Positions 1 to 64,000 of a DNA stretch of 64,000 nucleotides are shown one piece after another. The translations under genes and the position numbers were made by a program. The stretch is from assembly GCF_024171815.1 (NCBI RefSeq), contig NZ_JAMTCJ010000002.1:744001-808000 (forward strand), read 5' to 3'. The stretch is from Williamsia maris. GTDB taxonomy: Bacteria; Actinomycetota; Actinomycetes; Mycobacteriales; Mycobacteriaceae. Position 1 is the first letter of the stretch. The number at the start of each line of letters is the position of its first letter. The notes beneath the pieces are model-generated. The model was not told where the DNA came from and did not search any database. It worked only from the letters and a program-made list of their open reading frames with translations.

Positions 1-654
1 GAGGACTTCGAGGCCGCAGGCATCCCGTTCGGCACCCCCGGCGAGCGCCTGCGCCAGCTCGACGAGGCCCTGACCATCCTCGACGGCCTGATGCGCGGCC
101 AGGAGGTCACCTTCTCCGGCGAGTTCTACGACGTGAAGGGTGTCGTGGGCACCCCGCGACCGCGGCAGGGACCCCGGCCGCCGATCCTGGTCGGCGCGGG
201 CGGTCCGCGGATGCTCGAGCTCGCGGCGAAGCACGCCGACATCATCTCCATCGCCACCGGCAGCACCCCCGACGGCAAGCTGAAGCTCTCGGACATGACC
301 ATCGAGAAGACCATCGACCGCGTCGACCGCGTCCGTCGTGCCGCCGGCGACCGTTTCGACCAGATCGAACTCAACTGGACCATCGCGACGATCCTGGTCA
401 CCGACGACCGCGTCTCGACCGCGGAGATGGTGCTCGGTGCGATCGACAGCGGCTTCCCGCCGAACATGGCCAAGGACGCCGATCTGACCGTCGAGGACAT
501 CCTGGCCTCGCCGTACATCATGTGCGGCACGTTCGAGGAGATCGCCGAGCAGGTCCGTTCGGTGCGCGAGCGGACCGGGATGTCCTATGTCGGGGTGTTC
601 CCGACCCAGATGGACGCGTTCGCACCGATCATCCCGATCCTGCGAGGGGAATGA
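1..654 (+). CDS. LLM-class F420-dependent oxidoreductase, 3' part
   Basis: The frame is open from the first base, so the gene begins outside the window and only the last 217 codons are present. The visible part has features of the bacterial luciferase-like (LLM) family: a segment reading FSGEFYDVKG, followed by a proline-rich strand and the typical PPILVGAGGPRMLELAAKHAD motif of F420-binding TIM barrels. Family members in mycolic-acid bacteria use coenzyme F420 for hydride transfer, but the substrate cannot be told. No partner gene is close; fadD32 starts about 280 bp downstream and is probably a separate unit, since a GC hairpin lies between them. Family call is firm, function open. Confidence 0.8.
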   Translation, partial: EDFEAAGIPFGTPGERLRQLDEALTILDGLMRGQEVTFSGEFYDVKGVVGTPRPRQGPRPPILVGAGGPRMLELAAKHADIISIATGSTPDGKLKLSDMTIEKTIDRVDRVRRAAGDRFDQIELNWTIATILVTDDRVSTAEMVLGAIDSGFPPNMAKDADLTVEDILASPYIMCGTFEEIAEQVRSVRERTGMSYVGVFPTQMDAFAPIIPILRGE

Positions 655-937
655 ATGATCGTTGACCGAGGTAACCACCCGGCCCCGCACTTCGGGCCGT
701 TAGGATACTCAGAGTTTGTCCCACCATCGATGACGGCGGCCGCGGGGAACCGGACGTGTCGAGGGCAGGATTCTGCAAGGTGACGTACCGAGCAAGGCAC
801 GCTTGGGGGGCGGATCCGAGACCGGGTAGACATATCCGGTCGACGGATCCCGATCGTCGACGACGGTCGTCGAGCCGCCCAGTCGGAGCGACGAAGCGAA
901 TCGACGATCGGGGCTAGCAATGCCAACAGGAGTACGA
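655..937 (+). other. intergenic region upstream of fadD32
   Basis: This gap of about 280 bp holds a small hairpin (680-699, arms CGGCCC/GGGCCG), which may end the upstream transcript, and presumably the promoter of the mycolate genes. One weak sigma-70-like candidate is TTGGGG at 803-808 and TAGACA at 827-832 with an 18-bp spacer. No open frame with plausible coding character was seen. Confidence 0.3.
680..699 (+). terminator. possible weak hairpin terminator after the LLM gene
   Basis: Arms CGGCCC and GGGCCG pair perfectly around an 8-nt loop, 25 bp after the stop codon. There is no U-tract, which is common in GC-rich actinobacteria, so termination is only a possibility. Confidence 0.3.
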
Positions 938-2833
938 ATGAAGACCGCGTTTGACGAGTTCCTCGACGAGTCCGGGAATCTGCACTTCAGCGAAGAAGAC
1001 ACCCTGGTCGATTACGTCGAGCGCAATGTCCGCGAGAAGGCCGACACGTTGGCCTACCGCTTCATGGACTACAGCCGTGAGCGCGACGGTGAGGCGATCG
1101 AGCTCACCTGGGCCCAGTTCGGCAAGCGTCTGCGTGCCATCGCCGCGCGCCTGCAGCAGGTCACCAAACCCGGCGACCGCGTCGCGATCCTGGCCCCGCA
1201 GTCGCTCGAGTACGTCATCGGTTTCTTCGGCGCCCTGTACGCGGGCAACATCGCCGTGCCGCTGTTCTCCCCGGACGAGCCGGGTCACACCGACCGTCTG
1301 CACGCGGTACTCGGTGACTGCACGCCCAGCGCGATCCTGACCGCGACCAAGTCGGCCGAGGCCGTCCGTGACTTCTTCAAGCACCTGCCCGCCAAGGAAC
1401 GTCCCCGTGTGATCGCGGTCGACGCCGTGCCCGACTCGGTCGGCGAGACCTGGCGGCAGCCGGTGACCAAGCTGCACGACATCGCCTACCTGCAGTACAC
1501 CTCCGGCTCCACCCGGACCCCGGCAGGCGTGGAGATCACCTACGAGTCCGTCTCGGCGAACGCCCTGCAGATGATCGAGGCGATGAATCTGACCGACGCC
1601 TCGCGCGGCGTCACCTGGCTCCCGATGTTCCACGACATGGGCCTGCTGACCATCATCATCCCGGCGCTCGGCGGCAAGTACATCACCATCATGAGTCCGG
1701 CCGCGTTCGTCCGCAGGCCCGGCCGGTGGATCAACGAGCTCGCCGCACTCAGCGACGGCGCGGGCACCTTCGCCGCCGCGCCGAATTTCGCCTACGAGCA
1801 CGCCGCGGCCCGCGGTCTGCCCCGTGAGGGTGAGACCCTCGACCTGAGCAACGTCATCGGGCTGATCAACGGCAGCGAGCCGGTCACGGTCAGCTCCATG
1901 ACGAAGTTCAACGAGACGTTCGCGCCGTACGGTCTGGCCAAGACGGCGATCAAACCGTCCTACGGCATGGCCGAGGCGACGCTGTTCGTCTCCACCTCCA
2001 GGCGCGACACTCCGGCCAAGGTCATCTACGTCGACCGCGACGCCCTGAACGCCGGACGTTTCGAGGAGGTCGACGAGAACGCCCCGGGCGCCGTCGCGCA
2101 GGTCTCGTGCGGCCAGGTGTCGGTGAGCCAGTGGGCCGCGATCGTCGACTCCGAGAACGCCACCGAACGTCCCGACGGCCACGTCGGCGAGATCTGGCTC
2201 AACGGCATCAACCTCGGCCACGGCTACTGGGGCAACGAGGCCGAGACCAAGAACACCTTCCGCAACAGCCTGGTGAACCCGCTGGAGTCGGGCAGTCACT
2301 CCGCGGGGGCCCCGGACAACGACCGCTGGCTGCGGACCGGCGACTACGGCGTCTGGTACCAGGACGAGCTCTACGTGACCGGCCGCGTCAAGGACCTGGT
2401 CATCGTCGACGGCCGCAACCACTACCCGCAGGACCTGGAGTTCAGCGCGCAGGAGGCGAGCACGGCACTGCGCCCGGGCTTCGTCGCGGCGTTCGCGGTG
2501 CCCGCCAACCAGCTGCCCGCCGAGGTGTTCGAGTCGGCGGCGAGCGGCCTGAAGTTCGACGCGCACGACAGCTCCGAGCAGTTGGTGATCGTCGCCGAGC
2601 GCAACACCGGAAAGCGGGCCGATCCGCAGGAGGTCTCCGACACCGTCCGGGCGGCCGTCGCACAGCGTCATGGTGTGATGGTCCGAGACGTGCTGTTGGT
2701 CCCGGCCGGCTCCATCCCGCGTACCTCCAGCGGCAAGATCGCCCACACCGCATGCAAGAACGCCTACATCGACGGAACGCTGCGCGGCGGTCACACGCAG
2801 ACCGCGTTCCCCGATGCACCTGATGCCACGTAA
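938..2833 (+). CDS. fadD32: FadD32, long-chain fatty acyl-AMP ligase for mycolate synthesis
   Basis: Activates the meromycolic fatty acid as acyl-AMP and loads it onto the N-terminal ACP of Pks13. The protein matches M. tuberculosis FadD32 throughout by memory: an early [15 protein letters not shown] segment, the P-loop [12 protein letters not shown] near residues 184-195, [25 protein letters not shown], and the C-terminal [13 protein letters not shown] and PRTSSGKI motifs. An in-frame ATG exists at 920, but AGGAG at 928-932 lies inside that extension and sits 5 nt before the ATG at 938, so 938 is preferred (631 aa). pks13 follows after 14 bp, giving the conserved fadD32-pks13-accD4 order. 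Essential in mycobacteria; cytoplasmic. Confidence 0.97.
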
Positions 2834-2847
2834 CAGTCTGGATATCG

Positions 2848-8112
<5,265 letters not shown>

Positions 8113-8119
8113 GCACACA

Positions 8120-9670
8120 GTGACGAATACCACCGCGGGCAAGCTGGCCGACCTCCGAGAGAGGCTGGAGGCGTCCAAGGAACCCGGTGGCGAGAAGGCC
8201 ATCGCCAAACGTGCCGCGAAGGGGATCTGTTCTCCCCGTGAGCGGTTGGCGATGCTGTTCGATCCGGGCACGTTCGTCGAGATCGGTGCGCTGGCCAAGA
8301 TGCCCGGCACCGACTCCAGCGGGTACGGCGACGGAGTCGTGACCGGACACGGCCTCGTCAACGGCCGACCGGTCGCCGCGTTCAGCCACGACCAGACGGT
8401 CTTCGGCGGCACCGTCGGAGAGGTGTTCGGCCGCAAGGTGTCCGGGCTCATGGAGTGGGCCGGGAAGATCGGCTGCCCGATGGTGGGCATCAACGACTCG
8501 GCGGGCGCCCGTATCCAGGACGCCGTCACCTCACTGGCCTGGTACGCCGAGATGGGTCGGCGCAACGACCTGCTCTCCGGCCTCGCCCCGCAGGTGTCGA
8601 TCATCCTGGGCAAGTGCGCGGGCGGAGCGGTGTACACGCCCGCCAACACCGACATCCTGGTGGCGGTGAAGGATTCGAGCTACATGTTCGTCACCGGTCC
8701 CGACGTCATCAAGCAGACCACCGGCGAGGAGATCGACGCCGAGGATCTGGGCGGCGCCCACAACCAGGCGCGCTGGGGCAACATCCACCACATCGCCGAC
8801 ACCGAGGCCGACGTGTTCGCCTGGGTCCGTGACTATCTCGAGTACATGCCGTCGACCTGTCACGAGCAGCCGCCGGTGATCAACCCCGGCCTCGAGCCCG
8901 AGGTCACCGCCAACGACCTCAAGCTCGACAACTTCATGCCCGACAACGACAACGCCGGGTACGACATGCACGACATCCTCATCAACATCTTCGACGACGG
9001 CGCGTTCCACGAGGTGTCGGAGATCTTCGCGCCCAACATCATCACCGGTTTCGCCCGCGTCGACGGTCACTCCGTCGGGGTCGTCGCCAACCAGCCCAAC
9101 GTGATGGCCGGCGTGCTCGACACCGACAGCTCGGAGAAGGCGACCCGGTTCGTCCGCATCTGCAACGCCTTCAACATCCCGCTGGTGTTCCTGGTCGACA
9201 CCCCGGGCATCCTGCCGGGCGTCGTCGAGGAGTCCAAGGGCACCATCCGGCGGTCCGGCAAGTTCCTGTTCGCCTACGTCGAGGCCGACGTGCCGAAGGT
9301 GACCGTCGTCCTGCGTAAGGCCTACGGCGGCGCGTACGCGACCATGGGCTGCAAGCAGCTCGGGTGCGACATCAACTTCGCCTGGCCCACGGCGAAGATC
9401 GCCGTGATGGGAGCCGAGTCGGCGGCCGCCGTGCTGACCCGCAGGCAGACCGAGAACGCAACACCGCAGGAGGCGGACAAGATCCGCACCGACTTCATCA
9501 ACTTCTACAACACGATGATGGCGACGCCGTACCTCGCGGCCGAGCGCGGATACATCGACGCGGTGATCGAGCCGTCGTCGACGCGCCTGCACCTGCGCAA
9601 GGCGCTCGCGCAACTGCGGGACAAGAACGTCCACCGCACCCCGCGCAAGCACCTGCTGATCCCGGTGTAG
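8120..9670 (+). CDS. accD4: AccD4, acyl-CoA carboxylase beta subunit (carboxyltransferase)
   Basis: Beta (carboxyltransferase) subunit of the long-chain acyl-CoA carboxylase that makes the carboxyacyl extender unit for Pks13, working with AccA3 and AccD5/AccE encoded elsewhere. The 516-aa protein contains the crotonase-fold motifs [34 protein letters not shown] and, in the C-terminal half, VDTPGILPG and [12 protein letters not shown], which bind the CoA and biotin moieties. GTG at 8120 gives [18 protein letters not shown], the known N-terminus type, and lies 7 bp after the pks13 stop; a longer frame would overlap pks13 and is not supported. Last gene of the mycolate trio. Confidence 0.96.
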
Positions 9671-9859
9671 TCGGGGGCGTGCGGCCCTCGGGCCTGCGTC
9701 GATCGGGAAGATATTACGAAACCGGGACCGATGTCACCGATGCGTGTTCGTGAGCGGTTCGACGCACTACTGTGATTTCGGATCGACAATCAGTGTCGAC
9801 CTGTGGCCAGCGATTCTTGATTTGCGTCGGTTGCATCATGCCACGTCGGGGAGTCCCTT

Positions 9860-10774
9860 TTGTTCGACAAGACGTTCATCAGCAACGCCATCGCCCGTAG
9901 TTCCGAGAGCGCCCTGGACCGCCGCCGCTTCATGCGCGCGGCCGCGATCACCGGTGTCGGTGTCGGTGTCGGCGGGGCTGTCGCCGCAGGCGCTGGTGCC
10001 GCGGACGCCGCGCCGATCAGCGACGGTGCGATCCTCAACTTCGCCCTCAACCTCGAGTACCTCGAGGCCGAGTTCTATCAGCGCGCCGTCAACGGCGTCG
10101 GCCTGCCCGGCAACCTGCTCGGCGGCAAGGGCCGTCCCGGTGGCGTCAAGGGTGGCCGCAAGGTCAACTTCACCTCGCCGGCCGTCCGCGCGTACGCCAA
10201 GGAGATCGCGGCCGACGAACTCGACCACGTCGCCTTCCTGCGCAAGGCGCTCGGTGGCGCGGCGGTCGCCCGCCCGGCCATCGATCTCGACGCCAGCTTC
10301 ACCGCCGCGGCCAAGGCCGCCGGCCTGATCAGTGGCAACCAGAAGTTCGACGTGTTCGCCAACGAGAACAACTTCCTGTTGGGCGCGTTCATCTTCGAGG
10401 ACGTGGGCGTCACGGCCTACAAGGGTGCTGCCCCGCTGGTGCAGAACAAGACCTACCTCGCCGCCGCCGCGGGCATCCTCGCGGTCGAGGCGTACCACGC
10501 AGGCATCGTGCGCTCCAGCCTGTACAACAAGGGTCTGATCAAGGAGGCCAACGCGATCTCGAACGCGCGTGACAGCCTCGACGGTGGCTCGGATCTGGAC
10601 CAGGGCATCACGCTGGGCGGTGCGGCGAACCTGGTGCCGACCGACGGCAACGCGATCGCCTACGGACGTACCCCGGGACAGGTGCTCAACATCGTGTACC
10701 TCAACCCCAAGAAGGTCTCTGCCGGCGGTTTCTACCCCGCGGGCGTCAACGGTTCGCTGCGCACCAGCGGCTAG
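9860..10774 (+). CDS. Tat-exported ferritin-like (Ferritin_2) protein, TTG start
   Basis: A 304-aa protein with a twin-arginine signal (DRRRFMRAA near residues 21-29), a glycine/valine-rich hydrophobic core and an Ala-rich cleavage region ending near residue 50, so it is exported folded. The mature part looks like the ferritin-like four-helix PF13668 family: [39 protein letters not shown] and [11 protein letters not shown] supply the repeated Glu/His pattern of such bundles. GGGGAG at 9848-9853 is 6 nt before a TTG, which decides the unusual start. A strong terminator follows. Metal binding and function are inferred; role unknown, possibly oxidative or envelope stress. Confidence 0.85.
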
Positions 10775-10793
10775 CCACCGGCCCGCACCGACC

Positions 10794-10829
10794 TCGACCC
10801 CGGATCAGCCGCCATCGATCCGGGGTCGA
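10794..10829 (+). terminator. hairpin terminator after ferritin-like gene
   Basis: Perfect 13-bp arms (TCGACCCCGGATC and its complement) around a 10-nt loop begin 20 bp after the stop codon. This very stable GC stem is a convincing intrinsic terminator separating the gene from dipZ. Confidence 0.8.
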
Positions 10830-10893
10830 TCGGTGTCCGGCGGATGATGGTGACAATGACCGACCGCTCCACGCCCCACCACGAACGGACTCC

Positions 10894-12654
10894 ATGGGAA
10901 CCCTCGCGCTGATCGGACTGCTCGGTGGGCTGATCACCGGCATCTCGCCCTGCATCCTGCCGGTGTTGCCGGTCATCTTCTTCTCGGGGACCACCGCGCC
11001 CGACGCCGCACCCGGCCCGGCCGGGACCGGTGCACGCACGCCGGGCCGGGTGGCCGTCGACGAGCGACCACCCCGGACCGCATCGCGGCTCACGCTGCGC
11101 CCGTTCCTCGTCATCGCCGGGCTGGTGGTGTCGTTCGCGACGTTCACCCTGATCGGGTCGGCGTTGCTGTCCCTGCTCGGCCTACCGCAGGATGCGCTGC
11201 GCTGGATCGGACTCGTCGCCCTGGTCCTCATCGGGGTCGGACTGATCGTCCCCCGCTTCGAGCGGATCCTCGAACGGCCGTTCGCCCTCATCCCGCAACG
11301 CCGGGTCGGCGGTGACCGCAGCGGATTCCTGTTGGGTCTCGCTATCGGCGTGGTCTACGTCCCGTGCGCGGGTCCGGTCCTCGCCGCGATCGTGGTCGCC
11401 GGTGCCACCGGGGACATCGGGTGGCGGACGGTGGTGTTGACGGTGTGCTTCGCGGTCGGTGCGGCCGTCCCGCTGTTGATCTTCGCCCTGGCCGGGCAGC
11501 AGATATCCCAACGCATCAGCGCTTTCCGTGAACGTCAACGGGCCGTGCGGATCGTCAGCGGTGTCGCGATGATCCTGCTCGCCGTCGCGTTGGTGTTCAA
11601 CATCCCGCAGGTCCTGCAGCGGGCGATCCCCGACTATACGACCGGGTTGCAGGACGAGGTCGCCGATCCGGGTGACATCCAGAATCGGCTCGACACCGCG
11701 GGCACCGGGCAGGACGCCGAGATCACCAACTGCACCGACGGCGCCGAACAGCTGCAGAGCTGCGGGACCGCACCGGACATCGCGGGGATCTCGAGCTGGT
11801 TCAACACCCCCGGCGACCGGGGTATCGACCTGAAGTCGTTGCGCGGCAAAGTCGTCCTCATCGACTTCTGGGCGTACTCCTGCATCAACTGCCAACGCTC
11901 CATCCCGCACACCGTGACGTGGAACGACAAGTACAAAAACCTCGGGCTGCAGGTCATCGGCGTGCACTCCCCGGAGTACGCGTTCGAGAAGGTGCGCGGC
12001 AACGTGATGTCGGGGGCGAAAGGCCTCGGCATCACCTACCCGGTTGCGCTCGACAACAAGCTGGCGACCTGGACGAACTTCGCCAACCAGTACTGGCCCG
12101 CCGAGTACCTGATCGATTCCGACGGGACGGTTCGCCACGTGAAGTTCGGCGAGGGTGACTACAACGTCACCGAGAGCCTGATCCGCAAGCTGCTGCAGAA
12201 GGCGAATCCCGCCGTCACGCTGCCGAAGTCCTCGAACGACCTCGACACCACGCCGCAGCAGGGGGTGACACGGGAGACCTACCTGGGTGCCACGCGCGCC
12301 GCCAACTACGAGGGTGTTCCCGAATTACGCTCTGGTGAGCGCGATTACACGGTGCCGGACCGTCAGGACGCCGACACCTTCGCGTTGCGGGGGCGATGGG
12401 ATGCCGACGACGAGGGCATCACGGCCACGACGTCGCAGAGTTCGATCGTCCTGAACTACCACGCACGGAAGGTCTACCTGGTCGTCGGCGGGCAGGGGAC
12501 GGTCACCGTGACCGAGAACGGCCGCAGCCGTGAGATCCCGATCGGTGGTGCGCCCACGCTCTACCCGGTGCACGACGGGCAGAGCAGCGATCCCGCGACG
12601 CTCGATCTCCGGTTCAGCCCGGGCCTGAAGGGCTACTCGTTCACCTTCGGCTGA
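10894..12654 (+). CDS. dipZ: DipZ-like CcdA/thioredoxin fusion, thiol-disulfide transfer across membrane
   Basis: Moves reducing equivalents from cytoplasmic thioredoxin to the outer face of the membrane. The 586-aa protein has an N-terminal CcdA/DsbD-type membrane domain (to about residue 245; Cys20 in GISPC and Cys158 in YVPCAGP are the paired redox cysteines), a thioredoxin-like domain with CINC (Cys330, Cys333) in [11 protein letters not shown], and a C-terminal beta-rich domain from about residue 460, as in mycobacterial DipZ (Rv2874). It is shorter than the roughly 695-aa M. tuberculosis protein. Its 3' end overlaps the convergent M24 peptidase gene by 22 bp. Confidence 0.9.
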
Positions 12655-13352
12655 CCGAGGTCGAGCAGTTCCTCATGGAAGCCGCTGATGCCCCGCTCCC
12701 GGTCGACGAGATGGATCTCGAGGATCCAATGACACTGTCGTCCCAGGCTGTCGAGGCGACGCATCGGTTGGTCGCTGCCGGGCGCGACGTACGAGGCGAT
12801 CTTGTCGTCGGCGATCTTCTCGTGCGGGAACTCGCCGATGAGGTGCCCGGCGATCTCGCCGCCGAACTCCCAGCCGGCGTCCTCGGCGAGCGAGACGACG
12901 TGTGCGTAGAGCTGCTCCCCGGTGATGTCGGGGTGCGCGTCGAAGTACGCGCGGCCGGCGTCGAAGACCGCTGGAAGGCTTTCGCGTAGGCGGAGTTTGA
13001 CCGGATCGGATCCGAGCACCCAGGTGCGACCGAAGTCGGCCTCCCAGTCGTCGAACAGCGGACCGAAATCGCAGAACACGATGTCGTCGTCGGAGAGCAG
13101 GCGGTCGGCGGGGTTCTCCTGGTACGGCTGCAGGGTGTTGACGCCGCCGCGGACGATCCGCTTGTGCCAGAAGCGCGACACGCCGAACATCTCGGCCGCC
13201 AGATCGCGGACCTCGTTGCTGACCTCCTTCTCGGAGGCGCCGGGACGGATCAGCCCGCGCTCGTCGATCGCGGCGAACAGGGCGACGGCCTTGGCCTGGG
13301 CGTCGAGGAGTTCGGAGACCCGGGTCGGCTCGTCGATCATGTTGTCGGACAT
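12633..13352 (-). CDS. M24-family metallopeptidase (aminopeptidase P-like fold)
   Basis: A 239-aa protein with only the pita-bread catalytic fold of the M24 family and no N-terminal creatinase domain. Visible ligand-type segments are [20 protein letters not shown] (two Asp typical of the metal site), [12 protein letters not shown] (His) and [13 protein letters not shown] (Glu). Sequence is far from methionine aminopeptidase, so a dipeptidase or a non-peptidase relative is possible. It lies 9 bp after the preceding membrane-protein gene on the same strand and may be its operon tail. Substrate unknown; cytoplasmic (no signal peptide). Confidence 0.75.
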
Positions 13353-13361
13353 GGCTCGAAC

Positions 13362-13835
13362 CTAGTGGTCGGAGTGCTCCGGCCGCGACCCCTCGGCGAG
13401 CTCGTCGGCTGTGGGGGCATGGCGGTTCCGGACGACCAAGACGATGACCAGGGCCCAGATCACGAGCAGGGCGATGGTCAGACCGAGCCCGTAGGGGCGG
13501 TCGATGATGGTCTGGTTCTCCTCGTTGCCGGGCGCCATCTTGGACTGCGGCCGTGGGTACATGACGGGGAACGCGAGCAGCAGCAGGAGCAGCGTCGCCG
13601 ACGCCCCGGCGAGAACCGGCGGCCACCATCGCTGCGGGAGGATCGTCTTCACCCCGTGGCCTGCGGCGATGCACGCCGGCGCGAAGATGGCGTCGTGGGC
13701 GATGAGTCCGCCGATGAGCCACACCACGATCGAGGTCTTGTCGGCGGTGGTCATGTCCCACATCAGCGACAGCCCGTACCAGCCGATGGGCAGCGCCGCG
13801 AGGATCAGGACGAGACGTATGGCGCGGACGGTCAT
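13362..13835 (-). CDS. small polytopic membrane protein of molybdo-cytochrome module
   Basis: Predicted 157 aa with about four hydrophobic helices (starting VRAIRLVLILAALPIGWYG). I do not recognise a named family. ATG at 13835 overlaps the stop of the molybdopterin gene by 4 bp (ATGA), which fixes the start and implies translational coupling. It probably serves as a membrane accessory or anchor for the neighbouring molybdoenzyme and cytochrome b, but that is inferred from position only. The tail is charged and His/Glu rich. Confidence 0.75.
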   Translation of the reverse strand: MTVRAIRLVLILAALPIGWYGLSLMWDMTTADKTSIVVWLIGGLIAHDAIFAPACIAAGHGVKTILPQRWWPPVLAGASATLLLLLLAFPVMYPRPQSKMAPGNEENQTIIDRPYGLGLTIALLVIWALVIVLVVRNRHAPTADELAEGSRPEHSDH

Positions 13836-14533
13836 GTGATCTCGATCCGGGTCAGCCACTTGGTCTGCAGGACGCCCGGCCGGTTGGGGGTGATCAGGCG
13901 ACACGGGAAACCGTGGTCGATCGTGAGGGTCTCGCCGTGCAGTTCCAGGGCGACGAGGGAGGACGGGTTCCGCGCGAAATTGGCGGGCAGGACGCTGACG
14001 CCGTAAAGGCCGCGCTCCAGCGACACGAAGCGGACGTCACGGCTGGTGTCGCCGCCGACCATCTCGACCAGGTCGCGCACCCGAACCCCGCGCCACGTGC
14101 CCTGCGCGCTCCATCCCTCGACACAGGCGATCGGGAGATCGCTGTCGTGTTGGGGTAGCTGCCGCAGCTGGTCGAGGGTCAGCTCCATGGTCTTCCCGTT
14201 CGCGGCGAGGGTGAGTGTGTAGTCCGGTGCGCTCGCACTGTCGACGACGCCGGCCGCCGCAGCCGTGCGGTTGATCGGGACCCCCTGCGGCCCCTCCCCG
14301 GAGCGCGGGGCGAGGAAGGAGATCCAGCGCAGGAACGGGACGGTCTGCCCCGCGAACGCCAACACCGCGAGACCTGCGGCGACGAATGCGCCTCGCAGGA
14401 TCGCCCGCCGGGACACCCCTCGGTGCATCCGCGCAGCGCCGGGATCGACGAACGGCGCGTACTCCGGCGGCGGTGGATCGCGGGGGACGGCCCGCTCGGT
14501 GGGCGCGTTCTCGTCCGCCGGTGTGTCGCTCAC
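13832..14533 (-). CDS. sulfite-oxidase-type molybdopterin oxidoreductase, Tat-linked
   Basis: A 233-aa protein with a twin-arginine motif (SRRAILRG, residues 41-48) before a hydrophobic helix, then a single SUOX/YedY-type molybdopterin domain. Cys137 in IACVEGWSAQ is the expected molybdenum ligand, followed by TWRGVRVRDLVEMVGG and the C-terminal RLITPNRPGVLQTKWL region. It is likely anchored outside the membrane and takes electrons from the cytochrome b encoded just upstream (4-bp GTGA overlap at 14530-14533). The GTG start at 14533 follows from this overlap; the frame stays open further upstream, but inside the cytochrome gene. Substrate unknown; MsrP-like sulfoxide reduction is one option. 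Confidence 0.88.
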   Translation of the reverse strand: MSDTPADENAPTERAVPRDPPPPEYAPFVDPGAARMHRGVSRRAILRGAFVAAGLAVLAFAGQTVPFLRWISFLAPRSGEGPQGVPINRTAAAAGVVDSASAPDYTLTLAANGKTMELTLDQLRQLPQHDSDLPIACVEGWSAQGTWRGVRVRDLVEMVGGDTSRDVRFVSLERGLYGVSVLPANFARNPSSLVALELHGETLTIDHGFPCRLITPNRPGVLQTKWLTRIEIT

Positions 14534-15396
14534 CCGGTCACCTCCTCGGAGGGGGCCTCGGTGGCCTCGGTCTCCTTCGCGACGGGGTGGTTGTGGATCT
14601 TGTCGGTGGATTCCAGAGGGCTCGTGAAGGCGGCCTGGATGATCGGCAGCTTGACCGCGATGTGCACCATCAGCGCGGCGACGATCACGTAGGACATCGC
14701 GTAATGCGTTGTGGTGAAGAAGAATTTCCACGGATAGAACTGCGCGGTGTTCATCAGTCCGGTGAACAGCTGGAAGATCATCGAGCTGACGAGGACGGCG
14801 ATGGACAGGCGCTCCAGTGCGCGGAGCGGTGTGCCGATCACCGGTCGCGCGAACAGCTTCGGGTAGACGAGTTGCAGCTTGATCAGGAGCAGCGGGATGG
14901 CGACGGTTCCGGTGATCACGTGGAGACCCTGGCTGAACCGGTAGAGCCACGGCGGGTCCGACGGGAAGTAGAACCAACTCGGCGGGTGCTGGATCCAGTG
15001 GCTCAGCAGCCCCGTCGCGAAGCAGATGGCGACGCAGATGCCGAGCATCAGGCCGACGCGTGCGGTGATGCGCGGGCTGCGCGAGGTGGTGTCGTGGTCG
15101 GGGGTGCGGGCCTCGGTGAATCCGATGGCGAGGAGTACACCGACGAGTTCGCGAATACGTCCGCCGTTGTCAGTACGCCGCGCGACGGGGACCTCGCTGA
15201 CGGTCACGCCCATGATCCGGCGGGCGAGTCGGGTTCCGGCACCGACCGGGTCGCGGCCTCGGCCGGACGTCGGGTGCGCGCTCACGCCTGCTGTCTCGTC
15301 CGAGGCGGATTCGGTGCCCTCGTCATCGCGCGGCGGGACCACGGGGGTCTCGTCCGGACGGTCGGGGGGCGTTGTGGTCACACCCCATATTCGCAC
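14530..15396 (-). CDS. cytochrome b561-like membrane protein
   Basis: A 288-aa protein with a disordered acidic N-terminal third and four to five transmembrane helices from about residue 110. His residues within or near the helices (LLSHWIQHPP, GLHVITGTVAIP, TTHYAMSYV, MVHIAVKLP) fit haem b coordination in the b561/DUF4405 superfamily. It probably passes quinol electrons to the molybdoprotein encoded next. The N-terminus is uncertain: GTG at 15381 is an in-frame alternative to ATG 15396. Together with the next two genes it forms a coupled membrane redox unit. Confidence 0.8.
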   Translation of the reverse strand: MRIWGVTTTPPDRPDETPVVPPRDDEGTESASDETAGVSAHPTSGRGRDPVGAGTRLARRIMGVTVSEVPVARRTDNGGRIRELVGVLLAIGFTEARTPDHDTTSRSPRITARVGLMLGICVAICFATGLLSHWIQHPPSWFYFPSDPPWLYRFSQGLHVITGTVAIPLLLIKLQLVYPKLFARPVIGTPLRALERLSIAVLVSSMIFQLFTGLMNTAQFYPWKFFFTTTHYAMSYVIVAALMVHIAVKLPIIQAAFTSPLESTDKIHNHPVAKETEATEAPSEEVTG

Positions 15397-15545
15397 CGAG
15401 TGCGTGTGCGGCTTGGTGTAACGATGGGACCTGGCCGTTTGTCAGTATTCGGACACATTTGAAGCGTGCAGCCCGGTGTCGCATACGCGGAACGATCGGG
15501 CGATGAGGCGCGCGCATGCTGATGCGAGAGACATCTGTGTCCGCG

Positions 15546-16295
15546 TCACGGGTTGTCGCCGCCGCCGCCGCCGCCGCCTGCGGAATCTCCGCCCGAATGG
15601 TCCTCCGGTGCGGGGTCGTCGGCGGTCGGTGACGGATCCCGGGTCGGAGTCGGATCTTGCGTGGGCGCGGGCTCCTGCGTGGTCGCGGGCGGGCTCGGCG
15701 CCGGCGGCTGTGTCGCCGGAGGCGGATTGACGGGCGGATCGGTCGGCTGAGGGTTCGACGGGGGCGCGACTGGAGCCCCGCCCGATCCGCTCCCACCGGA
15801 CTGCGACGCGGTCGACCGCGTCGCCGCGCCGCGCGCCGGGGAGATCGCCGCGGTCACCGGGCGAACCGGGGCGGCCGTGTTCGTTCCGGGCGTGCGCTGG
15901 ATCGCGAGTACCGCGGCGGTCTGTTCGGCCGACGGGGCGGCGATGGTGACGAGGTTCCCTGCGGCGTCGAGGCCGGTGATGCTGCCGTCCGCGTGGATCA
16001 CCGCGGTCCGGCCGAGCAGGGTGGGTGCCCCCGGGATCACGCCCGTGGTCGCCGCTGCTCGCGATGTGGTCGAGCCGACGTGGCCGTTGCTGGGGACCAT
16101 CGTCACCGAGGCCGTGGGTGGATCGCTCGTGACCCACATCGTCAGGACCACGGCACACGCGACGACGACGAGGGATGACACCACACCGAGACAGGTACGT
16201 GCCCGCGTCGAGATGCCGGCGGTGGTGGCGGGGATGGCGGTGATCTGGGCGCGCAGAGCCGCTTTGGTCGCCTCGTAGTCGAGTTGGTCACTCAC
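15546..16295 (-). CDS. unknown single-pass protein with Pro/Thr-rich extracytoplasmic tail
   Basis: Not recognised. The 249-aa product has a short cytoplasmic N-terminus (about 35 aa), one transmembrane helix (LGVVSSLVVVACAVVLTMWV) and an outer part with a short conserved-looking strand (TAVIHADGSITGLDAAGNLV) followed by a long Pro/Thr/Ala tail ending in a Gly run. GTG at 16295 is chosen because AGGAG lies 6 nt upstream; the frame is open farther but without a ribosome site. Architecture recalls anti-sigma factors or cell-wall-spanning proteins, but no partner sigma gene is adjacent. Expression with cytochrome b is possible (150-bp gap). Confidence 0.65.
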   Translation of the reverse strand: MSDQLDYEATKAALRAQITAIPATTAGISTRARTCLGVVSSLVVVACAVVLTMWVTSDPPTASVTMVPSNGHVGSTTSRAAATTGVIPGAPTLLGRTAVIHADGSITGLDAAGNLVTIAAPSAEQTAAVLAIQRTPGTNTAAPVRPVTAAISPARGAATRSTASQSGGSGSGGAPVAPPSNPQPTDPPVNPPPATQPPAPSPPATTQEPAPTQDPTPTRDPSPTADDPAPEDHSGGDSAGGGGGGGDNP

Positions 16296-16416
16296 ACGGT
16301 TCTCCTCGCGCCCGACCGTGTACCCCCACACGAGTCGCGCAACAGTAGCAGGAAGTTCAGGGTGTGCAGCGTCCTGACCAGCTACTTTGCACAAACAACG
16401 GTACGTCGGTGCGAGT

Positions 16417-17397
16417 TCAGCGCCTGCGCGGGGCCGGTTCGTCGCCGTACATCTTGGCCAGACGGGCGTTGTAGGCCGCGAGTGCGGCTTCGTCGCTGTC
16501 GATGTCGTCGGACTCGCCGTCCTCGCCCATCGTGGCCGACCGACGCGCGCTGTCGAGCCACGACTGACGTCGAGGACGGTCCGGGTCGGGGTTGGTCTCG
16601 GCGCGGATCCACTGCCCCGCGACCAGGACGAGCAGCAGCATCATCAGCCCGTCGCCGCCGAACCACATGATGGCGCCCGCGATGTTCTGGTCGGCGAGCG
16701 CGCCGGGGCCCCACCCCATCCGGGACTCACCGTAGGCCGGCGCGATCGGGCGGTCGGTGAGCATCAGGATGACGCCGACGAGGGTGTCGGGACCCATGGA
16801 GATCAGCAGCGTCACGAACCGCACCGGGTGCGACAGGTCGTGGCCGCTGAACTCGCCGCCGATCGTCGGCAGCAACAGCAGATAGCCGCTCACCAGGTAG
16901 ACCACCGACTCGGTCTCGTGGATCCACATGTTCTCGCTCATGGCCTGCTGGAACCCGGTGAGGTGGGTGCCGACCAGGACTGCGGCGTACAGCGGCACCG
17001 AGAACGCGGGTGAGGTGAAGAACCGGGTCACGCGGTGCGTCATGAACCCGCGCAGTCGCTGCGCGCCCGTCGGACCGAGGGTGTCGAGTCCGAGGCGGAT
17101 CGGCTGCGCGACCACCAGCAGCAGCGGGATCACCATGATCAGCATCAGGTGCACCAGCATGTGCACCCAGAAGAGGTGGTGCGAGTACATGGCGACGCCG
17201 GAGTTCAGCGCCACGACGAGGACCACCATGGCGCCGAACCAGCTCAGGGTGCGGTAGACGGGCCAGGCCGACGAACTCTGTCGTGCCGCACGTCGCACGC
17301 CGATCAGATACAACGCCGTCGTCACGACCATGACCGCCCACCAGGCAGGGGTGATCGTCCAGTCGGACAGCAGGTCAGGGCGGGTCATCGGAGACAT
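16417..17397 (-). CDS. CtaG-type (caa3_CtaG) cytochrome c oxidase assembly protein
   Basis: A 326-aa polytopic membrane protein with about seven helices and the His-rich pattern of PF09678 (SHHLFWVHMLVHLMLIMVIP, then PIRLGLDTLG, and GEFSGHDLSHPVRFVTLLIS). Members are linked to copper delivery during cytochrome oxidase assembly. The C-terminus is cytoplasmic, charged and Arg-rich. It begins a minus-strand series that continues with the proline-rich protein and the molybdo-cytochrome module, though the 121-bp gap leaves room for a separate promoter. Family call is good; exact partner unknown. Confidence 0.85.
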   Translation of the reverse strand: MSPMTRPDLLSDWTITPAWWAVMVVTTALYLIGVRRAARQSSSAWPVYRTLSWFGAMVVLVVALNSGVAMYSHHLFWVHMLVHLMLIMVIPLLLVVAQPIRLGLDTLGPTGAQRLRGFMTHRVTRFFTSPAFSVPLYAAVLVGTHLTGFQQAMSENMWIHETESVVYLVSGYLLLLPTIGGEFSGHDLSHPVRFVTLLISMGPDTLVGVILMLTDRPIAPAYGESRMGWGPGALADQNIAGAIMWFGGDGLMMLLLVLVAGQWIRAETNPDPDRPRRQSWLDSARRSATMGEDGESDDIDSDEAALAAYNARLAKMYGDEPAPRRR

Positions 17398-17764
17398 GGG
17401 TCAGGCCTTCGGTCGGTTGAACTCCACTATCCGCCTGTCCGATTCGTCGCGCGGCGCGCACCCGCGGGAGATGCGAGCCACGTCACCACCCGCCGACCGT
17501 GTCGAAACCACCCGCCGACCGTGTCGAAACCACCCGCCGAGCGTGCCGAACCGACCCGCCGAGTGGGCCGAAACTGCCCGCCGACTGTGCCGAACCGACC
17601 CGCCGAACGTGCGCTCGAGCCATTCCCACCGTGGGGTGTTGTTCGCACGCTCCCGGCGCGATGCGAACGGCCCGATAGCGTGCCAACGTGAGCCGGCAGG
17701 CGTCAGCAACGGCACGTTCGACGCGTAATTAGGGCACGCTCGGCGGACGAGCGCAGCGAGTCCG
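17398..17764. other. intergenic region with tandem repeats, no gene
   Basis: The 367-bp gap between embB and the CtaG-type gene carries the 22-bp repeats at 17485-17612. Open frames cross it on both strands, but the 22-nt period makes each unit change frame, so they are repeat by-products. No hairpin resembling an embB terminator stood out. Confidence 0.7.
17485..17612. repeat. 22-bp tandem repeat array, nearly six copies
   Basis: Units begin at 17485, 17507, 17529, 17551 and 17573, with a partial sixth at 17595. The first two are identical; later ones diverge mainly at the first few bases and around the ACCGTG core. Consensus is approximately ACCACCCGCCGACCGTGTCGAA. The GCCGACxGTGxxGAA core resembles the repeat modules near 63.4-63.6 kb. 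Confidence 0.9.
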
Positions 17765-20700
17765 TCAGTACCCCACTGACCGCATCGGCGCCGGATCCCA
17801 CAGTCCCGACCGGGTGGCGTCGCCGATGGTCAGCTTCGCCGTGGCCGCGGGATCGATCGGGGTGAACCGTTGCAGTGAGCCCCAGTCCTTGCCCCAATCG
17901 TTACGCAGGTAGGTCGGGAGCAGGGTCGGCCGCAGCATCGCCTCGGTCAGTCCCAGCGGTCCGCCGGCCTTGCCCGACATCCACGTCTGGCTGTTCTGAC
18001 GGGTCGCGTTGGCGTCGGGCAGGATGCGCCACTTGGGTACCTCCTCGACGCCGTGACGCACCGCCATCGGCTGCTGGCACGGGAACACGAACGCGGGCAG
18101 CCAGTCGATGAAGACCGGATCGGTGGTCCCGACGACCTCGTTCAGCGTGCGCATCGTGCTGATGCGCGGCGGGGTGACGGCGATCCACTGGTCCGACGCC
18201 GCAGACGTGTCCTCCGCGAGGATCCGCACCACCGACGCTCCGCCGGGCGACTCGTCCAGCGGGAACCGCAGGTTGCGCCACGTCGGCGCCTCGCCGATGT
18301 CGATGGGCGACATCTGACCGACGGGGGTGACGACGCCGTTGGCCCCGACCCGACCGAACTGCATGCGTAGCTTCTGCCCGGGATGGACGACGTTGACGCC
18401 GTCGATGGCCTCCACCGCACCGGCCACCGACACCGACAGCAGCGGCGCGGCCCCCGAACGCTTCGGCATCTGGTACCAGTCCGAGGTCAGCGATCCGCCG
18501 CCACCGCCGTAGCTGCCGAGCACCGGGGTGTTCGCCGGCGACAGGCCGAACGGCAGACGCACCGTCGATCCGTTGACGCCGCGGGCACCCTGACCGCCAC
18601 CGGTGCCACCCTCGACCGAGTCGCTGCCGGAGGTGTCGTCGGAACCGGCGCTGTTCTGTGCGGTGTTCTGGGCCGACGCGGTGTCGCTGTCGTCCTCGGT
18701 GGAGTCCACCGAGAGGTCGTCGGGGACGCCGTTGGGCGTGAACCCGGAGGATCCCTGACCACCCAGCGCGGTGCTGGCCGACACGTTCTGCTGACCGGCG
18801 ACCGCAGCGGGCTGCAGCAGCCCACGGTTCGGATCGGGCTCGACCAGGACGTCGTTGGCGAGCGAGCAGATGTTTCCGCTCAGCGCACGGGCGTTGGATG
18901 ACGCCCACGAGAACGAATCCCGTTGTGAGTAGGCGCCCTTGACGAACGAGAGCACCTGGAACAGCACGACGAGTCCGACGATGAGAGGCAGCGTGGCGCC
19001 ACGGAACCAGCCGAAGCGTCCGCCCTCGGTGCCGACGACCACGTCACCGCTCACGTAGTCGTCGCGGAAGTGCTGCCAGAGTCCGACCAGGGCGACCACG
19101 ACGGCGAGCGCGAGGATGAACCAGCCGATCTTGATCCCGGCGATGACCGGCGTGCGGTCCCACCACGGGATGCCGAAGCTGCCGACGAACCACCAGCCGT
19201 TGGGACCCATGAAGGAGATACCCGCGACGAAGATCGCGGCGGCGGCGAACAGCGTGCGGTTACGACGTCGGCGCAGCAGTGCCGGGGCCGCCATGGCGCC
19301 GGCCGCTGCGGCCACCGCACCCGCGATGCCCGCGTAGACCCCGAAGTGGTGCGTCCACTTGGTCGGCGTGAACGCCATGAAGAACATCGTCCCGAACATG
19401 ACCGCGATGAGTCGCCACACCGGGCCCTTGGCGATGCCGTCCGGGCGACGCCTGCGCAGCATGACCAACAGCACGAGGCCGAGGCACAGGATCATCATCA
19501 GCACACCGAAGCGTCGCGTCAGCGAGCCGTCGACGGTCGGCAGCATCAGGTAGTAGAAGCGAACCGGCTCCTGCCACCACTCGAGCGTCGGACCGACCTT
19601 GCTGCTGACGGTCGACGCGGTGATGACACCCGACAGCGTGTTGTCGGCGAATATCTCGTAGAGCACCGCCGTACCCGCGGCGAGGATCGGCGCCACCAGC
19701 GGCAGGATGCCGTCCCGATGTCGGCGTCGGGCCAGTCGCGTGATGAGCGGCCGGATGCCGGCCAGCAGGGCCGCGACGGCCATCAGACCGCCGGGGGCCA
19801 GCGCCAGGGTGAACGCGGCGACGACGGTGGCGATCGCGAGCGGTAGGAACCTGCCGGTGGCGATGGATCGGTCCACCGAACACCAGGTGAGCAGCGCGCC
19901 GACGGCCATGGCCGGCTCGGGCCGCAACCCGTTGTTCAGCGGCAGCCAGATGGCGAGGAACACCATCGCGGCGGTCCAGAGGGCGGGCGTGCTGTGGCGC
20001 ACCGTGCGGCCCAGGCGCGGGATGACCTCGCGGCTGATCAGCCACCAGCCCAGCAGTCCGAGCAGGAACGCGGGCAGGCGCATCCACGGTGCGGCGAGAC
20101 TGACGTGCGTCATCGCGCCGATCACCTGGTAGTGCCACCCGAACGGGTCCTGCGGCACACCGAAGTACCGGTAGTAGTTGTCGGCGTATCCGGCCTTCGC
20201 GGCGATCCGGCCGACCGAGAAGTTGTAGCCGTCGTCGGAGGTGTTGGTGCCCAGGAACCACCACAGTCCCAGCAGGACGAACACCACGCCGTCGATCGGG
20301 CGGACCCGCCACCAGCTCGCGGGCAGGAACTTACGGAGCTTGCTGCCCCGGCCGTCGCGGGCGTCGAGGATGCCGAGCGCGATCAGCGACAGCACCGTCA
20401 TCACGATGCCGATGACGATCGCGAGGAACTTCAGCGTCGACGGGGTGGTGACGAAGCGGGTGTCGATCGTGGCCCGCAGCGACAACCCCTGCGACGACGC
20501 GGTGGAGGGGAGTTCGGTGTAGACGCCGACGATCTGCGGGCGCAGGTTCGGGTCGGCCACGTCGAAGGTCAGCTGGCCCTCGCCACTCGCCCCCACGATC
20601 TCACCGCGAGTGCGCTCGCCGTCGGAGCGCAGCGTGATCACACACGACGAATTCGACTGCGCCGCAGCACGTGGGGTGTTCAGCAGCACCACGCCGCGGT

Positions 20701-21109
20701 CGGTCACCTGGATGGTGTCCGAGGAGACCTGGACGAACAGGCCGCGTGCGCTGGCGTCGGCGCCGTCGGTGGGGATCGTCGAGAGCAGGTTGCCGCCCGA
20801 GGCGGGCAGGCTCGCGGCGAGCGAGCAGGGCACCGACACGTTCATGTCGATCGGGACGAACGACACCAGCGGCGCGGCGACGTTGTTGACCTGACCCTGC
20901 GGCCAGGACAGCTCCGCGGTGGTCTGGTTGACCGGTAGTAGCGGCGTGAGCAGTGCCAGCAGGAAACCGAGCAGACCGGTGACCGCGGACGCGATCTTGA
21001 CGTACCGGTAGCGCTCCGGGGTCATCTGGATCCTCTTCCCGCGCGAGGGCGGTTGCGTCGCTGTGGAATCGACGTCGCCGTCAGGTTTCGCGGGCGTGGC
21101 TTCAGTCAT
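17765..21109 (-). CDS. embB: EmbB arabinosyltransferase
   Basis: Polytopic GT-C enzyme (1114 aa) that adds arabinofuranose from decaprenyl-phospho-arabinose to arabinogalactan. N-terminal helix and PLLPVNQTTAELSWPQ, then the catalytic loop TSDDGY (Asp292/Asp293), [11 protein letters not shown] in the middle and a C-terminal carbohydrate-binding domain ending [10 protein letters not shown]-like. Assigned EmbB by position and by GPVWRLIAVMFGTMFF, close to the M. tuberculosis EmbB segment. The ethambutol-resistance-determining stretch reads DDGYNFSV instead of DDGYILGM, so Val299 replaces the residue equivalent to Met306. A low-complexity Ser/Thr/Asp/Gly insert lies near residues 790-830. ATG 21109 overlaps embA by 8 bp. 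Confidence 0.95.
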   Translation of the reverse strand: MTEATPAKPDGDVDSTATQPPSRGKRIQMTPERYRYVKIASAVTGLLGFLLALLTPLLPVNQTTAELSWPQGQVNNVAAPLVSFVPIDMNVSVPCSLAASLPASGGNLLSTIPTDGADASARGLFVQVSSDTIQVTDRGVVLLNTPRAAAQSNSSCVITLRSDGERTRGEIVGASGEGQLTFDVADPNLRPQIVGVYTELPSTASSQGLSLRATIDTRFVTTPSTLKFLAIVIGIVMTVLSLIALGILDARDGRGSKLRKFLPASWWRVRPIDGVVFVLLGLWWFLGTNTSDDGYNFSVGRIAAKAGYADNYYRYFGVPQDPFGWHYQVIGAMTHVSLAAPWMRLPAFLLGLLGWWLISREVIPRLGRTVRHSTPALWTAAMVFLAIWLPLNNGLRPEPAMAVGALLTWCSVDRSIATGRFLPLAIATVVAAFTLALAPGGLMAVAALLAGIRPLITRLARRRHRDGILPLVAPILAAGTAVLYEIFADNTLSGVITASTVSSKVGPTLEWWQEPVRFYYLMLPTVDGSLTRRFGVLMMILCLGLVLLVMLRRRRPDGIAKGPVWRLIAVMFGTMFFMAFTPTKWTHHFGVYAGIAGAVAAAAGAMAAPALLRRRRNRTLFAAAAIFVAGISFMGPNGWWFVGSFGIPWWDRTPVIAGIKIGWFILALAVVVALVGLWQHFRDDYVSGDVVVGTEGGRFGWFRGATLPLIVGLVVLFQVLSFVKGAYSQRDSFSWASSNARALSGNICSLANDVLVEPDPNRGLLQPAAVAGQQNVSASTALGGQGSSGFTPNGVPDDLSVDSTEDDSDTASAQNTAQNSAGSDDTSGSDSVEGGTGGGQGARGVNGSTVRLPFGLSPANTPVLGSYGGGGGSLTSDWYQMPKRSGAAPLLSVSVAGAVEAIDGVNVVHPGQKLRMQFGRVGANGVVTPVGQMSPIDIGEAPTWRNLRFPLDESPGGASVVRILAEDTSAASDQWIAVTPPRISTMRTLNEVVGTTDPVFIDWLPAFVFPCQQPMAVRHGVEEVPKWRILPDANATRQNSQTWMSGKAGGPLGLTEAMLRPTLLPTYLRNDWGKDWGSLQRFTPIDPAATAKLTIGDATRSGLWDPAPMRSVGY

Positions 21110-24100
21110 CGGTCGAGACCACCCTTATCGAACCCTCCCGGGACCAACCCCAGCGATCGTTTGTTCCGGTCGAGATCCGCGCGGTGGCCGCGTCGGTCGC
21201 CAACGGCGTGAGCCGCTCCAACGAACCCCAGTCGCGGTACCAGTCGTTGTCGAGGTAGCTCGGCACCGTCGTCGCGCGTGCGGTCGCGTCGGAGACCCCC
21301 AGCAAACCGCCGGCGTCGGCGTCCTGCCATGTCTTCGACTGCGACACCGCGGTGATGCGGTCGGGCAGGATGCGCCAGCGCGGCACCGACATCACGCCCG
21401 CGGTCGAGGTGATCGGCTGCTGGCACGGGAACTGCGCCGCGACGGTGAAGTCGATCAGGGTGGGGTCGCTGGTCCCGACCACGCGCTGCAGCGTCTGCAA
21501 CTGCGCGGCACGCGGCGGGGTGACGGCGAGCCACTGATCGCTGTTGACGTTGTTGTCGACGGCGACCAGACGCATCACGGTGGCGCGTGGCGGGACCACC
21601 GACATCGGCACGCGCAGGTTGCGCCACGGCCGGTTGGGCTGCTCGGGTCCGGGATCGATCGGCATGAACGACGCACCGACGGGCTCGAATTCGCCTGCGG
21701 GACCGGGCCGTCCGAACTCGACGTTCAGCTTCTGGCCGAACACGCTGACGCCGTCTTGGCCCACCGACGAGATCGCGCCGGCGGCGCTGATGACGAGCAG
21801 GGGAGTGCTGGTACGGGCGGGCAGGGTGTACCAGTCGGTGGTCAGCGACGCCTGGCCGGAGTTGTAGCCGAACGAGCCGATGACCGGGGTCGTGTCGGGG
21901 TTCAGTCCGAACGGCAGCGCAGCGGTCGAGCCGTTGACGGTGCGGGGACCGTTGCCGCCGAGCGTGCCCGCGTAGCCGCCGCTGATCGTGAACGGCTTGG
22001 CCACGCTGCCCGCGACGTTCATCTGTCCCGGCTTCGACGATCCGGGCTCCGGGGAGAGGTCGCCGGCGACGCCGGTGGGGGTGAAGCCGACCGCGCCGGT
22101 GCCGGCGAGGGCGGCCGAGGCGGTCTTCCCGTCGGCCGGCTGCAGGGTGCCGCGGTTCGCGTCGGGTTCGACGAGGACCTTGTTCGCCATCGCGCACGTC
22201 TCACCCTTCAGCGCGCGGACGTTGGCGCCGAGAACGGTGAACTCGTCACCGCGACTGACCGCGGCCTTGGCGAACACCGCGAGCTCGCAGATGACCATGA
22301 GCGCGGCGATGACCGCGATGGGCGAGGACGCCAGCACCAGACGACGACGGTCGCCGGTGTCGGTGATGTGCTCGGCGTCGCTGACCTCGGTCGCCTCGGC
22401 GTGCGCGAGGCCTCGGTTGGCGGAGAAGTCCAGACGCAGGTGCTGCCACACGGCCAACGCGCCCGCGAGCACCGCCAGGATCAGGAAGATGGTCGAGACC
22501 TGTTGTCCGGCGACGACCGGCGCCCGGTCGAACCAGGAGATCCCGAAGTCGTACGCCCACGGCCACGCGTTCTTGCCCGCCATCGCCGCGGCCAGCGCGA
22601 ACAGCAGTCCGGAGACGAACACCGAGAGGTTGCGCGACGATCGGGCGGCCGACTGGGCGACGGCCAGGGTCGCCGCGGCCGCGAGCGCCGCACCGAAGCC
22701 GGCGAAGATGCCGAACTGGATGGTCCATTTGCTGGGGGTGAACGACAGCAACAGCATCGTCAGCAGGCTCGCGCCGATGACACGCCACACCGGTCCCGGG
22801 TCGACGCCGCGGATCCGCTTGCGTCGCAGCATCACCGCGAGGACCACGAACAGTGCGGCCACCAGCAGGAGCAGCGGGACGCGGCGCGTGAGCGCGCCGT
22901 CCTCGGTGGTGACGGTGATGAAGTAGTACCGCAGGTACTCCTGGTTCCAGGAGATGGTCGGTCCGACCGTGTAGCGGATCCGGACCGCGTCGTACACGGT
23001 CGCGAGCGTCTGATCCCGGAACACCACCAGCACGGTGAACGCGGCCGCGGCCAGCACCGGTGCCAGCAGTGCGATCAGCCCGGCCTCGCGGCGTCGGGCC
23101 AGCAGGATCTTGAGCAATGGTCGGGCGCCGACGACGAGCAGGGCGACCGCGATGATGCCGTGGGGTGCGACCGCGAGGGTCAACCCGGCCGCACCGGCCG
23201 CGAGCGCTGCGGGCAGCAGGCGGCGGGTGGCGATGGCCTGTTCGACGCCCCACCAGGTGAGCAGGGATCCGGCGACGATGATCGGCTCGCTGCGCAGCCC
23301 GCTGTTGAACGGCAGCCAGAAGGCGACGAAGACCGCGGCGGCCGCCCAGATGGCCCATCCGCTGCGTCGGACCGCCGCGCCCATCCGCGGCAGGAGCACG
23401 CGGCTCAGCACGAACCAGGAGACGAGTCCGGCGACCAGGGCGGGGATGTGCATCCAGACGCCGGCGGTCGAGACCTGCGACCAGTGCGACAGCAGGCTGT
23501 AGTACCAGTCGAACGGGGCCTCGGGGGCGTTGAAGAAGCGGAAGTAGTTCGCGAGGTAGCCGCTGGACTCGGCGGCGCGGCCCATCGTGAGGATGTAGCC
23601 GTCGTCGGGGGTGCCCGCGCCGAGGAACAGCCAGACCGCGAGGACGGCGGTGACGGCCATGTCGCTGATGCGAGGGGCCAGGACCCGTGCCCACGAGCGC
23701 ACCCCGATCCGGCGGTGGTAGCCGCCGAGCCAGTCGAGGCGGGCGAGTGCGGCGAGGGCCAGGACGATCGCGAGGATGCCCAGGATCATCGCGGCGAGCT
23801 TGATGCCCGACGGGGTGCTGGCGAAGCGGTTGTCGATGTCGACGTGCACCCGCAGGCCCTGCCCGGCCGCCGCCTGCACCTGCGGGGTGCTCAGCGTGCT
23901 GTAGATCCCGGCGACCTGCGGGCGCTTGTCGGGCTCGAGCGTCGTCGACGGTCCGAGACCGACGAACTGCGCGCCGGGCCCGGTGCTGCGCGAGAAGACG
24001 TCCAGCGAGCGGCACTGCGGCGACGCGACCTGCTCGCGCGTCGCGGTCGCGGCGACCGAGTTGCGGAAGCTGACGGTCACCGTCGACGCGTTCGCCGAGA

Positions 24101-24413
24101 TGGTCAGCGCCTTCTGTGCGGCGCGGTCGGCGTTCGTCGGCATCGTCGTCAGCAGCACGCCGCCGTCGGTGCCCAGCGAACTGAACAGCGAACACGGGAT
24201 CGACGCCTGCAGCGCCTGTGGCGTCTGGGCGGTCAGTGGTGCGACCACCGACGGGGTGTCCGGCGACAACGACTGCCCCGAGGGCCAGTCGAAGCTGGAC
24301 GTGGTCTGGTTCACCGGCAGCAGCGGGGTCAGCGCACACAGGAAAATGCCGACCAAACCGGCTGTCACGGCCACCAGGCGAGCGGTTGTCGCACTGGACA
24401 GTCGGGCAGTCAT
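21102..24413 (-). CDS. embA: EmbA arabinosyltransferase
   Basis: Second emb paralogue (1103 aa), partner of EmbB in arabinogalactan arabinan synthesis. It matches EmbA by FRDQTLATVYDAVRI, VGPTISWNQEYLRYYF, FTPSKWTIQFG and by the hallmark ending that lacks the TATRSGLW motif of EmbB/EmbC. The catalytic loop is TPDDGYILTM (Asp270/Asp271). Start ATG 24413 gives an N-terminus of the same length as M. tuberculosis EmbA before PLLPVNQTT; GTG 24419 and ATG 24458 are alternatives, the latter directly abutting a GGGGAG with no spacing. embC ends 68 bp upstream and embB overlaps by 8 bp downstream, so the three are one transcript. Confidence 0.95.
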   Translation of the reverse strand: MTARLSSATTARLVAVTAGLVGIFLCALTPLLPVNQTTSSFDWPSGQSLSPDTPSVVAPLTAQTPQALQASIPCSLFSSLGTDGGVLLTTMPTNADRAAQKALTISANASTVTVSFRNSVAATATREQVASPQCRSLDVFSRSTGPGAQFVGLGPSTTLEPDKRPQVAGIYSTLSTPQVQAAAGQGLRVHVDIDNRFASTPSGIKLAAMILGILAIVLALAALARLDWLGGYHRRIGVRSWARVLAPRISDMAVTAVLAVWLFLGAGTPDDGYILTMGRAAESSGYLANYFRFFNAPEAPFDWYYSLLSHWSQVSTAGVWMHIPALVAGLVSWFVLSRVLLPRMGAAVRRSGWAIWAAAAVFVAFWLPFNSGLRSEPIIVAGSLLTWWGVEQAIATRRLLPAALAAGAAGLTLAVAPHGIIAVALLVVGARPLLKILLARRREAGLIALLAPVLAAAAFTVLVVFRDQTLATVYDAVRIRYTVGPTISWNQEYLRYYFITVTTEDGALTRRVPLLLLVAALFVVLAVMLRRKRIRGVDPGPVWRVIGASLLTMLLLSFTPSKWTIQFGIFAGFGAALAAAATLAVAQSAARSSRNLSVFVSGLLFALAAAMAGKNAWPWAYDFGISWFDRAPVVAGQQVSTIFLILAVLAGALAVWQHLRLDFSANRGLAHAEATEVSDAEHITDTGDRRRLVLASSPIAVIAALMVICELAVFAKAAVSRGDEFTVLGANVRALKGETCAMANKVLVEPDANRGTLQPADGKTASAALAGTGAVGFTPTGVAGDLSPEPGSSKPGQMNVAGSVAKPFTISGGYAGTLGGNGPRTVNGSTAALPFGLNPDTTPVIGSFGYNSGQASLTTDWYTLPARTSTPLLVISAAGAISSVGQDGVSVFGQKLNVEFGRPGPAGEFEPVGASFMPIDPGPEQPNRPWRNLRVPMSVVPPRATVMRLVAVDNNVNSDQWLAVTPPRAAQLQTLQRVVGTSDPTLIDFTVAAQFPCQQPITSTAGVMSVPRWRILPDRITAVSQSKTWQDADAGGLLGVSDATARATTVPSYLDNDWYRDWGSLERLTPLATDAATARISTGTNDRWGWSREGSIRVVSTDD

Positions 24414-24481
24414 CGGCACGAGCAACGATGCTATGCGATGGACCTGAGACCGCCGCATCTCCCCGATGCGGCGGCCGGTGA

Positions 24482-27400
24482 TCAGTAGCGGATCGGCGAC
24501 GGACTCCACAGTCCGGATCGGGTGGCGGTACCGAGTTCCAGCTGCGCAAGCCGGGTCGTGTCGTTGAACGGCTCGTACCGCAGGAGCGAGCCCCAGTCCC
24601 GACCGATGTCGTTGGTCAGATAGCTCGGGACGGTGGTCGAGTCGAGTGCGACCTCGATCCAGCCCAGCGGTCCGCCGCCGAACGAGTCCTGCCACGCCGA
24701 GACGGCCGCGGAGAGGTCGGCGCCGGGCATGATCCGCCACTGCGGGATCTCGGCCACGCCGTCACGGTGGTCGAACGGCCGCTGGCACGGGAACGCCAAC
24801 CCGGAGGTCCAGTCGATCTGGACCGGTGCGGAATCGCCGACCAGTGACTGCAGGGTCTCCAACTTCGGCACCCGGGGCGGGCTGACGACGATGAAGCGGT
24901 CCGAGGCCAGGTTCTCGTCCTTGGCGACGATGCGCACGGCCGTGGTGTCGGCCGGGAACGAGCTGCGGTAGACCCGCAGGTTCCTCCAGGACGGGCTCGG
25001 CCCGGGATCGATCATCTCGACCTCACCCGCTGAGGTGAAGTCGGTGTCGCGGCTGGTGCCGTCGGACCGGACGGGGTCGGTGCTGTACTCGAGCTTCAGG
25101 TCCTTGCCGTCGTAACTGCCCGCGACGGCCATCGTCACCAGCGGTGTGTTCGACGTCTTTGCGGGCAGTCGGTACCAGGACGAGGTCAGTCGCGCCGGCA
25201 CCTGGTCGGTGGACGAGTAGCTGCCGAGGACCGGGGTGGTGGCGGGGTCGAGGCCGAACGGCAGTTTCGCGGTGCTGCCGTTGACGCCCGGCTGGTCGTT
25301 CTCGCCGCCACCGGTTCCGCCGGTGTTGTTGGTCAGCACGTCGGGGGACGCGGCCACGTTCGAGCTCAGCACGCCCAGCGAGTCGGCGCTCGCCGCGGAA
25401 TCGAGCGTCATCGGCAGGCCGTTGGGGGTGAACCCACTGGTCAGGGCCGGGCTCTCCTCGGTGCCGGCGGGGGCCGGTCCGGCGAGGGGGTCGGGACTGC
25501 GCCGATCGATCGGCGTGAGCAGGCCCGCGTTCGGGTCCGGTTCGACGAGGACCTTGTCGGCCATCGAGCACGGCTTGCCCGCGAGCGCGTCGAGGTTCGA
25601 CGTCGGCACGGAGAACGAACCGCTCTGGTTGATGCCGGACACGGCGGCGGTGGAGATCTCGAAGACCACCAGCAGCAGACCGATCACCAACAGCGGGGCT
25701 CCGCGGACGCTGCGCCACCCGGCGGGGGCCGGCCGCTCGGCCGCGGGTGCGCGGTAGGGGTCGCGGAGGTGGAACCACCCGGCGAGGACCAGCGTCAGGA
25801 CGCTGGCGTAGAGCAGCAGGCTGCCCAGGGCCACACCGAGGCGAACCGGCTGCGAGCCGTAGGGCACGCCGTAGTTGGAGATGTAGAAGTACGCGTTCGG
25901 GCCGGTGAACGACAGACCCGTCACGAACAAGATGAGAGCGGTCACCAGGGTGCGGTTGCGCCGCGACCGCATCGCGTGAGCGCTCATCGAGATCACGGCG
26001 ATGGCGGCCAGGGCCGCGGCCAGTCCGGCGAACACACCGAAGTGGTGCGTCCACTTGGTGGGCGTGAACATCAGGAACACCAGCGACGCGAACGTGATCC
26101 CGACGATGCGGCGGGTCGGGCCCACGGCGGTGCCGGGAATCCGGTTCTTGCGGAACAGCATCGTGGCCGAGACGAGCAGACCGACGAACATGATCAGCAC
26201 CGCGAAGCGGCGGCCGACCGAACCGTTGGCCGAGAACTCGAACAGCGCGGAGTAGCGGTTGATCTCGTTGTACCAGCTCAGCGACGGTCCCAGCGCGGTC
26301 TTCATCTTCGACGCCTGCACGAACGCGGTGAGCGTCAGATTTGAGAAGACCACGAAGATGACGAACGTGCCCGCGGCGAGCACCGGGGCGATCATCGCCA
26401 GATAGGCGAGGAGTCTCCCGCGGGAGAACGCCCCCGATTCCTTCGGGTCACCCTGGATCACCTTGCTGCGCTTGATGATCGACATCACCATCGGCCGCCC
26501 GCCCGCGATGAGGGCGGCGACGGCCATCAGGCCCGTCGGACCGGCGGCGAGGCTGAACGCGCCCACGGTGCAGGCGATGGCGGCGGGCAACGTGCGCCCG
26601 GTGGCGATGGCGCGCTCGACCGAGCACCAGGTCAGCAGCGCGCCGAGGCAGATGATCGGCTCGGGGCGCAGGCCGTTGTTGAAGGGGAACCACGACGCCA
26701 TGAACACGAACGCTGCGGTCCACGGGACGAGGCGGTTGGTGATGGCCGCGCGGCCGAGGCGGGGGAGGATCTCGTGGGAGATGATGAGCCACACCAGGAT
26801 CCCGCACAGCAGCGCGGGCAGACGCATCCACGGGCTGGCGGTGGTGACGTGGGCCAGCCAGCCGAAGACCTGGTAGTACCAGCCGAACGGGGCCTCCGGC
26901 GCGCCGTACCAGCGGTAGTAGTTGGCCGTGTAGTGCGCGTGCTCGGCCACCCGCGACATCGTCAGCAGGTAACCGTCGTCGGAGGTGTTCGCGCCGACGA
27001 AGTGCCAGACGATCAGACCGCCGACGACGACCGCGTCGCGCGGGTTGAACCGCCACCAGCGGGCGGGCAGGAACCGGCGGTGTCGGCGGCCGTCGGTGCC
27101 GTCGAGGATGCTCAACGCCGCCAGCGCCACCAGGGTCGCGATGACGCCGACGATGATCGCCGTCCACTTGATGACCGTCGAACCGGTGGAGTAACGCGAA
27201 TCGATGGTCGCGTGTGCCGTGAGGCCGTCCACCTGACCCGCGGTGGTGGTCAGGTCGGTGTAGATGCCGGTGAGCTGTGGTCGCTGGTCACCGTCGGAGG
27301 TCGCACCGGTCAGCGGCGCGCCGTCCTCGTCGGTCATGCCGACGAACGTGGCGGTGACCGCGTCGGAGGTGGCGGTGACGTCGATGCTCCTGCAGTTCTG

Positions 27401-27886
27401 CGACTGGATCTGTGCCAGCGACGCGCTCACGAGCGGGACGTTGCGGACCACGACCTCCACCGACCGCTGGGCCGGCGGATCGGTGGCCTGGCCGGTCGTG
27501 CGGATGAAGAGACCGCGTTCGACGGCCTTGGGGGCGTCCTTGGGCGTCGTGGACACCAGGACGGACTGCCCGGGGCTGCTGAGCTGACCGATGGCCGAGC
27601 ACGGCACCGACACCTCGACGTCGATGGGGACGTAGCTGATGAGCGGCGCGGAGACCGACCCGATCTGCTGCGTCGACGAGGTCACCTGCGGCCAGTTGAT
27701 CTGGGCGGTGGTCTGCTTCACGGGCAGCAGCGGGGTGGCCAGGGCCAGGACGAAGCCGAGCAACCCGGCGACGATGGCGACGATCTTGGCGATGCGGATC
27801 CGGTCCGGCCGCGACCGTGGTGCGCGCTCGGGGGTGTCCGTGGGAACGGATGCGCCCGTCACGGGCCTGCTGGGGTCATCGGGCAC
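24482..27886 (-). CDS. embC: EmbC arabinosyltransferase (lipoarabinomannan-type)
   Basis: First gene of the emb operon (1134 aa). EmbC in mycobacteria polymerises the arabinan of lipoarabinomannan. Diagnostic similarity: [14 protein letters not shown] and [13 protein letters not shown] in the first extracellular domain, [11 protein letters not shown], GRPxxR helices, [19 protein letters not shown], and the end [16 protein letters not shown]. Catalytic loop [10 protein letters not shown] has Asp303/Asp304; the residue equivalent to EmbB Met306 is Met. The GTG start at 27886 has no clear Shine-Dalgarno; a leader transcript is likely because aroQ diverges only 83 bp away. Disrupted synteny: aftA is not directly upstream. 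Confidence 0.95.
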
Positions 27887-27969
27887 AAACGATGATGTTA
27901 ACTACGAACCCTGTCCGGCGGGGTGTCCGGTCCCGTTGTTCTCGCGGTCCTCGTCCTAAGGTGAGCGTC

Positions 27970-28416
27970 ATGTCCACGCATCGGGTGTTGCTCCTCAACG
28001 GGCCCAACCTCAACATGCTCGGGGTTCGGCAGCCCGAGGTCTACGGCGCCGCCTCGCTGGCCGACGTCGTGGCACTGGCCGAGCGCACGGCGTCCGAGCT
28101 GGGACTGACCGTCTCGGCGCGGCAGACCAACCACGAGGGCGAGATGCTCGACTGGATCCACGCGGCCCGCGGGGAGTTCGACGCGATCGTGATCAACCCG
28201 GGTGCGTGGACGCACACGTCGGTGGCGTTGCGCGATGCGTTGGTGATCCCCGACGTGCCGGTGATCGAGGTGCACATCAGCAATGTGCACGCGCGTGAGG
28301 AGTTCCGCCACACCTCGTACGTGTCGGGCATCGCCGCCGCGGTCATCGCCGGCTGCGGGGTGCAGGGATACGACTTCGCGCTGCGCAGGGTCGCGCAGCT
28401 GCTCGCCGACGAGTGA
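27970..28416 (+). CDS. aroQ: type II 3-dehydroquinate dehydratase
   Basis: Third step of the shikimate pathway: dehydration of 3-dehydroquinate. The 148-aa length and motifs are typical: [20 protein letters not shown] (Tyr and Arg of the active site), [31 protein letters not shown] and [17 protein letters not shown] (catalytic His). ATG 27970 follows an AAGGTGAG ribosome site at 27958-27965. An upstream GTG at 27961 is in frame but overlaps that site. It is divergent from embC with an 83-bp shared regulatory region, and stands apart from other aro genes. Cytoplasmic dodecamer in the family. Confidence 0.95.
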
Positions 28417-28674
28417 TCTCAGTCACAAGCGCTGCGAACGACCGGGGCCCGTTGACCTGCCACGCGTCTCGTCCTCAAGGATGAAATGTGCACCAATCGG
28501 TCCTGTTCAGCCGTTGTTTGCCGAGGCGTGATGGGTGGGATACCCCGCATCCTCCGTTAGTATTTCTCGCAATGCTGTCCAGATGGGCAGTTCTGCGGCG
28601 GTGCGAGCGAACCGGCCGCCACCTGGACGACCAGGTGAACCGGTGATCTGGAGGACCGATGCGGGAGCCACGTC

Positions 28675-29574
28675 ATGTCGACCGCTGATACCTCGCGCGA
28701 TCTGACGGATCCCTCGTCGGAGTCTGCGAAGACCACCGCGTCCACCGGTGACGACGCCCGGCTGCGCGCTCTCGAGTCCGATCTGGCCCGTTCCCGCTTC
28801 AACGTGCTGTCGACCGTCGTGAAGTACATGTCGCAGCCGCGATGGTGGGTCGAGCTGCTCCTCATCGGCGGGCTGTACGCGATCTATTCGGCCATCCGCA
28901 ACAGTGTCGGCGAGGTCGCCGACAAGGCCTTCGCCAACGGCTATGAGCTCCTGCGCATCGAGGACGCCTGGCACATCGCGTTGGAGCGCCCGCTCAACGA
29001 CTGGGTGCACCACACCCCGATCGTCGCCGACGTGGTCGCGCTGCAGTACGCGACGTTGCACTTCATCGTGACCCCGGGCGTACTCATCTGGCTGTTCTTC
29101 CGCCGAAAGCCGCACTACCGCAAGGTCAGTGCCGTGCTGATCACCACCACGGTGCTCGCCTTGATCGGCTTCTACTGGTACCCGACGGCACCGCCCCGGC
29201 TGCTCACCACCGAGGGCTTCGTCGACATCATGAGCCAGACCGCGTCGTGGGGATGGTGGCCGGAATCGGGCACCCCCGGCTCCGACGCGATCTCCAACCA
29301 GTACGCGGCCATGCCGTCGCTGCACTGCGCGTGGGCGGCCTGGTGCGGACTGACGCTGTTCTTCCTCGCGCGTCGGATGTGGGTGCGCATCCTCGGCCTC
29401 ATCTATCCGTTCACCACGTTCTTCGTCGTGATGGGCTCGGGGAACCACTTCATCCTCGACGTCCTCGCAGGCCTGGCCACATTGGCTGCGGGCGCGAGCA
29501 TCGTGTTCGGTGTCCGATGGTTGTGGATCGCACGAGTCCGACGCAGACGTGCGGGTGCGGCGACGCTCGAATGA
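28675..29574 (+). CDS. PAP2-type integral membrane phosphatase/phosphotransferase
   Basis: 299 aa: a charged N-terminal 55 residues, then about six transmembrane helices. It carries the PAP2_3 signature of inositol-phosphoceramide-synthase-like enzymes: NQYAAMPSLHCAWAAW (catalytic His) and GSGNHFILDVLAG (His and Asp). Such enzymes act on lipid phosphates at the outer face of the membrane. GGGAG at 28663-28667 supports ATG 28675. The stop overlaps the next gene by 4 bp (ATGA). Position between the two arabinan blocks suggests a role with polyprenyl-phosphate or phosphoinositol lipids, but that is only contextual. Confidence 0.82.
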   Translation: MSTADTSRDLTDPSSESAKTTASTGDDARLRALESDLARSRFNVLSTVVKYMSQPRWWVELLLIGGLYAIYSAIRNSVGEVADKAFANGYELLRIEDAWHIALERPLNDWVHHTPIVADVVALQYATLHFIVTPGVLIWLFFRRKPHYRKVSAVLITTTVLALIGFYWYPTAPPRLLTTEGFVDIMSQTASWGWWPESGTPGSDAISNQYAAMPSLHCAWAAWCGLTLFFLARRMWVRILGLIYPFTTFFVVMGSGNHFILDVLAGLATLAAGASIVFGVRWLWIARVRRRRAGAATLE

Positions 29575-31145
29575 GCGTGGGGGTCGCCGCCGAGCAACGA
29601 CGCTGGCGGATGGCACTCCCACTGGCGGCGGCGGTGGTCGCGACCGTCGTCCTCTGGGCACTCAGTCCCACCCTCGGTGATCTCCAGGCGGCGATCGCCC
29701 GCGAGGAGGCCGCCCGTTCCGGCGTCGGTCTGGGCTACTGGTTCGGCTGGTACGGCGGGGTCTCGCCGGGCAGCTATTCGCTGATCGTTCCCGCCATCTC
29801 CGCGATCACCGGATCGTTGGCGCTGCTGGCCATCGCGACCCTGGCCATCGCGGTCATGGCGTACCCGTTGTCGCGCAACGCGACCCGGCCCACGCTGCTC
29901 ACCTGGGCCATCGTCATCGCAGCGGTCCTCAACATGATGTCCGGCCGCGTGGCCTTCGCCGTCGGGGCGGCGATCGCACTGGCCGCCGTCCTGCTCCTGC
30001 AGCACGGACGACTGACCCTGTGCGCCGTGGTCCTGGTGGTCTCCGGTCTGGCCAGCCCCCTCGCCCCGGCGTTCGTCGGTCTCGCCGCCGTACCGTTCCT
30101 GCTCGGCGCGTATCGATCTCGCGCGGTGTGGAGTGTTCTCGTCGGAGCGGCCCTCGGGGTCATCGTCCCGTTCGCGTTGTTCGGTGCGCCTGGTGCACAG
30201 GGTTTTCCGTGGACGACGCTGTTCTGGGCTTTGCTCATCGGTGTCGGGGCAGGCATCGCGTTGACGTCGCCGCCCGAGCGCTGGATCGCGCCTCTCGCCA
30301 TGGTCGCCGCGATCGTGGTCTTCGCCATCCCGAACGGGGTCGGGTCCAACCTGAGCCGCTTCTTCTGTCTCATACTGCCGTGTCTGTGTCTGTACTTCTC
30401 GCGGAAGTCGTTGCTGGTGGTGTTGATCGCGCTCGTGCCGGCGGTCAGTTATGCCGGGTTCGTGGCCGTCGCCGACCAGGTGGCCGTCGCCGACGCCGGT
30501 GACACCGAGAAGAACTACGAGCCGCTGCGCCTGGCGCTGCTGCGTGGGCCAGGGTTGGTCAACCACCGCGTGGAGCTGGTCGACGCGGGGACGCACGCCG
30601 GGTCGCACGAGCTCGGGTCGCTGGTGAAACTGGCCCGCGGGTGGGAGAACCAGTCGGACTCCCGGTTCAACCCGATCTTCTACGACCAGGACGCGCTCAC
30701 CCCGACGTCGTACCGAACCTGGTTGCGCGACAACGCCGTGTCCTATGTCGCCGTCTCCGACACCCCGCTGCGACAGGGCAAGAAGGAAGCGGCGCTGGTC
30801 AATTCGGGGCTGCCGTATCTGAGCGAGGTCTGGTCCAACGACGAGTGGACGCTCTATCGGGTCGCGAACCCGGCAACCATCGTCGCGCCCCCGTTGCGGT
30901 TGGTCACCGACACCCCGTCGACGATGGTGGTCGATGTCCCCGACACCGCCGCGCACCCGATTCAGATCCGTCCCAACCGCTACCTCGTGGCCCGCAGCAT
31001 CACCGATCCGACGATGACGGCGTGCATCGATCAGACCCCGGACGGGTGGATCACCGTGCAGGCACCGACCCCGGGCACCTACACCCTCGAGGGCCCGTTG
31101 AGCGTCCGCGGCGTACTCGCCGAGCAGTCGCCCAGCTGCCGCTGA
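29571..31145 (+). CDS. polytopic membrane protein with extracytoplasmic C-terminal domain, GT-C-like
   Basis: 524 aa with roughly ten transmembrane helices up to about residue 305, then a soluble outer domain (from YEPLRLALLRGPG) containing NPIFYDQDALTPTSYRTWL. The layout (short loop with WFGWYGGVSPGSYSL after the first helix, helical bundle, C-terminal domain) resembles GT-C glycosyltransferase-like proteins of actinobacteria, yet no classic DxD/DDx catalytic pair is clear in the first loop. I cannot name it. ATG 29571 overlaps the PAP2 gene by 4 bp, so both are translated together and probably act on the same lipid substrate. Confidence 0.7.
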   Translation: MSVGVAAEQRRWRMALPLAAAVVATVVLWALSPTLGDLQAAIAREEAARSGVGLGYWFGWYGGVSPGSYSLIVPAISAITGSLALLAIATLAIAVMAYPLSRNATRPTLLTWAIVIAAVLNMMSGRVAFAVGAAIALAAVLLLQHGRLTLCAVVLVVSGLASPLAPAFVGLAAVPFLLGAYRSRAVWSVLVGAALGVIVPFALFGAPGAQGFPWTTLFWALLIGVGAGIALTSPPERWIAPLAMVAAIVVFAIPNGVGSNLSRFFCLILPCLCLYFSRKSLLVVLIALVPAVSYAGFVAVADQVAVADAGDTEKNYEPLRLALLRGPGLVNHRVELVDAGTHAGSHELGSLVKLARGWENQSDSRFNPIFYDQDALTPTSYRTWLRDNAVSYVAVSDTPLRQGKKEAALVNSGLPYLSEVWSNDEWTLYRVANPATIVAPPLRLVTDTPSTMVVDVPDTAAHPIQIRPNRYLVARSITDPTMTACIDQTPDGWITVQAPTPGTYTLEGPLSVRGVLAEQSPSCR

Positions 31146-31181
31146 CCGCACTGACGCACGCGACTGACTAGCGTCGTGTGT

Positions 31182-31580
31182 ATGCGTCTTGGATTCCGTC
31201 ACCGTATGCCCACCGTCGACCTGGCCATCGCCGCGCCGTCGAGCGCGGTGTGGGACGTCCTGGTCGACCTGGACGCCTGGCCGGTGTGGGGTCCGACGGT
31301 GGCGGGGGCGACCCTGGACACCCCGGGACCGTTCGCCTCCGGTACGCGGGGCAAGGTCATCACCGCGGTCGGGGTCCCGTTGCCGTTCGAGATCACCGAG
31401 TTCATCGACGGCCGTGTGTGGGCGTGGCGCGTGCTCGGGGTCCCCGCGACCCGGCACGAGGTCATCCCGGTGCGCGACGGCTGCGTCCTCAGTTTCGGTG
31501 TGCCGATCTGGGCGCCGGCCTACCTGAGCGTCATGGCTCTGGCGCTGCCGCGTATCGAGCGTCTCGCGCTGGAACGCTAG
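31182..31580 (+). CDS. SRPBCC-family (START/polyketide-cyclase-like) protein
   Basis: 132 aa with the helix-grip pattern: VDLAIAAPSSAVWDVLVDLDAWPVWGP at the start, a central strand pair (GVPLPFEITEFIDGRVWAW) and a C-terminal helix. The fold binds hydrophobic ligands; the ligand is unknown. An internal ATG at 31206 is a possible start. It follows the membrane pair after 36 bp and could be part of that transcript. Its stop TAG is shared with the convergent gene (CTAG overlap at 31577-31580). Confidence 0.75.
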   Translation: MRLGFRHRMPTVDLAIAAPSSAVWDVLVDLDAWPVWGPTVAGATLDTPGPFASGTRGKVITAVGVPLPFEITEFIDGRVWAWRVLGVPATRHEVIPVRDGCVLSFGVPIWAPAYLSVMALALPRIERLALER

Positions 31581-32095
31581 ATCCGATCGCCGCCGCGGGC
31601 GTAGGTCGGATCGTCCGGCGTGAACCACGAGTCCAGCGGCATCAGCTTGAGCCACGCGTCGACCGACTGCGGATCGTAGAAAGCCGCCACGGCAGGGTCG
31701 TTCATCAGTCCGGCGACGACCGCGGTCCACTCGCCGTCGCGAGGATCGGGATCCATTCGGGCGACGTCGTCACCGATCTCGCCGGTGGCGTGGGCCTCGG
31801 CGGCGTCGGCGATGATCAGTCGCAGCGCCAGTTGCTCCGCCGTCGTGCGCGGATGCGGGAGCTCTCCGGCCTCGAGATCGGTGGCCAGATCGGCGAACGA
31901 GCGCGCGACCATCCGACGCCAGGCCGCGTCCTGGCCGTACGTGCACGGTGGTAACCGGTCGAACAGATACCACCAGCCGCCCACGGTGACCGGATCGCCG
32001 CCGCGCTCGTCGATGTCGTCGACAGCACGCGCATGGTTGGCCCAGGAGTGATCCAGGAGCAACCGACGCTGCCGATCCGTCAGCGCAGAGATCAT
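31577..32095 (-). CDS. uncharacterised 172-aa protein
   Basis: No family recognised. The product is mostly alpha-helical and acidic, without signal peptide or membrane segment. Conserved-looking parts are GGWWYLFDRLPPCTYGQDAAW near the middle of the first half and DSWFTPDDPTYARGGD at the end; Trp and His content is high. ATG 32095 overlaps the stop of the upstream gene by 4 bp (ATGA), indicating coupling with that gene and probably with the AurF-type diiron protein before it. Good third-position GC supports real coding. Confidence 0.65.
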   Translation of the reverse strand: MISALTDRQRRLLLDHSWANHARAVDDIDERGGDPVTVGGWWYLFDRLPPCTYGQDAAWRRMVARSFADLATDLEAGELPHPRTTAEQLALRLIIADAAEAHATGEIGDDVARMDPDPRDGEWTAVVAGLMNDPAVAAFYDPQSVDAWLKLMPLDSWFTPDDPTYARGGDRI

Positions 32096-32496
32096 CGAGC
32101 CGTTCGGGCGCGCGAGGGTGCTGACCTCTTCGTGCGCGCGTCGGGTGCCGGCCGGACCCTGGCGCGACCGTAGGGGCCGAGCTCACGTGGGGCCGGTTCG
32201 ACGGTGCGGCACACGGCGTTCCACGCCTGCTCGACCTGGACCAGGGCCTGGTCGAGCCGACCCAGCGCGACGAGATGCTGGGACGCGACCTCGTCGGTGC
32301 GGAACGGCTCGTCGGGCGAGTTCGGGAACACCGGTGCGCCGGCCCCCGTCAGCAGACAATCGCAGGACACCGCGGCGATCTCGCCACGCATCAACGCGAT
32401 CACGTCGGCCCATGACTTGTTGACGATGGTGTCCAACCGATGGGCGTTCCGGTCGGCGTCACCGGACCTCGACGGCTGGTTCACAGCGGCCCCCAC
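32092..32496 (-). CDS. uncharacterised 134-aa protein
   Basis: Not recognised. Helical N-terminal part with WADVIALMRGEIAAVSCDC and a helix reading LDQALVQVEQAWNAVCRTV; the C-terminal 35 residues are Arg/Pro/Ala-rich and probably disordered. Three or four Cys residues are present. It begins 4 bp after the stop of the diiron oxygenase gene and ends in an ATGA overlap with the next gene, so it belongs to a three-gene unit. No function can be proposed from sequence. Confidence 0.55.
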   Translation of the reverse strand: MGAAVNQPSRSGDADRNAHRLDTIVNKSWADVIALMRGEIAAVSCDCLLTGAGAPVFPNSPDEPFRTDEVASQHLVALGRLDQALVQVEQAWNAVCRTVEPAPRELGPYGRARVRPAPDARTKRSAPSRARTAR

Positions 32497-32500
32497 CGTC

Positions 32501-33418
32501 TCAGTAGAGGTTCGCGCGACGGTAGAAGAACGCCGCTGGGCGGGTGAGAAGCCCCACGCTGCTGAGGAATTCGATGAGGTGCACGCAGCTGCCGCGCATC
32601 ATCGAGTGGAAGTGCTTGTTGTTCTTCTTCGCCGACATCGCGCGCTTGCGGTCGAGTCCGGTGTTCGCGTAGACGTCGGGTGAGTGCAGGCTCGAGACGA
32701 TCACGAAGCCGGCGATGGCGATGATGAGCGCACTGATCTGCCGACGGATCCAGCCCACGTTCTTCATCGACTCGCGGACCTCCTCGCGAGCGAACTTCAT
32801 GTGCCGCGACTCCTCGAGAACGTGGATCTCGTTGATGGTGCGGACGAACGGCAGGACGCGGGGGTCGCTCATACAGCCGCGCTGGAGGACGTCGAGGACC
32901 TCCTCGGCGACGAGGATGCCGCCGTAGGCGACCTCGCCACGCGCGAACATCATGAAGCCCTTGCCGAGGAGTCCCACGAACTTCGACGGGCGGTAGGAGG
33001 TGCCGACCAATTTGTCGGAACCCTTGGCGAACATCAGCGAATGCCGCGCCTCGTCAGCGATCTCGATGAGCGACCACTGGAACTCGGGGGTGTGGTACTT
33101 GCCGAGGTACTGATCGCGGATGACCATCTCCTGCAGGATCATCTCGAACCAGATGCCGTTGGTGGCGACCGACGCCGACTCGTGGCGGGTCAGTTCGATG
33201 CGCTGTTCGAGGGGCATCTCCTCCCACAGCTCGGTGCCGTAGAGGGTGCACCACTCGGGGCTGCAGCCGTAGAGATCGGGGTCCATCGGCTGGTCCCAGT
33301 CGATCTCGGTCATCGCGTTGCGAGACAGGCGGGCCGCCGAGGCGATCAGCCGGTCGGAGACCTCCTGCGGGCCCTGATCGAGCCGTGTCTCTCCCATGCT
33401 TTCCGACGTCGCTGTCAT
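32501..33418 (-). CDS. AurF-type diiron oxygenase
   Basis: 305 aa resembling the AurF p-aminobenzoate N-oxygenase family (PF11583), ferritin-like diiron proteins. Helices carrying the expected ligands are ELTRHESASVATNGIWFEM, EIADEARHSLMF, ARGEVAYGGILVAEEVLD and HVLEESRHMKFAREE, giving the ExxxH/E pattern. A hydrophobic stretch (ISALIIAIAGFVIVSSL) near residue 235 suggests membrane contact. Start ATG 33418 is set by GGAGGT six bases upstream (33424-33429). Substrate unknown; the family includes amine N-oxygenases and alkane- or lipid-modifying enzymes. Confidence 0.85.
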   Translation of the reverse strand: MTATSESMGETRLDQGPQEVSDRLIASAARLSRNAMTEIDWDQPMDPDLYGCSPEWCTLYGTELWEEMPLEQRIELTRHESASVATNGIWFEMILQEMVIRDQYLGKYHTPEFQWSLIEIADEARHSLMFAKGSDKLVGTSYRPSKFVGLLGKGFMMFARGEVAYGGILVAEEVLDVLQRGCMSDPRVLPFVRTINEIHVLEESRHMKFAREEVRESMKNVGWIRRQISALIIAIAGFVIVSSLHSPDVYANTGLDRKRAMSAKKNNKHFHSMMRGSCVHLIEFLSSVGLLTRPAAFFYRRANLY

Positions 33419-33533
33419 CGTGCACCTCCAGACGATTCGACTATGACCGTTGTCACCATCGTTCATTGTCAAGGTACGCGCTGGGTGAACACTTGTAAAC
33501 AGTTCGTCGCGGTGGGTATGTGATCATTCGTCA

Positions 33534-35063
33534 ATGACATCGGATGCGGTCGTCGGGAGCAGGTGGCGCGGGATCAGGGGCGCGTTCGAGCATCGACCGG
33601 TCCAGCTCTACGCGGTCGGCATGGTGACCGCCAACGTGATCGGGGCAGTCATCGTCTTCGGTCTGATCCGCTTCATCCTCCCGCTCCCCATCGACCCGGC
33701 CGCGGTCCTCTCCGCGCGCAACTTCATCACGTTCGGCGCCTATCTGCCGGTTGCGGTCGTCATCGGTTTCGCGCTCGGGATCGGCGTGGCCGCACCGGCT
33801 TTCGAATGGCTGGGCGCCGGTGGCGTCCCCGACATCCGCGCATATCAGGCGGTACTGCGGCTCCCGGCGCGGCAGGTGGCCGTCAACGCCACGCTGTGGA
33901 TCACCGGACTCCTGGTGTTCGTGACGGTCAACGGGATCGGCGACGGCGGGGTCAACCTGTTGGTGGTCATCGCGCTCGCGGTCGGCCTGGGTGGGGCCGC
34001 GACATGCGCGATGGGCTACGTCGTCGCCGAACGGATCCTGCGTCCCATCACCGCGCAGGTGATGATCCGCGGGGTCCCCGGCCGGTACACGGCGCCCGGG
34101 GTGACGTCGCGACTTGTCGCGATGTGGGGATTGTCGACCGCGGTGCCGTTGGTGGGTGCCGGTCTCATCGCGCTCGGGCGGCTGCTCGAGATCGTGATCC
34201 GGCCCGGCGACGACATCGCCGCCGCGGTGCTCGCGCTGTCATTGATCTCGCTCACCGTCGGGGCGGGCGGGATGTTGTTGGCCGCACGCTCGGTGGCCGA
34301 CCCGGTCACCCAGATCATCGCCGCGATGCACCGTGTCGAGCGCGGCAGCTACGACACCCGCGTCCCGGTCTACGACGGCTCCGAGATCGGCCGGCTCCAG
34401 GTCGGGTTCAACCGGATGGCGGCCACCGTCGGCGAGCGCGAACACATCCGCACGCTGTTCGGCATGCACGTCGGCGACGCGGTCGCCGCGCGTGCGCTCA
34501 AGGAGGAGCCGACCCTGGGCGGCGAGATCCGTGAGGTGGCGGTGCTGTTCATCGACCTGGTCGGCTCGACGTCGCTGGCGCAGACCCACTCCCCGGAGGA
34601 GATCGTCAACCTCCTCAACGACTTCTTCGGCACCGTGGTCGAGACGGCGGCACGCCACGACGGGTTCGTGAACAAGTTCGAGGGCGACGCGGCGTTGCTG
34701 GTCTACGGGGCGCCGCTACCGCACGAGGATCCGGCCGGTGCCGCGCTCCGGACCGCGCGGACCCTCGCGCAGGCGATCCCGTTCGACGGTCGGCTCGACG
34801 CGGGCATCGGCGTCAGCTTCGGGTCGTGCCTCGCGGGCAACGTCGGGGCGGCGAATCGGTTCGAGTACACCGTGATCGGCGATCCGGTGAATGCGGCGGC
34901 CCGGCTCAGCGATCTGGCCAAGGACCGTGACAGCCGGGTGGTCGCCTCATCCGATGCGCTGGACGCGGCCGCGGTCGACGAGACCCAGCACTGGTCGGTG
35001 GTCGACGAGGTGACGTTGCGCGGTCGGTCGGAACCCACGTCGCTGGCGATACCCCGTAGCTGA
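33534..35063 (+). CDS. membrane-bound class III adenylate/guanylate cyclase with HAMP
   Basis: 509 aa: about six transmembrane helices in the first 270 residues, a HAMP linker (DPVTQIIAAMHRVERGSYD) and a C-terminal cyclase domain from about residue 330. Metal-binding aspartates are Asp341 in FIDLVGS and Asp385 in FEGDAALL; NKFEGD supplies the adenine-selecting Lys, and IGDPVNAAARL holds the Asn/Arg transition-state pair, so the enzyme looks active and of the Rv1318c/Rv3645 mycobacterial type. It produces a cyclic nucleotide at the inner membrane face. Divergent from the AurF-type gene; convergent with the MBL hydrolase. Confidence 0.92.
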   Translation: MTSDAVVGSRWRGIRGAFEHRPVQLYAVGMVTANVIGAVIVFGLIRFILPLPIDPAAVLSARNFITFGAYLPVAVVIGFALGIGVAAPAFEWLGAGGVPDIRAYQAVLRLPARQVAVNATLWITGLLVFVTVNGIGDGGVNLLVVIALAVGLGGAATCAMGYVVAERILRPITAQVMIRGVPGRYTAPGVTSRLVAMWGLSTAVPLVGAGLIALGRLLEIVIRPGDDIAAAVLALSLISLTVGAGGMLLAARSVADPVTQIIAAMHRVERGSYDTRVPVYDGSEIGRLQVGFNRMAATVGEREHIRTLFGMHVGDAVAARALKEEPTLGGEIREVAVLFIDLVGSTSLAQTHSPEEIVNLLNDFFGTVVETAARHDGFVNKFEGDAALLVYGAPLPHEDPAGAALRTARTLAQAIPFDGRLDAGIGVSFGSCLAGNVGAANRFEYTVIGDPVNAAARLSDLAKDRDSRVVASSDALDAAAVDETQHWSVVDEVTLRGRSEPTSLAIPRS

Positions 35064-35068
35064 GTTCG

Positions 35069-35824
35069 TCAGCGGGACAACGCCGTGTCGACGGCGTCGG
35101 CCATCGACCCGTGATGGACCGGGCCGTGGCCCGGGAAGATCGTGTCGGCCTCGAGATCGCGCAGCGCGAGCAGGGATTCGCGGTTGCGGGCGAGATCGTG
35201 CTGGAACGCGTGGTGCAGGCACTGCGGACCGGCCACGGGTGAGATGCCGTGGGCGGTGATCAGCGCGTCCCCCGAGACCAGGACCCTGCCGTCGGCGACC
35301 AGGTAGCCGCTGTGCCCGTCGGTGTGGCCGGGGATGGCGACGGGAACCGGACGACCCGGGAGGTCGAGCGGGCCGCTCGCGGCGAACGCCTCCGACGACG
35401 GGATGCCGGTCGTGTCGAGCACGCCGAGCCGGATGACCCCGGAAAGCCAGCGGAGCACGCGTGGTCGGTAGGAGATCTTCGCGATGTCGAGAGGCGTTGC
35501 CTGCTGCAGGATCTCGCGGCGGCCGTGGGGGACCTCGGTGGGGTCCATGAACACCGCGAATCCGTACCTCTCGGCGAGGACGCCGAGACCGCCGATGTGG
35601 TCGACGTGGGCGTGTGTCACCAGGGCGGCACGGATCTGCTCCGGGTCGGCGCCGACCTCGCGGATGGACGCGAGCACGGCGTCGACCTGCTTGGGATACC
35701 CGCCGTCGATCAGGGTGACGCCCGAGTCGTCCTGCAGGATCACCCAGTTGACGTGGTCGGTGTGCACGAGGTGCGCCCGACCGCCGCGAGGGTCGGTGAT
35801 GGTCGTGATGTCGACGTCGCTCAT
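35069..35824 (-). CDS. metallo-beta-lactamase-fold hydrolase
   Basis: 251 aa with the MBL signature VTHAHVDHIGG (His, His, Asp, His), then IPGHTDGHSGY and SGDALI for the second metal ligands and FPGHGPVHHG near the end. This glyoxalase-II-like family cleaves thioesters, lactones or phosphoesters; the substrate is unknown. ATG 35824 overlaps aftA's stop by 4 bp, which makes it the last gene of dprE1-dprE2-aftA. That location invites a role in envelope precursor metabolism, but this is inference only. No signal peptide. Confidence 0.85.
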   Translation of the reverse strand: MSDVDITTITDPRGGRAHLVHTDHVNWVILQDDSGVTLIDGGYPKQVDAVLASIREVGADPEQIRAALVTHAHVDHIGGLGVLAERYGFAVFMDPTEVPHGRREILQQATPLDIAKISYRPRVLRWLSGVIRLGVLDTTGIPSSEAFAASGPLDLPGRPVPVAIPGHTDGHSGYLVADGRVLVSGDALITAHGISPVAGPQCLHHAFQHDLARNRESLLALRDLEADTIFPGHGPVHHGSMADAVDTALSR

Positions 35825-37761
35825 GTGCGGACCACCAGGACGAAGGGACCGACCTCGGTGACGGTGAAGCGGGGATCGTCGAAGAGGGCGGTGGGGAAGG
35901 TGACGGTGTAGCGGGTCACGTTGGGGTCGTTCGGGTAGACGTCGGCGGCCAGGCGCAGTGAGTACCCGTCGGCGCTGTAGCGGAACAGGAACACCGTCGG
36001 CGGGCGCCACGGCGTGGAGTCGAGCGCGGACACCAACTCGTCCGGGGTCTGCAGCGTCGCCCACTTCTCGATGGCCGCGGCTCGTTTGTCGAACTCCGCC
36101 AACGGGTTCGCGTAGTGCGAGGTGAGCCCCTGGAACCCGTAGTACGGGTACACCGACAGGAAGCCGTAGTCGGCGGTGAGCACGACGGTGTCGTTGCGGG
36201 GGCGCTTGGTCTCGGTCCGGATCGCCTGATCGATCTGCGGGAAAAACGACTCCGCGCCGGCCGGACGCTTGTCGGCGCGTACGCCGTTGCCGTCGGTGTC
36301 GGTGTAGGCGACGGTGATCTCCGCGGACAGGTGATCGGGGATGTTCTGTGCGACCGCGACGGTGCCGATGATGGACGCGACCACGATGAGGAAGCGGATG
36401 TCGCCGAATCGGCGGACGGCGGCCATCGCCACCTCGGCGAGCCCCAGGACCCCGGCGGCAGAGAGGATCAGCGCCAGCAGCGGCTCGAGTCGGAACGACA
36501 GCAGCGTGGTGCCCGCGGCGGTCAGGGCCATCGACAGCAGGCAGAACGCGTAGATCGCGACGACCGAGATGCCCAGGGCCAGTGAGACGGTCCGGGTGCG
36601 GTGTCGCAGCAGCAGCCAGATCAGCCCGACCAGGCAGAGCGCGCCGACGAGAGAGAACTCGAACATCGGGGCGGGCAGTCGGGCGCCGTTGCTCGGCAGA
36701 TAGTGCTCGGCGGTCCCACCGCTGGCCGGCTGACTGCGCAGACGGGCCAGCAGGTACGGCGCCCACACGACGAGGGCGATCACGCCGGAGACGACACCCA
36801 TCGCGATCAGGCGGGCGGCGAGCACCCCCACCCCGCGGACACGGGCGGCGCGGACCGCGCCCGGGTCGACGGCGTTGTTCCCGGCCGCGCGGACCGCCTC
36901 GACCGCGAGGTAGAGCGTCATCAACACAGCGATCAGGGCGAACAGACCGGTGAACAGCGTGTAGAACGTCGCGCTCACGCCGATGAAGACCCCGCCGGCG
37001 AGCAACGCTGCGCCACTCCCCGATCGGAGTCCGTGCAGCACGGTGACGAGCATCGGCGGACCAACGAGGATCAGGATCGCCGCGTACGGCTCCGGTCCCG
37101 CGTACATGATGGCCACCGCGGTGGTCGCGATGGTGATCGCGATGGCGCGGTCGGTGGGCAGCATGCGCTTCCACAGCACCATCGCGATGGTCGCCGCGAT
37201 CGCGATCGAGATGATCGCCCACGGCTTGTAGGCCTCCCACGCCGGCTGGCCCACCGCGTTGGCGTACCGACCGCCGAGCCAGAACCATCCCGCCGGGTAG
37301 TAGGGCGCGAGGTTGAAGTAGGTCATGTCGTGCAGACCGGAGGTGTCGGTCAGGCGCGTCAGGTACTCGGTGCGGAACTGTTGATCCACCGAGATGCCGA
37401 ACAGGTAGAGCTTCGTGGCACCGAGCGGCATCGCCAGCGTGACGGTCGCGAACGCCGAGATGCCCACCAGGCTCAGCGGGGTGACGAGACGCGCACCCCG
37501 ACCGGCGCGTGCGAGCAGCGCGGCGACGACGAGCAGTGCGATGGAGACGACCTGACCGACCGTCGTCAACGCCCCGTTGACGTTCGAGGAGTTGAAGGCG
37601 GGCCACTGGACCTGCGCGATGACGAACAGGCCGACCGATGCGACGACCGCCGCCACGATCACCGCGACCACGACCTCGGCGCCGGCCAGCACATGGCGCC
37701 GGCCCGGCATCAGACGTGGGCGGTCGGACGGTGGACGCGCTGTCTCGATCCCGACGCTCAT
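35821..37761 (-). CDS. aftA: AftA, galactan 5-O-arabinofuranosyltransferase
   Basis: Adds the first arabinofuranosyl residues from decaprenyl-phospho-arabinose to the galactan chain, priming EmbA/B. The 646-aa protein closely follows M. tuberculosis AftA (643 aa): VQWPAFNSSNVNGALTTVGQ, MPLGATKLYLFGISVDQQF, RTEYLTRLTDTSGLHDMTY, FNLAPYYPAGWFWLGGR and about 11 to 13 transmembrane helices, with a soluble outer C-terminal domain from about residue 500. It sits 7 bp after dprE2, keeping the dprE1-dprE2-aftA order, but embC is not the next gene. Confidence 0.95.
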   Translation of the reverse strand: MSVGIETARPPSDRPRLMPGRRHVLAGAEVVVAVIVAAVVASVGLFVIAQVQWPAFNSSNVNGALTTVGQVVSIALLVVAALLARAGRGARLVTPLSLVGISAFATVTLAMPLGATKLYLFGISVDQQFRTEYLTRLTDTSGLHDMTYFNLAPYYPAGWFWLGGRYANAVGQPAWEAYKPWAIISIAIAATIAMVLWKRMLPTDRAIAITIATTAVAIMYAGPEPYAAILILVGPPMLVTVLHGLRSGSGAALLAGGVFIGVSATFYTLFTGLFALIAVLMTLYLAVEAVRAAGNNAVDPGAVRAARVRGVGVLAARLIAMGVVSGVIALVVWAPYLLARLRSQPASGGTAEHYLPSNGARLPAPMFEFSLVGALCLVGLIWLLLRHRTRTVSLALGISVVAIYAFCLLSMALTAAGTTLLSFRLEPLLALILSAAGVLGLAEVAMAAVRRFGDIRFLIVVASIIGTVAVAQNIPDHLSAEITVAYTDTDGNGVRADKRPAGAESFFPQIDQAIRTETKRPRNDTVVLTADYGFLSVYPYYGFQGLTSHYANPLAEFDKRAAAIEKWATLQTPDELVSALDSTPWRPPTVFLFRYSADGYSLRLAADVYPNDPNVTRYTVTFPTALFDDPRFTVTEVGPFVLVVRT

Positions 37762-37768
37762 GGGCGTC

Positions 37769-38530
37769 TCAGATGGGGAGTTTGCGGAAGATCGGCCGTG
37801 GGATGTGCCGCAGCACGATCATCACGAACCGGAACGGCGGCGGCGCCCACACGATCTCTTTGCCCTTGTCGGCGGAGCGGACCGCGAGCTGCGCGACGTC
37901 TTCCTTGTTCACCGTCATCGGTGCTTCCTTGACGTGTGCCGAGAGGCGGGTGCGCACCATGCCCGGTCGGATCACCAGGACGCGGACGTTGAACTCGCGC
38001 AACGCCTCACCGAGTCCGAGGTAGAAGCCGTCGAGCCCGGCTTTGGTCGAGCCGTAGACGAAGTTGCTGCGCCGGACGCGTTCGCCGGCCACCGAGCTCA
38101 TCGCGATGATCTGGCCGTGTCCCTGGGCGCGCATGCGCTCACCGAGCAGGACTCCGACCGAGACCGCGGCGGTGTAGTTGATGTCCGCGGTGAAGACGGC
38201 CTTGCGCTGGTCCTGCCACACCTCTTCGTCGACGCCCTGGACGCCGAAGGCGACGATCGCCACGTCGACATCGCCGGCGGCGAAGGCCTGTTCGGCGACG
38301 GCGGGGTGGGTGTCGGGCTTGAGTGCGTCGAAGTCGATGCGCTCGACCGACGATGCGCCCGCGGCCTTCATCGTCTCGATCGCGGCGTCGCCTGCGGGGT
38401 CACCGGGCACCGTGGCCAGGATGACCCGCATCGGGCCCTTCTTGAGGTACTCGGCGCAGATGGCGAGCCCGATCTCGGAGCTGCCACCGAACAGCAGCAG
38501 GGTCTTCGGGACGCCGACGGCGTTGATCAT
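37769..38530 (-). CDS. dprE2: DprE2, decaprenylphosphoryl-2-keto-ribose reductase
   Basis: NADH-dependent short-chain reductase that converts the 2-keto intermediate made by DprE1 to decaprenylphosphoryl-arabinose. The 253-aa protein has the glycine-rich motif [10 protein letters not shown] near the N-terminus, VAFGVQG in place of NNAG, catalytic Ser in [10 protein letters not shown] and the YGSTKAG active site (Tyr and Lys), with the characteristic C-terminal [28 protein letters not shown] tail. It lies 64 bp downstream of dprE1 and 7 bp before aftA. Essential pathway in mycobacteria. Confidence 0.95.
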
Positions 38531-38594
38531 GAGAGTTCCTTCGTTGGACAGTTCTGTTCGGAAAAGATCGTGTGGATCAGGGGCTTGACGGGGC

Positions 38595-40010
38595 TCAGGC
38601 CAGTTCGAGTCGACGGGCCATGTCGGAGACGAAGACCCCGTGCGGGTCGATGCGGCGACGCGTGGCGATCCACTCGTCGACCCGCGGGTACATGGCGTGG
38701 AACGTCTCCGCGGTGGTGCGGGAATCCTTGGCGGTGTAGAGCCGTCCGCCGATCGACAGCACGCGGCGGTCGAGTTCGGTGACGAACTCGTGCAACCCGT
38801 TCTTGATGGGGAAGTCGACGCAGATGTTCCAGCCCTCGATCGGGAAGCTCAGCGGCGCACGGTTTCCCTCGCCGAAGAGCTTGAACACGTTGAGGAAGCT
38901 CACGTGGCCCGACGCCTGGATGTCGATGATGATCTGCTTGAACTCCTCGACAGCCTCCACCGGGACGATGAACTGGTACTGCAGAAAGCCTTTGGACCCG
39001 TAGGCGCGATTCCAGTCACCGAACAGATCGAGCGGGTGATAGAACTTCGTCAGGTTCTGGATCTTGCCCGTGTAGTTGCCGCCCATCCGGTAGTACGCCT
39101 CGCCGACGATGGCGAAGTCGAACTTGTTGGCCAGGCCGTTGGGGAAGATGTCGGGGAACTTGATCAGCGTCTTGCCGGTGAACGCCAACGGGTTCTTGGC
39201 CAGATCGTCGGGCAGCTGGTCGAGCGTGGCCAACGAGCCGCGCGAGAAAGAGCCCCGCCCCAGCTTCGGCGGCTTGCTGATCGCGTCGAACCAGCCCGAG
39301 CTGTAGCCGTAGCCCTCCTCGAATCCGTCCGCGTGGAGTGCGATGGTCTCGTCGAGGCTGTTGGTCGTCGCGCCGTCGGCGATGAAGTAGGCCGTCTCCG
39401 TGCGGGTCATCGCGATCTTCGCGCGCAGGATCAACCCGGTGAGGCCGATGCCACCGACGGTCGCCCAGAAGATCGACGCGTCGGGATCGTCCGAGCTGCC
39501 GTCCGGCGTGATGGTGAGGATGCGGCCGTCGGCGACCAGCAGCGTGATCTCGGTGACGTGGTTGCCGAAGCTGCCCGCGCTGTGGTGGTTCTTGCCGTGG
39601 ATGTCGTGTGCGATGGCGCCGCCGATGGTGACCTGGCGCGTGCCCGGCAGGACCGGCACCCACAGGCCGTAGGGGAGCGCGACCCGCATCAGGGTGTCCA
39701 GGTCGACGCCGGCGTCCACGTCGGCGATCGCGGTCTCGTCGCTGATCGAGTGGATCCGCTTGAGGCGGGTCATGTCGATCGTCAACCCGCCGACGTTCTG
39801 CGCCGACTCGTTGTACGAGCGGCCCAGGCCTCGCGCGATGACGCCGCGTTGCAGGTACGTCGGCTTGTCCGCGTTGTCGTCGGCGACGCGTGCGACGGCG
39901 GCCGCGATGACGTCGAGGTCAGGCGTGGAGAGCACGTGCCCGTCGATCGGCGTGGTGCGACTCCAGCCCACGAGCCTGCGGGTTTCGATGGGCAGATCAG
40001 TTGTAGACAT
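38595..40010 (-). CDS. dprE1: DprE1, decaprenylphosphoryl-ribose 2'-oxidase
   Basis: FAD enzyme that oxidises decaprenylphosphoryl-ribose, first half of the epimerisation to the arabinan donor. 471 aa: N-terminal FAD-binding domain ([34 protein letters not shown] with the FAD-linking His region) and a C-terminal substrate domain. Cys397 in [12 protein letters not shown] corresponds to Cys387 of M. tuberculosis, the residue attacked by activated benzothiazinones. ATG 40010 matches the family N-terminus; the frame remains open upstream but with no homology. Promoter lies in the 67-bp gap to the TetR gene. Confidence 0.96.
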
Positions 40011-40077
40011 CGCTGGACAGCCTACTGCGTGCGCGATTGCTTCTGACCGGCGATGACGCGGTCCGAATCCGTCGACG

Positions 40078-40641
40078 TCAGGGCGCTGTCGCCCACATGC
40101 GGGTGTCGGCGAGTGCGCGGTCGAGGGTCGCGTCGTCGATGAAGCCCTGGGTGCGCGCGGAGAACAGCCCGTTGATCGCCGCCCAGGTGGCGATGGTGCG
40201 GTCGATGTTCTGGTGGGCGCCGACCGCACGGAGCAGGACCCCGGCGATGCGATCGCGGATCGCCACGCGCAGGTCGCCGAACTTCGCGGTCGGTTCCAGT
40301 GCGTCGGTCAGCGCGATCAGGCGGAACGCGAGTTGGTCGTCGTCACGGTGGAACCGCACGTAGGCGTCGAACACCGCGCCGGCCCGGTCGTCGATGCTCG
40401 AGGCCGCGACGGCCTCGTCGATGATGCGTTCGTTGGCGGTGACAGCCTGTTCGGCGAGCGCCAGGTAGATGTCCTGCTTGCCGCCGGGGAAGTTCGAATA
40501 GATCGAGCTCACGGCCACGTCGGCGAGCTCGGCGATGTCGGCCACGGTCGCCGCCTGGTAGCCGCGCTCCTCGAACAGAGTCCGCGCCGCGGTGCTCACG
40601 GCGGTCACCGTTCGACGCCGTCGCCGGTCGACATCGGTCAT
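40078..40641 (-). CDS. TetR-family transcriptional regulator
   Basis: 187 aa with an N-terminal TetR helix-turn-helix ([40 protein letters not shown]) and a variable ligand domain. It is divergent from the SDR gene at 40717, and the inverted repeat TTCCG-GAAA-CGGAA at 40661-40674 between them is the likely operator for both. An in-frame ATG at 40677 would place the operator inside the coding region, so 40641 is preferred. Ligand unknown. It probably regulates the SDR gene rather than dprE1. Confidence 0.85.
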
Positions 40642-40660
40642 GGTGGTAACCGTAATGAGA

Positions 40661-40674
40661 TTCCGGAAACGGAA
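40661..40674. promoter_or_regulatory. candidate TetR operator
   Basis: A perfect 5-bp inverted repeat (TTCCG and CGGAA) with a 4-bp spacer lies in the 75-bp divergent region between the TetR gene and the SDR gene. Position fits an operator; the short arms keep confidence moderate. Confidence 0.45.
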
Positions 40675-40716
40675 CAAGGTTCTCTGTGGGGTCGATCACC
40701 TGATACAAAATGGTCC

Positions 40717-41514
40717 ATGGCCTCGAAAAGCGTGTTCATCACCGGCGCTGCTGCCGGCATCGGTCGTAAGACGGCCCTGTCCTTTGCCCGCAAGGGCTAC
40801 ATCGTCGGTGCGTACGACATCGACGAGGCAGGTCTCAAGACCCTGTCCGACGAGATCGAGGACCTCGGTGCGGTCCCGGTCATCGGGCACCTCGACGTCA
40901 CCGACGCCGGCGAGTTCGCCGAGCGTCTCGCGGAGTTCACCGCGAAGACCGGCGGGAAGCTCGACGTGATGCTCAACAACGCGGGCATCCTCATCGCCGG
41001 CCGCTTCGAGGAGCTCAAGGTCTCCACGCTGCACAAGGAGATCGACATCAACACCAAGGGCGTGGTCAACGGCCTGCACGCGGCGTTCCCGTACCTCAAG
41101 GCCACCAAGCGGTCGGTCGCGATCAACCTCGCCTCGGCGTCGGCGATCTACGGTCAGGCCGAGCTGGCGAACTACAGCGCGACGAAGCATTTCGTCCGCG
41201 CCATCACCGAGGCCCTCGACATCGAGTGGAGCGACTACGGCATCCGCGTCGTCGCGATCTGGCCGCTCTACGTCCAGACTGCGATGACCGAGAACATCAA
41301 GACCGGCACCACCACCGCGTTGGGCATCAAGTTGGGCCCGCAGGATGTCGCCGATCGTATTCTCGAGGCTGCCGAACCGAACCTGTTCAGCAAGGTCATC
41401 CACCAGGTGCATTACAACGTCGGCAACCAGACCCGTCTCATGGCGGCCGGTTCACGGTTCTCGCCGGTCTACCTGACCCGCCTGGTCAACAAGCGCCTCG
41501 CCGGGAGCCACTAG
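40717..41514 (+). CDS. short-chain dehydrogenase/reductase
   Basis: 265 aa classical SDR: cofactor motif TGAAAGIG (residues 8-15), acidic residue in YDIDEAG suggesting NAD preference, NNAG, catalytic Ser in LASASAIYG and YSATKH (Tyr and Lys). The C-terminal region KVIHQVHYNVGNQTRLMAAG is the substrate side and fits hydrophobic or lipid substrates, but none can be named. ATG 40717 is the start; the long open frame upstream runs through the TetR gene on the opposite strand. Likely repressed by the divergent TetR protein. Confidence 0.9.
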   Translation: MASKSVFITGAAAGIGRKTALSFARKGYIVGAYDIDEAGLKTLSDEIEDLGAVPVIGHLDVTDAGEFAERLAEFTAKTGGKLDVMLNNAGILIAGRFEELKVSTLHKEIDINTKGVVNGLHAAFPYLKATKRSVAINLASASAIYGQAELANYSATKHFVRAITEALDIEWSDYGIRVVAIWPLYVQTAMTENIKTGTTTALGIKLGPQDVADRILEAAEPNLFSKVIHQVHYNVGNQTRLMAAGSRFSPVYLTRLVNKRLAGSH

Positions 41515-41529
41515 CACCCCCGCATCACG

Positions 41530-42060
41530 TCAGAACAGCGTCGCCGGTTCGGATTCCTCGAGCCGGCGACGCGTCTGTGTGACGCCGGCTGATCCCGGTG
41601 ACATAGATCCCGATGACGCGGACTCGGGCGCATCGGCGACCGCGCGGGCGGCGGCACCGGCCAGCTGATCGGCGATCTCGTTGAACTCGTTGCCGACGTG
41701 GCCCCGCACCCAGCGGAACCGGACCGGACCCGATCGGGCGGCGATGGCCGCGTCGATGGCCTGGACGACCTCGAGGTTGCGCACCGGGGCGCCGGCAGCG
41801 GTCCGCCAGCCGCGGCGCTTCCAGTTGGCCAACCACTCCGACGAGCATTTGATCGCGTACTGCGAGTCCGACTCGACCATCAGTGGATCCGGGCCCGGAT
41901 GAGCGGTGATGGCCTCGCGGATCGCGATCAGCTCGGCGATCTGGTTGGTGCCCGAGGGTGCGCCGCCACTGGCGGTGGGACCGGTGTGATCGACCCACGC
42001 CCAGCCGATCGCGCCGCCGGGATTCTTGAGGCACGAGCCGTCGGTACTCACGATGATCAC
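41530..42060 (-). CDS. rnhA: ribonuclease HI
   Basis: Degrades RNA in RNA-DNA hybrids. 176 aa with all RNase H carboxylates: STDGSCLKNPGG (Asp), NQIAELIAIREAI (Glu), MVESDSQYAIK (Asp) and VRGHVGNEFNEIAD (His and Asp). A Ser/Pro-rich tail of about 30 residues follows the domain. The GTG at 42060 gives a start just before the first strand; the frame extends far upstream without similarity. It is convergent with the SDR gene (15-bp gap) and has its promoter next to a short repeat array. Confidence 0.9.
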   Translation of the reverse strand: MIIVSTDGSCLKNPGGAIGWAWVDHTGPTASGGAPSGTNQIAELIAIREAITAHPGPDPLMVESDSQYAIKCSSEWLANWKRRGWRTAAGAPVRNLEVVQAIDAAIAARSGPVRFRWVRGHVGNEFNEIADQLAGAAARAVADAPESASSGSMSPGSAGVTQTRRRLEESEPATLF

Positions 42061-42130
42061 GGGACGCGAGTTTACGGTTCCGTACTGACACAGCAGTGCA
42101 TCTCGCCGATTCCGATGTGTCGCCCACCGT

Positions 42131-42192
42131 CGACTGGGCGGTTGCGGACGTCGAGTGGGCGCCTGCGGACATCGACTGGGCGGCTGCGGCGT
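42131..42192. repeat. 21-bp tandem repeat, three copies
   Basis: Units at 42131-42151, 42152-42172 and 42173-42192 share the pattern CGACTGGGCGGxTGCGGACxT, with 16 to 18 matching bases per pair and the last unit one base short. They fill the space between rnhA and the reductase gene and end 15 bp before its ATG, so they may include or replace its promoter. Confidence 0.8.
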
Positions 42193-42207
42193 GGCTAGGG
42201 TCAAGGC

Positions 42208-43209
42208 ATGAGCAACTTCTCCGCCCTGGTCGCCCGCGAATCCGATGGTGCGGTGACGCTGTCGACCGAATCCGTCGACGATTCCTTCCTCCCCGAGGGA
42301 GACGTGACCATCGACGTCGCGTGGTCGTCGGTGAACTACAAGGACGCCCTCGCCGTGACGCCCGGCGCCGGTGTGGTCCGCAACTACCCGATCGTCCCCG
42401 GCATCGACCTCGCCGGAACGGTCCGGGAGTCGTCGAGCAGCGACTTCGCCGTGGGTGACCCGGTGGTGGTCCACGGCTACCAGACCGGTGTCTCCCGCCA
42501 CGGCGGCTACGCCGAGCGGACGCGCGTCCCCGCCGAGCAGGTCGTCGCACTCGACGGCGGTCTGAGCCCCGCACAGGCCGCGACGATCGGCACCGCCGGC
42601 TTCACCGCGGCGCTGTCCGTGCAGGCGTTGCTGCGCCACGGGCTCACCCCCGACGACGGACCCATCCTGGTGACCGGTGCGAGCGGCGGCGTCGGGTCGG
42701 TGGCCGTCGACCTCCTCGCCACGGCCGGGTTCGAGGTCATCGCGTCCTCCGGCAAGTCCGACGCTCAGGACCTGTTCACGACACTGGGCGCATCGACGGT
42801 GATCGGACGAGTCCCCGAGGACCCCGACGAGAAGATCCGACCGCTGGGCAAGGCGCAGTGGGCCGGCGCGGTCGACTGCGTCGGCGGGAAGACCCTCGCA
42901 TGGGTGCTGTCGACGGTCCGCTACGGCGGTGCGGTCGCGGCCAGCGGCCTGACTGCCGGGGTGTCGCTGCCGACCACCGTGATGCCCTTCATCCTGCGCG
43001 GGGTCGCGCTGCTCGGTATCGACTCCGTCGAGCTGCCGATCGCGGCACGTCGTGAGACCTGGCGTCGCCTGGGCGACGACCTGCGCATCGCCCACCTCGA
43101 CGAGCTGACCACCGAGGTGCCCGTCTCCGAGGTCGAGACCGTGCTCGGCGAGATCAAGTCCGGTGGTCGCACCGGTCGCACGCTGGTCAAGGTCGCAGGC
43201 GGCTTCTGA
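42208..43209 (+). CDS. AcuI/YhdH-type MDR quinone or acrylyl-CoA reductase
   Basis: 333 aa medium-chain reductase of the YhdH/AcuI branch: SVNYKDALAVTPGAGVVRNYP, PGIDLAGTV, the nucleotide-binding VTGASGGVGSVAVDLL and the family-typical AVDCVGGKTLAWVLSTVRYGG and PFILRGVALLGIDSVE. No zinc ligands. Relatives reduce acryloyl-CoA with NADPH; whether this one does is not shown. It stands alone, with a repeat array in its 5' region and an unknown small gene downstream. Confidence 0.88.
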   Translation: MSNFSALVARESDGAVTLSTESVDDSFLPEGDVTIDVAWSSVNYKDALAVTPGAGVVRNYPIVPGIDLAGTVRESSSSDFAVGDPVVVHGYQTGVSRHGGYAERTRVPAEQVVALDGGLSPAQAATIGTAGFTAALSVQALLRHGLTPDDGPILVTGASGGVGSVAVDLLATAGFEVIASSGKSDAQDLFTTLGASTVIGRVPEDPDEKIRPLGKAQWAGAVDCVGGKTLAWVLSTVRYGGAVAASGLTAGVSLPTTVMPFILRGVALLGIDSVELPIAARRETWRRLGDDLRIAHLDELTTEVPVSEVETVLGEIKSGGRTGRTLVKVAGGF

Positions 43210-43382
43210 TCGGGTGACGCGACCGGCCGTGCGCGCTACCGCCCGCATCACGTGCTTGTGCCCGCGATGCAACACGAGCACCAGCAGGTGCAGTGAGCGA
43301 TATGGCGAGGCGCAGCTCCTGTACCGGCGTACGTTTGCTGATGAGATCGCCCGGCCTGGCGAGTGAGGAGCGGCTCATCACC

Positions 43383-43676
43383 ATGTTGACGCATCGAGCC
43401 ATCTTCCGAGATTCGTGTGCCGTCGTCCTGACCCGTTCTGAGACGGACAGTGCCGTTCGACAGGCCCGTCGCGCAGCCAGAGAGGCGCAGGAGACCCTGA
43501 CCCTGACCGCCCGTCGGCAGTATCGGCGGTACCGCGCGCGGGCGGGCGACGTGTTCATGGAGTGGCCGGGCTGGCATGAGGCCTACCTCGAGGCCTACCG
43601 ATGGAAGCCCCTGGACATCGGCACGAAGAACCAGTGGGGCGGGATGCCGCCGGGCTCGTACGGCGGGACCTGGTGA
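43383..43676 (+). CDS. small unknown protein upstream of selO
   Basis: Predicted 97 aa, not recognised. The first half is a basic helix (AVRQARRAAREAQETLTLTARRQYRRYRAR as seen at residues 28-57); the second half is rich in aromatic residues (MEWPGWHEAYLEAYRWKP, then a Gly/Trp-rich end). Third codon positions are strongly GC-biased, which supports coding. The start is uncertain: ATG 43383 has a distant AGGAG (43366-43370), and ATG 43341 or 43293 are in frame. selO begins 23 bp later, so the two may be co-transcribed. Confidence 0.5.
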   Translation: MLTHRAIFRDSCAVVLTRSETDSAVRQARRAAREAQETLTLTARRQYRRYRARAGDVFMEWPGWHEAYLEAYRWKPLDIGTKNQWGGMPPGSYGGTW

Positions 43677-43699
43677 CCGACGCGGTTAGCCTGGATTGC

Positions 43700-45187
43700 A
43701 TGACTTCTTCCACGACGTCGACCCTGTTCACCCTGGAGAACACCTACGCGCGTGATCTCGAGGGCATGTACGTGCCGTTCACCGGAACGCATGCGTCGAA
43801 TCCTGAGGTCCTCGTCGTCAACACTGCGCTGGCCACCGAACTCGGTCTGGACGCTGACGCCCTGCACACCCCCGAGGCGGCAGAGATCCTGTCCGGGTCG
43901 GTGCCGCCGGTGGGCGCGACGACCATCGCGATGGCCTACGCCGGTCACCAGTTCGGCGGGTATCAGCCACTGCTCGGTGACGGCCGCGCGATGCTGCTCG
44001 GTGAGCTGATCGACCCGGCCGGGCAACGCCGCGATCTGCACCTCAAAGGCTCGGGCCGCACCCGGTTCTCACGCGGTGGCGACGGTCGAGCGGCCGTGGG
44101 GCCGATGCTGCGGGAGTACCTGATCTCCGAGGCGATGCATGCGCTGGGGATCCCGACCACCCGTGCGCTCGCGGTCACCGCGACCGGCGACGACGTCCCA
44201 CGGGACGAGATGGAGCCGGGCGCAGTGCTCGCCCGCGTCGCATCGAGCCACATTCGCGTCGGGACCTTCGAGTTCGCGCTGCGTCAGGGAGATCCGCTGC
44301 AGCCGTTGGCCGACTACACGATCGCGCGCCACTACCCCGAGCTCGTCGGCGCCGAGGACAGCTACCTGCGGTTCTTCGAGGCGGTCGTCGATCGGCAGGC
44401 GTCGCTCGTGGCGCAGTGGATGGCGGTGGGGTTCATCCATGGCGTCCTCAACACCGACAACACCACCATCTCGGGCGAGACCATCGACTACGGACCGTGC
44501 GCGTTCATGGACGCCTACGACCCGGCCACGGTCTTCAGCTCGATCGACGTCCAGGGTCGGTACGCGTACACCAACCAGCCGCCGGTCATCGGATGGAATC
44601 TTGCGCGCTTCGCCGAGTCGCTCATCCCGTTGGTCGCCAAGCAGATCGGCGGTGACCCGGAGACCGGGGACGCCGACGCGGCGATCACCGCACTCACCGA
44701 CATCCTCTCCACCTTCCTCGACCGGCACGACGCCCGCCTCGTCCAGCACTTCCGCGCGAAGATCGGGATCGCCGTCGACGAGGACAGCCTCGTCGACGAT
44801 CTGCAGGCCGTCATGCGCGAGCACCGTGCCGATTTCACCGGCACCTTCCGCGCACTGGCCGAGGAGCTGCGCGGCAATCCGCGTCCCCTCGACGATTTGA
44901 TCCCACGTGACGCCATCGCGCCCTGGCTGTCGCGCTGGCGCGGGGCCCTCGCCGACACCGAGTCGGCGACCGCAGACGCGATGGATCGCGTCAACCCGAT
45001 CTACATCCCGCGAAACCATCTGGTGGACATCGCGTTACGCGCAGCGACTGCGGGTGATATCGAGAAGTTCCAGATGCTGCTGAGCGTGATCACCCGGCCG
45101 TTCGACGCCGACCCCGCTCTCGGTGCCTACGCGCAACCCGCACCGGATGAGTTCGGTGAGGGCTTCCAGACCTTCTGCGGAACCTAG
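43700..45187 (+). CDS. selO: SelO (YdiU) protein adenylyltransferase
   Basis: Pseudokinase-fold enzyme that AMPylates proteins, linked to redox homeostasis. 495 aa with the family motifs YAGHQFGGYQPLLGDGRAML, LKGSGRTRFSRGGDGRAAVGP (nucleotide-binding Lys/Arg), FIHGVLNTDNT and DYGPCAFMD (metal-binding Asn and Asp). ATG 43700 gives the usual N-terminus beginning shortly before LENTYARDLEG; a longer frame runs through the upstream small gene. The C-terminus lacks the Cys-x-x-Sec pair found in animal SelO. It is convergent with the MerR gene, sharing a CTAG at the stops. Confidence 0.92.
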   Translation: MTSSTTSTLFTLENTYARDLEGMYVPFTGTHASNPEVLVVNTALATELGLDADALHTPEAAEILSGSVPPVGATTIAMAYAGHQFGGYQPLLGDGRAMLLGELIDPAGQRRDLHLKGSGRTRFSRGGDGRAAVGPMLREYLISEAMHALGIPTTRALAVTATGDDVPRDEMEPGAVLARVASSHIRVGTFEFALRQGDPLQPLADYTIARHYPELVGAEDSYLRFFEAVVDRQASLVAQWMAVGFIHGVLNTDNTTISGETIDYGPCAFMDAYDPATVFSSIDVQGRYAYTNQPPVIGWNLARFAESLIPLVAKQIGGDPETGDADAAITALTDILSTFLDRHDARLVQHFRAKIGIAVDEDSLVDDLQAVMREHRADFTGTFRALAEELRGNPRPLDDLIPRDAIAPWLSRWRGALADTESATADAMDRVNPIYIPRNHLVDIALRAATAGDIEKFQMLLSVITRPFDADPALGAYAQPAPDEFGEGFQTFCGT

Positions 45188-45828
45188 CGTCGGCCGCTGT
45201 CCTCGATCCGGGCGCTGTTCTCGATTCGGGCGCTGGCGGCCTCGAGCGCCAGACGGCGGACCATCGCCATCGCGCGCTCGTAGACGACCGTGCCGATGAG
45301 CATCATCTCGACCGAGGCGATCCGGTCGGGTTGGTCGTGCGCGTAATGCACCTCGTCGATCGCGGTGGCCTCGGCGCTGTCGGCGGCCGCGGTGAAACTG
45401 TCGGCCGTCACCGGTAGGCCGAATTCGCGCAGGATGTCGATCAACTCCGCCAGTCGTCGCGTGGCCGGTGCATCGGGTGCGATCGTCCACCGGCGTTCGG
45501 CCAGCCAGTCACGTACCTCGCCGAAGGTGTCGTCGGCGGCGGCGATCGTGCCCGGGTCGTCGAGCCCGAGCATCACCGCGCCGAACGCGTCGTGCAGGGG
45601 CAGTTCGTCGTTCTCGGTCGCGGCCAGGGCGTCGCGGACCCTGGCCAGGGAGAGTCCGCCGATGTCGATGAGTGCCCGAATGAGTCGGAGTCGACGGATG
45701 TGGCCCTCGTCGTAGGAGGCCTGGTTGCTCGATGTCGGTTCACCGGCAGGCAGCACCTCTTCCCGGAGGTAGTACTTGATCGTCGCCACGCTCACGCCGC
45801 TGCGACGACTCAGCTCAGAGATCTTCAC
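45184..45828 (-). CDS. MerR-family transcriptional regulator
   Basis: 214 aa with an N-terminal MerR winged helix (KISELSRRSGVSVATIKYYLREEVLPAG) followed by the dimer helix region and a long helical effector domain of unknown ligand. No metal-binding Cys pattern, so not a metal sensor of the classical type. It is divergent from the DUF4188 gene, with two palindromes at 45851-45897 between them that are very likely its binding sites. It may control itself and the neighbour. Confidence 0.9.
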   Translation of the reverse strand: MKISELSRRSGVSVATIKYYLREEVLPAGEPTSSNQASYDEGHIRRLRLIRALIDIGGLSLARVRDALAATENDELPLHDAFGAVMLGLDDPGTIAAADDTFGEVRDWLAERRWTIAPDAPATRRLAELIDILREFGLPVTADSFTAAADSAEATAIDEVHYAHDQPDRIASVEMMLIGTVVYERAMAMVRRLALEAASARIENSARIEDSGRR

Positions 45829-45850
45829 CGGCCGGGCCTTGACATCACAG

Positions 45851-45897
45851 AACGGATAGTAGCACTATCTATCAAACGGATAGCGTCGCTATCCGTT
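45851..45897. promoter_or_regulatory. paired palindromic operators between MerR and DUF4188 genes
   Basis: 45875-45897 is a perfect 23-bp palindrome, arms AACGGATAGC/GCTATCCGTT with spacer GTC. 45851-45873 is a second, imperfect copy (AACGGATAGT, AGC, ACTATCTATC) exactly 24 bp away, so both face the same helix side roughly. They occupy the 88-bp divergent promoter region. Best explained as MerR dimer sites. Confidence 0.8.
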
Positions 45898-45916
45898 GTG
45901 ATTCAGGAGGCCTGTC

Positions 45917-46399
45917 ATGCCGCAGAACCCCGTACGCCACGGGCGACGAACCGCCAGCATTGAGGGAGACTTCGTGGTCTTCCTGATCGGAATCCGCTTC
46001 AACAAGCTGTGGAAGGTACGTTCCTGGATCGGACCGTTCCGGGCGATGCCCCGAATGCTGGGCGACCTCCGGGCGCACCCGGAGAAGGGCCTGCTCGGTG
46101 TCCGGATGTCCATGGGAGGACGAACCATCACGCTGGTGCAGTACTGGCGCAGTTTCGAGCAGCTGGAGGCGTTCGCCCGCAACGCCGACGACCCGCATCT
46201 GGAGAGCTGGCGCGCGTTCAATCGCGCCATTGGCGACAACGGTGATGTCGGCATATTTCACGAGACGTTCCGAGTCGGCGCAGGCGACCACGAGTCTGTT
46301 TACGTCAACATGCCCGTGATGGGTCTCGCCGAGGCCGGCGAGTCGGTGCAGCTGGGCAAGGGCCGCGACACCGCCCGCACCCGCATGAGCCAACGGTGA
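45917..46399 (+). CDS. DUF4188-family protein, haem-degrading-like fold suspected
   Basis: 160 aa matching the DUF4188 family: FVVFLIGIRFNKLWKVRSW, HPEKGLLGVRMSMGGRTIT, VQYWRSFEQLEAFAR and a central His/Trp-rich strand (HLESWRAFNRAIG) resembling dimeric ferredoxin-like monooxygenases. Function is unknown; family members are often seen next to transcription regulators. AGGAGG at 45905-45910 gives ATG 45917. The divergent MerR protein and the palindromes suggest inducible expression. Convergent with the FAD oxidoreductase gene (19-bp gap). Confidence 0.8.
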   Translation: MPQNPVRHGRRTASIEGDFVVFLIGIRFNKLWKVRSWIGPFRAMPRMLGDLRAHPEKGLLGVRMSMGGRTITLVQYWRSFEQLEAFARNADDPHLESWRAFNRAIGDNGDVGIFHETFRVGAGDHESVYVNMPVMGLAEAGESVQLGKGRDTARTRMSQR

Positions 46400-46418
46400 C
46401 CGCCTCGTCGCCGGCTAG

Positions 46419-47951
46419 CTAGCGCCCGAGCGCGAACTGCGCCGCGTTGTGTCCGGGAATGCCGCTCACGCCGCCGCCGCGTCGTGCGCCGGCACCGCAG
46501 ATGGTGAGCCGAGAGTGCAACGTCTCGACACCCCAGGTCCCCACCTCGTCGGCGGTCTCAGCCCACGGCCACTGCAGCGACCGGTGGAAGATGTTGCCGC
46601 CGGGCAGGCCCACCGAGTCCTGCAGGTCGAGCGGTGACCGGGCCTCGATGCACGGTTGCCCGTTGCCGTCGCGCGCGATGACATCGGCGATGGGTTCGGC
46701 CAGCACCGAGTCCAGCGACGCCAGCGTGGAATCCACCGCCTGCTGCAGTGCGGTCGGCTCGGAGAACAGCTCCGGCGGCATGTGCAGACCGAACAGCGTC
46801 AGGGTCTGCATGTCGTCGAGATCGGGGCCGAGAATGCTGCGGTCGGACAGTGTGTGGCAATAGATCTCGCACGGCGCCGGTGACGGGATCCGCCCGGCGG
46901 CAGCGGCCGCGTACGCCGACTGCACCTGGGAGAAGTCCTCGTTGATGTGGAAGGTGCCCGCGAACGCGGCCATCGGATCGACCGTCGTGTCGCGCAGTCG
47001 GGGGAGTCGGTTCAGGAGCAGGTTGATCTTCAGCTGCGCACCCTGCGGCGTCGGCTCGGTGATCACCGGCCGGTCGAGCATCGAGTTCAGTACGGTGGGC
47101 GCGCACCCGGCGTGCACCATCGACCCCTGCGCGCTGCCGCCGTCCCACTCGACGACGCCGGTGTCGGGGTCCACCGCGACCACCCGCGCGCCGGTCCGGA
47201 TGTCGGCGCCGGCGGCCGCCGCGGATCGCGCGAGAGCGCCACTGACCGAACCCATCCCGCCGATGGGGACGTCCCAGTCGCCGGTCCCGCCTCCGATCAG
47301 GTGGTAGAGCAGGCAGATGTTCTGCCGCAGGCTCGGATCGTGCAGATCGGCGAACGTCCCGATCAGCGCGTCGGTCGCGACCACGCCACGCACGGTGTCG
47401 TCGGCGAAGGTCGACTCGATCAGCTGCCCGATCGGGGCGTCGACCAACGCGGACCACAGTTCGTCGTCGTCGACGAGCGTCCGTAACTCGTCCGCGCTGC
47501 GCAACGGCTCGGTCACGGTGGGGAAGACCCGCTGCGCCAGCCGTTCCATCCGACCGTAGAACCGTTGCCACGCATCGTGATCGGCGTCGGATCCGGTCGT
47601 CGAGGCGAACGACGCCCGCGTGGCCTCGGGGTCACCGTTGTCCACCAGCAGGCCGAGCTCGGGGCGACGGGGCAGCGGTGTGTACGACGAATAGCGGCGG
47701 CGCACCAGGCGGACGTCGAGGTCGAGGTCGGTGATGATCTGCCGCGGCATCAGCGACACCAGGTAGGAGTACCGCGAGAGCCGGGCGTCCATCCCGGGGA
47801 ACGTCCGGGCCGAGATCGAGGCGCCGCCAACGTGATCGGATCGTTCGAGCACGAGTACCCGGCGTCCGACGCGTGCCAGGTAGGCGGCGGTGGTGAGTCC
47901 GTTGTGACCGGCGCCGATCACGATGTCGTCGAAGGTCTGCACGACGTTCAC
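46419..47951 (-). CDS. PYROXD2/phytoene-desaturase-like FAD oxidoreductase
   Basis: About 510 aa flavoprotein: N-terminal dinucleotide-binding IVIGAGHNGLTTAAYLARVG, LVLERSDHVGGAS, a central HLIGGGTGDWDVPIGGMGSV typical of the NAD(P)/FAD-dependent PYROXD2 group, and a C-terminal FAD end (GGGVSGIPGHNAAQ). Related to carotenoid desaturases, but no carotenoid genes are present, so the substrate is open. GTG 47951 begins 2 bp past the MFS stop and is preferred; TTG 47966 overlapping the transporter and GTG 47942 are alternatives. Probably co-transcribed with the MFS gene and possibly arr. Confidence 0.85.
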   Translation of the reverse strand: MNVVQTFDDIVIGAGHNGLTTAAYLARVGRRVLVLERSDHVGGASISARTFPGMDARLSRYSYLVSLMPRQIITDLDLDVRLVRRRYSSYTPLPRRPELGLLVDNGDPEATRASFASTTGSDADHDAWQRFYGRMERLAQRVFPTVTEPLRSADELRTLVDDDELWSALVDAPIGQLIESTFADDTVRGVVATDALIGTFADLHDPSLRQNICLLYHLIGGGTGDWDVPIGGMGSVSGALARSAAAAGADIRTGARVVAVDPDTGVVEWDGGSAQGSMVHAGCAPTVLNSMLDRPVITEPTPQGAQLKINLLLNRLPRLRDTTVDPMAAFAGTFHINEDFSQVQSAYAAAAAGRIPSPAPCEIYCHTLSDRSILGPDLDDMQTLTLFGLHMPPELFSEPTALQQAVDSTLASLDSVLAEPIADVIARDGNGQPCIEARSPLDLQDSVGLPGGNIFHRSLQWPWAETADEVGTWGVETLHSRLTICGAGARRGGGVSGIPGHNAAQFALGR

Positions 47952-47952
47952 G

Positions 47953-49251
47953 TTAACCGGTGACAACGCCCTCCGGCGCGACTGCGGCCGTGCGGCGCTC
48001 GAGGTGGTCGAACAGTCCCCACAGGGAGATCCCGACCACCGCGGCGGCGACCCCGATGCCGCACACCGCGAGCCACCCGCCGGCCTCGTAGGCGACTCCG
48101 GAGCAGACCGATCCGGCGACCGCTCCGAGGAAGTACGTCACCATGTACGCCGTCGTCACCCGACTGCGGGCGTCCGGCGCGAGCGCGTAGATCGCGGTCT
48201 GGTTCGACAGCTGTGACGCCTGGATCCCGAGGTCGAAGACCAGCAGTCCGATCACCAGCGCGATCAGCGACACCCCCGACCATCCCAGGAAGACCCACCC
48301 GACGATGATGACGATCCACGCCGACGTCGTCGCCAGTCGCGAACGACCTCGATCGGCGAGACGCCCGACCAGCGGGGCGCCCGCGGCACCGGCGGCTCCG
48401 GCGAGGCCGAACAGCCCGATGACGGTCTCGGAGAAGTGGTAGTCCTCGCCGCGCGAGCCCGCCAGCAGGAACGCGACCGAGGTCCACATGGCGCTGAACC
48501 CGAACATCGTCAGGAAGCCCAGCGCCATCCGATGCCGCAGCACCGCCTCCTCGCGGACCAGAGTCGCCACCGACAGCAGCAGGCGGCCGTACGGCTGGGT
48601 CGAGCGCGGCCCGTCGGCCGGGGTCGTCGCGAACACCAGGACCGCCAGCGCCACCATCAGGCCACTGGCCACGAACAGCACCAGGCGCCACCCGCCGAGC
48701 CCGGCGATCAACCCGCTGACGACGCGCGCCAGCAGGATGCCGATCAGCAGGCCGCTCATGACGGTTCCCACGACCCGACCACGCTCGGCCGGCGCCGCCA
48801 GCGATGACGACCACGGCACCACGACCTGTGCGGTGGCCGCGAAGACACCCACCGCGAACGAGGCGACCAGCAACATCGGGAAGCCCGGCGAGATACCCGA
48901 GAGAAACAGCGCCACCGCGGAGGCGAGCATCAGCAACGGCGCGAAGACGCGTCGGTTGAGGCGGTCGCCGAGCGGGACCAACAGCAACAGGCCCAGTGCG
49001 TACCCGAGCTGCGGTGCGGTGACGACGAGGCTGGTCGTCGACGAGCTGATGTCGAAGTCGGTGCGGATGTCCTCGAGCAGCGGCTGCAGGCAGTAGATCG
49101 CCGACACCGTGACGCCCGCGGTGAGCGCGAACAGTGCCACCAGCCCGCGGCTGATGCCGTGTCCGGTGGGCTCGACGGTCGTCGCGGTGTCGGTGGAAGC
49201 CATGCCGTCAACGCTGCGCGATGCGCCCGCGCGTGTCGAATCGGACGTCAT
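47953..49251 (-). CDS. MFS transporter, 12 transmembrane helices
   Basis: 432 aa major-facilitator protein: short charged N-terminus, LVALFALTAGVTVSAIYCLQPLL, the loop motif YALGLLLLVPLGDRLNRRVF between helices 2 and 3, and a weaker repeat in the second half (PLVGRLADRGRSRLATTS). It resembles the YbaR/NepI-like drug or purine exporters. ATG 49251 is chosen; ATG 49203 is a shorter option. arr ends 5 bp upstream on the same strand, so an arr-MFS-FAD oxidoreductase transcript is likely. Confidence 0.85.
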   Translation of the reverse strand: MTSDSTRAGASRSVDGMASTDTATTVEPTGHGISRGLVALFALTAGVTVSAIYCLQPLLEDIRTDFDISSSTTSLVVTAPQLGYALGLLLLVPLGDRLNRRVFAPLLMLASAVALFLSGISPGFPMLLVASFAVGVFAATAQVVVPWSSSLAAPAERGRVVGTVMSGLLIGILLARVVSGLIAGLGGWRLVLFVASGLMVALAVLVFATTPADGPRSTQPYGRLLLSVATLVREEAVLRHRMALGFLTMFGFSAMWTSVAFLLAGSRGEDYHFSETVIGLFGLAGAAGAAGAPLVGRLADRGRSRLATTSAWIVIIVGWVFLGWSGVSLIALVIGLLVFDLGIQASQLSNQTAIYALAPDARSRVTTAYMVTYFLGAVAGSVCSGVAYEAGGWLAVCGIGVAAAVVGISLWGLFDHLERRTAAVAPEGVVTG

Positions 49252-49256
49252 GCGGC

Positions 49257-49685
49257 TCAGTCGTAGATGACGTCGAGTCCCCGTCGACGGAGCCCGTCGA
49301 GACCCGCACGCATGGCTTGCAGCTGGTCGGGTGAGTGGCCCTCCCAGTCGGTGAGTTCCCCGACGATGAGCACCGGCTCTTCGGTGCGGTAGGAGCAGGT
49401 GGGGTTGCCGGGCAGCTTCTTGTCGGTGACGTTCGGGTCGTCCTCTATGTCGCCCTGGGGTTCGACGAGGTAGATACGCGGTGGTCCGTCGCCGGTGGCC
49501 ATCTCGGCGCCCCACGCCGCCGCGTCCAGCGTGCGGGTGACGTAGACGTGCTTCAGGCGACGTCCCGCCTGGTAGTTCGACTCGTGACCGGTGACCAGCA
49601 GATCACCCGGTGAGAGGGCGGCGCGGGTGCCGTGCAGAAAGGCGCCCGATTCGTGCACGACAAAGGGTTTCGGTGAGTTCGTCAT
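49257..49685 (-). CDS. arr: Arr, NAD-dependent rifampin ADP-ribosyltransferase
   Basis: Inactivates rifamycins by ADP-ribosylation at the C23 hydroxyl. 142 aa, the normal length. The residues known from the M. smegmatis enzyme (His19, Tyr49, Asp84) are here at His18 (FLHGTR), Tyr48 (KHVYVTRTLDAAAWG) and Asp83 (DIEDDPN). Ending DWEGHSPDQLQAMRAGLDGL and RRRGLDVIYD match the family. Rifamycin resistance is predicted, not shown. Divergent from the beta-lactamase gene with a 165-bp shared region. Confidence 0.95.
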   Translation of the reverse strand: MTNSPKPFVVHESGAFLHGTRAALSPGDLLVTGHESNYQAGRRLKHVYVTRTLDAAAWGAEMATGDGPPRIYLVEPQGDIEDDPNVTDKKLPGNPTCSYRTEEPVLIVGELTDWEGHSPDQLQAMRAGLDGLRRRGLDVIYD

Positions 49686-49850
49686 GGTGTCCGTCCGTGT
49701 CGATGTCCGATGGCCGGATGATTGTGCGGCAGCACATGGGTCTTGCCGCAAGGCCCCCCGTGCGCTATACCGTGAAGTGGGACGAGAACACCGCAGTCGG
49801 TGCCGCGCCCATTCGAGAGCCACCATCCACCACGCCGAGGAGGCCGCACC

Positions 49851-50810
49851 GTGATGTCGTCGGTGCGGTGGACCTGCTCACCCCGGGTCGCGGTCGTCGG
49901 GCTCGCGGTGGTCGCCGCGGTCGCGGTCGGTGGATGCGCAACCCCGTCGGACTCCTCGTCCGGGACGGGTTCGTCCTCGGCGTCTTCCCCGACCACCGTC
50001 GCCCCGGACTGGGCCGGCCTGGAGCAACGGTTCGGCACGCGGATCGGGGTCGTCGCACTCGACACCGGGACCGGCCGGGCGATCGGCAACCGGGACGATG
50101 AGCGTTTCCCGATGCTGTCGACGTTCAAGGTGCTCGCGGTGGCGGCACTGCTGCGTGCGCACCCCCTTTCGACGGGGTACTTCGACCAGATCGTGCGCTT
50201 CACCGCGGCCGACATCGTCTCGAACTCTCCGGTGACGAGCACCCGCGTCGTCACCGGGATGTCCGTCGCCGACCTAGCGCGCGCCGCGCTGCAGTACAGC
50301 GACAACACAGCGGGCAATCTGCTGCTCGATCGACTGGGAGGGCCGAGCGCGGTGACCGCGTTCGCCCGCTCGATCGGCGATCCGGTGACCCGCCTCGACC
50401 GTCGCGAGACCGAACTCAACACCGCCATCCCGGGCGACCCGCGCGACACCTCGACTCCCGATGCCGAGGCCTCGAATCTGCGCACGCTGCTGCTCGGGGC
50501 GCCCGACGCGACCGTTGCGCCTGCGAAGCCCGAACGTGACCAGCTCGTCGAATGGATGATCCAGAACACCACCGGAGCAGCGAAGATCCGCGCCGCGCTA
50601 CCGGGATGGACCGTCGCGGACAAGACCGGCGGCGGCGATCACGGCTCGGCGAACGACGTGGCGATCGCGTGGCCGCCGGGCGGTGGGGCGCCGCTCGTGG
50701 TGGCCGTGATGACGATCCGGCCGGACGACTCGACCCTCGACGCCGACCCGAACGTGATCGCGGAGGCCACCCGCACGGCGGTGCGAGCGCTCCGTCCGAC
50801 CGCCGGCTGA
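49851..50810 (+). CDS. bla: class A beta-lactamase, lipoprotein
   Basis: 319 aa secreted serine beta-lactamase. Signal peptide of type II with Cys29 in VGGCATPS, a Ser/Thr linker, then the catalytic set: Ser90-Thr-Phe-Lys93, SDN at 150-152, Glu186 in ETELN (omega loop) and Lys258-Thr-Gly. Anchored to the outer membrane face, it should hydrolyse penicillins and some cephalosporins. GAGGAGG at 49837-49843 favours GTG 49851; ATG 49854 directly follows. No repressor gene is adjacent; regulation unknown. Confidence 0.94.
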   Translation: MMSSVRWTCSPRVAVVGLAVVAAVAVGGCATPSDSSSGTGSSSASSPTTVAPDWAGLEQRFGTRIGVVALDTGTGRAIGNRDDERFPMLSTFKVLAVAALLRAHPLSTGYFDQIVRFTAADIVSNSPVTSTRVVTGMSVADLARAALQYSDNTAGNLLLDRLGGPSAVTAFARSIGDPVTRLDRRETELNTAIPGDPRDTSTPDAEASNLRTLLLGAPDATVAPAKPERDQLVEWMIQNTTGAAKIRAALPGWTVADKTGGGDHGSANDVAIAWPPGGGAPLVVAVMTIRPDDSTLDADPNVIAEATRTAVRALRPTAG

Positions 50811-50879
50811 CGGCCTACCGACCGAGCGTTCGGGCCAGCCGCCTCGCCTGCGGATTCGGCGCACCATTAAGTTGGGCAC

Positions 50880-51515
50880 ATGACCGACGAGTCGCCCACC
50901 GCCGTGACCGAGGCCTGGCGCGACTACGGCCGGGCCAACCTCCCCGCTCCCCTCGCCGCAGCGTTGTCGGCGTTCGCCGACCAGGGCTATCACGGGACCT
51001 CGGTCCGCGAGATCGCGGCGCGCGCGGGACTGTCGGTCCCCGGCCTGTATCACCACTACCCGTCCAAACAGTCGATGCTGCAGGGGCTGCTCGAGCGCAC
51101 CATGTCGGACCTGTTGTGGCGCACCGAGTCGGCCATCGCCGCCGCCGGTGACGACCCGGTGGACCAGTTCGACGCCGTCGTCGAGGCACTGTTGCAGTTC
51201 CACATCCACCGGCGCGAGCAGGCGTTCATCGGCTCCACCGAGATCCGCAGCCTCGATGCCGACTACCGCCGGATCTATACCGGCCAGCGCAGGCACCAGC
51301 AGACGATGGTCGACGAGGTGGTCCGCGCCGGGGTGGCGGCAGGTGTGTTCGTCACCGGCGTCCCCGAGGACACCGGCCGCGCCATCACCACGATGTGCGT
51401 CGGGGTGTCCACCTGGTACAAGCCCGACGGCCGATTGTCGCCCGAGGAGATAGTCCTGCGCTTCCGACGGATCGCCCGGGACACGGCCGGCTACGTCGGC
51501 CCACCGAGAGACTGA
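50880..51515 (+). CDS. TetR/AcrR-family regulator of the acyl-CoA dehydrogenase operon
   Basis: 211 aa with a TetR DNA-binding domain (ALSAFADQGYHGTSVREIAARAGLSVPGLYHHYPSK) and a C-terminal domain of the KstR2-like TetR_C type. It precedes the acyl-CoA dehydrogenase and phosphotransferase genes by 66 bp on the same strand, so it probably controls that catabolic unit in response to an acyl-CoA or related ligand. No clear palindrome was found upstream. Confidence 0.88.
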   Translation: MTDESPTAVTEAWRDYGRANLPAPLAAALSAFADQGYHGTSVREIAARAGLSVPGLYHHYPSKQSMLQGLLERTMSDLLWRTESAIAAAGDDPVDQFDAVVEALLQFHIHRREQAFIGSTEIRSLDADYRRIYTGQRRHQQTMVDEVVRAGVAAGVFVTGVPEDTGRAITTMCVGVSTWYKPDGRLSPEEIVLRFRRIARDTAGYVGPPRD

Positions 51516-51581
51516 CCTGCCGGGGCGGCGCCGAGACCGGCGGCCGCCCGTTCATCGACACGAAGCACGAGGAGGTGCGTC

Positions 51582-52796
51582 ATGGCCATCGATCTGCGCT
51601 ACAACGCGGAGGTGACCGAGGTCGTCTCGGCCACCGAGCAGTTCATCAAAGACACCGTCCTTCCCCTGGAGGACGAGTTCAAGGGTGATCTCGAGGCAGC
51701 GGGCGGCGACGACCTGCGGATCGAGATGCAGGGCAAGGCCAAGGCCGCGGGGATCTTCGCGCCGCACGCGCCGGTCGAGTACGGCGGGCTCGGCCTGAAC
51801 ATGTCCGATCGCGCGCCGGTGTTCGAGGCCGGCGGTCGGTCGGTGTTCGGTCCGTTCGCTCTGAACATCAACGCGCCCGACGAGGGCAACGTGCACATGC
51901 TGGACCACATCGCCTCCGAGGGCCAGAAGCAGCAGTTCCTCGCGCCGTTGTCGGCGGGTGACGTGCGCTCGGCCTTTGCGATGACCGAGCCGTCCCCGGG
52001 TGCGGGATCGGATCCCTCGGCGCTGGCCACACTTGCGACCAAGGTCGACGGTGGCTGGAAGATCAACGGACACAAGTGGTTCATCACCGGTGCCGACGGC
52101 GCAGGTTTCTTCATCATCATGGCGCGCACGTCGGGTGAGCCCGGATCGCGCGGTGGAGCGACGATGTTCCTCGCACCCGCACCTGACAAGGGCATCGAGA
52201 TCGTGCGGCACGTCGGCACCATCGACAAGGCCGGCATCGGCGGGCACTGCGAGATCAAGTTCCACGACCTGTTCGTCCCCGACGAGAACGTGCTCGGCGA
52301 GGTCAACGAGGGCTTTCGCTACGCGCAGGTCCGACTCGGTCCCGCCCGTATGACGCACGTGATGCGGTGGCTCGGCGTCGCGGTGCGGGCGCACGAGGTG
52401 GCAGTGGACTACGTCGCGCGCCGTGAGGCGTTCGGTACTCGACTCGGTGACCTCGGGATGATCCAGGCGATGGTCGCCGACAACGTCATCGATCTGTCGG
52501 CGTCGAGGGCGCTGCTGATCAAGGCGTGCCACGAACTCGACCTCGGCCGCAACGCGGGTGACGAGACCTCGATCGCCAAGACATTTGCCGCCGAGGCATA
52601 TTCGCGCGTGCTCGACCGGTCGATCCAGATGTGCGGCGGCACCGGCGTCACCGATGACCTGCCGCTGGCCCGCCTGCAGCAGGAGTTGCGACCGTTCCGC
52701 ATCTACGACGGGCCGTCGGAGGTGCACCGCTGGGCGATCGCCAAACGGGCGGTCGGCCGGGCCAAGAAGGCGATCGACGCGCAGGACGTGCGATGA
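51582..52796 (+). CDS. acyl-CoA dehydrogenase, ACAD10/11 type
   Basis: 404 aa flavoenzyme with the ACAD motifs FAMTEPSPGAGSDPSALAT and WKINGHKWFITGADGAGF, an FAD/CoA-binding middle section and QMCGGTGVTDDLPLARLQQE with GPSEVHRWAIAKRAVGR near the end. Coupling to an APH-type kinase gene by an ATGA overlap is the pattern of ACAD10/ACAD11 and of LvaC, which process 4-phosphohydroxyacyl-CoA. So 4-hydroxy-acid oxidation is a reasonable prediction, with ordinary acyl-CoA dehydrogenation as alternative. Confidence 0.88.
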   Translation: MAIDLRYNAEVTEVVSATEQFIKDTVLPLEDEFKGDLEAAGGDDLRIEMQGKAKAAGIFAPHAPVEYGGLGLNMSDRAPVFEAGGRSVFGPFALNINAPDEGNVHMLDHIASEGQKQQFLAPLSAGDVRSAFAMTEPSPGAGSDPSALATLATKVDGGWKINGHKWFITGADGAGFFIIMARTSGEPGSRGGATMFLAPAPDKGIEIVRHVGTIDKAGIGGHCEIKFHDLFVPDENVLGEVNEGFRYAQVRLGPARMTHVMRWLGVAVRAHEVAVDYVARREAFGTRLGDLGMIQAMVADNVIDLSASRALLIKACHELDLGRNAGDETSIAKTFAAEAYSRVLDRSIQMCGGTGVTDDLPLARLQQELRPFRIYDGPSEVHRWAIAKRAVGRAKKAIDAQDVR

Positions 52797-53818
52797 CCGC
52801 GTCATTGCCGGGTATGGACGCCGCGGCACTGAAGACCTTCCTCGTCGACTCCGGGGTCGAGGTCGTCGCCGATCTCGACGTCGAACTGATCGCGGGCGGG
52901 CGTTCCAATCTCACGTTCATCGCGACCGACGGGACGACGAAGTGGGTGGTGCGGCGTCCGCCGACCAGCGGTCTGACGCCGTCGGCGCACGACATGAACC
53001 GCGAGTGGACGGTGACGCGTGCGCTGCAGGACACCGCGGTGCCGGTCGCGAAGACGATCGCGTTCGATGCCGAGGGCACCGTCCTCGGGGCGCCGTGCAC
53101 GGTCGTCGAATACATCGACGGGACCGTGATCCGGTCCGCGTCCGACCTCGACGGTGTCGATGATCCGACCGTGGAACGCAACGTCACCGCGCTGATCACC
53201 GCGCTCGCCGACCTGCACCGGGTCGACTACGGCGCGGTCGGTCTCGGTGAGTTCGGTCGGCCGGACGGATTTGTCGCCCGACAGGTGAAAACCTGGACGC
53301 GGCAATGGAACCTCGTCAAGACACGTGAGCTCCCCGACGTGGAAAGGCTCGCCGAGGCGCTGGTGGCAAACACCCCGACCGACAGCACGAACTCGATCGT
53401 GCACGGCGACTTCCGCGTCGACAACACCATTCTCGCCGCCGACGACCCGGGAGTCGTTCGTGCCGTGGTGGACTGGGAGATGTCGACGCTCGGTGACCCG
53501 CTCACCGACGTCGCGCTGATGTGCGTCTACCGACAGCCGATCTTTGATCGGGTGTTGGGGTTGTCGGCGGCGTGGACCAGCGACCGCTATCCCGACGCCG
53601 ACGGTCTCGCAGAGCGGTACGCGAAGATCGCCGGGATCGACATGGCGCACTGGAACTTCTACATCGCGCTGGCCGATTTCAAACTCGGTGTCATCGGCGA
53701 GGGCATCGCCTACCGCGCGCTGCAGGGGTCGTCGTCCGGCGAGGGTGCCGAGCACGCCGCCGAGGCGACCGCGGAGTTCATGGCCGCCGGCCTGGCCGCG
53801 ATCAAGTCCCGCGACTAG
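52793..53818 (+). CDS. APH-family phosphotransferase, acyl-CoA-linked
   Basis: 341 aa kinase-like protein of the aminoglycoside phosphotransferase superfamily, ACAD10 N-terminal type: nucleotide loop LIAGGRSNLTFIATDG, PTSGLTPSAHDMNREW, catalytic VHGDFRVDNTILA and metal-binding VDWEMSTLGDPLTDVA. In the family it phosphorylates the 4-hydroxyl of acyl-CoAs, not antibiotics. The gene starts within the acyl-CoA dehydrogenase stop (ATGA). Aminoglycoside resistance is not indicated by sequence or context. Confidence 0.88.
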   Translation: MTASLPGMDAAALKTFLVDSGVEVVADLDVELIAGGRSNLTFIATDGTTKWVVRRPPTSGLTPSAHDMNREWTVTRALQDTAVPVAKTIAFDAEGTVLGAPCTVVEYIDGTVIRSASDLDGVDDPTVERNVTALITALADLHRVDYGAVGLGEFGRPDGFVARQVKTWTRQWNLVKTRELPDVERLAEALVANTPTDSTNSIVHGDFRVDNTILAADDPGVVRAVVDWEMSTLGDPLTDVALMCVYRQPIFDRVLGLSAAWTSDRYPDADGLAERYAKIAGIDMAHWNFYIALADFKLGVIGEGIAYRALQGSSSGEGAEHAAEATAEFMAAGLAAIKSRD

Positions 53819-53827
53819 TCGACGACG

Positions 53828-54511
53828 TCAGCGGAACGTCATCAACCGACGGTCGTCGGCCTGATCGACGTGCGCGTGGTCGTTGATCGAGACGACCGAT
53901 GCGCCCGATGATCCGATCAGGATCTTGGTGACCGACGTGTTGATCATCGTGCGGGCGATGGCGAGCCACCGGTCGTCGTCGATGCCCCAGAGGCGGGCGA
54001 TGATCGCGGCGATGGTGCCCGCCGACGACACCGCCAGGACGGTCTGACCCGACCCGGCGTGCCGGGCGAGCTCCTCGAATGCGGCGTCGGCACGCTGCCG
54101 GTACTGCTCGTAGGTCTCCGACCCGATGGCGATCCGGGCGATCCAGTCCGACAGCGCGCCGTCGAGTTGGGCCTGGAACCCGCGTTCGGTCGCGTTCTCC
54201 GTCCGCTCGCGGTCACCCAGGATGGACTCGATGTCGTACTCGTTCCACCGGGCGTCGATCGACGGCTCCACCGCGTCCGGCAGCTCGGCGACGATGCGCG
54301 CCAGGGTCTCTCGCTGACGGGCGAGGTCGCCGGACACCACGCGGTCGATCCGACCGACCCGCGTTGCGAGCGCCGACCCGGCCCGGCGCGCCTGCTCGGC
54401 TCCCAGGTCGGTGAGTCCGCCCTCCGCCTGGGCCCACGCTCCTGCGCCGTACGCCTGCGCGCGGGCCTGACCGTGCCGGACCATATAGAGGACTCCCATG
54501 CCCACCATCAT
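53828..54511 (-). CDS. histidine phosphatase (phosphoglycerate-mutase-like)
   Basis: 227 aa with the VRHGQ motif (catalytic His) near the N-terminus, the second Arg in SGDLARQRET, and His/Ala segments LAVSSAGTIAAII where the usual C-terminal active-site His is replaced by SSAG, so catalysis may be altered. It overlaps the stop of the efflux pump gene by 4 bp (ATGA, start 54511); start at 54499 (MGVLYMVRHG) is equally possible. Substrate unknown. Convergent with the phosphotransferase gene. Confidence 0.8.
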   Translation of the reverse strand: MMVGMGVLYMVRHGQARAQAYGAGAWAQAEGGLTDLGAEQARRAGSALATRVGRIDRVVSGDLARQRETLARIVAELPDAVEPSIDARWNEYDIESILGDRERTENATERGFQAQLDGALSDWIARIAIGSETYEQYRQRADAAFEELARHAGSGQTVLAVSSAGTIAAIIARLWGIDDDRWLAIARTMINTSVTKILIGSSGASVVSINDHAHVDQADDRRLMTFR

Positions 54512-56043
54512 CGCGAGGTGGCGGTCTCCCGGTCCGCATCGGGTGCCGATCCGGCACCGTCACCGCCCACCTGCGAGCGCAACAGTCGGCCGGCCACGAC
54601 GGCCGTGACCGCGAGCAGGATCGCGCCCGCGACGGCCGCCCCGTGCAATCCCCCGACGAAGGCGTCTCGTCCGGCACGCAGGATTTGATCGCCTGCTTCA
54701 CCACCGACACGGCCTGCTGTCACGACGGCGCCGCCGAGGCTCTCACGCGCCGATGCGTCGACGCCGGGAGCGTCGCTGTGGAAACCGCTGCGGTAGAGCA
54801 TGTTCAGGACACTGCCCAAGACGGCGATGCCGAGGGCCCCGCCCAATTCGCTCGTCGTCTCCAGAAGACCGGCGACCGACCCGGCGCGGTCGGCGGGCGC
54901 GACCCCGACGATGTGATCGGCGACCAGAGCGGTCGTCGCGACGAGGCCGGCCGCGAGCAGGCCTGCGCCGACGAGTAGGGCAGGCAACGAGGACGCCCCC
55001 GTCGTCGTGGCGAGCACCACGAAACCGGATGCGGCGACCGTCAATCCGCCGCTGATCACCGCGGGCCTGCCGAACCGCGCGGCGAGCATCGTCGAGGCGG
55101 GTGCGGTGAACCCGACCGCGACGGTCGGCGCGAGGCTCCAGAGCGCTGCGGTCAGCGGGGAGTAGCCGAGCACCGATTGCAGATACTGCGTCATCAGGAT
55201 CGCGTTGCCGATGACGCCGAACATCGCGATGAGGTTGATCCAGATCGAGGTGGAGAAGCGACGATCGGCGAACAACCGGAGGTCGACGAGTGGCTGATCG
55301 ACCCGCAGCTGCCGCAGGGTGAACCCGACCCCGGCGAGCACCCCGGCGGCGATGATCGCACCGTGCGTGAGGCTCCACCCGTCGGTGGCCGTGGCCTTGA
55401 TCCCGCCCACCACGGGCAGCAGGGTCGCGAGCGCGAGTGCCGAACTCGGCAGATCGATCCGCCGACCCGGGTCTCCGGTGCCCGCCGGCAGAAGGAACGG
55501 TCCGACGAACAGCAGCGCGATCATCACCGGCACGTTGATCAGGAACACCGAGCCCCACCAGAAGTGCTCCAGCAGGAATCCGCTGATGATCGGTCCGACC
55601 GCCACGCCGCCGGACATCACCGCCGTCCACGTGGCGATCGCCGTGGTGCGTTGGCGCGGATCGTCGAACAGGTGCCGGATGAGCGCGAGCGTCGAGGGCA
55701 TCAGGGTCGCTCCCGCGACACCGAGCAGCGCTCGTGCCGCAATGAGTGTGGTGGCGCTGTCGGCGTACGCGGCGAGAATCGACGCCGCGCTGAACCCGAC
55801 GGCCCCGATCAGCAACAGGCGTCGATGCCCGATGCGATCGGCCACCGCGCCCATCGTCAGCAGCAGCCCGGCGAGGACGAACCCGTAGACGTCGAAGATC
55901 CAGAGTTGTTGCGCCGGGCTCGGATCGAGGTCGGCGGAGATGTAGGGGACGGCGAAGAACAGGACCGAGACGTCCATGGACACCAGCAGCATCGGCAGGC
56001 ACAACGCGACCAGGCCCCACCACGGCGATCGTCGAGAGAACAT
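54508..56043 (-). CDS. LfrA/QacA-like 14-helix MFS drug exporter
   Basis: 511 aa DHA2-family antiporter: LVALCLPMLLVSMDVSVLFFAVP at the start, WIFDVYGFVLAGLLLTMGAVADRIG RRR motif A, antiporter motif C in helix 5 (AVMSGGVAVGPIISGFL) and 14 hydrophobic helices. Resembles M. smegmatis LfrA, which exports fluoroquinolones, dyes and quaternary ammonium compounds. It is divergent from a TetR gene, as lfrA is from lfrR. Natural substrate unknown. Confidence 0.9.
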   Translation of the reverse strand: MFSRRSPWWGLVALCLPMLLVSMDVSVLFFAVPYISADLDPSPAQQLWIFDVYGFVLAGLLLTMGAVADRIGHRRLLLIGAVGFSAASILAAYADSATTLIAARALLGVAGATLMPSTLALIRHLFDDPRQRTTAIATWTAVMSGGVAVGPIISGFLLEHFWWGSVFLINVPVMIALLFVGPFLLPAGTGDPGRRIDLPSSALALATLLPVVGGIKATATDGWSLTHGAIIAAGVLAGVGFTLRQLRVDQPLVDLRLFADRRFSTSIWINLIAMFGVIGNAILMTQYLQSVLGYSPLTAALWSLAPTVAVGFTAPASTMLAARFGRPAVISGGLTVAASGFVVLATTTGASSLPALLVGAGLLAAGLVATTALVADHIVGVAPADRAGSVAGLLETTSELGGALGIAVLGSVLNMLYRSGFHSDAPGVDASARESLGGAVVTAGRVGGEAGDQILRAGRDAFVGGLHGAAVAGAILLAVTAVVAGRLLRSQVGGDGAGSAPDADRETATSR

Positions 56044-56057
56044 CGTGAACTCCTATC

Positions 56058-56090
56058 TGTGTATTACGTTATCTGTTTATTTTGTACACG
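56058..56090. promoter_or_regulatory. candidate operator/promoter between exporter and TetR genes
   Basis: The 98-bp divergent gap is AT-rich against the surrounding sequence and includes TGTGTA (56058-56063) facing TACAC (56085-56089), plus a near-palindromic ATTACGTTAT at 56063-56072. A TetR site is plausible; exact boundaries are not defined. Confidence 0.4.
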
Positions 56091-56141
56091 GATGTTAGGA
56101 CGCATCTGCGTACGGCGCAAGCAGTTCGCTACGATGGCCTC

Positions 56142-56891
56142 ATGACCAGCGATGTCGCCGACATGCCGCGGTATCTCCAGCTGCTGTGGGATCGCGAGAC
56201 GAAGGTGCGCCGTGGCCCCAAACCCGGTGTCGGGATCCGGGACATCGGCGCGGCCGGCGTGGCGATCGCCGACCACAGTGGTCTCGAGGCGGTGTCGATG
56301 AAGGCGGTCGGCGCCGCTCTCGGCATGACGACGATGTCGCTGTACCGCTACGTCGATTCCAAGGACGAGTTGTGGATGGTCATGCTCGACGAGGCGTACG
56401 GACCGCCCGCGGTGCGCTGGGCCGACCGGGAGGATTGGCGTACCCGTGCCGATCGGTGGTCGCGTGCGCTCGCGGCCGCGCTCGTGGCGCACCCGTGGGT
56501 GGTGTCGGTTCCCATGCATCAGCCCCCGATGACCCCGCACGTCCTGGCCTGGACCGAGCTCGGGGTGCGCACATTCGACGGCACCACACTCGCGGCGCAG
56601 GAGAAGATGTCGTCCCTGCTGGTGCTCGACGGTTTCGTCCGTAATCACGTCCGGCAGTCGCTCCAACTCGGCGCCATCGGACCGGACGGAACGGCATCAC
56701 CCGACGACGGCGCCTATGAGGCCACCATCGAGGCGGTCGTCGACGAGGCGCGCTATCCGGCGCTGCTCGCCGCGGCGCGGGAGATTCGTTCGGGCGCGGA
56801 CTCGACGTTCTACGACGACGAGCTCGACTTCGGTCTCGCGATCCTGCTCGACGGACTCACCGCCCGCGTCGCCGCCGGGTCGACGCGTTAA
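56142..56891 (+). CDS. TetR-family repressor, LfrR-like context
   Basis: 249 aa. The DNA-binding domain is preceded by a 35-residue extension (MPRYLQLLWDRETKVRRGPKPG), usual in the TetR_C_1 type that regulates efflux pumps; HTH reads LEAVSMKAVGAALGMTTMSLYRYVDSKDEL. It lies divergently next to the 14-helix exporter and probably represses it, being released by drug binding. ATG 56142 is the start; ATG 56082 upstream would overlap the operator region. Confidence 0.88.
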   Translation: MTSDVADMPRYLQLLWDRETKVRRGPKPGVGIRDIGAAGVAIADHSGLEAVSMKAVGAALGMTTMSLYRYVDSKDELWMVMLDEAYGPPAVRWADREDWRTRADRWSRALAAALVAHPWVVSVPMHQPPMTPHVLAWTELGVRTFDGTTLAAQEKMSSLLVLDGFVRNHVRQSLQLGAIGPDGTASPDDGAYEATIEAVVDEARYPALLAAAREIRSGADSTFYDDELDFGLAILLDGLTARVAAGSTR

Positions 56892-56987
56892 TCCGCTGTG
56901 AGCGGAATCCCTGGATGACACGGGCCGAGTGCGCGGGGCACCACTAGGTTGGAGGGCATTCCCGTATCGCAGACACCGGAGGCATCG

Positions 56988-57308
56988 ATGGCAGATCTCC
57001 ACGTGGTTCCCGCCGAGCAGATCACGCCGGCGCGCACCGAGGGTCCGTTGATGCGCGAACTGCTCGGGGACACCCTTCGCTCGGCACGTCGTCGCCAGGA
57101 ACGGACCCTGAAGGACGTCGCCGAACGCGCCGGCGTCTCGATGACCTACCTCTCGGAGATCGAACGCGGTCACAAGGAGGCGTCGTCGGAGGTCATCAGC
57201 GCGATCACGCGGTCGCTGGGCGGTGAGCTGGTCGACCTGCTCACCGAGATGACGACGCGTGCAGTCCCGGCCCGCCCGACCGGTGTTGCGATGCGCGCGG
57301 TGGCCTGA
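56988..57308 (+). CDS. ClgR-like helix-turn-helix (XRE) regulator
   Basis: 106 aa with LMRELLGDTLRSARRRQERTLKDVAERAGVSMTYLSEIERGHKEASSEVI, the signature of ClgR, the activator of clpP/clpC-type proteolysis genes in actinobacteria. It lacks the C-terminal degradation tag pattern of ClgR (ends AMRAVA), which still may be a Clp target because of its terminal hydrophobic alanines. GGAGG at 56978-56982 fixes ATG 56988. Stand-alone gene, convergent with a lipoprotein. ClgR paralogue rather than certain orthologue. Confidence 0.8.
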   Translation: MADLHVVPAEQITPARTEGPLMRELLGDTLRSARRRQERTLKDVAERAGVSMTYLSEIERGHKEASSEVISAITRSLGGELVDLLTEMTTRAVPARPTGVAMRAVA

Positions 57309-57317
57309 GCGGCTCGC

Positions 57318-57872
57318 TCAGCCCCCGATGTTCGGGTTGTCGTCCTCTTTTATGTCGACGCCGTTCTTGCTCGACGACGAGGTAATCGAACTGATCGCGG
57401 AGTTCACCGAGTCGACCCCGGACGCGTCGCCACCCTTGACCTTGTCGAAGGCGTCCTGCACCGTGTCGCCGATCTTGGCCAGGGGCGCCGCGATGGCCTT
57501 GCACAACGTCGGGTTGGCCTTCACGTCTTCCGAGGCCAGGCGGACCTCGCGTTTGATGAACAGCGCCGCGACACCGCCCTTGACGAACGCGGTCACCCGT
57601 CCGTCGGCACCCTTGGAGAAGGTTCCCGCCCGGTAGGGCTTGTAGAGATAGCGGTGGAAGGCTCCGAACGCGAGTCCGCTGTGCAGCACGAACTTCGTCT
57701 TCGCGAACGAGGTCGTGTTGCTCGTCGGGCAGTCCGCGCCGTCCGACGACGACGCGGTGGCACTCGCCGACGGCGCGGTGCTGCTCGACGCGGAGTCCGA
57801 CGACGACTTACATCCGGTGGCGATCAGCGCCGGCGCCAGCAGGATCACCAGGACGAGCATCAACTTCTTCAT
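57318..57872 (-). CDS. putative lipoprotein of unknown function
   Basis: 184 aa with a type II signal peptide: MKKLMLVLVILLAPALIATGC, lipobox Cys21, then a Ser/Ala linker and a helical domain containing FVLHSGLAFGAFHRYLYKPY and VKGGVAALFIKREVRLASEDV. No family name comes to mind. Isolated between the ClgR-like gene (convergent) and the two-component region. Confidence 0.8.
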   Translation of the reverse strand: MKKLMLVLVILLAPALIATGCKSSSDSASSSTAPSASATASSSDGADCPTSNTTSFAKTKFVLHSGLAFGAFHRYLYKPYRAGTFSKGADGRVTAFVKGGVAALFIKREVRLASEDVKANPTLCKAIAAPLAKIGDTVQDAFDKVKGGDASGVDSVNSAISSITSSSSKNGVDIKEDDNPNIGG

Positions 57873-57966
57873 CGCATCTGACTACCACACCGGCGGCCCA
57901 GGGCTCGACGATGTCCGAATCGGTTGTCGCACAACCGGTCAGAACGGACGCCAGGGGCTGATGCGG

Positions 57967-58098
57967 TCAGCGGATCCCAAGACCGCCGACGTCGGGTTCG
58001 GCGGCGGCGGACGTCGCCGGGGGTTCGGTGACGACGCTGTCGGCGGCGAGGGCGGCGAACATGGCCGCGATCGCGGCGGGGTAGGAGTACTCGGTCAT
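57967..58098 (-). CDS. 43-codon small gene downstream of the two-component system
   Basis: Short frame beginning MTEYSYPAAIAAMFAALAAD and ending GGLGIR, with an ideal ribosome site (GGAGGT, 5 nt before the ATG). It is hydrophobic and Ala-rich in the first half, acidic and Pro/Ala-rich in the second. The gene lies 89 bp after the response regulator on the same strand. No family recognised. The strong Shine-Dalgarno and location argue for translation; conservation is untested. Confidence 0.5.
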   Translation of the reverse strand: MTEYSYPAAIAAMFAALAADSVVTEPPATSAAAEPDVGGLGIR

Positions 58099-58187
58099 GG
58101 GTGACCTCCAGGTGGAGCTGAGAAGTTTTCCGACTATCACGTGGTATCGCTGCGTACCCGCACGTCGTTACCGACGCGCGTCGCCGT

Positions 58188-58856
58188 TCAACCGATCTTC
58201 TCGGGCATCGCGTCGTGCACGAGCAGGGCGATCTGCACGCGATTGTTGAAACCCAGTTTGTCGAGGATGTGCGAGATGTGACTTTTGACCGTCGCGATCG
58301 ACACGAACAGCTCGCGGGCGATCTCCGCGTTCGACGACCCCTGCGCCACGGCGACGGCAACGCGCACCTCACTCGGCGTCAACTCGTCGATCTGACTCGT
58401 CGCACGGACCTTGCGGTCGTCCGGGTCGGGGTCGGTGACCTGCTCGATCAGCCGGCGCGTCACCTGCGGCGAGAGGATCGGGTCGCCGGCGACGACCGAG
58501 TGCAGCGCCGCGATCAGGTCGCGCGGTGGGGTGTCCTTGAGCAGGAACCCGCTCGCGCCCGCGCGTAGGGCACGCATGACGAGGTCGTCGGCGTCGAAGG
58601 TCGTCAGCATCACCACGTGCGGCGGGTCGGGGAGTGCGCGCAACCGCTCGGCGGCGACGAGACCGTTCACCCGCGGCATGCGGATGTCCATGAGGACGAT
58701 GTCGGCGTGCGTCTGCACGGCCAGGTCGGGGACGTCCTCACCGTCGGCCGCCTCGCCGACGATCTCGATGTCGGCCTCGCCGCTGAGCATCGTCCGCAGT
58801 CCGGCCCGCACCAGCCATTCGTCGTCGACGAGCAACAATCGGATCGGCTCAGACAC
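58188..58856 (-). CDS. NarL/FixJ-family response regulator
   Basis: 222 aa: receiver domain with Asp57 (HADIVLMDIRMPRVNG) as phosphoacceptor and acid pocket LLLVDDEWL, and a C-terminal LuxR-type HTH (ELTPSEVRVAVAVAQGSSNAEIARELFVSIATVKSHI). The GTG at 58856 overlaps the kinase stop by 8 bp, so kinase and regulator are coupled. Similar to actinobacterial DesR/LiaR-like pairs. Likely regulates envelope or membrane functions; target unknown. Confidence 0.92.
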   Translation of the reverse strand: MSEPIRLLLVDDEWLVRAGLRTMLSGEADIEIVGEAADGEDVPDLAVQTHADIVLMDIRMPRVNGLVAAERLRALPDPPHVVMLTTFDADDLVMRALRAGASGFLLKDTPPRDLIAALHSVVAGDPILSPQVTRRLIEQVTDPDPDDRKVRATSQIDELTPSEVRVAVAVAQGSSNAEIARELFVSIATVKSHISHILDKLGFNNRVQIALLVHDAMPEKIG

Positions 58857-60090
58857 CGACGGTTCCCTTCTCCCAGGGCAGCTGCGCCGACAGGACGAAA
58901 CGGTGTTCGACGATGCCGTGCTCGAGGGTCCCGCCCGCGAGAGTGACCCTCTCGTCGAGCCCGGCCAGGCCCGAACCCGCACCGGGGATCTTCTCCCGAT
59001 CGCAGGTGTGGTTGAGCGGCTGGCTGATGGTGATCGACAGGCCGCTGCCGGGTCCGCCGATGATGTCGACGCTCACCGGCACCGCGCCCGCGTGCTTGCG
59101 GGCGTTGGTCAGTCCCTCCTGGACGACCCGGAACGCCGTACGCCCCACGACACCGGGGACCTCGTCGCCGTGCTCGACCTCGACGTGGGCGTGCACCGGA
59201 CTCCCGGCCTGGCGTGCCTCGTCGAACAGGGTGTCCACCGTGGCCAACGAGTTCGTCTGTGCGGCGAGGTCCTCGGAGTCGTCGCGGAGCATCGTGATGA
59301 CGTCGCGGAGGTCCTCGAGCATCTGGTGCACACCGCTGCGGATGACGCCGGCGGCGCGCGCGATGTCGGCGGCAGGTGCATCCGGGCGGTACTCCAGTGC
59401 ACCCGCGTGCACCGACAGCAGACTCATCCGGTGGGCCAGCACGTCGTGCATCTCCCGCGCCAGGCGCTCGCGTTCGACCGCTCGGGCCGCCGCGAGGCGC
59501 TCACGTTGCTCGGACTCCGCCCGTCGCGCCCGCTCGGCCAACGAGATCAGCAGCTGACGCCGATTGCGGATCGAGGTGCCCCAGCCGATCGCGCCCGCGA
59601 TGAGAAGGACGAGGAAGAACGCGTTGAAGAGGAACCCGTTGTCGACTCCGACGATCGTGTAGTTGACGAGCCCGGCGCCGATACCGAGCGCGCCGACCGC
59701 CATCGAGTATCGCGGGGGTCGATGCACCGCCAGGGAGAAGATGGCGAGATACGCCGCGCCGCCCGCCCCGGCGAACGGGATCGAGACCAGGTTGATCAGA
59801 ACGGCCACCGGCACGGGCCACCGTCGGCGCCAGAGGAGCAGGACGCAGCACGCCGCTCCCACCGCCAGGTCGGCGACGAGGTTCAGCGTGTGGCCGTGCA
59901 GCCGCGGAACCGCACCGAGCAGTCCGATGCCGACGGCCAGCAGGATCATCAGCAGATCGACCAGGACATCGCGCGGGGATCGCTTCCCGATCAACGGCCG
60001 GGGATCGTTCTCGAGCTCTGCGCGGACGGCACCGGGCAGCCACGGACGACGTGTCGCGAGGCGGACCGGTGCGTCGGAGATCAGGGCCAT
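58849..60090 (-). CDS. sensor histidine kinase (HisKA_3 type)
   Basis: 413 aa from ATG 60090, with about five transmembrane helices, a dimerisation helix carrying His215 (ERERLAREMHDVLAHRMSLL) and an ATPase domain with RVVQEGLTNARKHAGA and GAGSGLAGLDERVTLAGG. No extracytoplasmic sensor domain is present, so it likely senses the membrane itself. ATG 60111, 60129 and 60150 are in-frame alternatives; none has a good ribosome site. Cognate regulator is the next gene. Confidence 0.9.
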   Translation of the reverse strand: MALISDAPVRLATRRPWLPGAVRAELENDPRPLIGKRSPRDVLVDLLMILLAVGIGLLGAVPRLHGHTLNLVADLAVGAACCVLLLWRRRWPVPVAVLINLVSIPFAGAGGAAYLAIFSLAVHRPPRYSMAVGALGIGAGLVNYTIVGVDNGFLFNAFFLVLLIAGAIGWGTSIRNRRQLLISLAERARRAESEQRERLAAARAVERERLAREMHDVLAHRMSLLSVHAGALEYRPDAPAADIARAAGVIRSGVHQMLEDLRDVITMLRDDSEDLAAQTNSLATVDTLFDEARQAGSPVHAHVEVEHGDEVPGVVGRTAFRVVQEGLTNARKHAGAVPVSVDIIGGPGSGLSITISQPLNHTCDREKIPGAGSGLAGLDERVTLAGGTLEHGIVEHRFVLSAQLPWEKGTVGV

Positions 60091-60236
60091 GGTGTGTCCA
60101 TAGTGGGCCATGTCCCGAGTGGCGCGCATCCGGCCAAAGGATGAACGCACCGGCGCCGGGTCGGGTACCGATGAGTTCTCCGGGCCGACGGTGTCAGTAC
60201 CGGTGAACGCACACCCTTCGAACCCAGGAGCTCGCC

Positions 60237-60647
60237 GTGTCCCGCATGCTGTTCGTCAATCTGCCCGTCGCCGATGTCGCCGCGTCCCGCACCTTCTTCA
60301 CCGGACTCGGGCTGACGGTGAACGAGGCCTTCTCCGACGAGAACACCGTCTCGCTCGTGCTCAACGACCAGTGCACGATCATGTTGCTCAACACGCCGCG
60401 CTTCATCGACTTCATCGTCGGCGACATCTGCGACACCGCATCGGCCCACGAGGTGTTGCTCGCGATCTCGGCGGATCGTCGCGACGAGGTCGACGAGTTG
60501 ACCGACACCGCGCTCGCGGCGGGAGGGTCGGTGTGGAAGGACCCGCAGGACCACGGATTCATGTACGGCCGCAGTTTCCGGGACATCGACGGGCACGTCT
60601 GGGAGGTCGTGTGGATGGATCCTTCGGCGATCTCAGGCGAATCCTGA
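60237..60647 (+). CDS. VOC-superfamily (glyoxalase-like) protein
   Basis: 136 aa with two beta-alpha-beta-beta-beta modules: LFVNLPVADVAASRTFFTGLG at the N-terminus and FMYGRSFRDIDGHVWEVVWMD at the end, the usual metal-binding arrangement of the glyoxalase/bleomycin-resistance/dioxygenase fold. Function unspecified; the 3-demethylubiquinone-methyltransferase-like subgroup is close. GTG 60237 has AGGAG (60226-60230) 6 nt upstream; ATG 60246 is internal. Divergent from the kinase gene. Confidence 0.85.
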   Translation: MSRMLFVNLPVADVAASRTFFTGLGLTVNEAFSDENTVSLVLNDQCTIMLLNTPRFIDFIVGDICDTASAHEVLLAISADRRDEVDELTDTALAAGGSVWKDPQDHGFMYGRSFRDIDGHVWEVVWMDPSAISGES

Positions 60648-60980
60648 ACGGATTCATGTCCTCTGACCTGCACCTTCAGTGTTTTGCTAGCGGATTCTCA
60701 GATTATTTCGGTATCCCGACCAAGCCGCTACCGCACCGGCTGCGAATGCCCTACATGGAGACGCTGCTCCGCCTGTACACGGTGGAACACCGAACATGGA
60801 GCTGCTTCCTGCGTCGGTTTCGTTGCAATTCTTTGATTGTTGCGTGCTGATGCGTCGGTTCCGTTGCGATCGAGCGCCGTTGCGTTCGGTGGGCTTCAGA
60901 GCTGTCATGATCTCGATGACTCGAAACGCAGTCGCCAACGAGATTCGTTGCGGCACAGAGTGAAAAGAAGGAATCACCCA
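60648..60980. other. intergenic region upstream of lipoprotein gene
   Basis: 333 bp without a credible gene. It is less GC-rich than its surroundings and contains two near-identical 19-bp copies (60811-60829 and 60852-60870), the promoter of the lipoprotein gene presumably lying nearby. The open frame that crosses it begins inside the VOC gene in another reading frame and is rejected. Confidence 0.6.
60811..60870. repeat. 19-bp direct repeat, two copies
   Basis: GCGTCGGTTTCGTTGCAAT at 60811-60829 and GCGTCGGTTCCGTTGCGAT at 60852-60870 match at 17 of 19 bases, 41 bp apart (about four helical turns). A third similar fragment, CCGTTGCGTTCGG, follows at 60878-60890. Spacing would suit a regulator binding the same DNA face. 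Confidence 0.6.
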
Positions 60981-61685
60981 ATGATGATCAAGTACCGCAA
61001 GACCGTGATGGCCGCCGCCATCGCCGCGATTGCCATCCTCCCCGCCGCTGCTTGCTCGAGCGACGACTCCTCTGACTCGGGCAGCTCCTCGAGCGCCGCC
61101 GCTTCGGCACCGGCCTCCTCGGCCGCCGCCGAGAGCACCCCGGCTCCCGTCGCGACCATCCCGGCACTGACGGGCCGCGACACCGCGGTTGCGCTGGACA
61201 CCGGCTTCACCGATGCCCTCACCGCCCTCAAGCTCACCCCCGGCGTCGTCGGTGGAGCCAAGCTGGAGAACGGCTCGCTGGTCTTCCCGATCACCGGCGG
61301 CAACGTGACCTACTACACGCCCGGCAGCATCCAGCCGTACGTGCAGGGCAAGATCGAGCACGCCGGCGCCGGCTTCTCGCTGACCGCGGGCGACACCAAG
61401 GTCGACATCACCAACCTGACCATCGATCCCGGCACCTCGAAGCTGATGGCCGACGTCGCCGTCAACGGCCAGGTCGCCGCCACCCAGGCGATCGTCTTCG
61501 ACCTGGACGGCAGTACCCTGAAGCCGCTGCAGGCCAACGAGGCCGACGGCACCGCGGTCCTGACCGGCACCACCGTTCACATCTCGGAGACCGCCGCCGG
61601 TCTGCTCAACCAGACCTTCAAGACCGACGCTGTGAAGGCCGGTCTGCTGGTGGGCGTCGCGACGATCACCGTCAACACCAAGTGA
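60981..61685 (+). CDS. putative lipoprotein, HtaA-like beta domain suspected
   Basis: 234 aa: signal peptide with lipobox PAAAC (Cys25), a 35-residue Ser/Ala/Pro linker and a beta-rich domain (GGAKLENGSLVFPITGGNVT, IEHAGAGFSLTAGDTKVDI, TNLTIDPGTSKLMADV). The alternating strand pattern recalls HtaA haem-binding domains of corynebacteria, though the conserved Tyr is not evident, so this is tentative. Ribosome site AGAAGGA precedes ATG 60981. A strong terminator follows. Confidence 0.8.
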   Translation: MMIKYRKTVMAAAIAAIAILPAAACSSDDSSDSGSSSSAAASAPASSAAAESTPAPVATIPALTGRDTAVALDTGFTDALTALKLTPGVVGGAKLENGSLVFPITGGNVTYYTPGSIQPYVQGKIEHAGAGFSLTAGDTKVDITNLTIDPGTSKLMADVAVNGQVAATQAIVFDLDGSTLKPLQANEADGTAVLTGTTVHISETAAGLLNQTFKTDAVKAGLLVGVATITVNTK

Positions 61686-61719
61686 TCTCTCGCTGCCTCT
61701 AGGTAGCACGCACGAACAA

Positions 61720-61754
61720 CATCGGCCGCCGGGTTTCGCACCCGGCGGCCGATG
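61720..61754. terminator. strong bidirectional hairpin terminator
   Basis: Perfect 15-bp arms (CATCGGCCGCCGGGT and ACCCGGCGGCCGATG) around loop TTCGC, 35 bp after the lipoprotein stop and 17 bp before the stop of the convergent sigma factor gene. It can end both transcripts. Confidence 0.9.
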
Positions 61755-61770
61755 TGTGTTCTGAGTCAGA

Positions 61771-62778
61771 TCAGTCGATCGGAGCGACGGTCTCGGGGAG
61801 ACCGAACCGCGCGAAGTCACCGACCATGTCGTCGGAGAAGAACGCGATCGCATGGTCGACCTTGCCCTCGGCCGACAGCTCGAGCACCTGCAGTTGGAAC
61901 GGCCGATGGACGCCGTCCTCGCCCCGCATGTACAGCCCGAACGCCGGCTGGCCGTTGGCGGTGGTGGGCAGCAGGATCTGATCGCCCGCCTTCTCCGCCG
62001 GGCAGTTGCGACGGATGAGCGTGCCGATCTGCTCGCCGCCCTGGTACCAACCGGTGAACGGCGGCATCTCCCAGATCGACTTGTCGGTGAACATCGAGAC
62101 GATGGCGTCGACGTCGTAGTTCTGGAAGGCGGCGCAGTAGCGCTCCAACGTTTCTCGCTGGGTTGCCTCGTCCGGCTCGGACACCGAATCGCGCTCAGGA
62201 GCAACCAGTTTGACCTGCGTCCGCGCACGCTGCAGCAAGCTGTTCACCGTTGCGACGGTGAGGTCGAGGGTGTCGGCGACCTCGGCGGCGCGCCACTGCA
62301 GGACATCACGCAGGATCAGGATCGCGCGCTGACGTTCCGGCAGATGCTGCAGGGCCGCGATGAACGCCAATCGGATCGACTCGCGTGACCCGACCACGGC
62401 TGCGGGGTCGGCGGTGTCGGCCGGCGACGCGGAGTCGAGATCGGCGAAAGGCTCCAGCCACGGGACCTCGTGGTCCTGCAGGAGCGGGGCGGTCGGGTCG
62501 TAGGCGTCGCCGCCCAGCCCGGACGGCAGCGGGCGCTTCTTCTTGGTCTGCAACGCCGTGAGGCACGTGTTGGTGGCGATCTTGTGCAGCCATGTCCGCA
62601 CCGACGCACGCTGGTCGTATCCGGCGTACCCGCGCCAGGCGCGGATGTAGGTCTCCTGCACCAGGTCCTCGGCGTCGTGGTGCGACCCCATCATCCGGTA
62701 GCAGTGCGCCATGATCTCCCGGCGATACGGCTCGGTGATCGCGAGAAAATCGTCATCCGTCGTGGTCTGCACGGTCAT
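61771..62778 (-). CDS. ECF sigma factor with SnoaL-like C-terminal domain (SigG type)
   Basis: 335 aa: sigma region 2 (residues 15-80, YRREIMAHCYRMMGSHHDAEDLVQ), region 4 (about 135-190, LPERQRAILILRDVLQWRAAEVADTLDLTVATVNSLLQRAR) and a C-terminal SnoaL-like domain from about residue 205. This fusion belongs to the SigG/TIGR02960-like ECF group, whose extra domain replaces an anti-sigma factor as regulator in related groups. No anti-sigma gene is adjacent, consistent with that. Convergent with the lipoprotein gene across a shared terminator. Confidence 0.9.
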   Translation of the reverse strand: MTVQTTTDDDFLAITEPYRREIMAHCYRMMGSHHDAEDLVQETYIRAWRGYAGYDQRASVRTWLHKIATNTCLTALQTKKKRPLPSGLGGDAYDPTAPLLQDHEVPWLEPFADLDSASPADTADPAAVVGSRESIRLAFIAALQHLPERQRAILILRDVLQWRAAEVADTLDLTVATVNSLLQRARTQVKLVAPERDSVSEPDEATQRETLERYCAAFQNYDVDAIVSMFTDKSIWEMPPFTGWYQGGEQIGTLIRRNCPAEKAGDQILLPTTANGQPAFGLYMRGEDGVHRPFQLQVLELSAEGKVDHAIAFFSDDMVGDFARFGLPETVAPID

Positions 62779-62836
62779 GCGCAGAGATTACGGCAGAACC
62801 CGGACATCCGACCAGGGAAAGTGGTGGTCAGGACGT

Positions 62837-63391
62837 TCAGAATCCCGCACCGTCAGCGGTGTGTGAACGCCCCTCATCATCCGGTTCGGTCAGCGCTCTC
62901 GCGTACGCGGCGGCCGAACGCTGGTAGCGGGGTAGGTGAGGGATCAGGGCCTCGATCGCTGTTCGCACTGCCTCGTCCGGTCGGCCGGCGTCGCGCAGAG
63001 CCAACGCGAGAAAGATTGCACGCGCGTCCCCGATGGACGGGTCGGGCTCGGTCGCGCGCAGCATGGCCACCGCGTCGTCCACCCGACCGATGTTGCGAAG
63101 GGTGGATCCCTGTTGGATGTTCAGCTGCGCGAGCCGAGCTCCCCCCAGACCGTGTGCGCGTGCGGCCGCATACTCGACGGCGGCCTCCTCCTCGTACCCG
63201 CAGGAGTCGTACGCGCCACCCATCTCGAACCGGGCGTCGGGATCGTCGGGTGCACGCTCGGAGACGAGTCGTTGCATCCGTGCGACCGCGTCCTGCCGGT
63301 TATCGAGATCCACGGTGCGCCAGAACTCCTCGATCCGCGCCTCCCAGGTACCGACGACAGAATCTCGGGCTGGTTCGTCCACAGCGCTCAT
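62837..63391 (-). CDS. tetratricopeptide-repeat (TPR_5-like) protein
   Basis: 184 aa. Helical repeats from about residue 45 (DDPDARFEMGGAYDSCGYEEEAAVEY, LGGARLAQLNIQQGSTLRNIG, ARAIFLALALRDAGRPDEAVRT) make a small TPR scaffold for protein contacts. ATG 63391 is the start. The final codons, encoding about TADGAGF, derive from sequence (62845-62859) identical to a core of the repeat block at 63.5 kb. Upstream of the sigma gene on the same strand, 58 bp away, so it could be in the same transcript. Confidence 0.8.
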   Translation of the reverse strand: MSAVDEPARDSVVGTWEARIEEFWRTVDLDNRQDAVARMQRLVSERAPDDPDARFEMGGAYDSCGYEEEAAVEYAAARAHGLGGARLAQLNIQQGSTLRNIGRVDDAVAMLRATEPDPSIGDARAIFLALALRDAGRPDEAVRTAIEALIPHLPRYQRSAAAYARALTEPDDEGRSHTADGAGF

Positions 63392-63433
63392 GTTAGGGCG
63401 AGCCGCCGACGGTGCGGAAGCGAGCCGTCGAGC

Positions 63434-63567
63434 GACCGGGGTGCTGACTGTGTGGAAACACGCTTCGAGTGTGCTGACAGCGCCGGGCGAGACGACCGCA
63501 AAACAACGCACACTCGATGCGGGGCTTCCGCACCGTCAGCGGTTGTGAACTCGAACGACGCACGACG
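63434..63567. repeat. 134-bp direct repeat, copy A
   Basis: Matches copy B at 63688-63821 with 4 substitutions and no gap (offset 254 bp). Contains the core CCGCACCGTCAGCGG (63528-63542), also found in the 3' end of the TPR gene. Confidence 0.9.
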
Positions 63568-63687
63568 GAGAGCCGCCGACGGTGCGGAACCGCGTCATCG
63601 AGTGTGCGTTGTTCGATTCGCACGTCACGTCGTGCCGTGAGCACACTCGATGGCACGTTTCCACACAGTCGGCCGTGGGGTGCTGAT

Positions 63688-63821
63688 GACCGAGGTGCTG
63701 ACTGTGTGGAAACACGCTTCGAGTGTGCTGACAGCGCGGGGTGAGACGACCGCAAAACGACGCACACTCGATGCGGGGCTTCCGCACCGTCAGCGGTTGT
63801 GAACTCGAACGACGCACGACG
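63688..63821. repeat. 134-bp direct repeat, copy B
   Basis: Second copy of the element at 63434-63567, 130 of 134 bases identical. It ends 44 bp before the stop codon of the next minus-strand gene and may influence its transcript end. Confidence 0.9.
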
Positions 63822-63865
63822 ACGAAAGCCGCCGACGACACGTCATCGAAGCCGTGGTGCGCTGG

Positions 63866-64000
63866 TCAGATGATGGTGTGCAGCGGCGGTGGTGTTCCGT
63901 GCAGTACGTAGCGGCCCAGGTGTTGGTACTTCCAACGGACCGGATCGTGCAGCGTGTGGGTGCGCGCGTTGCGCCAGAAGTGGTGCAGGTTGAGGTCGTT
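63866..64000 (-). CDS. acyl-CoA dehydrogenase-like flavoprotein (DszC/SfnB type), C-terminal end only
   Basis: Only the last 44 codons are in the window; the gene starts beyond position 64000. They read LHHFWRNARTHTLHDPVRWKY and HLGRYVLHGTPPPLHTII, the hallmark tail of flavin-dependent monooxygenases with acyl-CoA dehydrogenase fold (DszC, SfnB and relatives), which act in desulfurisation or related oxidations. Family assignment of the tail is good, substrate unknown. Stop codon at 63866-63868. Confidence 0.75.
   Translation of the reverse strand, partial: NDLNLHHFWRNARTHTLHDPVRWKYQHLGRYVLHGTPPPLHTII

Follow-up and report, generated by a model that had tools for sequence, protein, structure and literature searches.

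MITEs are short, non-coding elements that carry long inverted terminal arms. For REP units, the accessible part of one source gives a length of 20-40 bp and, at one end, an unpaired tag that reads GTAG or CGTC (PMC3733652). In Mycobacterium tuberculosis, 10 HNH-domain 13E12 genes belong to the LexA regulon, for which the box is TCGAAC-N4-GTTCGA (accessible part of PMC4181829), and the REP13E12 regions, with 87 gene-conversion events, are described as sequences that 'lack defined biological function' (accessible part of PMC13061034). Here, we analysed a stretch of 64,000 nucleotides from Williamsia maris (the window), which contains an array of imperfect hairpins. The array belongs to a repeat family that at some other sites in Williamsia lies beside DUF222 genes, putatively of this same HNH kind, in a fixed orientation.

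The window array consists of three imperfect 102-bp hairpins in the order + - +, with half-arms at both edges (Table 1), and sits between co-directional genes. None of its neighbours, which encode TPR, sigma factor and acyl-CoA-dehydrogenase-like proteins, is a DUF222 gene, and the nearest DUF222 matches on the same contig are more than 90 kb off. The sequence-only reading had described the block as a 134-bp element present twice (130/134) with inverted copies of its pieces in between. We recovered this element as a direct repeat of 97% identity, together with inverted arm pairs of 41 nt (88%) and 33 nt (85%), but the natural repeat unit is the 102-bp hairpin and not the 134-mer. Each unit is composed of an outer arm, GCTGACTGTGTGGAAA, a variable part, an inner arm, TCGAGTGTGC, a loop of ~33 nt and the matching arms, which together make about 31 stem pairs. 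Units 1-3 score about 100 bits each under the covariance model R1, although these scores are not independent, as R1 was built from 49 sequences that include units 1 and 2, and unit 3 is approximately a copy of unit 1. The arm motif GACTGTGTGGAAA (at most two mismatches) occurs five times in the window versus 0.68 expected, and none of 100 shuffles reached five. The same core had been noticed in a neighbouring gene end and, weakly, at 17.5 kb. The first of these proved to be an exact 16-nt arm relic within the TPR gene, with nearly identical letters in G005, a fragmented Williamsia MAG, and the second a run of tandem half-arms followed by a diverged hairpin.

Table 1. Positions of the array, its components and related features; positions refer to the window unless a locus is named.
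Feature	Position	Strand	Remarks
Whole hairpin array	63397-63865	.	Occupies gap between acyl-CoA-dehydrogenase-like gene and TPR gene
Half unit reduced to one degenerate outer arm, reversed	63397-63432	-	Repeat families D3 and I4
Hairpin unit 1, 102 bp	63441-63542	+	Stem GCTGACTGTGTGGAAA..TCGAGTGTGC / GCACACTCGA..TTCCGCACCGTCAGC
Hairpin unit 2, inverted	63573-63675	-	
Hairpin unit 3	63695-63796	+	97% identity with unit 1 across 134-nt repeat
Partial outer arm GAAAGCCGCCGACG	63824-63837	-	Repeat family D5
134-nt direct repeat	63434-63567 and 63688-63821		
Inverted arms, 41 nt	63502-63542 / 63573-63613		
Inverted arms, 33 nt	63575-63607 / 63641-63673		
16-nt arm relic	62845-62860	+	Within TPR gene 3' end; exact core CCGCACCGTCAGCGGT
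TPR gene (TPR_5) adjoining array	62837-63391	-	Gene start at 63391
Acyl-CoA-dehydrogenase-like gene	End at 63866	-	
Diverged relatives	17488-17746	.	Tandem half-arms, ~22 bp period, then weak diverged hairpin
Weak diverged hairpin	17578-17746	-	E 6.8e-5
~60-bp hairpin of G017	L224:1000-1072 and 2737-2809; L231:2736-2808		

The repeat is dispersed throughout the 4.93-Mb genome of the window (G000). With the 134-bp query we obtained 51 matches at E<=1, of which 30 were full-length or nearly full-length units, a number that excludes chance. These 30 units group into 13 sites, which rules out a local tandem duplication and agrees with the earlier view that the block is not a simple duplication. 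A single occurrence without relatives in other strains had been named as the outcome that would point to such a duplication, and relatives were instead found in other Williamsia. At seven of the 13 sites there are arrays of two to five units whose orientation alternates, and successive same-direction units within these arrays are spaced about 242-281 bp apart. BLAST gave matches in six of the eight genus genomes, and the covariance model (E<=1e-4) in all eight, weakly in G001. When 251 family genomes were searched with the covariance model, 13 were matched, eight of them Williamsia; the five others, from 243 sampled family genomes outside the genus, gave weak, unconfirmed matches with best E values of 6.3e-7 to 4.2e-5. 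A scan of GTDB contigs for the exact arm pair, from which records of the window's own genome were possibly excluded, returned 18 stretches, every one titled Williamsia. Strong copies were found in Williamsia only, in the collections searched. This genus restriction goes beyond the sequence-only reading, as do the DUF222-HNH link and the convergent-gene location described below. A plasmid or phage origin was ruled out by the lack of any match to the repeat in the plasmid and phage collections and by a count of zero viral contigs with the arm pattern, and an integron attC or CRISPR-like array was considered and provisionally set aside. Array size differs between genomes: G003 carries three + - dimers with a 266-bp period (L097:1232-2000), and the orthologous G000 site has one dimer. 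Tandem half-arms with a ~26-29 bp period also lie outside the outermost hairpin at L139:5346-5435, L102:1030-1140 and L133:5735-5815, as if one arm were left or used per event.

The hairpin is real, and changes in its stem are compensated. Among 49 non-redundant units, 93.0% of cells are paired, both-side changes occur in 85 cells and the covariation score is 0.163, each of these values being reached by 0/500 shuffles. Ten pairs show a both-side change, a number matched by 7/500 shuffles, and the count of further pair types was not above the shuffles (203/500 reach it). Slid versions of the structure pair only 25-46% of cells, in a control that is biased in favour of the structure, which was written from the same 49 sequences. 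The sequence-only reading was right about long hairpins. A known RNA family was ruled out, as Rfam gave no match at the gathering score across 62700-64000 and returned sub-threshold microRNA hairpins only, the best at 57 bits with 268 needed.

In addition to gene-less arrays, the family includes units that adjoin a particular kind of gene. In W. herbipolensis ARP1 (G002), four inverted unit pairs ~1.7 kb apart flank a repeated ~1.9-kb segment, which encodes a 486-515-aa DUF222 protein (PF02720, E 1.8e-55; a further DUF222 match was at E 2.7e-58). The conserved core reads C-x4-C ... HH ... C-x2-H, with 34-36 of 36 sequences retaining the Cys/His and HH residues, and by motif inspection these proteins appear to be of the 13E12 HNH kind; Pfam and NCBIfam gave no HNH match for the DUF222 protein. 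The predicted structure has a mean pLDDT of 68, a PDB fold search with this model returned nothing at E<=0.001, and no solved relative found by sequence was convincing (best E 0.45). The C-terminal tail past the HNH core is highly variable among similar copies (L138, L139 and the W. herbipolensis DUF222 genes).

Full BLAST units occur in five genomes, at 45 sites in total. A DUF222 gene is present within 1.5 kb of 14 of these sites, compared with a mean of 0.66 and a maximum of 7 in 20,000 simulated runs. The 14 comprise three of 13 sites in G000, nine of 12 in W. herbipolensis and two of 10 in G003, and the 31 sites without a DUF222 gene include the single site of W. serinedens DSM 45037 (G004; 0/1) and all nine of G005 (0/9). 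In every one of the 14 cases, which are not all independent because two of G000 are orthologous with both of G003, the unit lies upstream in the orientation of the gene. Four of the 14, all in W. herbipolensis, have an inverted unit downstream as well. The W. herbipolensis upstream units form one subfamily and three of the four downstream units another. Unit and gene identity correlate across all 14 cases (r 0.93, driven by two clades), and within W. herbipolensis there is no correlation (r 0.12, p 0.21), which suggests exchange among copies. Two own-genome DUF222 copies, at 446k and 691k, share one identical stretch that begins with the hairpin, spans the promoter and continues into the first part of the gene; beyond the hairpin they have just one diverged half-arm in common, and within the gene they show patchy differences.

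The DUF222 genes also exist apart from the repeat. Williamsia genomes contain 6 to 28 of them, and several copies of the same DUF222 class, at 83-91% identity, occur without these hairpins in G001, G004 and G007, indicating that the gene can multiply independently of them. For the high-scoring group that we label class I, 19 loci in G001, G004, G006 and G007 and one in G003 gave no family unit (best E 0.64). Local fold scoring of 31 loci found the strongest hairpin among the unit-less ones at L158, a near-perfect 52-bp structure just past the 3' end of the gene and unrelated in sequence to the family. A motif within two mismatches of TCGAAC-N4-GTTCGA is found upstream of 31 of 35 class-I genes, L091 and L153 having been left out beforehand from 37 located genes, compared with 27 of 596 control windows. 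These LexA/SOS-box-like palindromes lie about 50-90 bp before the start codons (for example, L139:5577-5592), and we regard the box as a putative LexA-box-like promoter motif of the Williamsia DUF222 genes.

Comparison of orthologous sites reveals the insertion of a DUF222 element at a junction where six other species have none. At L086 of W. herbipolensis, a 1.9-kb hairpin-gene-hairpin unit lies between two convergent genes; in the counterparts of G000, G001, G003, G004, G005 and G007 the gene ends are ~5-30 bp apart with no insert, and G006 has another neighbour gene. A different convergent junction, at which the neighbour is presumably a phosphoglycerate-mutase-like gene, holds a DUF222 gene in both G000 and W. 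herbipolensis, in opposite orientations. At this junction G003 has a half-arm only, G001, G004, G006 and G007 have neither, and the G005 contig ends. For the second W. herbipolensis element (L087), the flanks are 66-68% identical in other genomes and the neighbours vary. Among the sites of G000, the 592k lone unit is absent from G003. The 836k array is replaced in G003 by a gene pair (L126:5480-7515), which we take to be TetR/MFS-like, and not by a clean empty site. The 691k unit has no counterpart in the same orientation in other genomes, and the 1077k and 321k sites gave no match among the loci compared, which cover part of the G003 and G005 sites. With respect to the window array, the far side of the TPR gene in G003 holds an array whose + units are 95-96% identical, and G005 has no array at this gene. 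Overall, nine of the 13 own-genome sites are matched by a unit at the corresponding position in one or more other species, indicating that most arrays are old; present-day mobility was not seen. A different-class DUF222 gene lies ~2-3 kb from a prolyl-oligopeptidase-like gene (L211-L218) in several other genomes (for example, G000 C1:1175674 and G003 C1:154219), and DUF222 genes belonging to several classes may be drawn to this region.

In our preferred reading, each hairpin is either an end of a DUF222-HNH element or a gene-less derivative of such an end, and the hairpins persist as terminator-like structures. The repeat would be the left end of a mobile unit, with both ends, inverted, present in some copies, and this unit would carry a putative DUF222-HNH nuclease gene of the 13E12 kind together with a LexA-box-like promoter motif. 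Arrays such as that of the window would be gene-less derivatives of the element ends, comparable to BIMEs beside RAYT genes. After DNA damage, the HNH protein might nick or cut hairpin or half-arm sequences, and the unit could then spread via recombination repair, favouring convergent-gene junctions, while arrays would expand and contract by whole + - dimers. Once placed, the hairpins would serve as 3'-end or terminator structures in RNA, often bidirectional ones, and would be kept because of this role. Old arrays, the 31 sites that lack DUF222 and the multiplication of DUF222 without hairpins in G001, G004 and G007 all count against the nuclease model. The preferred reading is further weakened by the missing target-site duplication at 592k, by the lack of a unit-gene correlation within W. 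herbipolensis, by the 26 of 30 loci in two other genera that have no shared hairpin, by the RNA fold energies and the terminator scan given below, by the shuffle-level count of further pair types and by the window array itself, which adjoins no DUF222 gene and lies between co-directional genes. Given the case against the nuclease model and the strongest rival, host 3'-end structures, we hold the chances for and against the combined reading to be balanced.

Its mobility component, in which a DUF222-HNH nuclease induced by DNA damage would mobilise a family of palindromic repeats in a REP/BIME-like manner, with HNH replacing HUH/Y1 and with other hairpins in other genera, is a tentative proposal that we consider possible. 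Two genomes from other genera bear on this point. G151 and G017, picked for their weak covariance-model matches, contribute 15 DUF222 loci each (30 of 37 DUF222 matches). A different hairpin of ~60 bp lies upstream of two of the 15 DUF222 genes in G017, and also downstream of one. Its three copies in a sample of 320 kb out of about 5.2 Mb, in stretches partly chosen around DUF222 genes, are all beside those two genes, with none in the reversed-sequence control. Two of the 15 loci in G151 share a related downstream hairpin, perhaps an ordinary terminator, and 26 of the 30 loci of both genomes have no hairpin common to loci. These observations hint at hairpin ends on DUF222 units outside Williamsia as well, and the G017 hairpins make the mobility-enzyme proposal slightly more probable than it was.

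The strongest rival, which we regard as rather unlikely, is that the hairpins belong to the host as 3'-end structures at convergent genes, where they would terminate transcription in both directions or stabilise mRNA, and that local duplication together with gene conversion has spread them. Convergent junctions would then be safe sites, and for this reason DUF222 elements would merely insert alongside the hairpins. This explanation, like the preferred reading, accords with the location of the repeat. Of the ten own-genome sites that lack DUF222, seven are flanked by convergent genes, three, including the window array, by co-directional genes and none by divergent genes, with gene orientation taken from simple ORF calls by third-position GC. 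The convergent enrichment has a p value of 0.001 on the background of the window (9 of 43 neighbouring gene pairs), 0.0027 on that of the window plus 12 own-genome stretches (34 of 142 pairs) and 0.0035 on a background of one in four. Conservation in place at nine of the 13 sites is likewise in line with a host function, as are the hairpins just beyond DUF222 3' ends at L158, L240 and L242, which resemble ordinary terminators.

Strand asymmetry and fold stability also accord with host 3'-end structures, the asymmetry being evidence for the preferred reading as well. G.T pairs account for 85 cells, 46 of them a single constant wobble, and A.C pairs for 24 cells, 19 of them at one register-shift column. 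The T fraction is 0.31 in the 8 bases past the unit versus 0.12 in the next 12, in a count of 72 units that includes near copies and is therefore not one of independent units. This T-rich tail is on the same strand as the G.T excess, so that one strand appears to be the folding one, and both features are in keeping with folding as RNA; the G.T excess could also arise from strand-biased C-to-T change in single-stranded DNA. The RNA folds are very stable (-51 to -60 kcal/mol), with energies for units 1-3 of -51.3, -60.2 and -53.8 kcal/mol on the presumed strand and -54.0, -58.2 and -53.1 kcal/mol on the opposite strand. The presumed strand is not consistently favoured by RNA energy in these three window units, and in DNA it is the more stable strand in all three. 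A terminator scan gave two small sites only, both on the opposite strand, and none at the T-rich tail of a unit. However, host 3'-end structures do not predict an upstream unit of the same orientation in 14 of 14 DUF222 cases, the inverted downstream partner units in four, the grouping of DUF222-linked units, or two own-genome DUF222 copies that are identical from hairpin to promoter with differing outer flanks.

We consider it improbable that the repeat is a MITE-like family mobilised by an unseen DNA transposase, with terminal inverted repeats of ~30 bp and the DUF222 gene as a passenger. The sequence-only reading had offered a MITE-like family as one possibility and proposed a check for target-site duplications. 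The long inverted arms that bound the unit match this description, and the 592k site provides an occupied/empty pair. No target-site duplication is visible at 592k, the single simple pair of this kind, which leaves membership of the MITE class unsupported. In W. serinedens, three units surround an unrelated 574-aa ORF (L089:1275-3174), which we take to resemble an FAD monooxygenase and which is possibly a passenger gene. This ORF and DUF222 are the ORFs found between inverted units, and no transposase gene was noticed there in the loci read. In addition, ordinary terminal inverted repeats would not be expected to show covariation in the stem or a conserved mismatch and wobble.

The other suggestion of the sequence-only reading, a REP/BIME-like family, stands as a description of dispersed, multi-copy, alternating arrays and fails at the REP-associated transposase. 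The proposed search for RayT/TnpA-REP (Y1_Tnp, PF01797) found it in 0/8 genus genomes, with a control search positive in five of 14 well-known genomes, which rules out a REP-RAYT system and leaves a layout that is BIME-like only. A true REP/BIME family that lost its RAYT gene from the genus would have alternating, extragenic arrays and dimer-wise copy changes like those observed, but with no Y1 transposase in any of the eight genomes, about 30 copies, a unit of 102 bp versus 20-40 bp for REPs (accessible part of PMC3733652) and a foot that carries neither GTAG nor CGTC as an unpaired tag in the aligned units, it is highly improbable.

The fixed partnership of DUF222 genes with a structured DNA repeat and a LexA-box-like motif provides a testable substrate and trigger. 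If the HNH-mobility reading is true, it would give a first handle on the role of the abundant 13E12/DUF222 genes of Actinobacteria, and it would demonstrate that BIME-like arrays can arise without RAYT transposases. The same hairpins may also, if the terminator part of the combined reading is true, be co-opted as 3'-end signals at convergent genes.

The literature within our coverage on DUF222, REP13E12/13E12, SOS/LexA and REP/RAYT/BIME, in which subscription journals are mostly missing, ties no hairpin repeat to DUF222/13E12 genes, and a search on REP in Williamsia found nothing. Comparison with described systems places the Williamsia repeat near several of them. Like MITEs, the unit is short and non-coding with terminal inverted arms (31 stem pairs), and it differs from them in its dimer arrays, in the lack of a target-site duplication at the one tested site and in having no cognate transposase in sight. 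The GTAG/CGTC palindromic repeats, as presented in the accessible part of PMC3733652, where the word stems 'actinobacter' and 'mycobacter' do not occur, are also palindromes that form dimers, and their CGTC class has no linked tyrosine transposase; compared with these, the Williamsia units have larger stems, no unpaired tag and a linked gene of another kind. At 102 bp and with CGTC solely inside the stem, the unit falls outside the 20-40 bp tagged form, and the W. herbipolensis units contain a GTAG in the extension on their gene-ward side. The REP/BIME-RAYT system, according to the accessible part of PMC2817692, likewise has dispersed extragenic hairpins of alternating orientation, a DNA-cutting-type gene between two inverted units in some copies and gene-less arrays elsewhere, whereas in Williamsia the linked gene is DUF222-HNH, the unit is ~102 bp, copies number ~30 and the foot has no GTAG. 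In the accessible parts of the sources on REP13E12/13E12 of Mycobacterium tuberculosis (PMC13061034, PMC4181829, PMC10589994), hairpin ends are not mentioned, and strong copies of the Williamsia hairpin were found in Williamsia only, but both systems have multi-copy DUF222-HNH genes, a LexA box and signs of exchange among copies.
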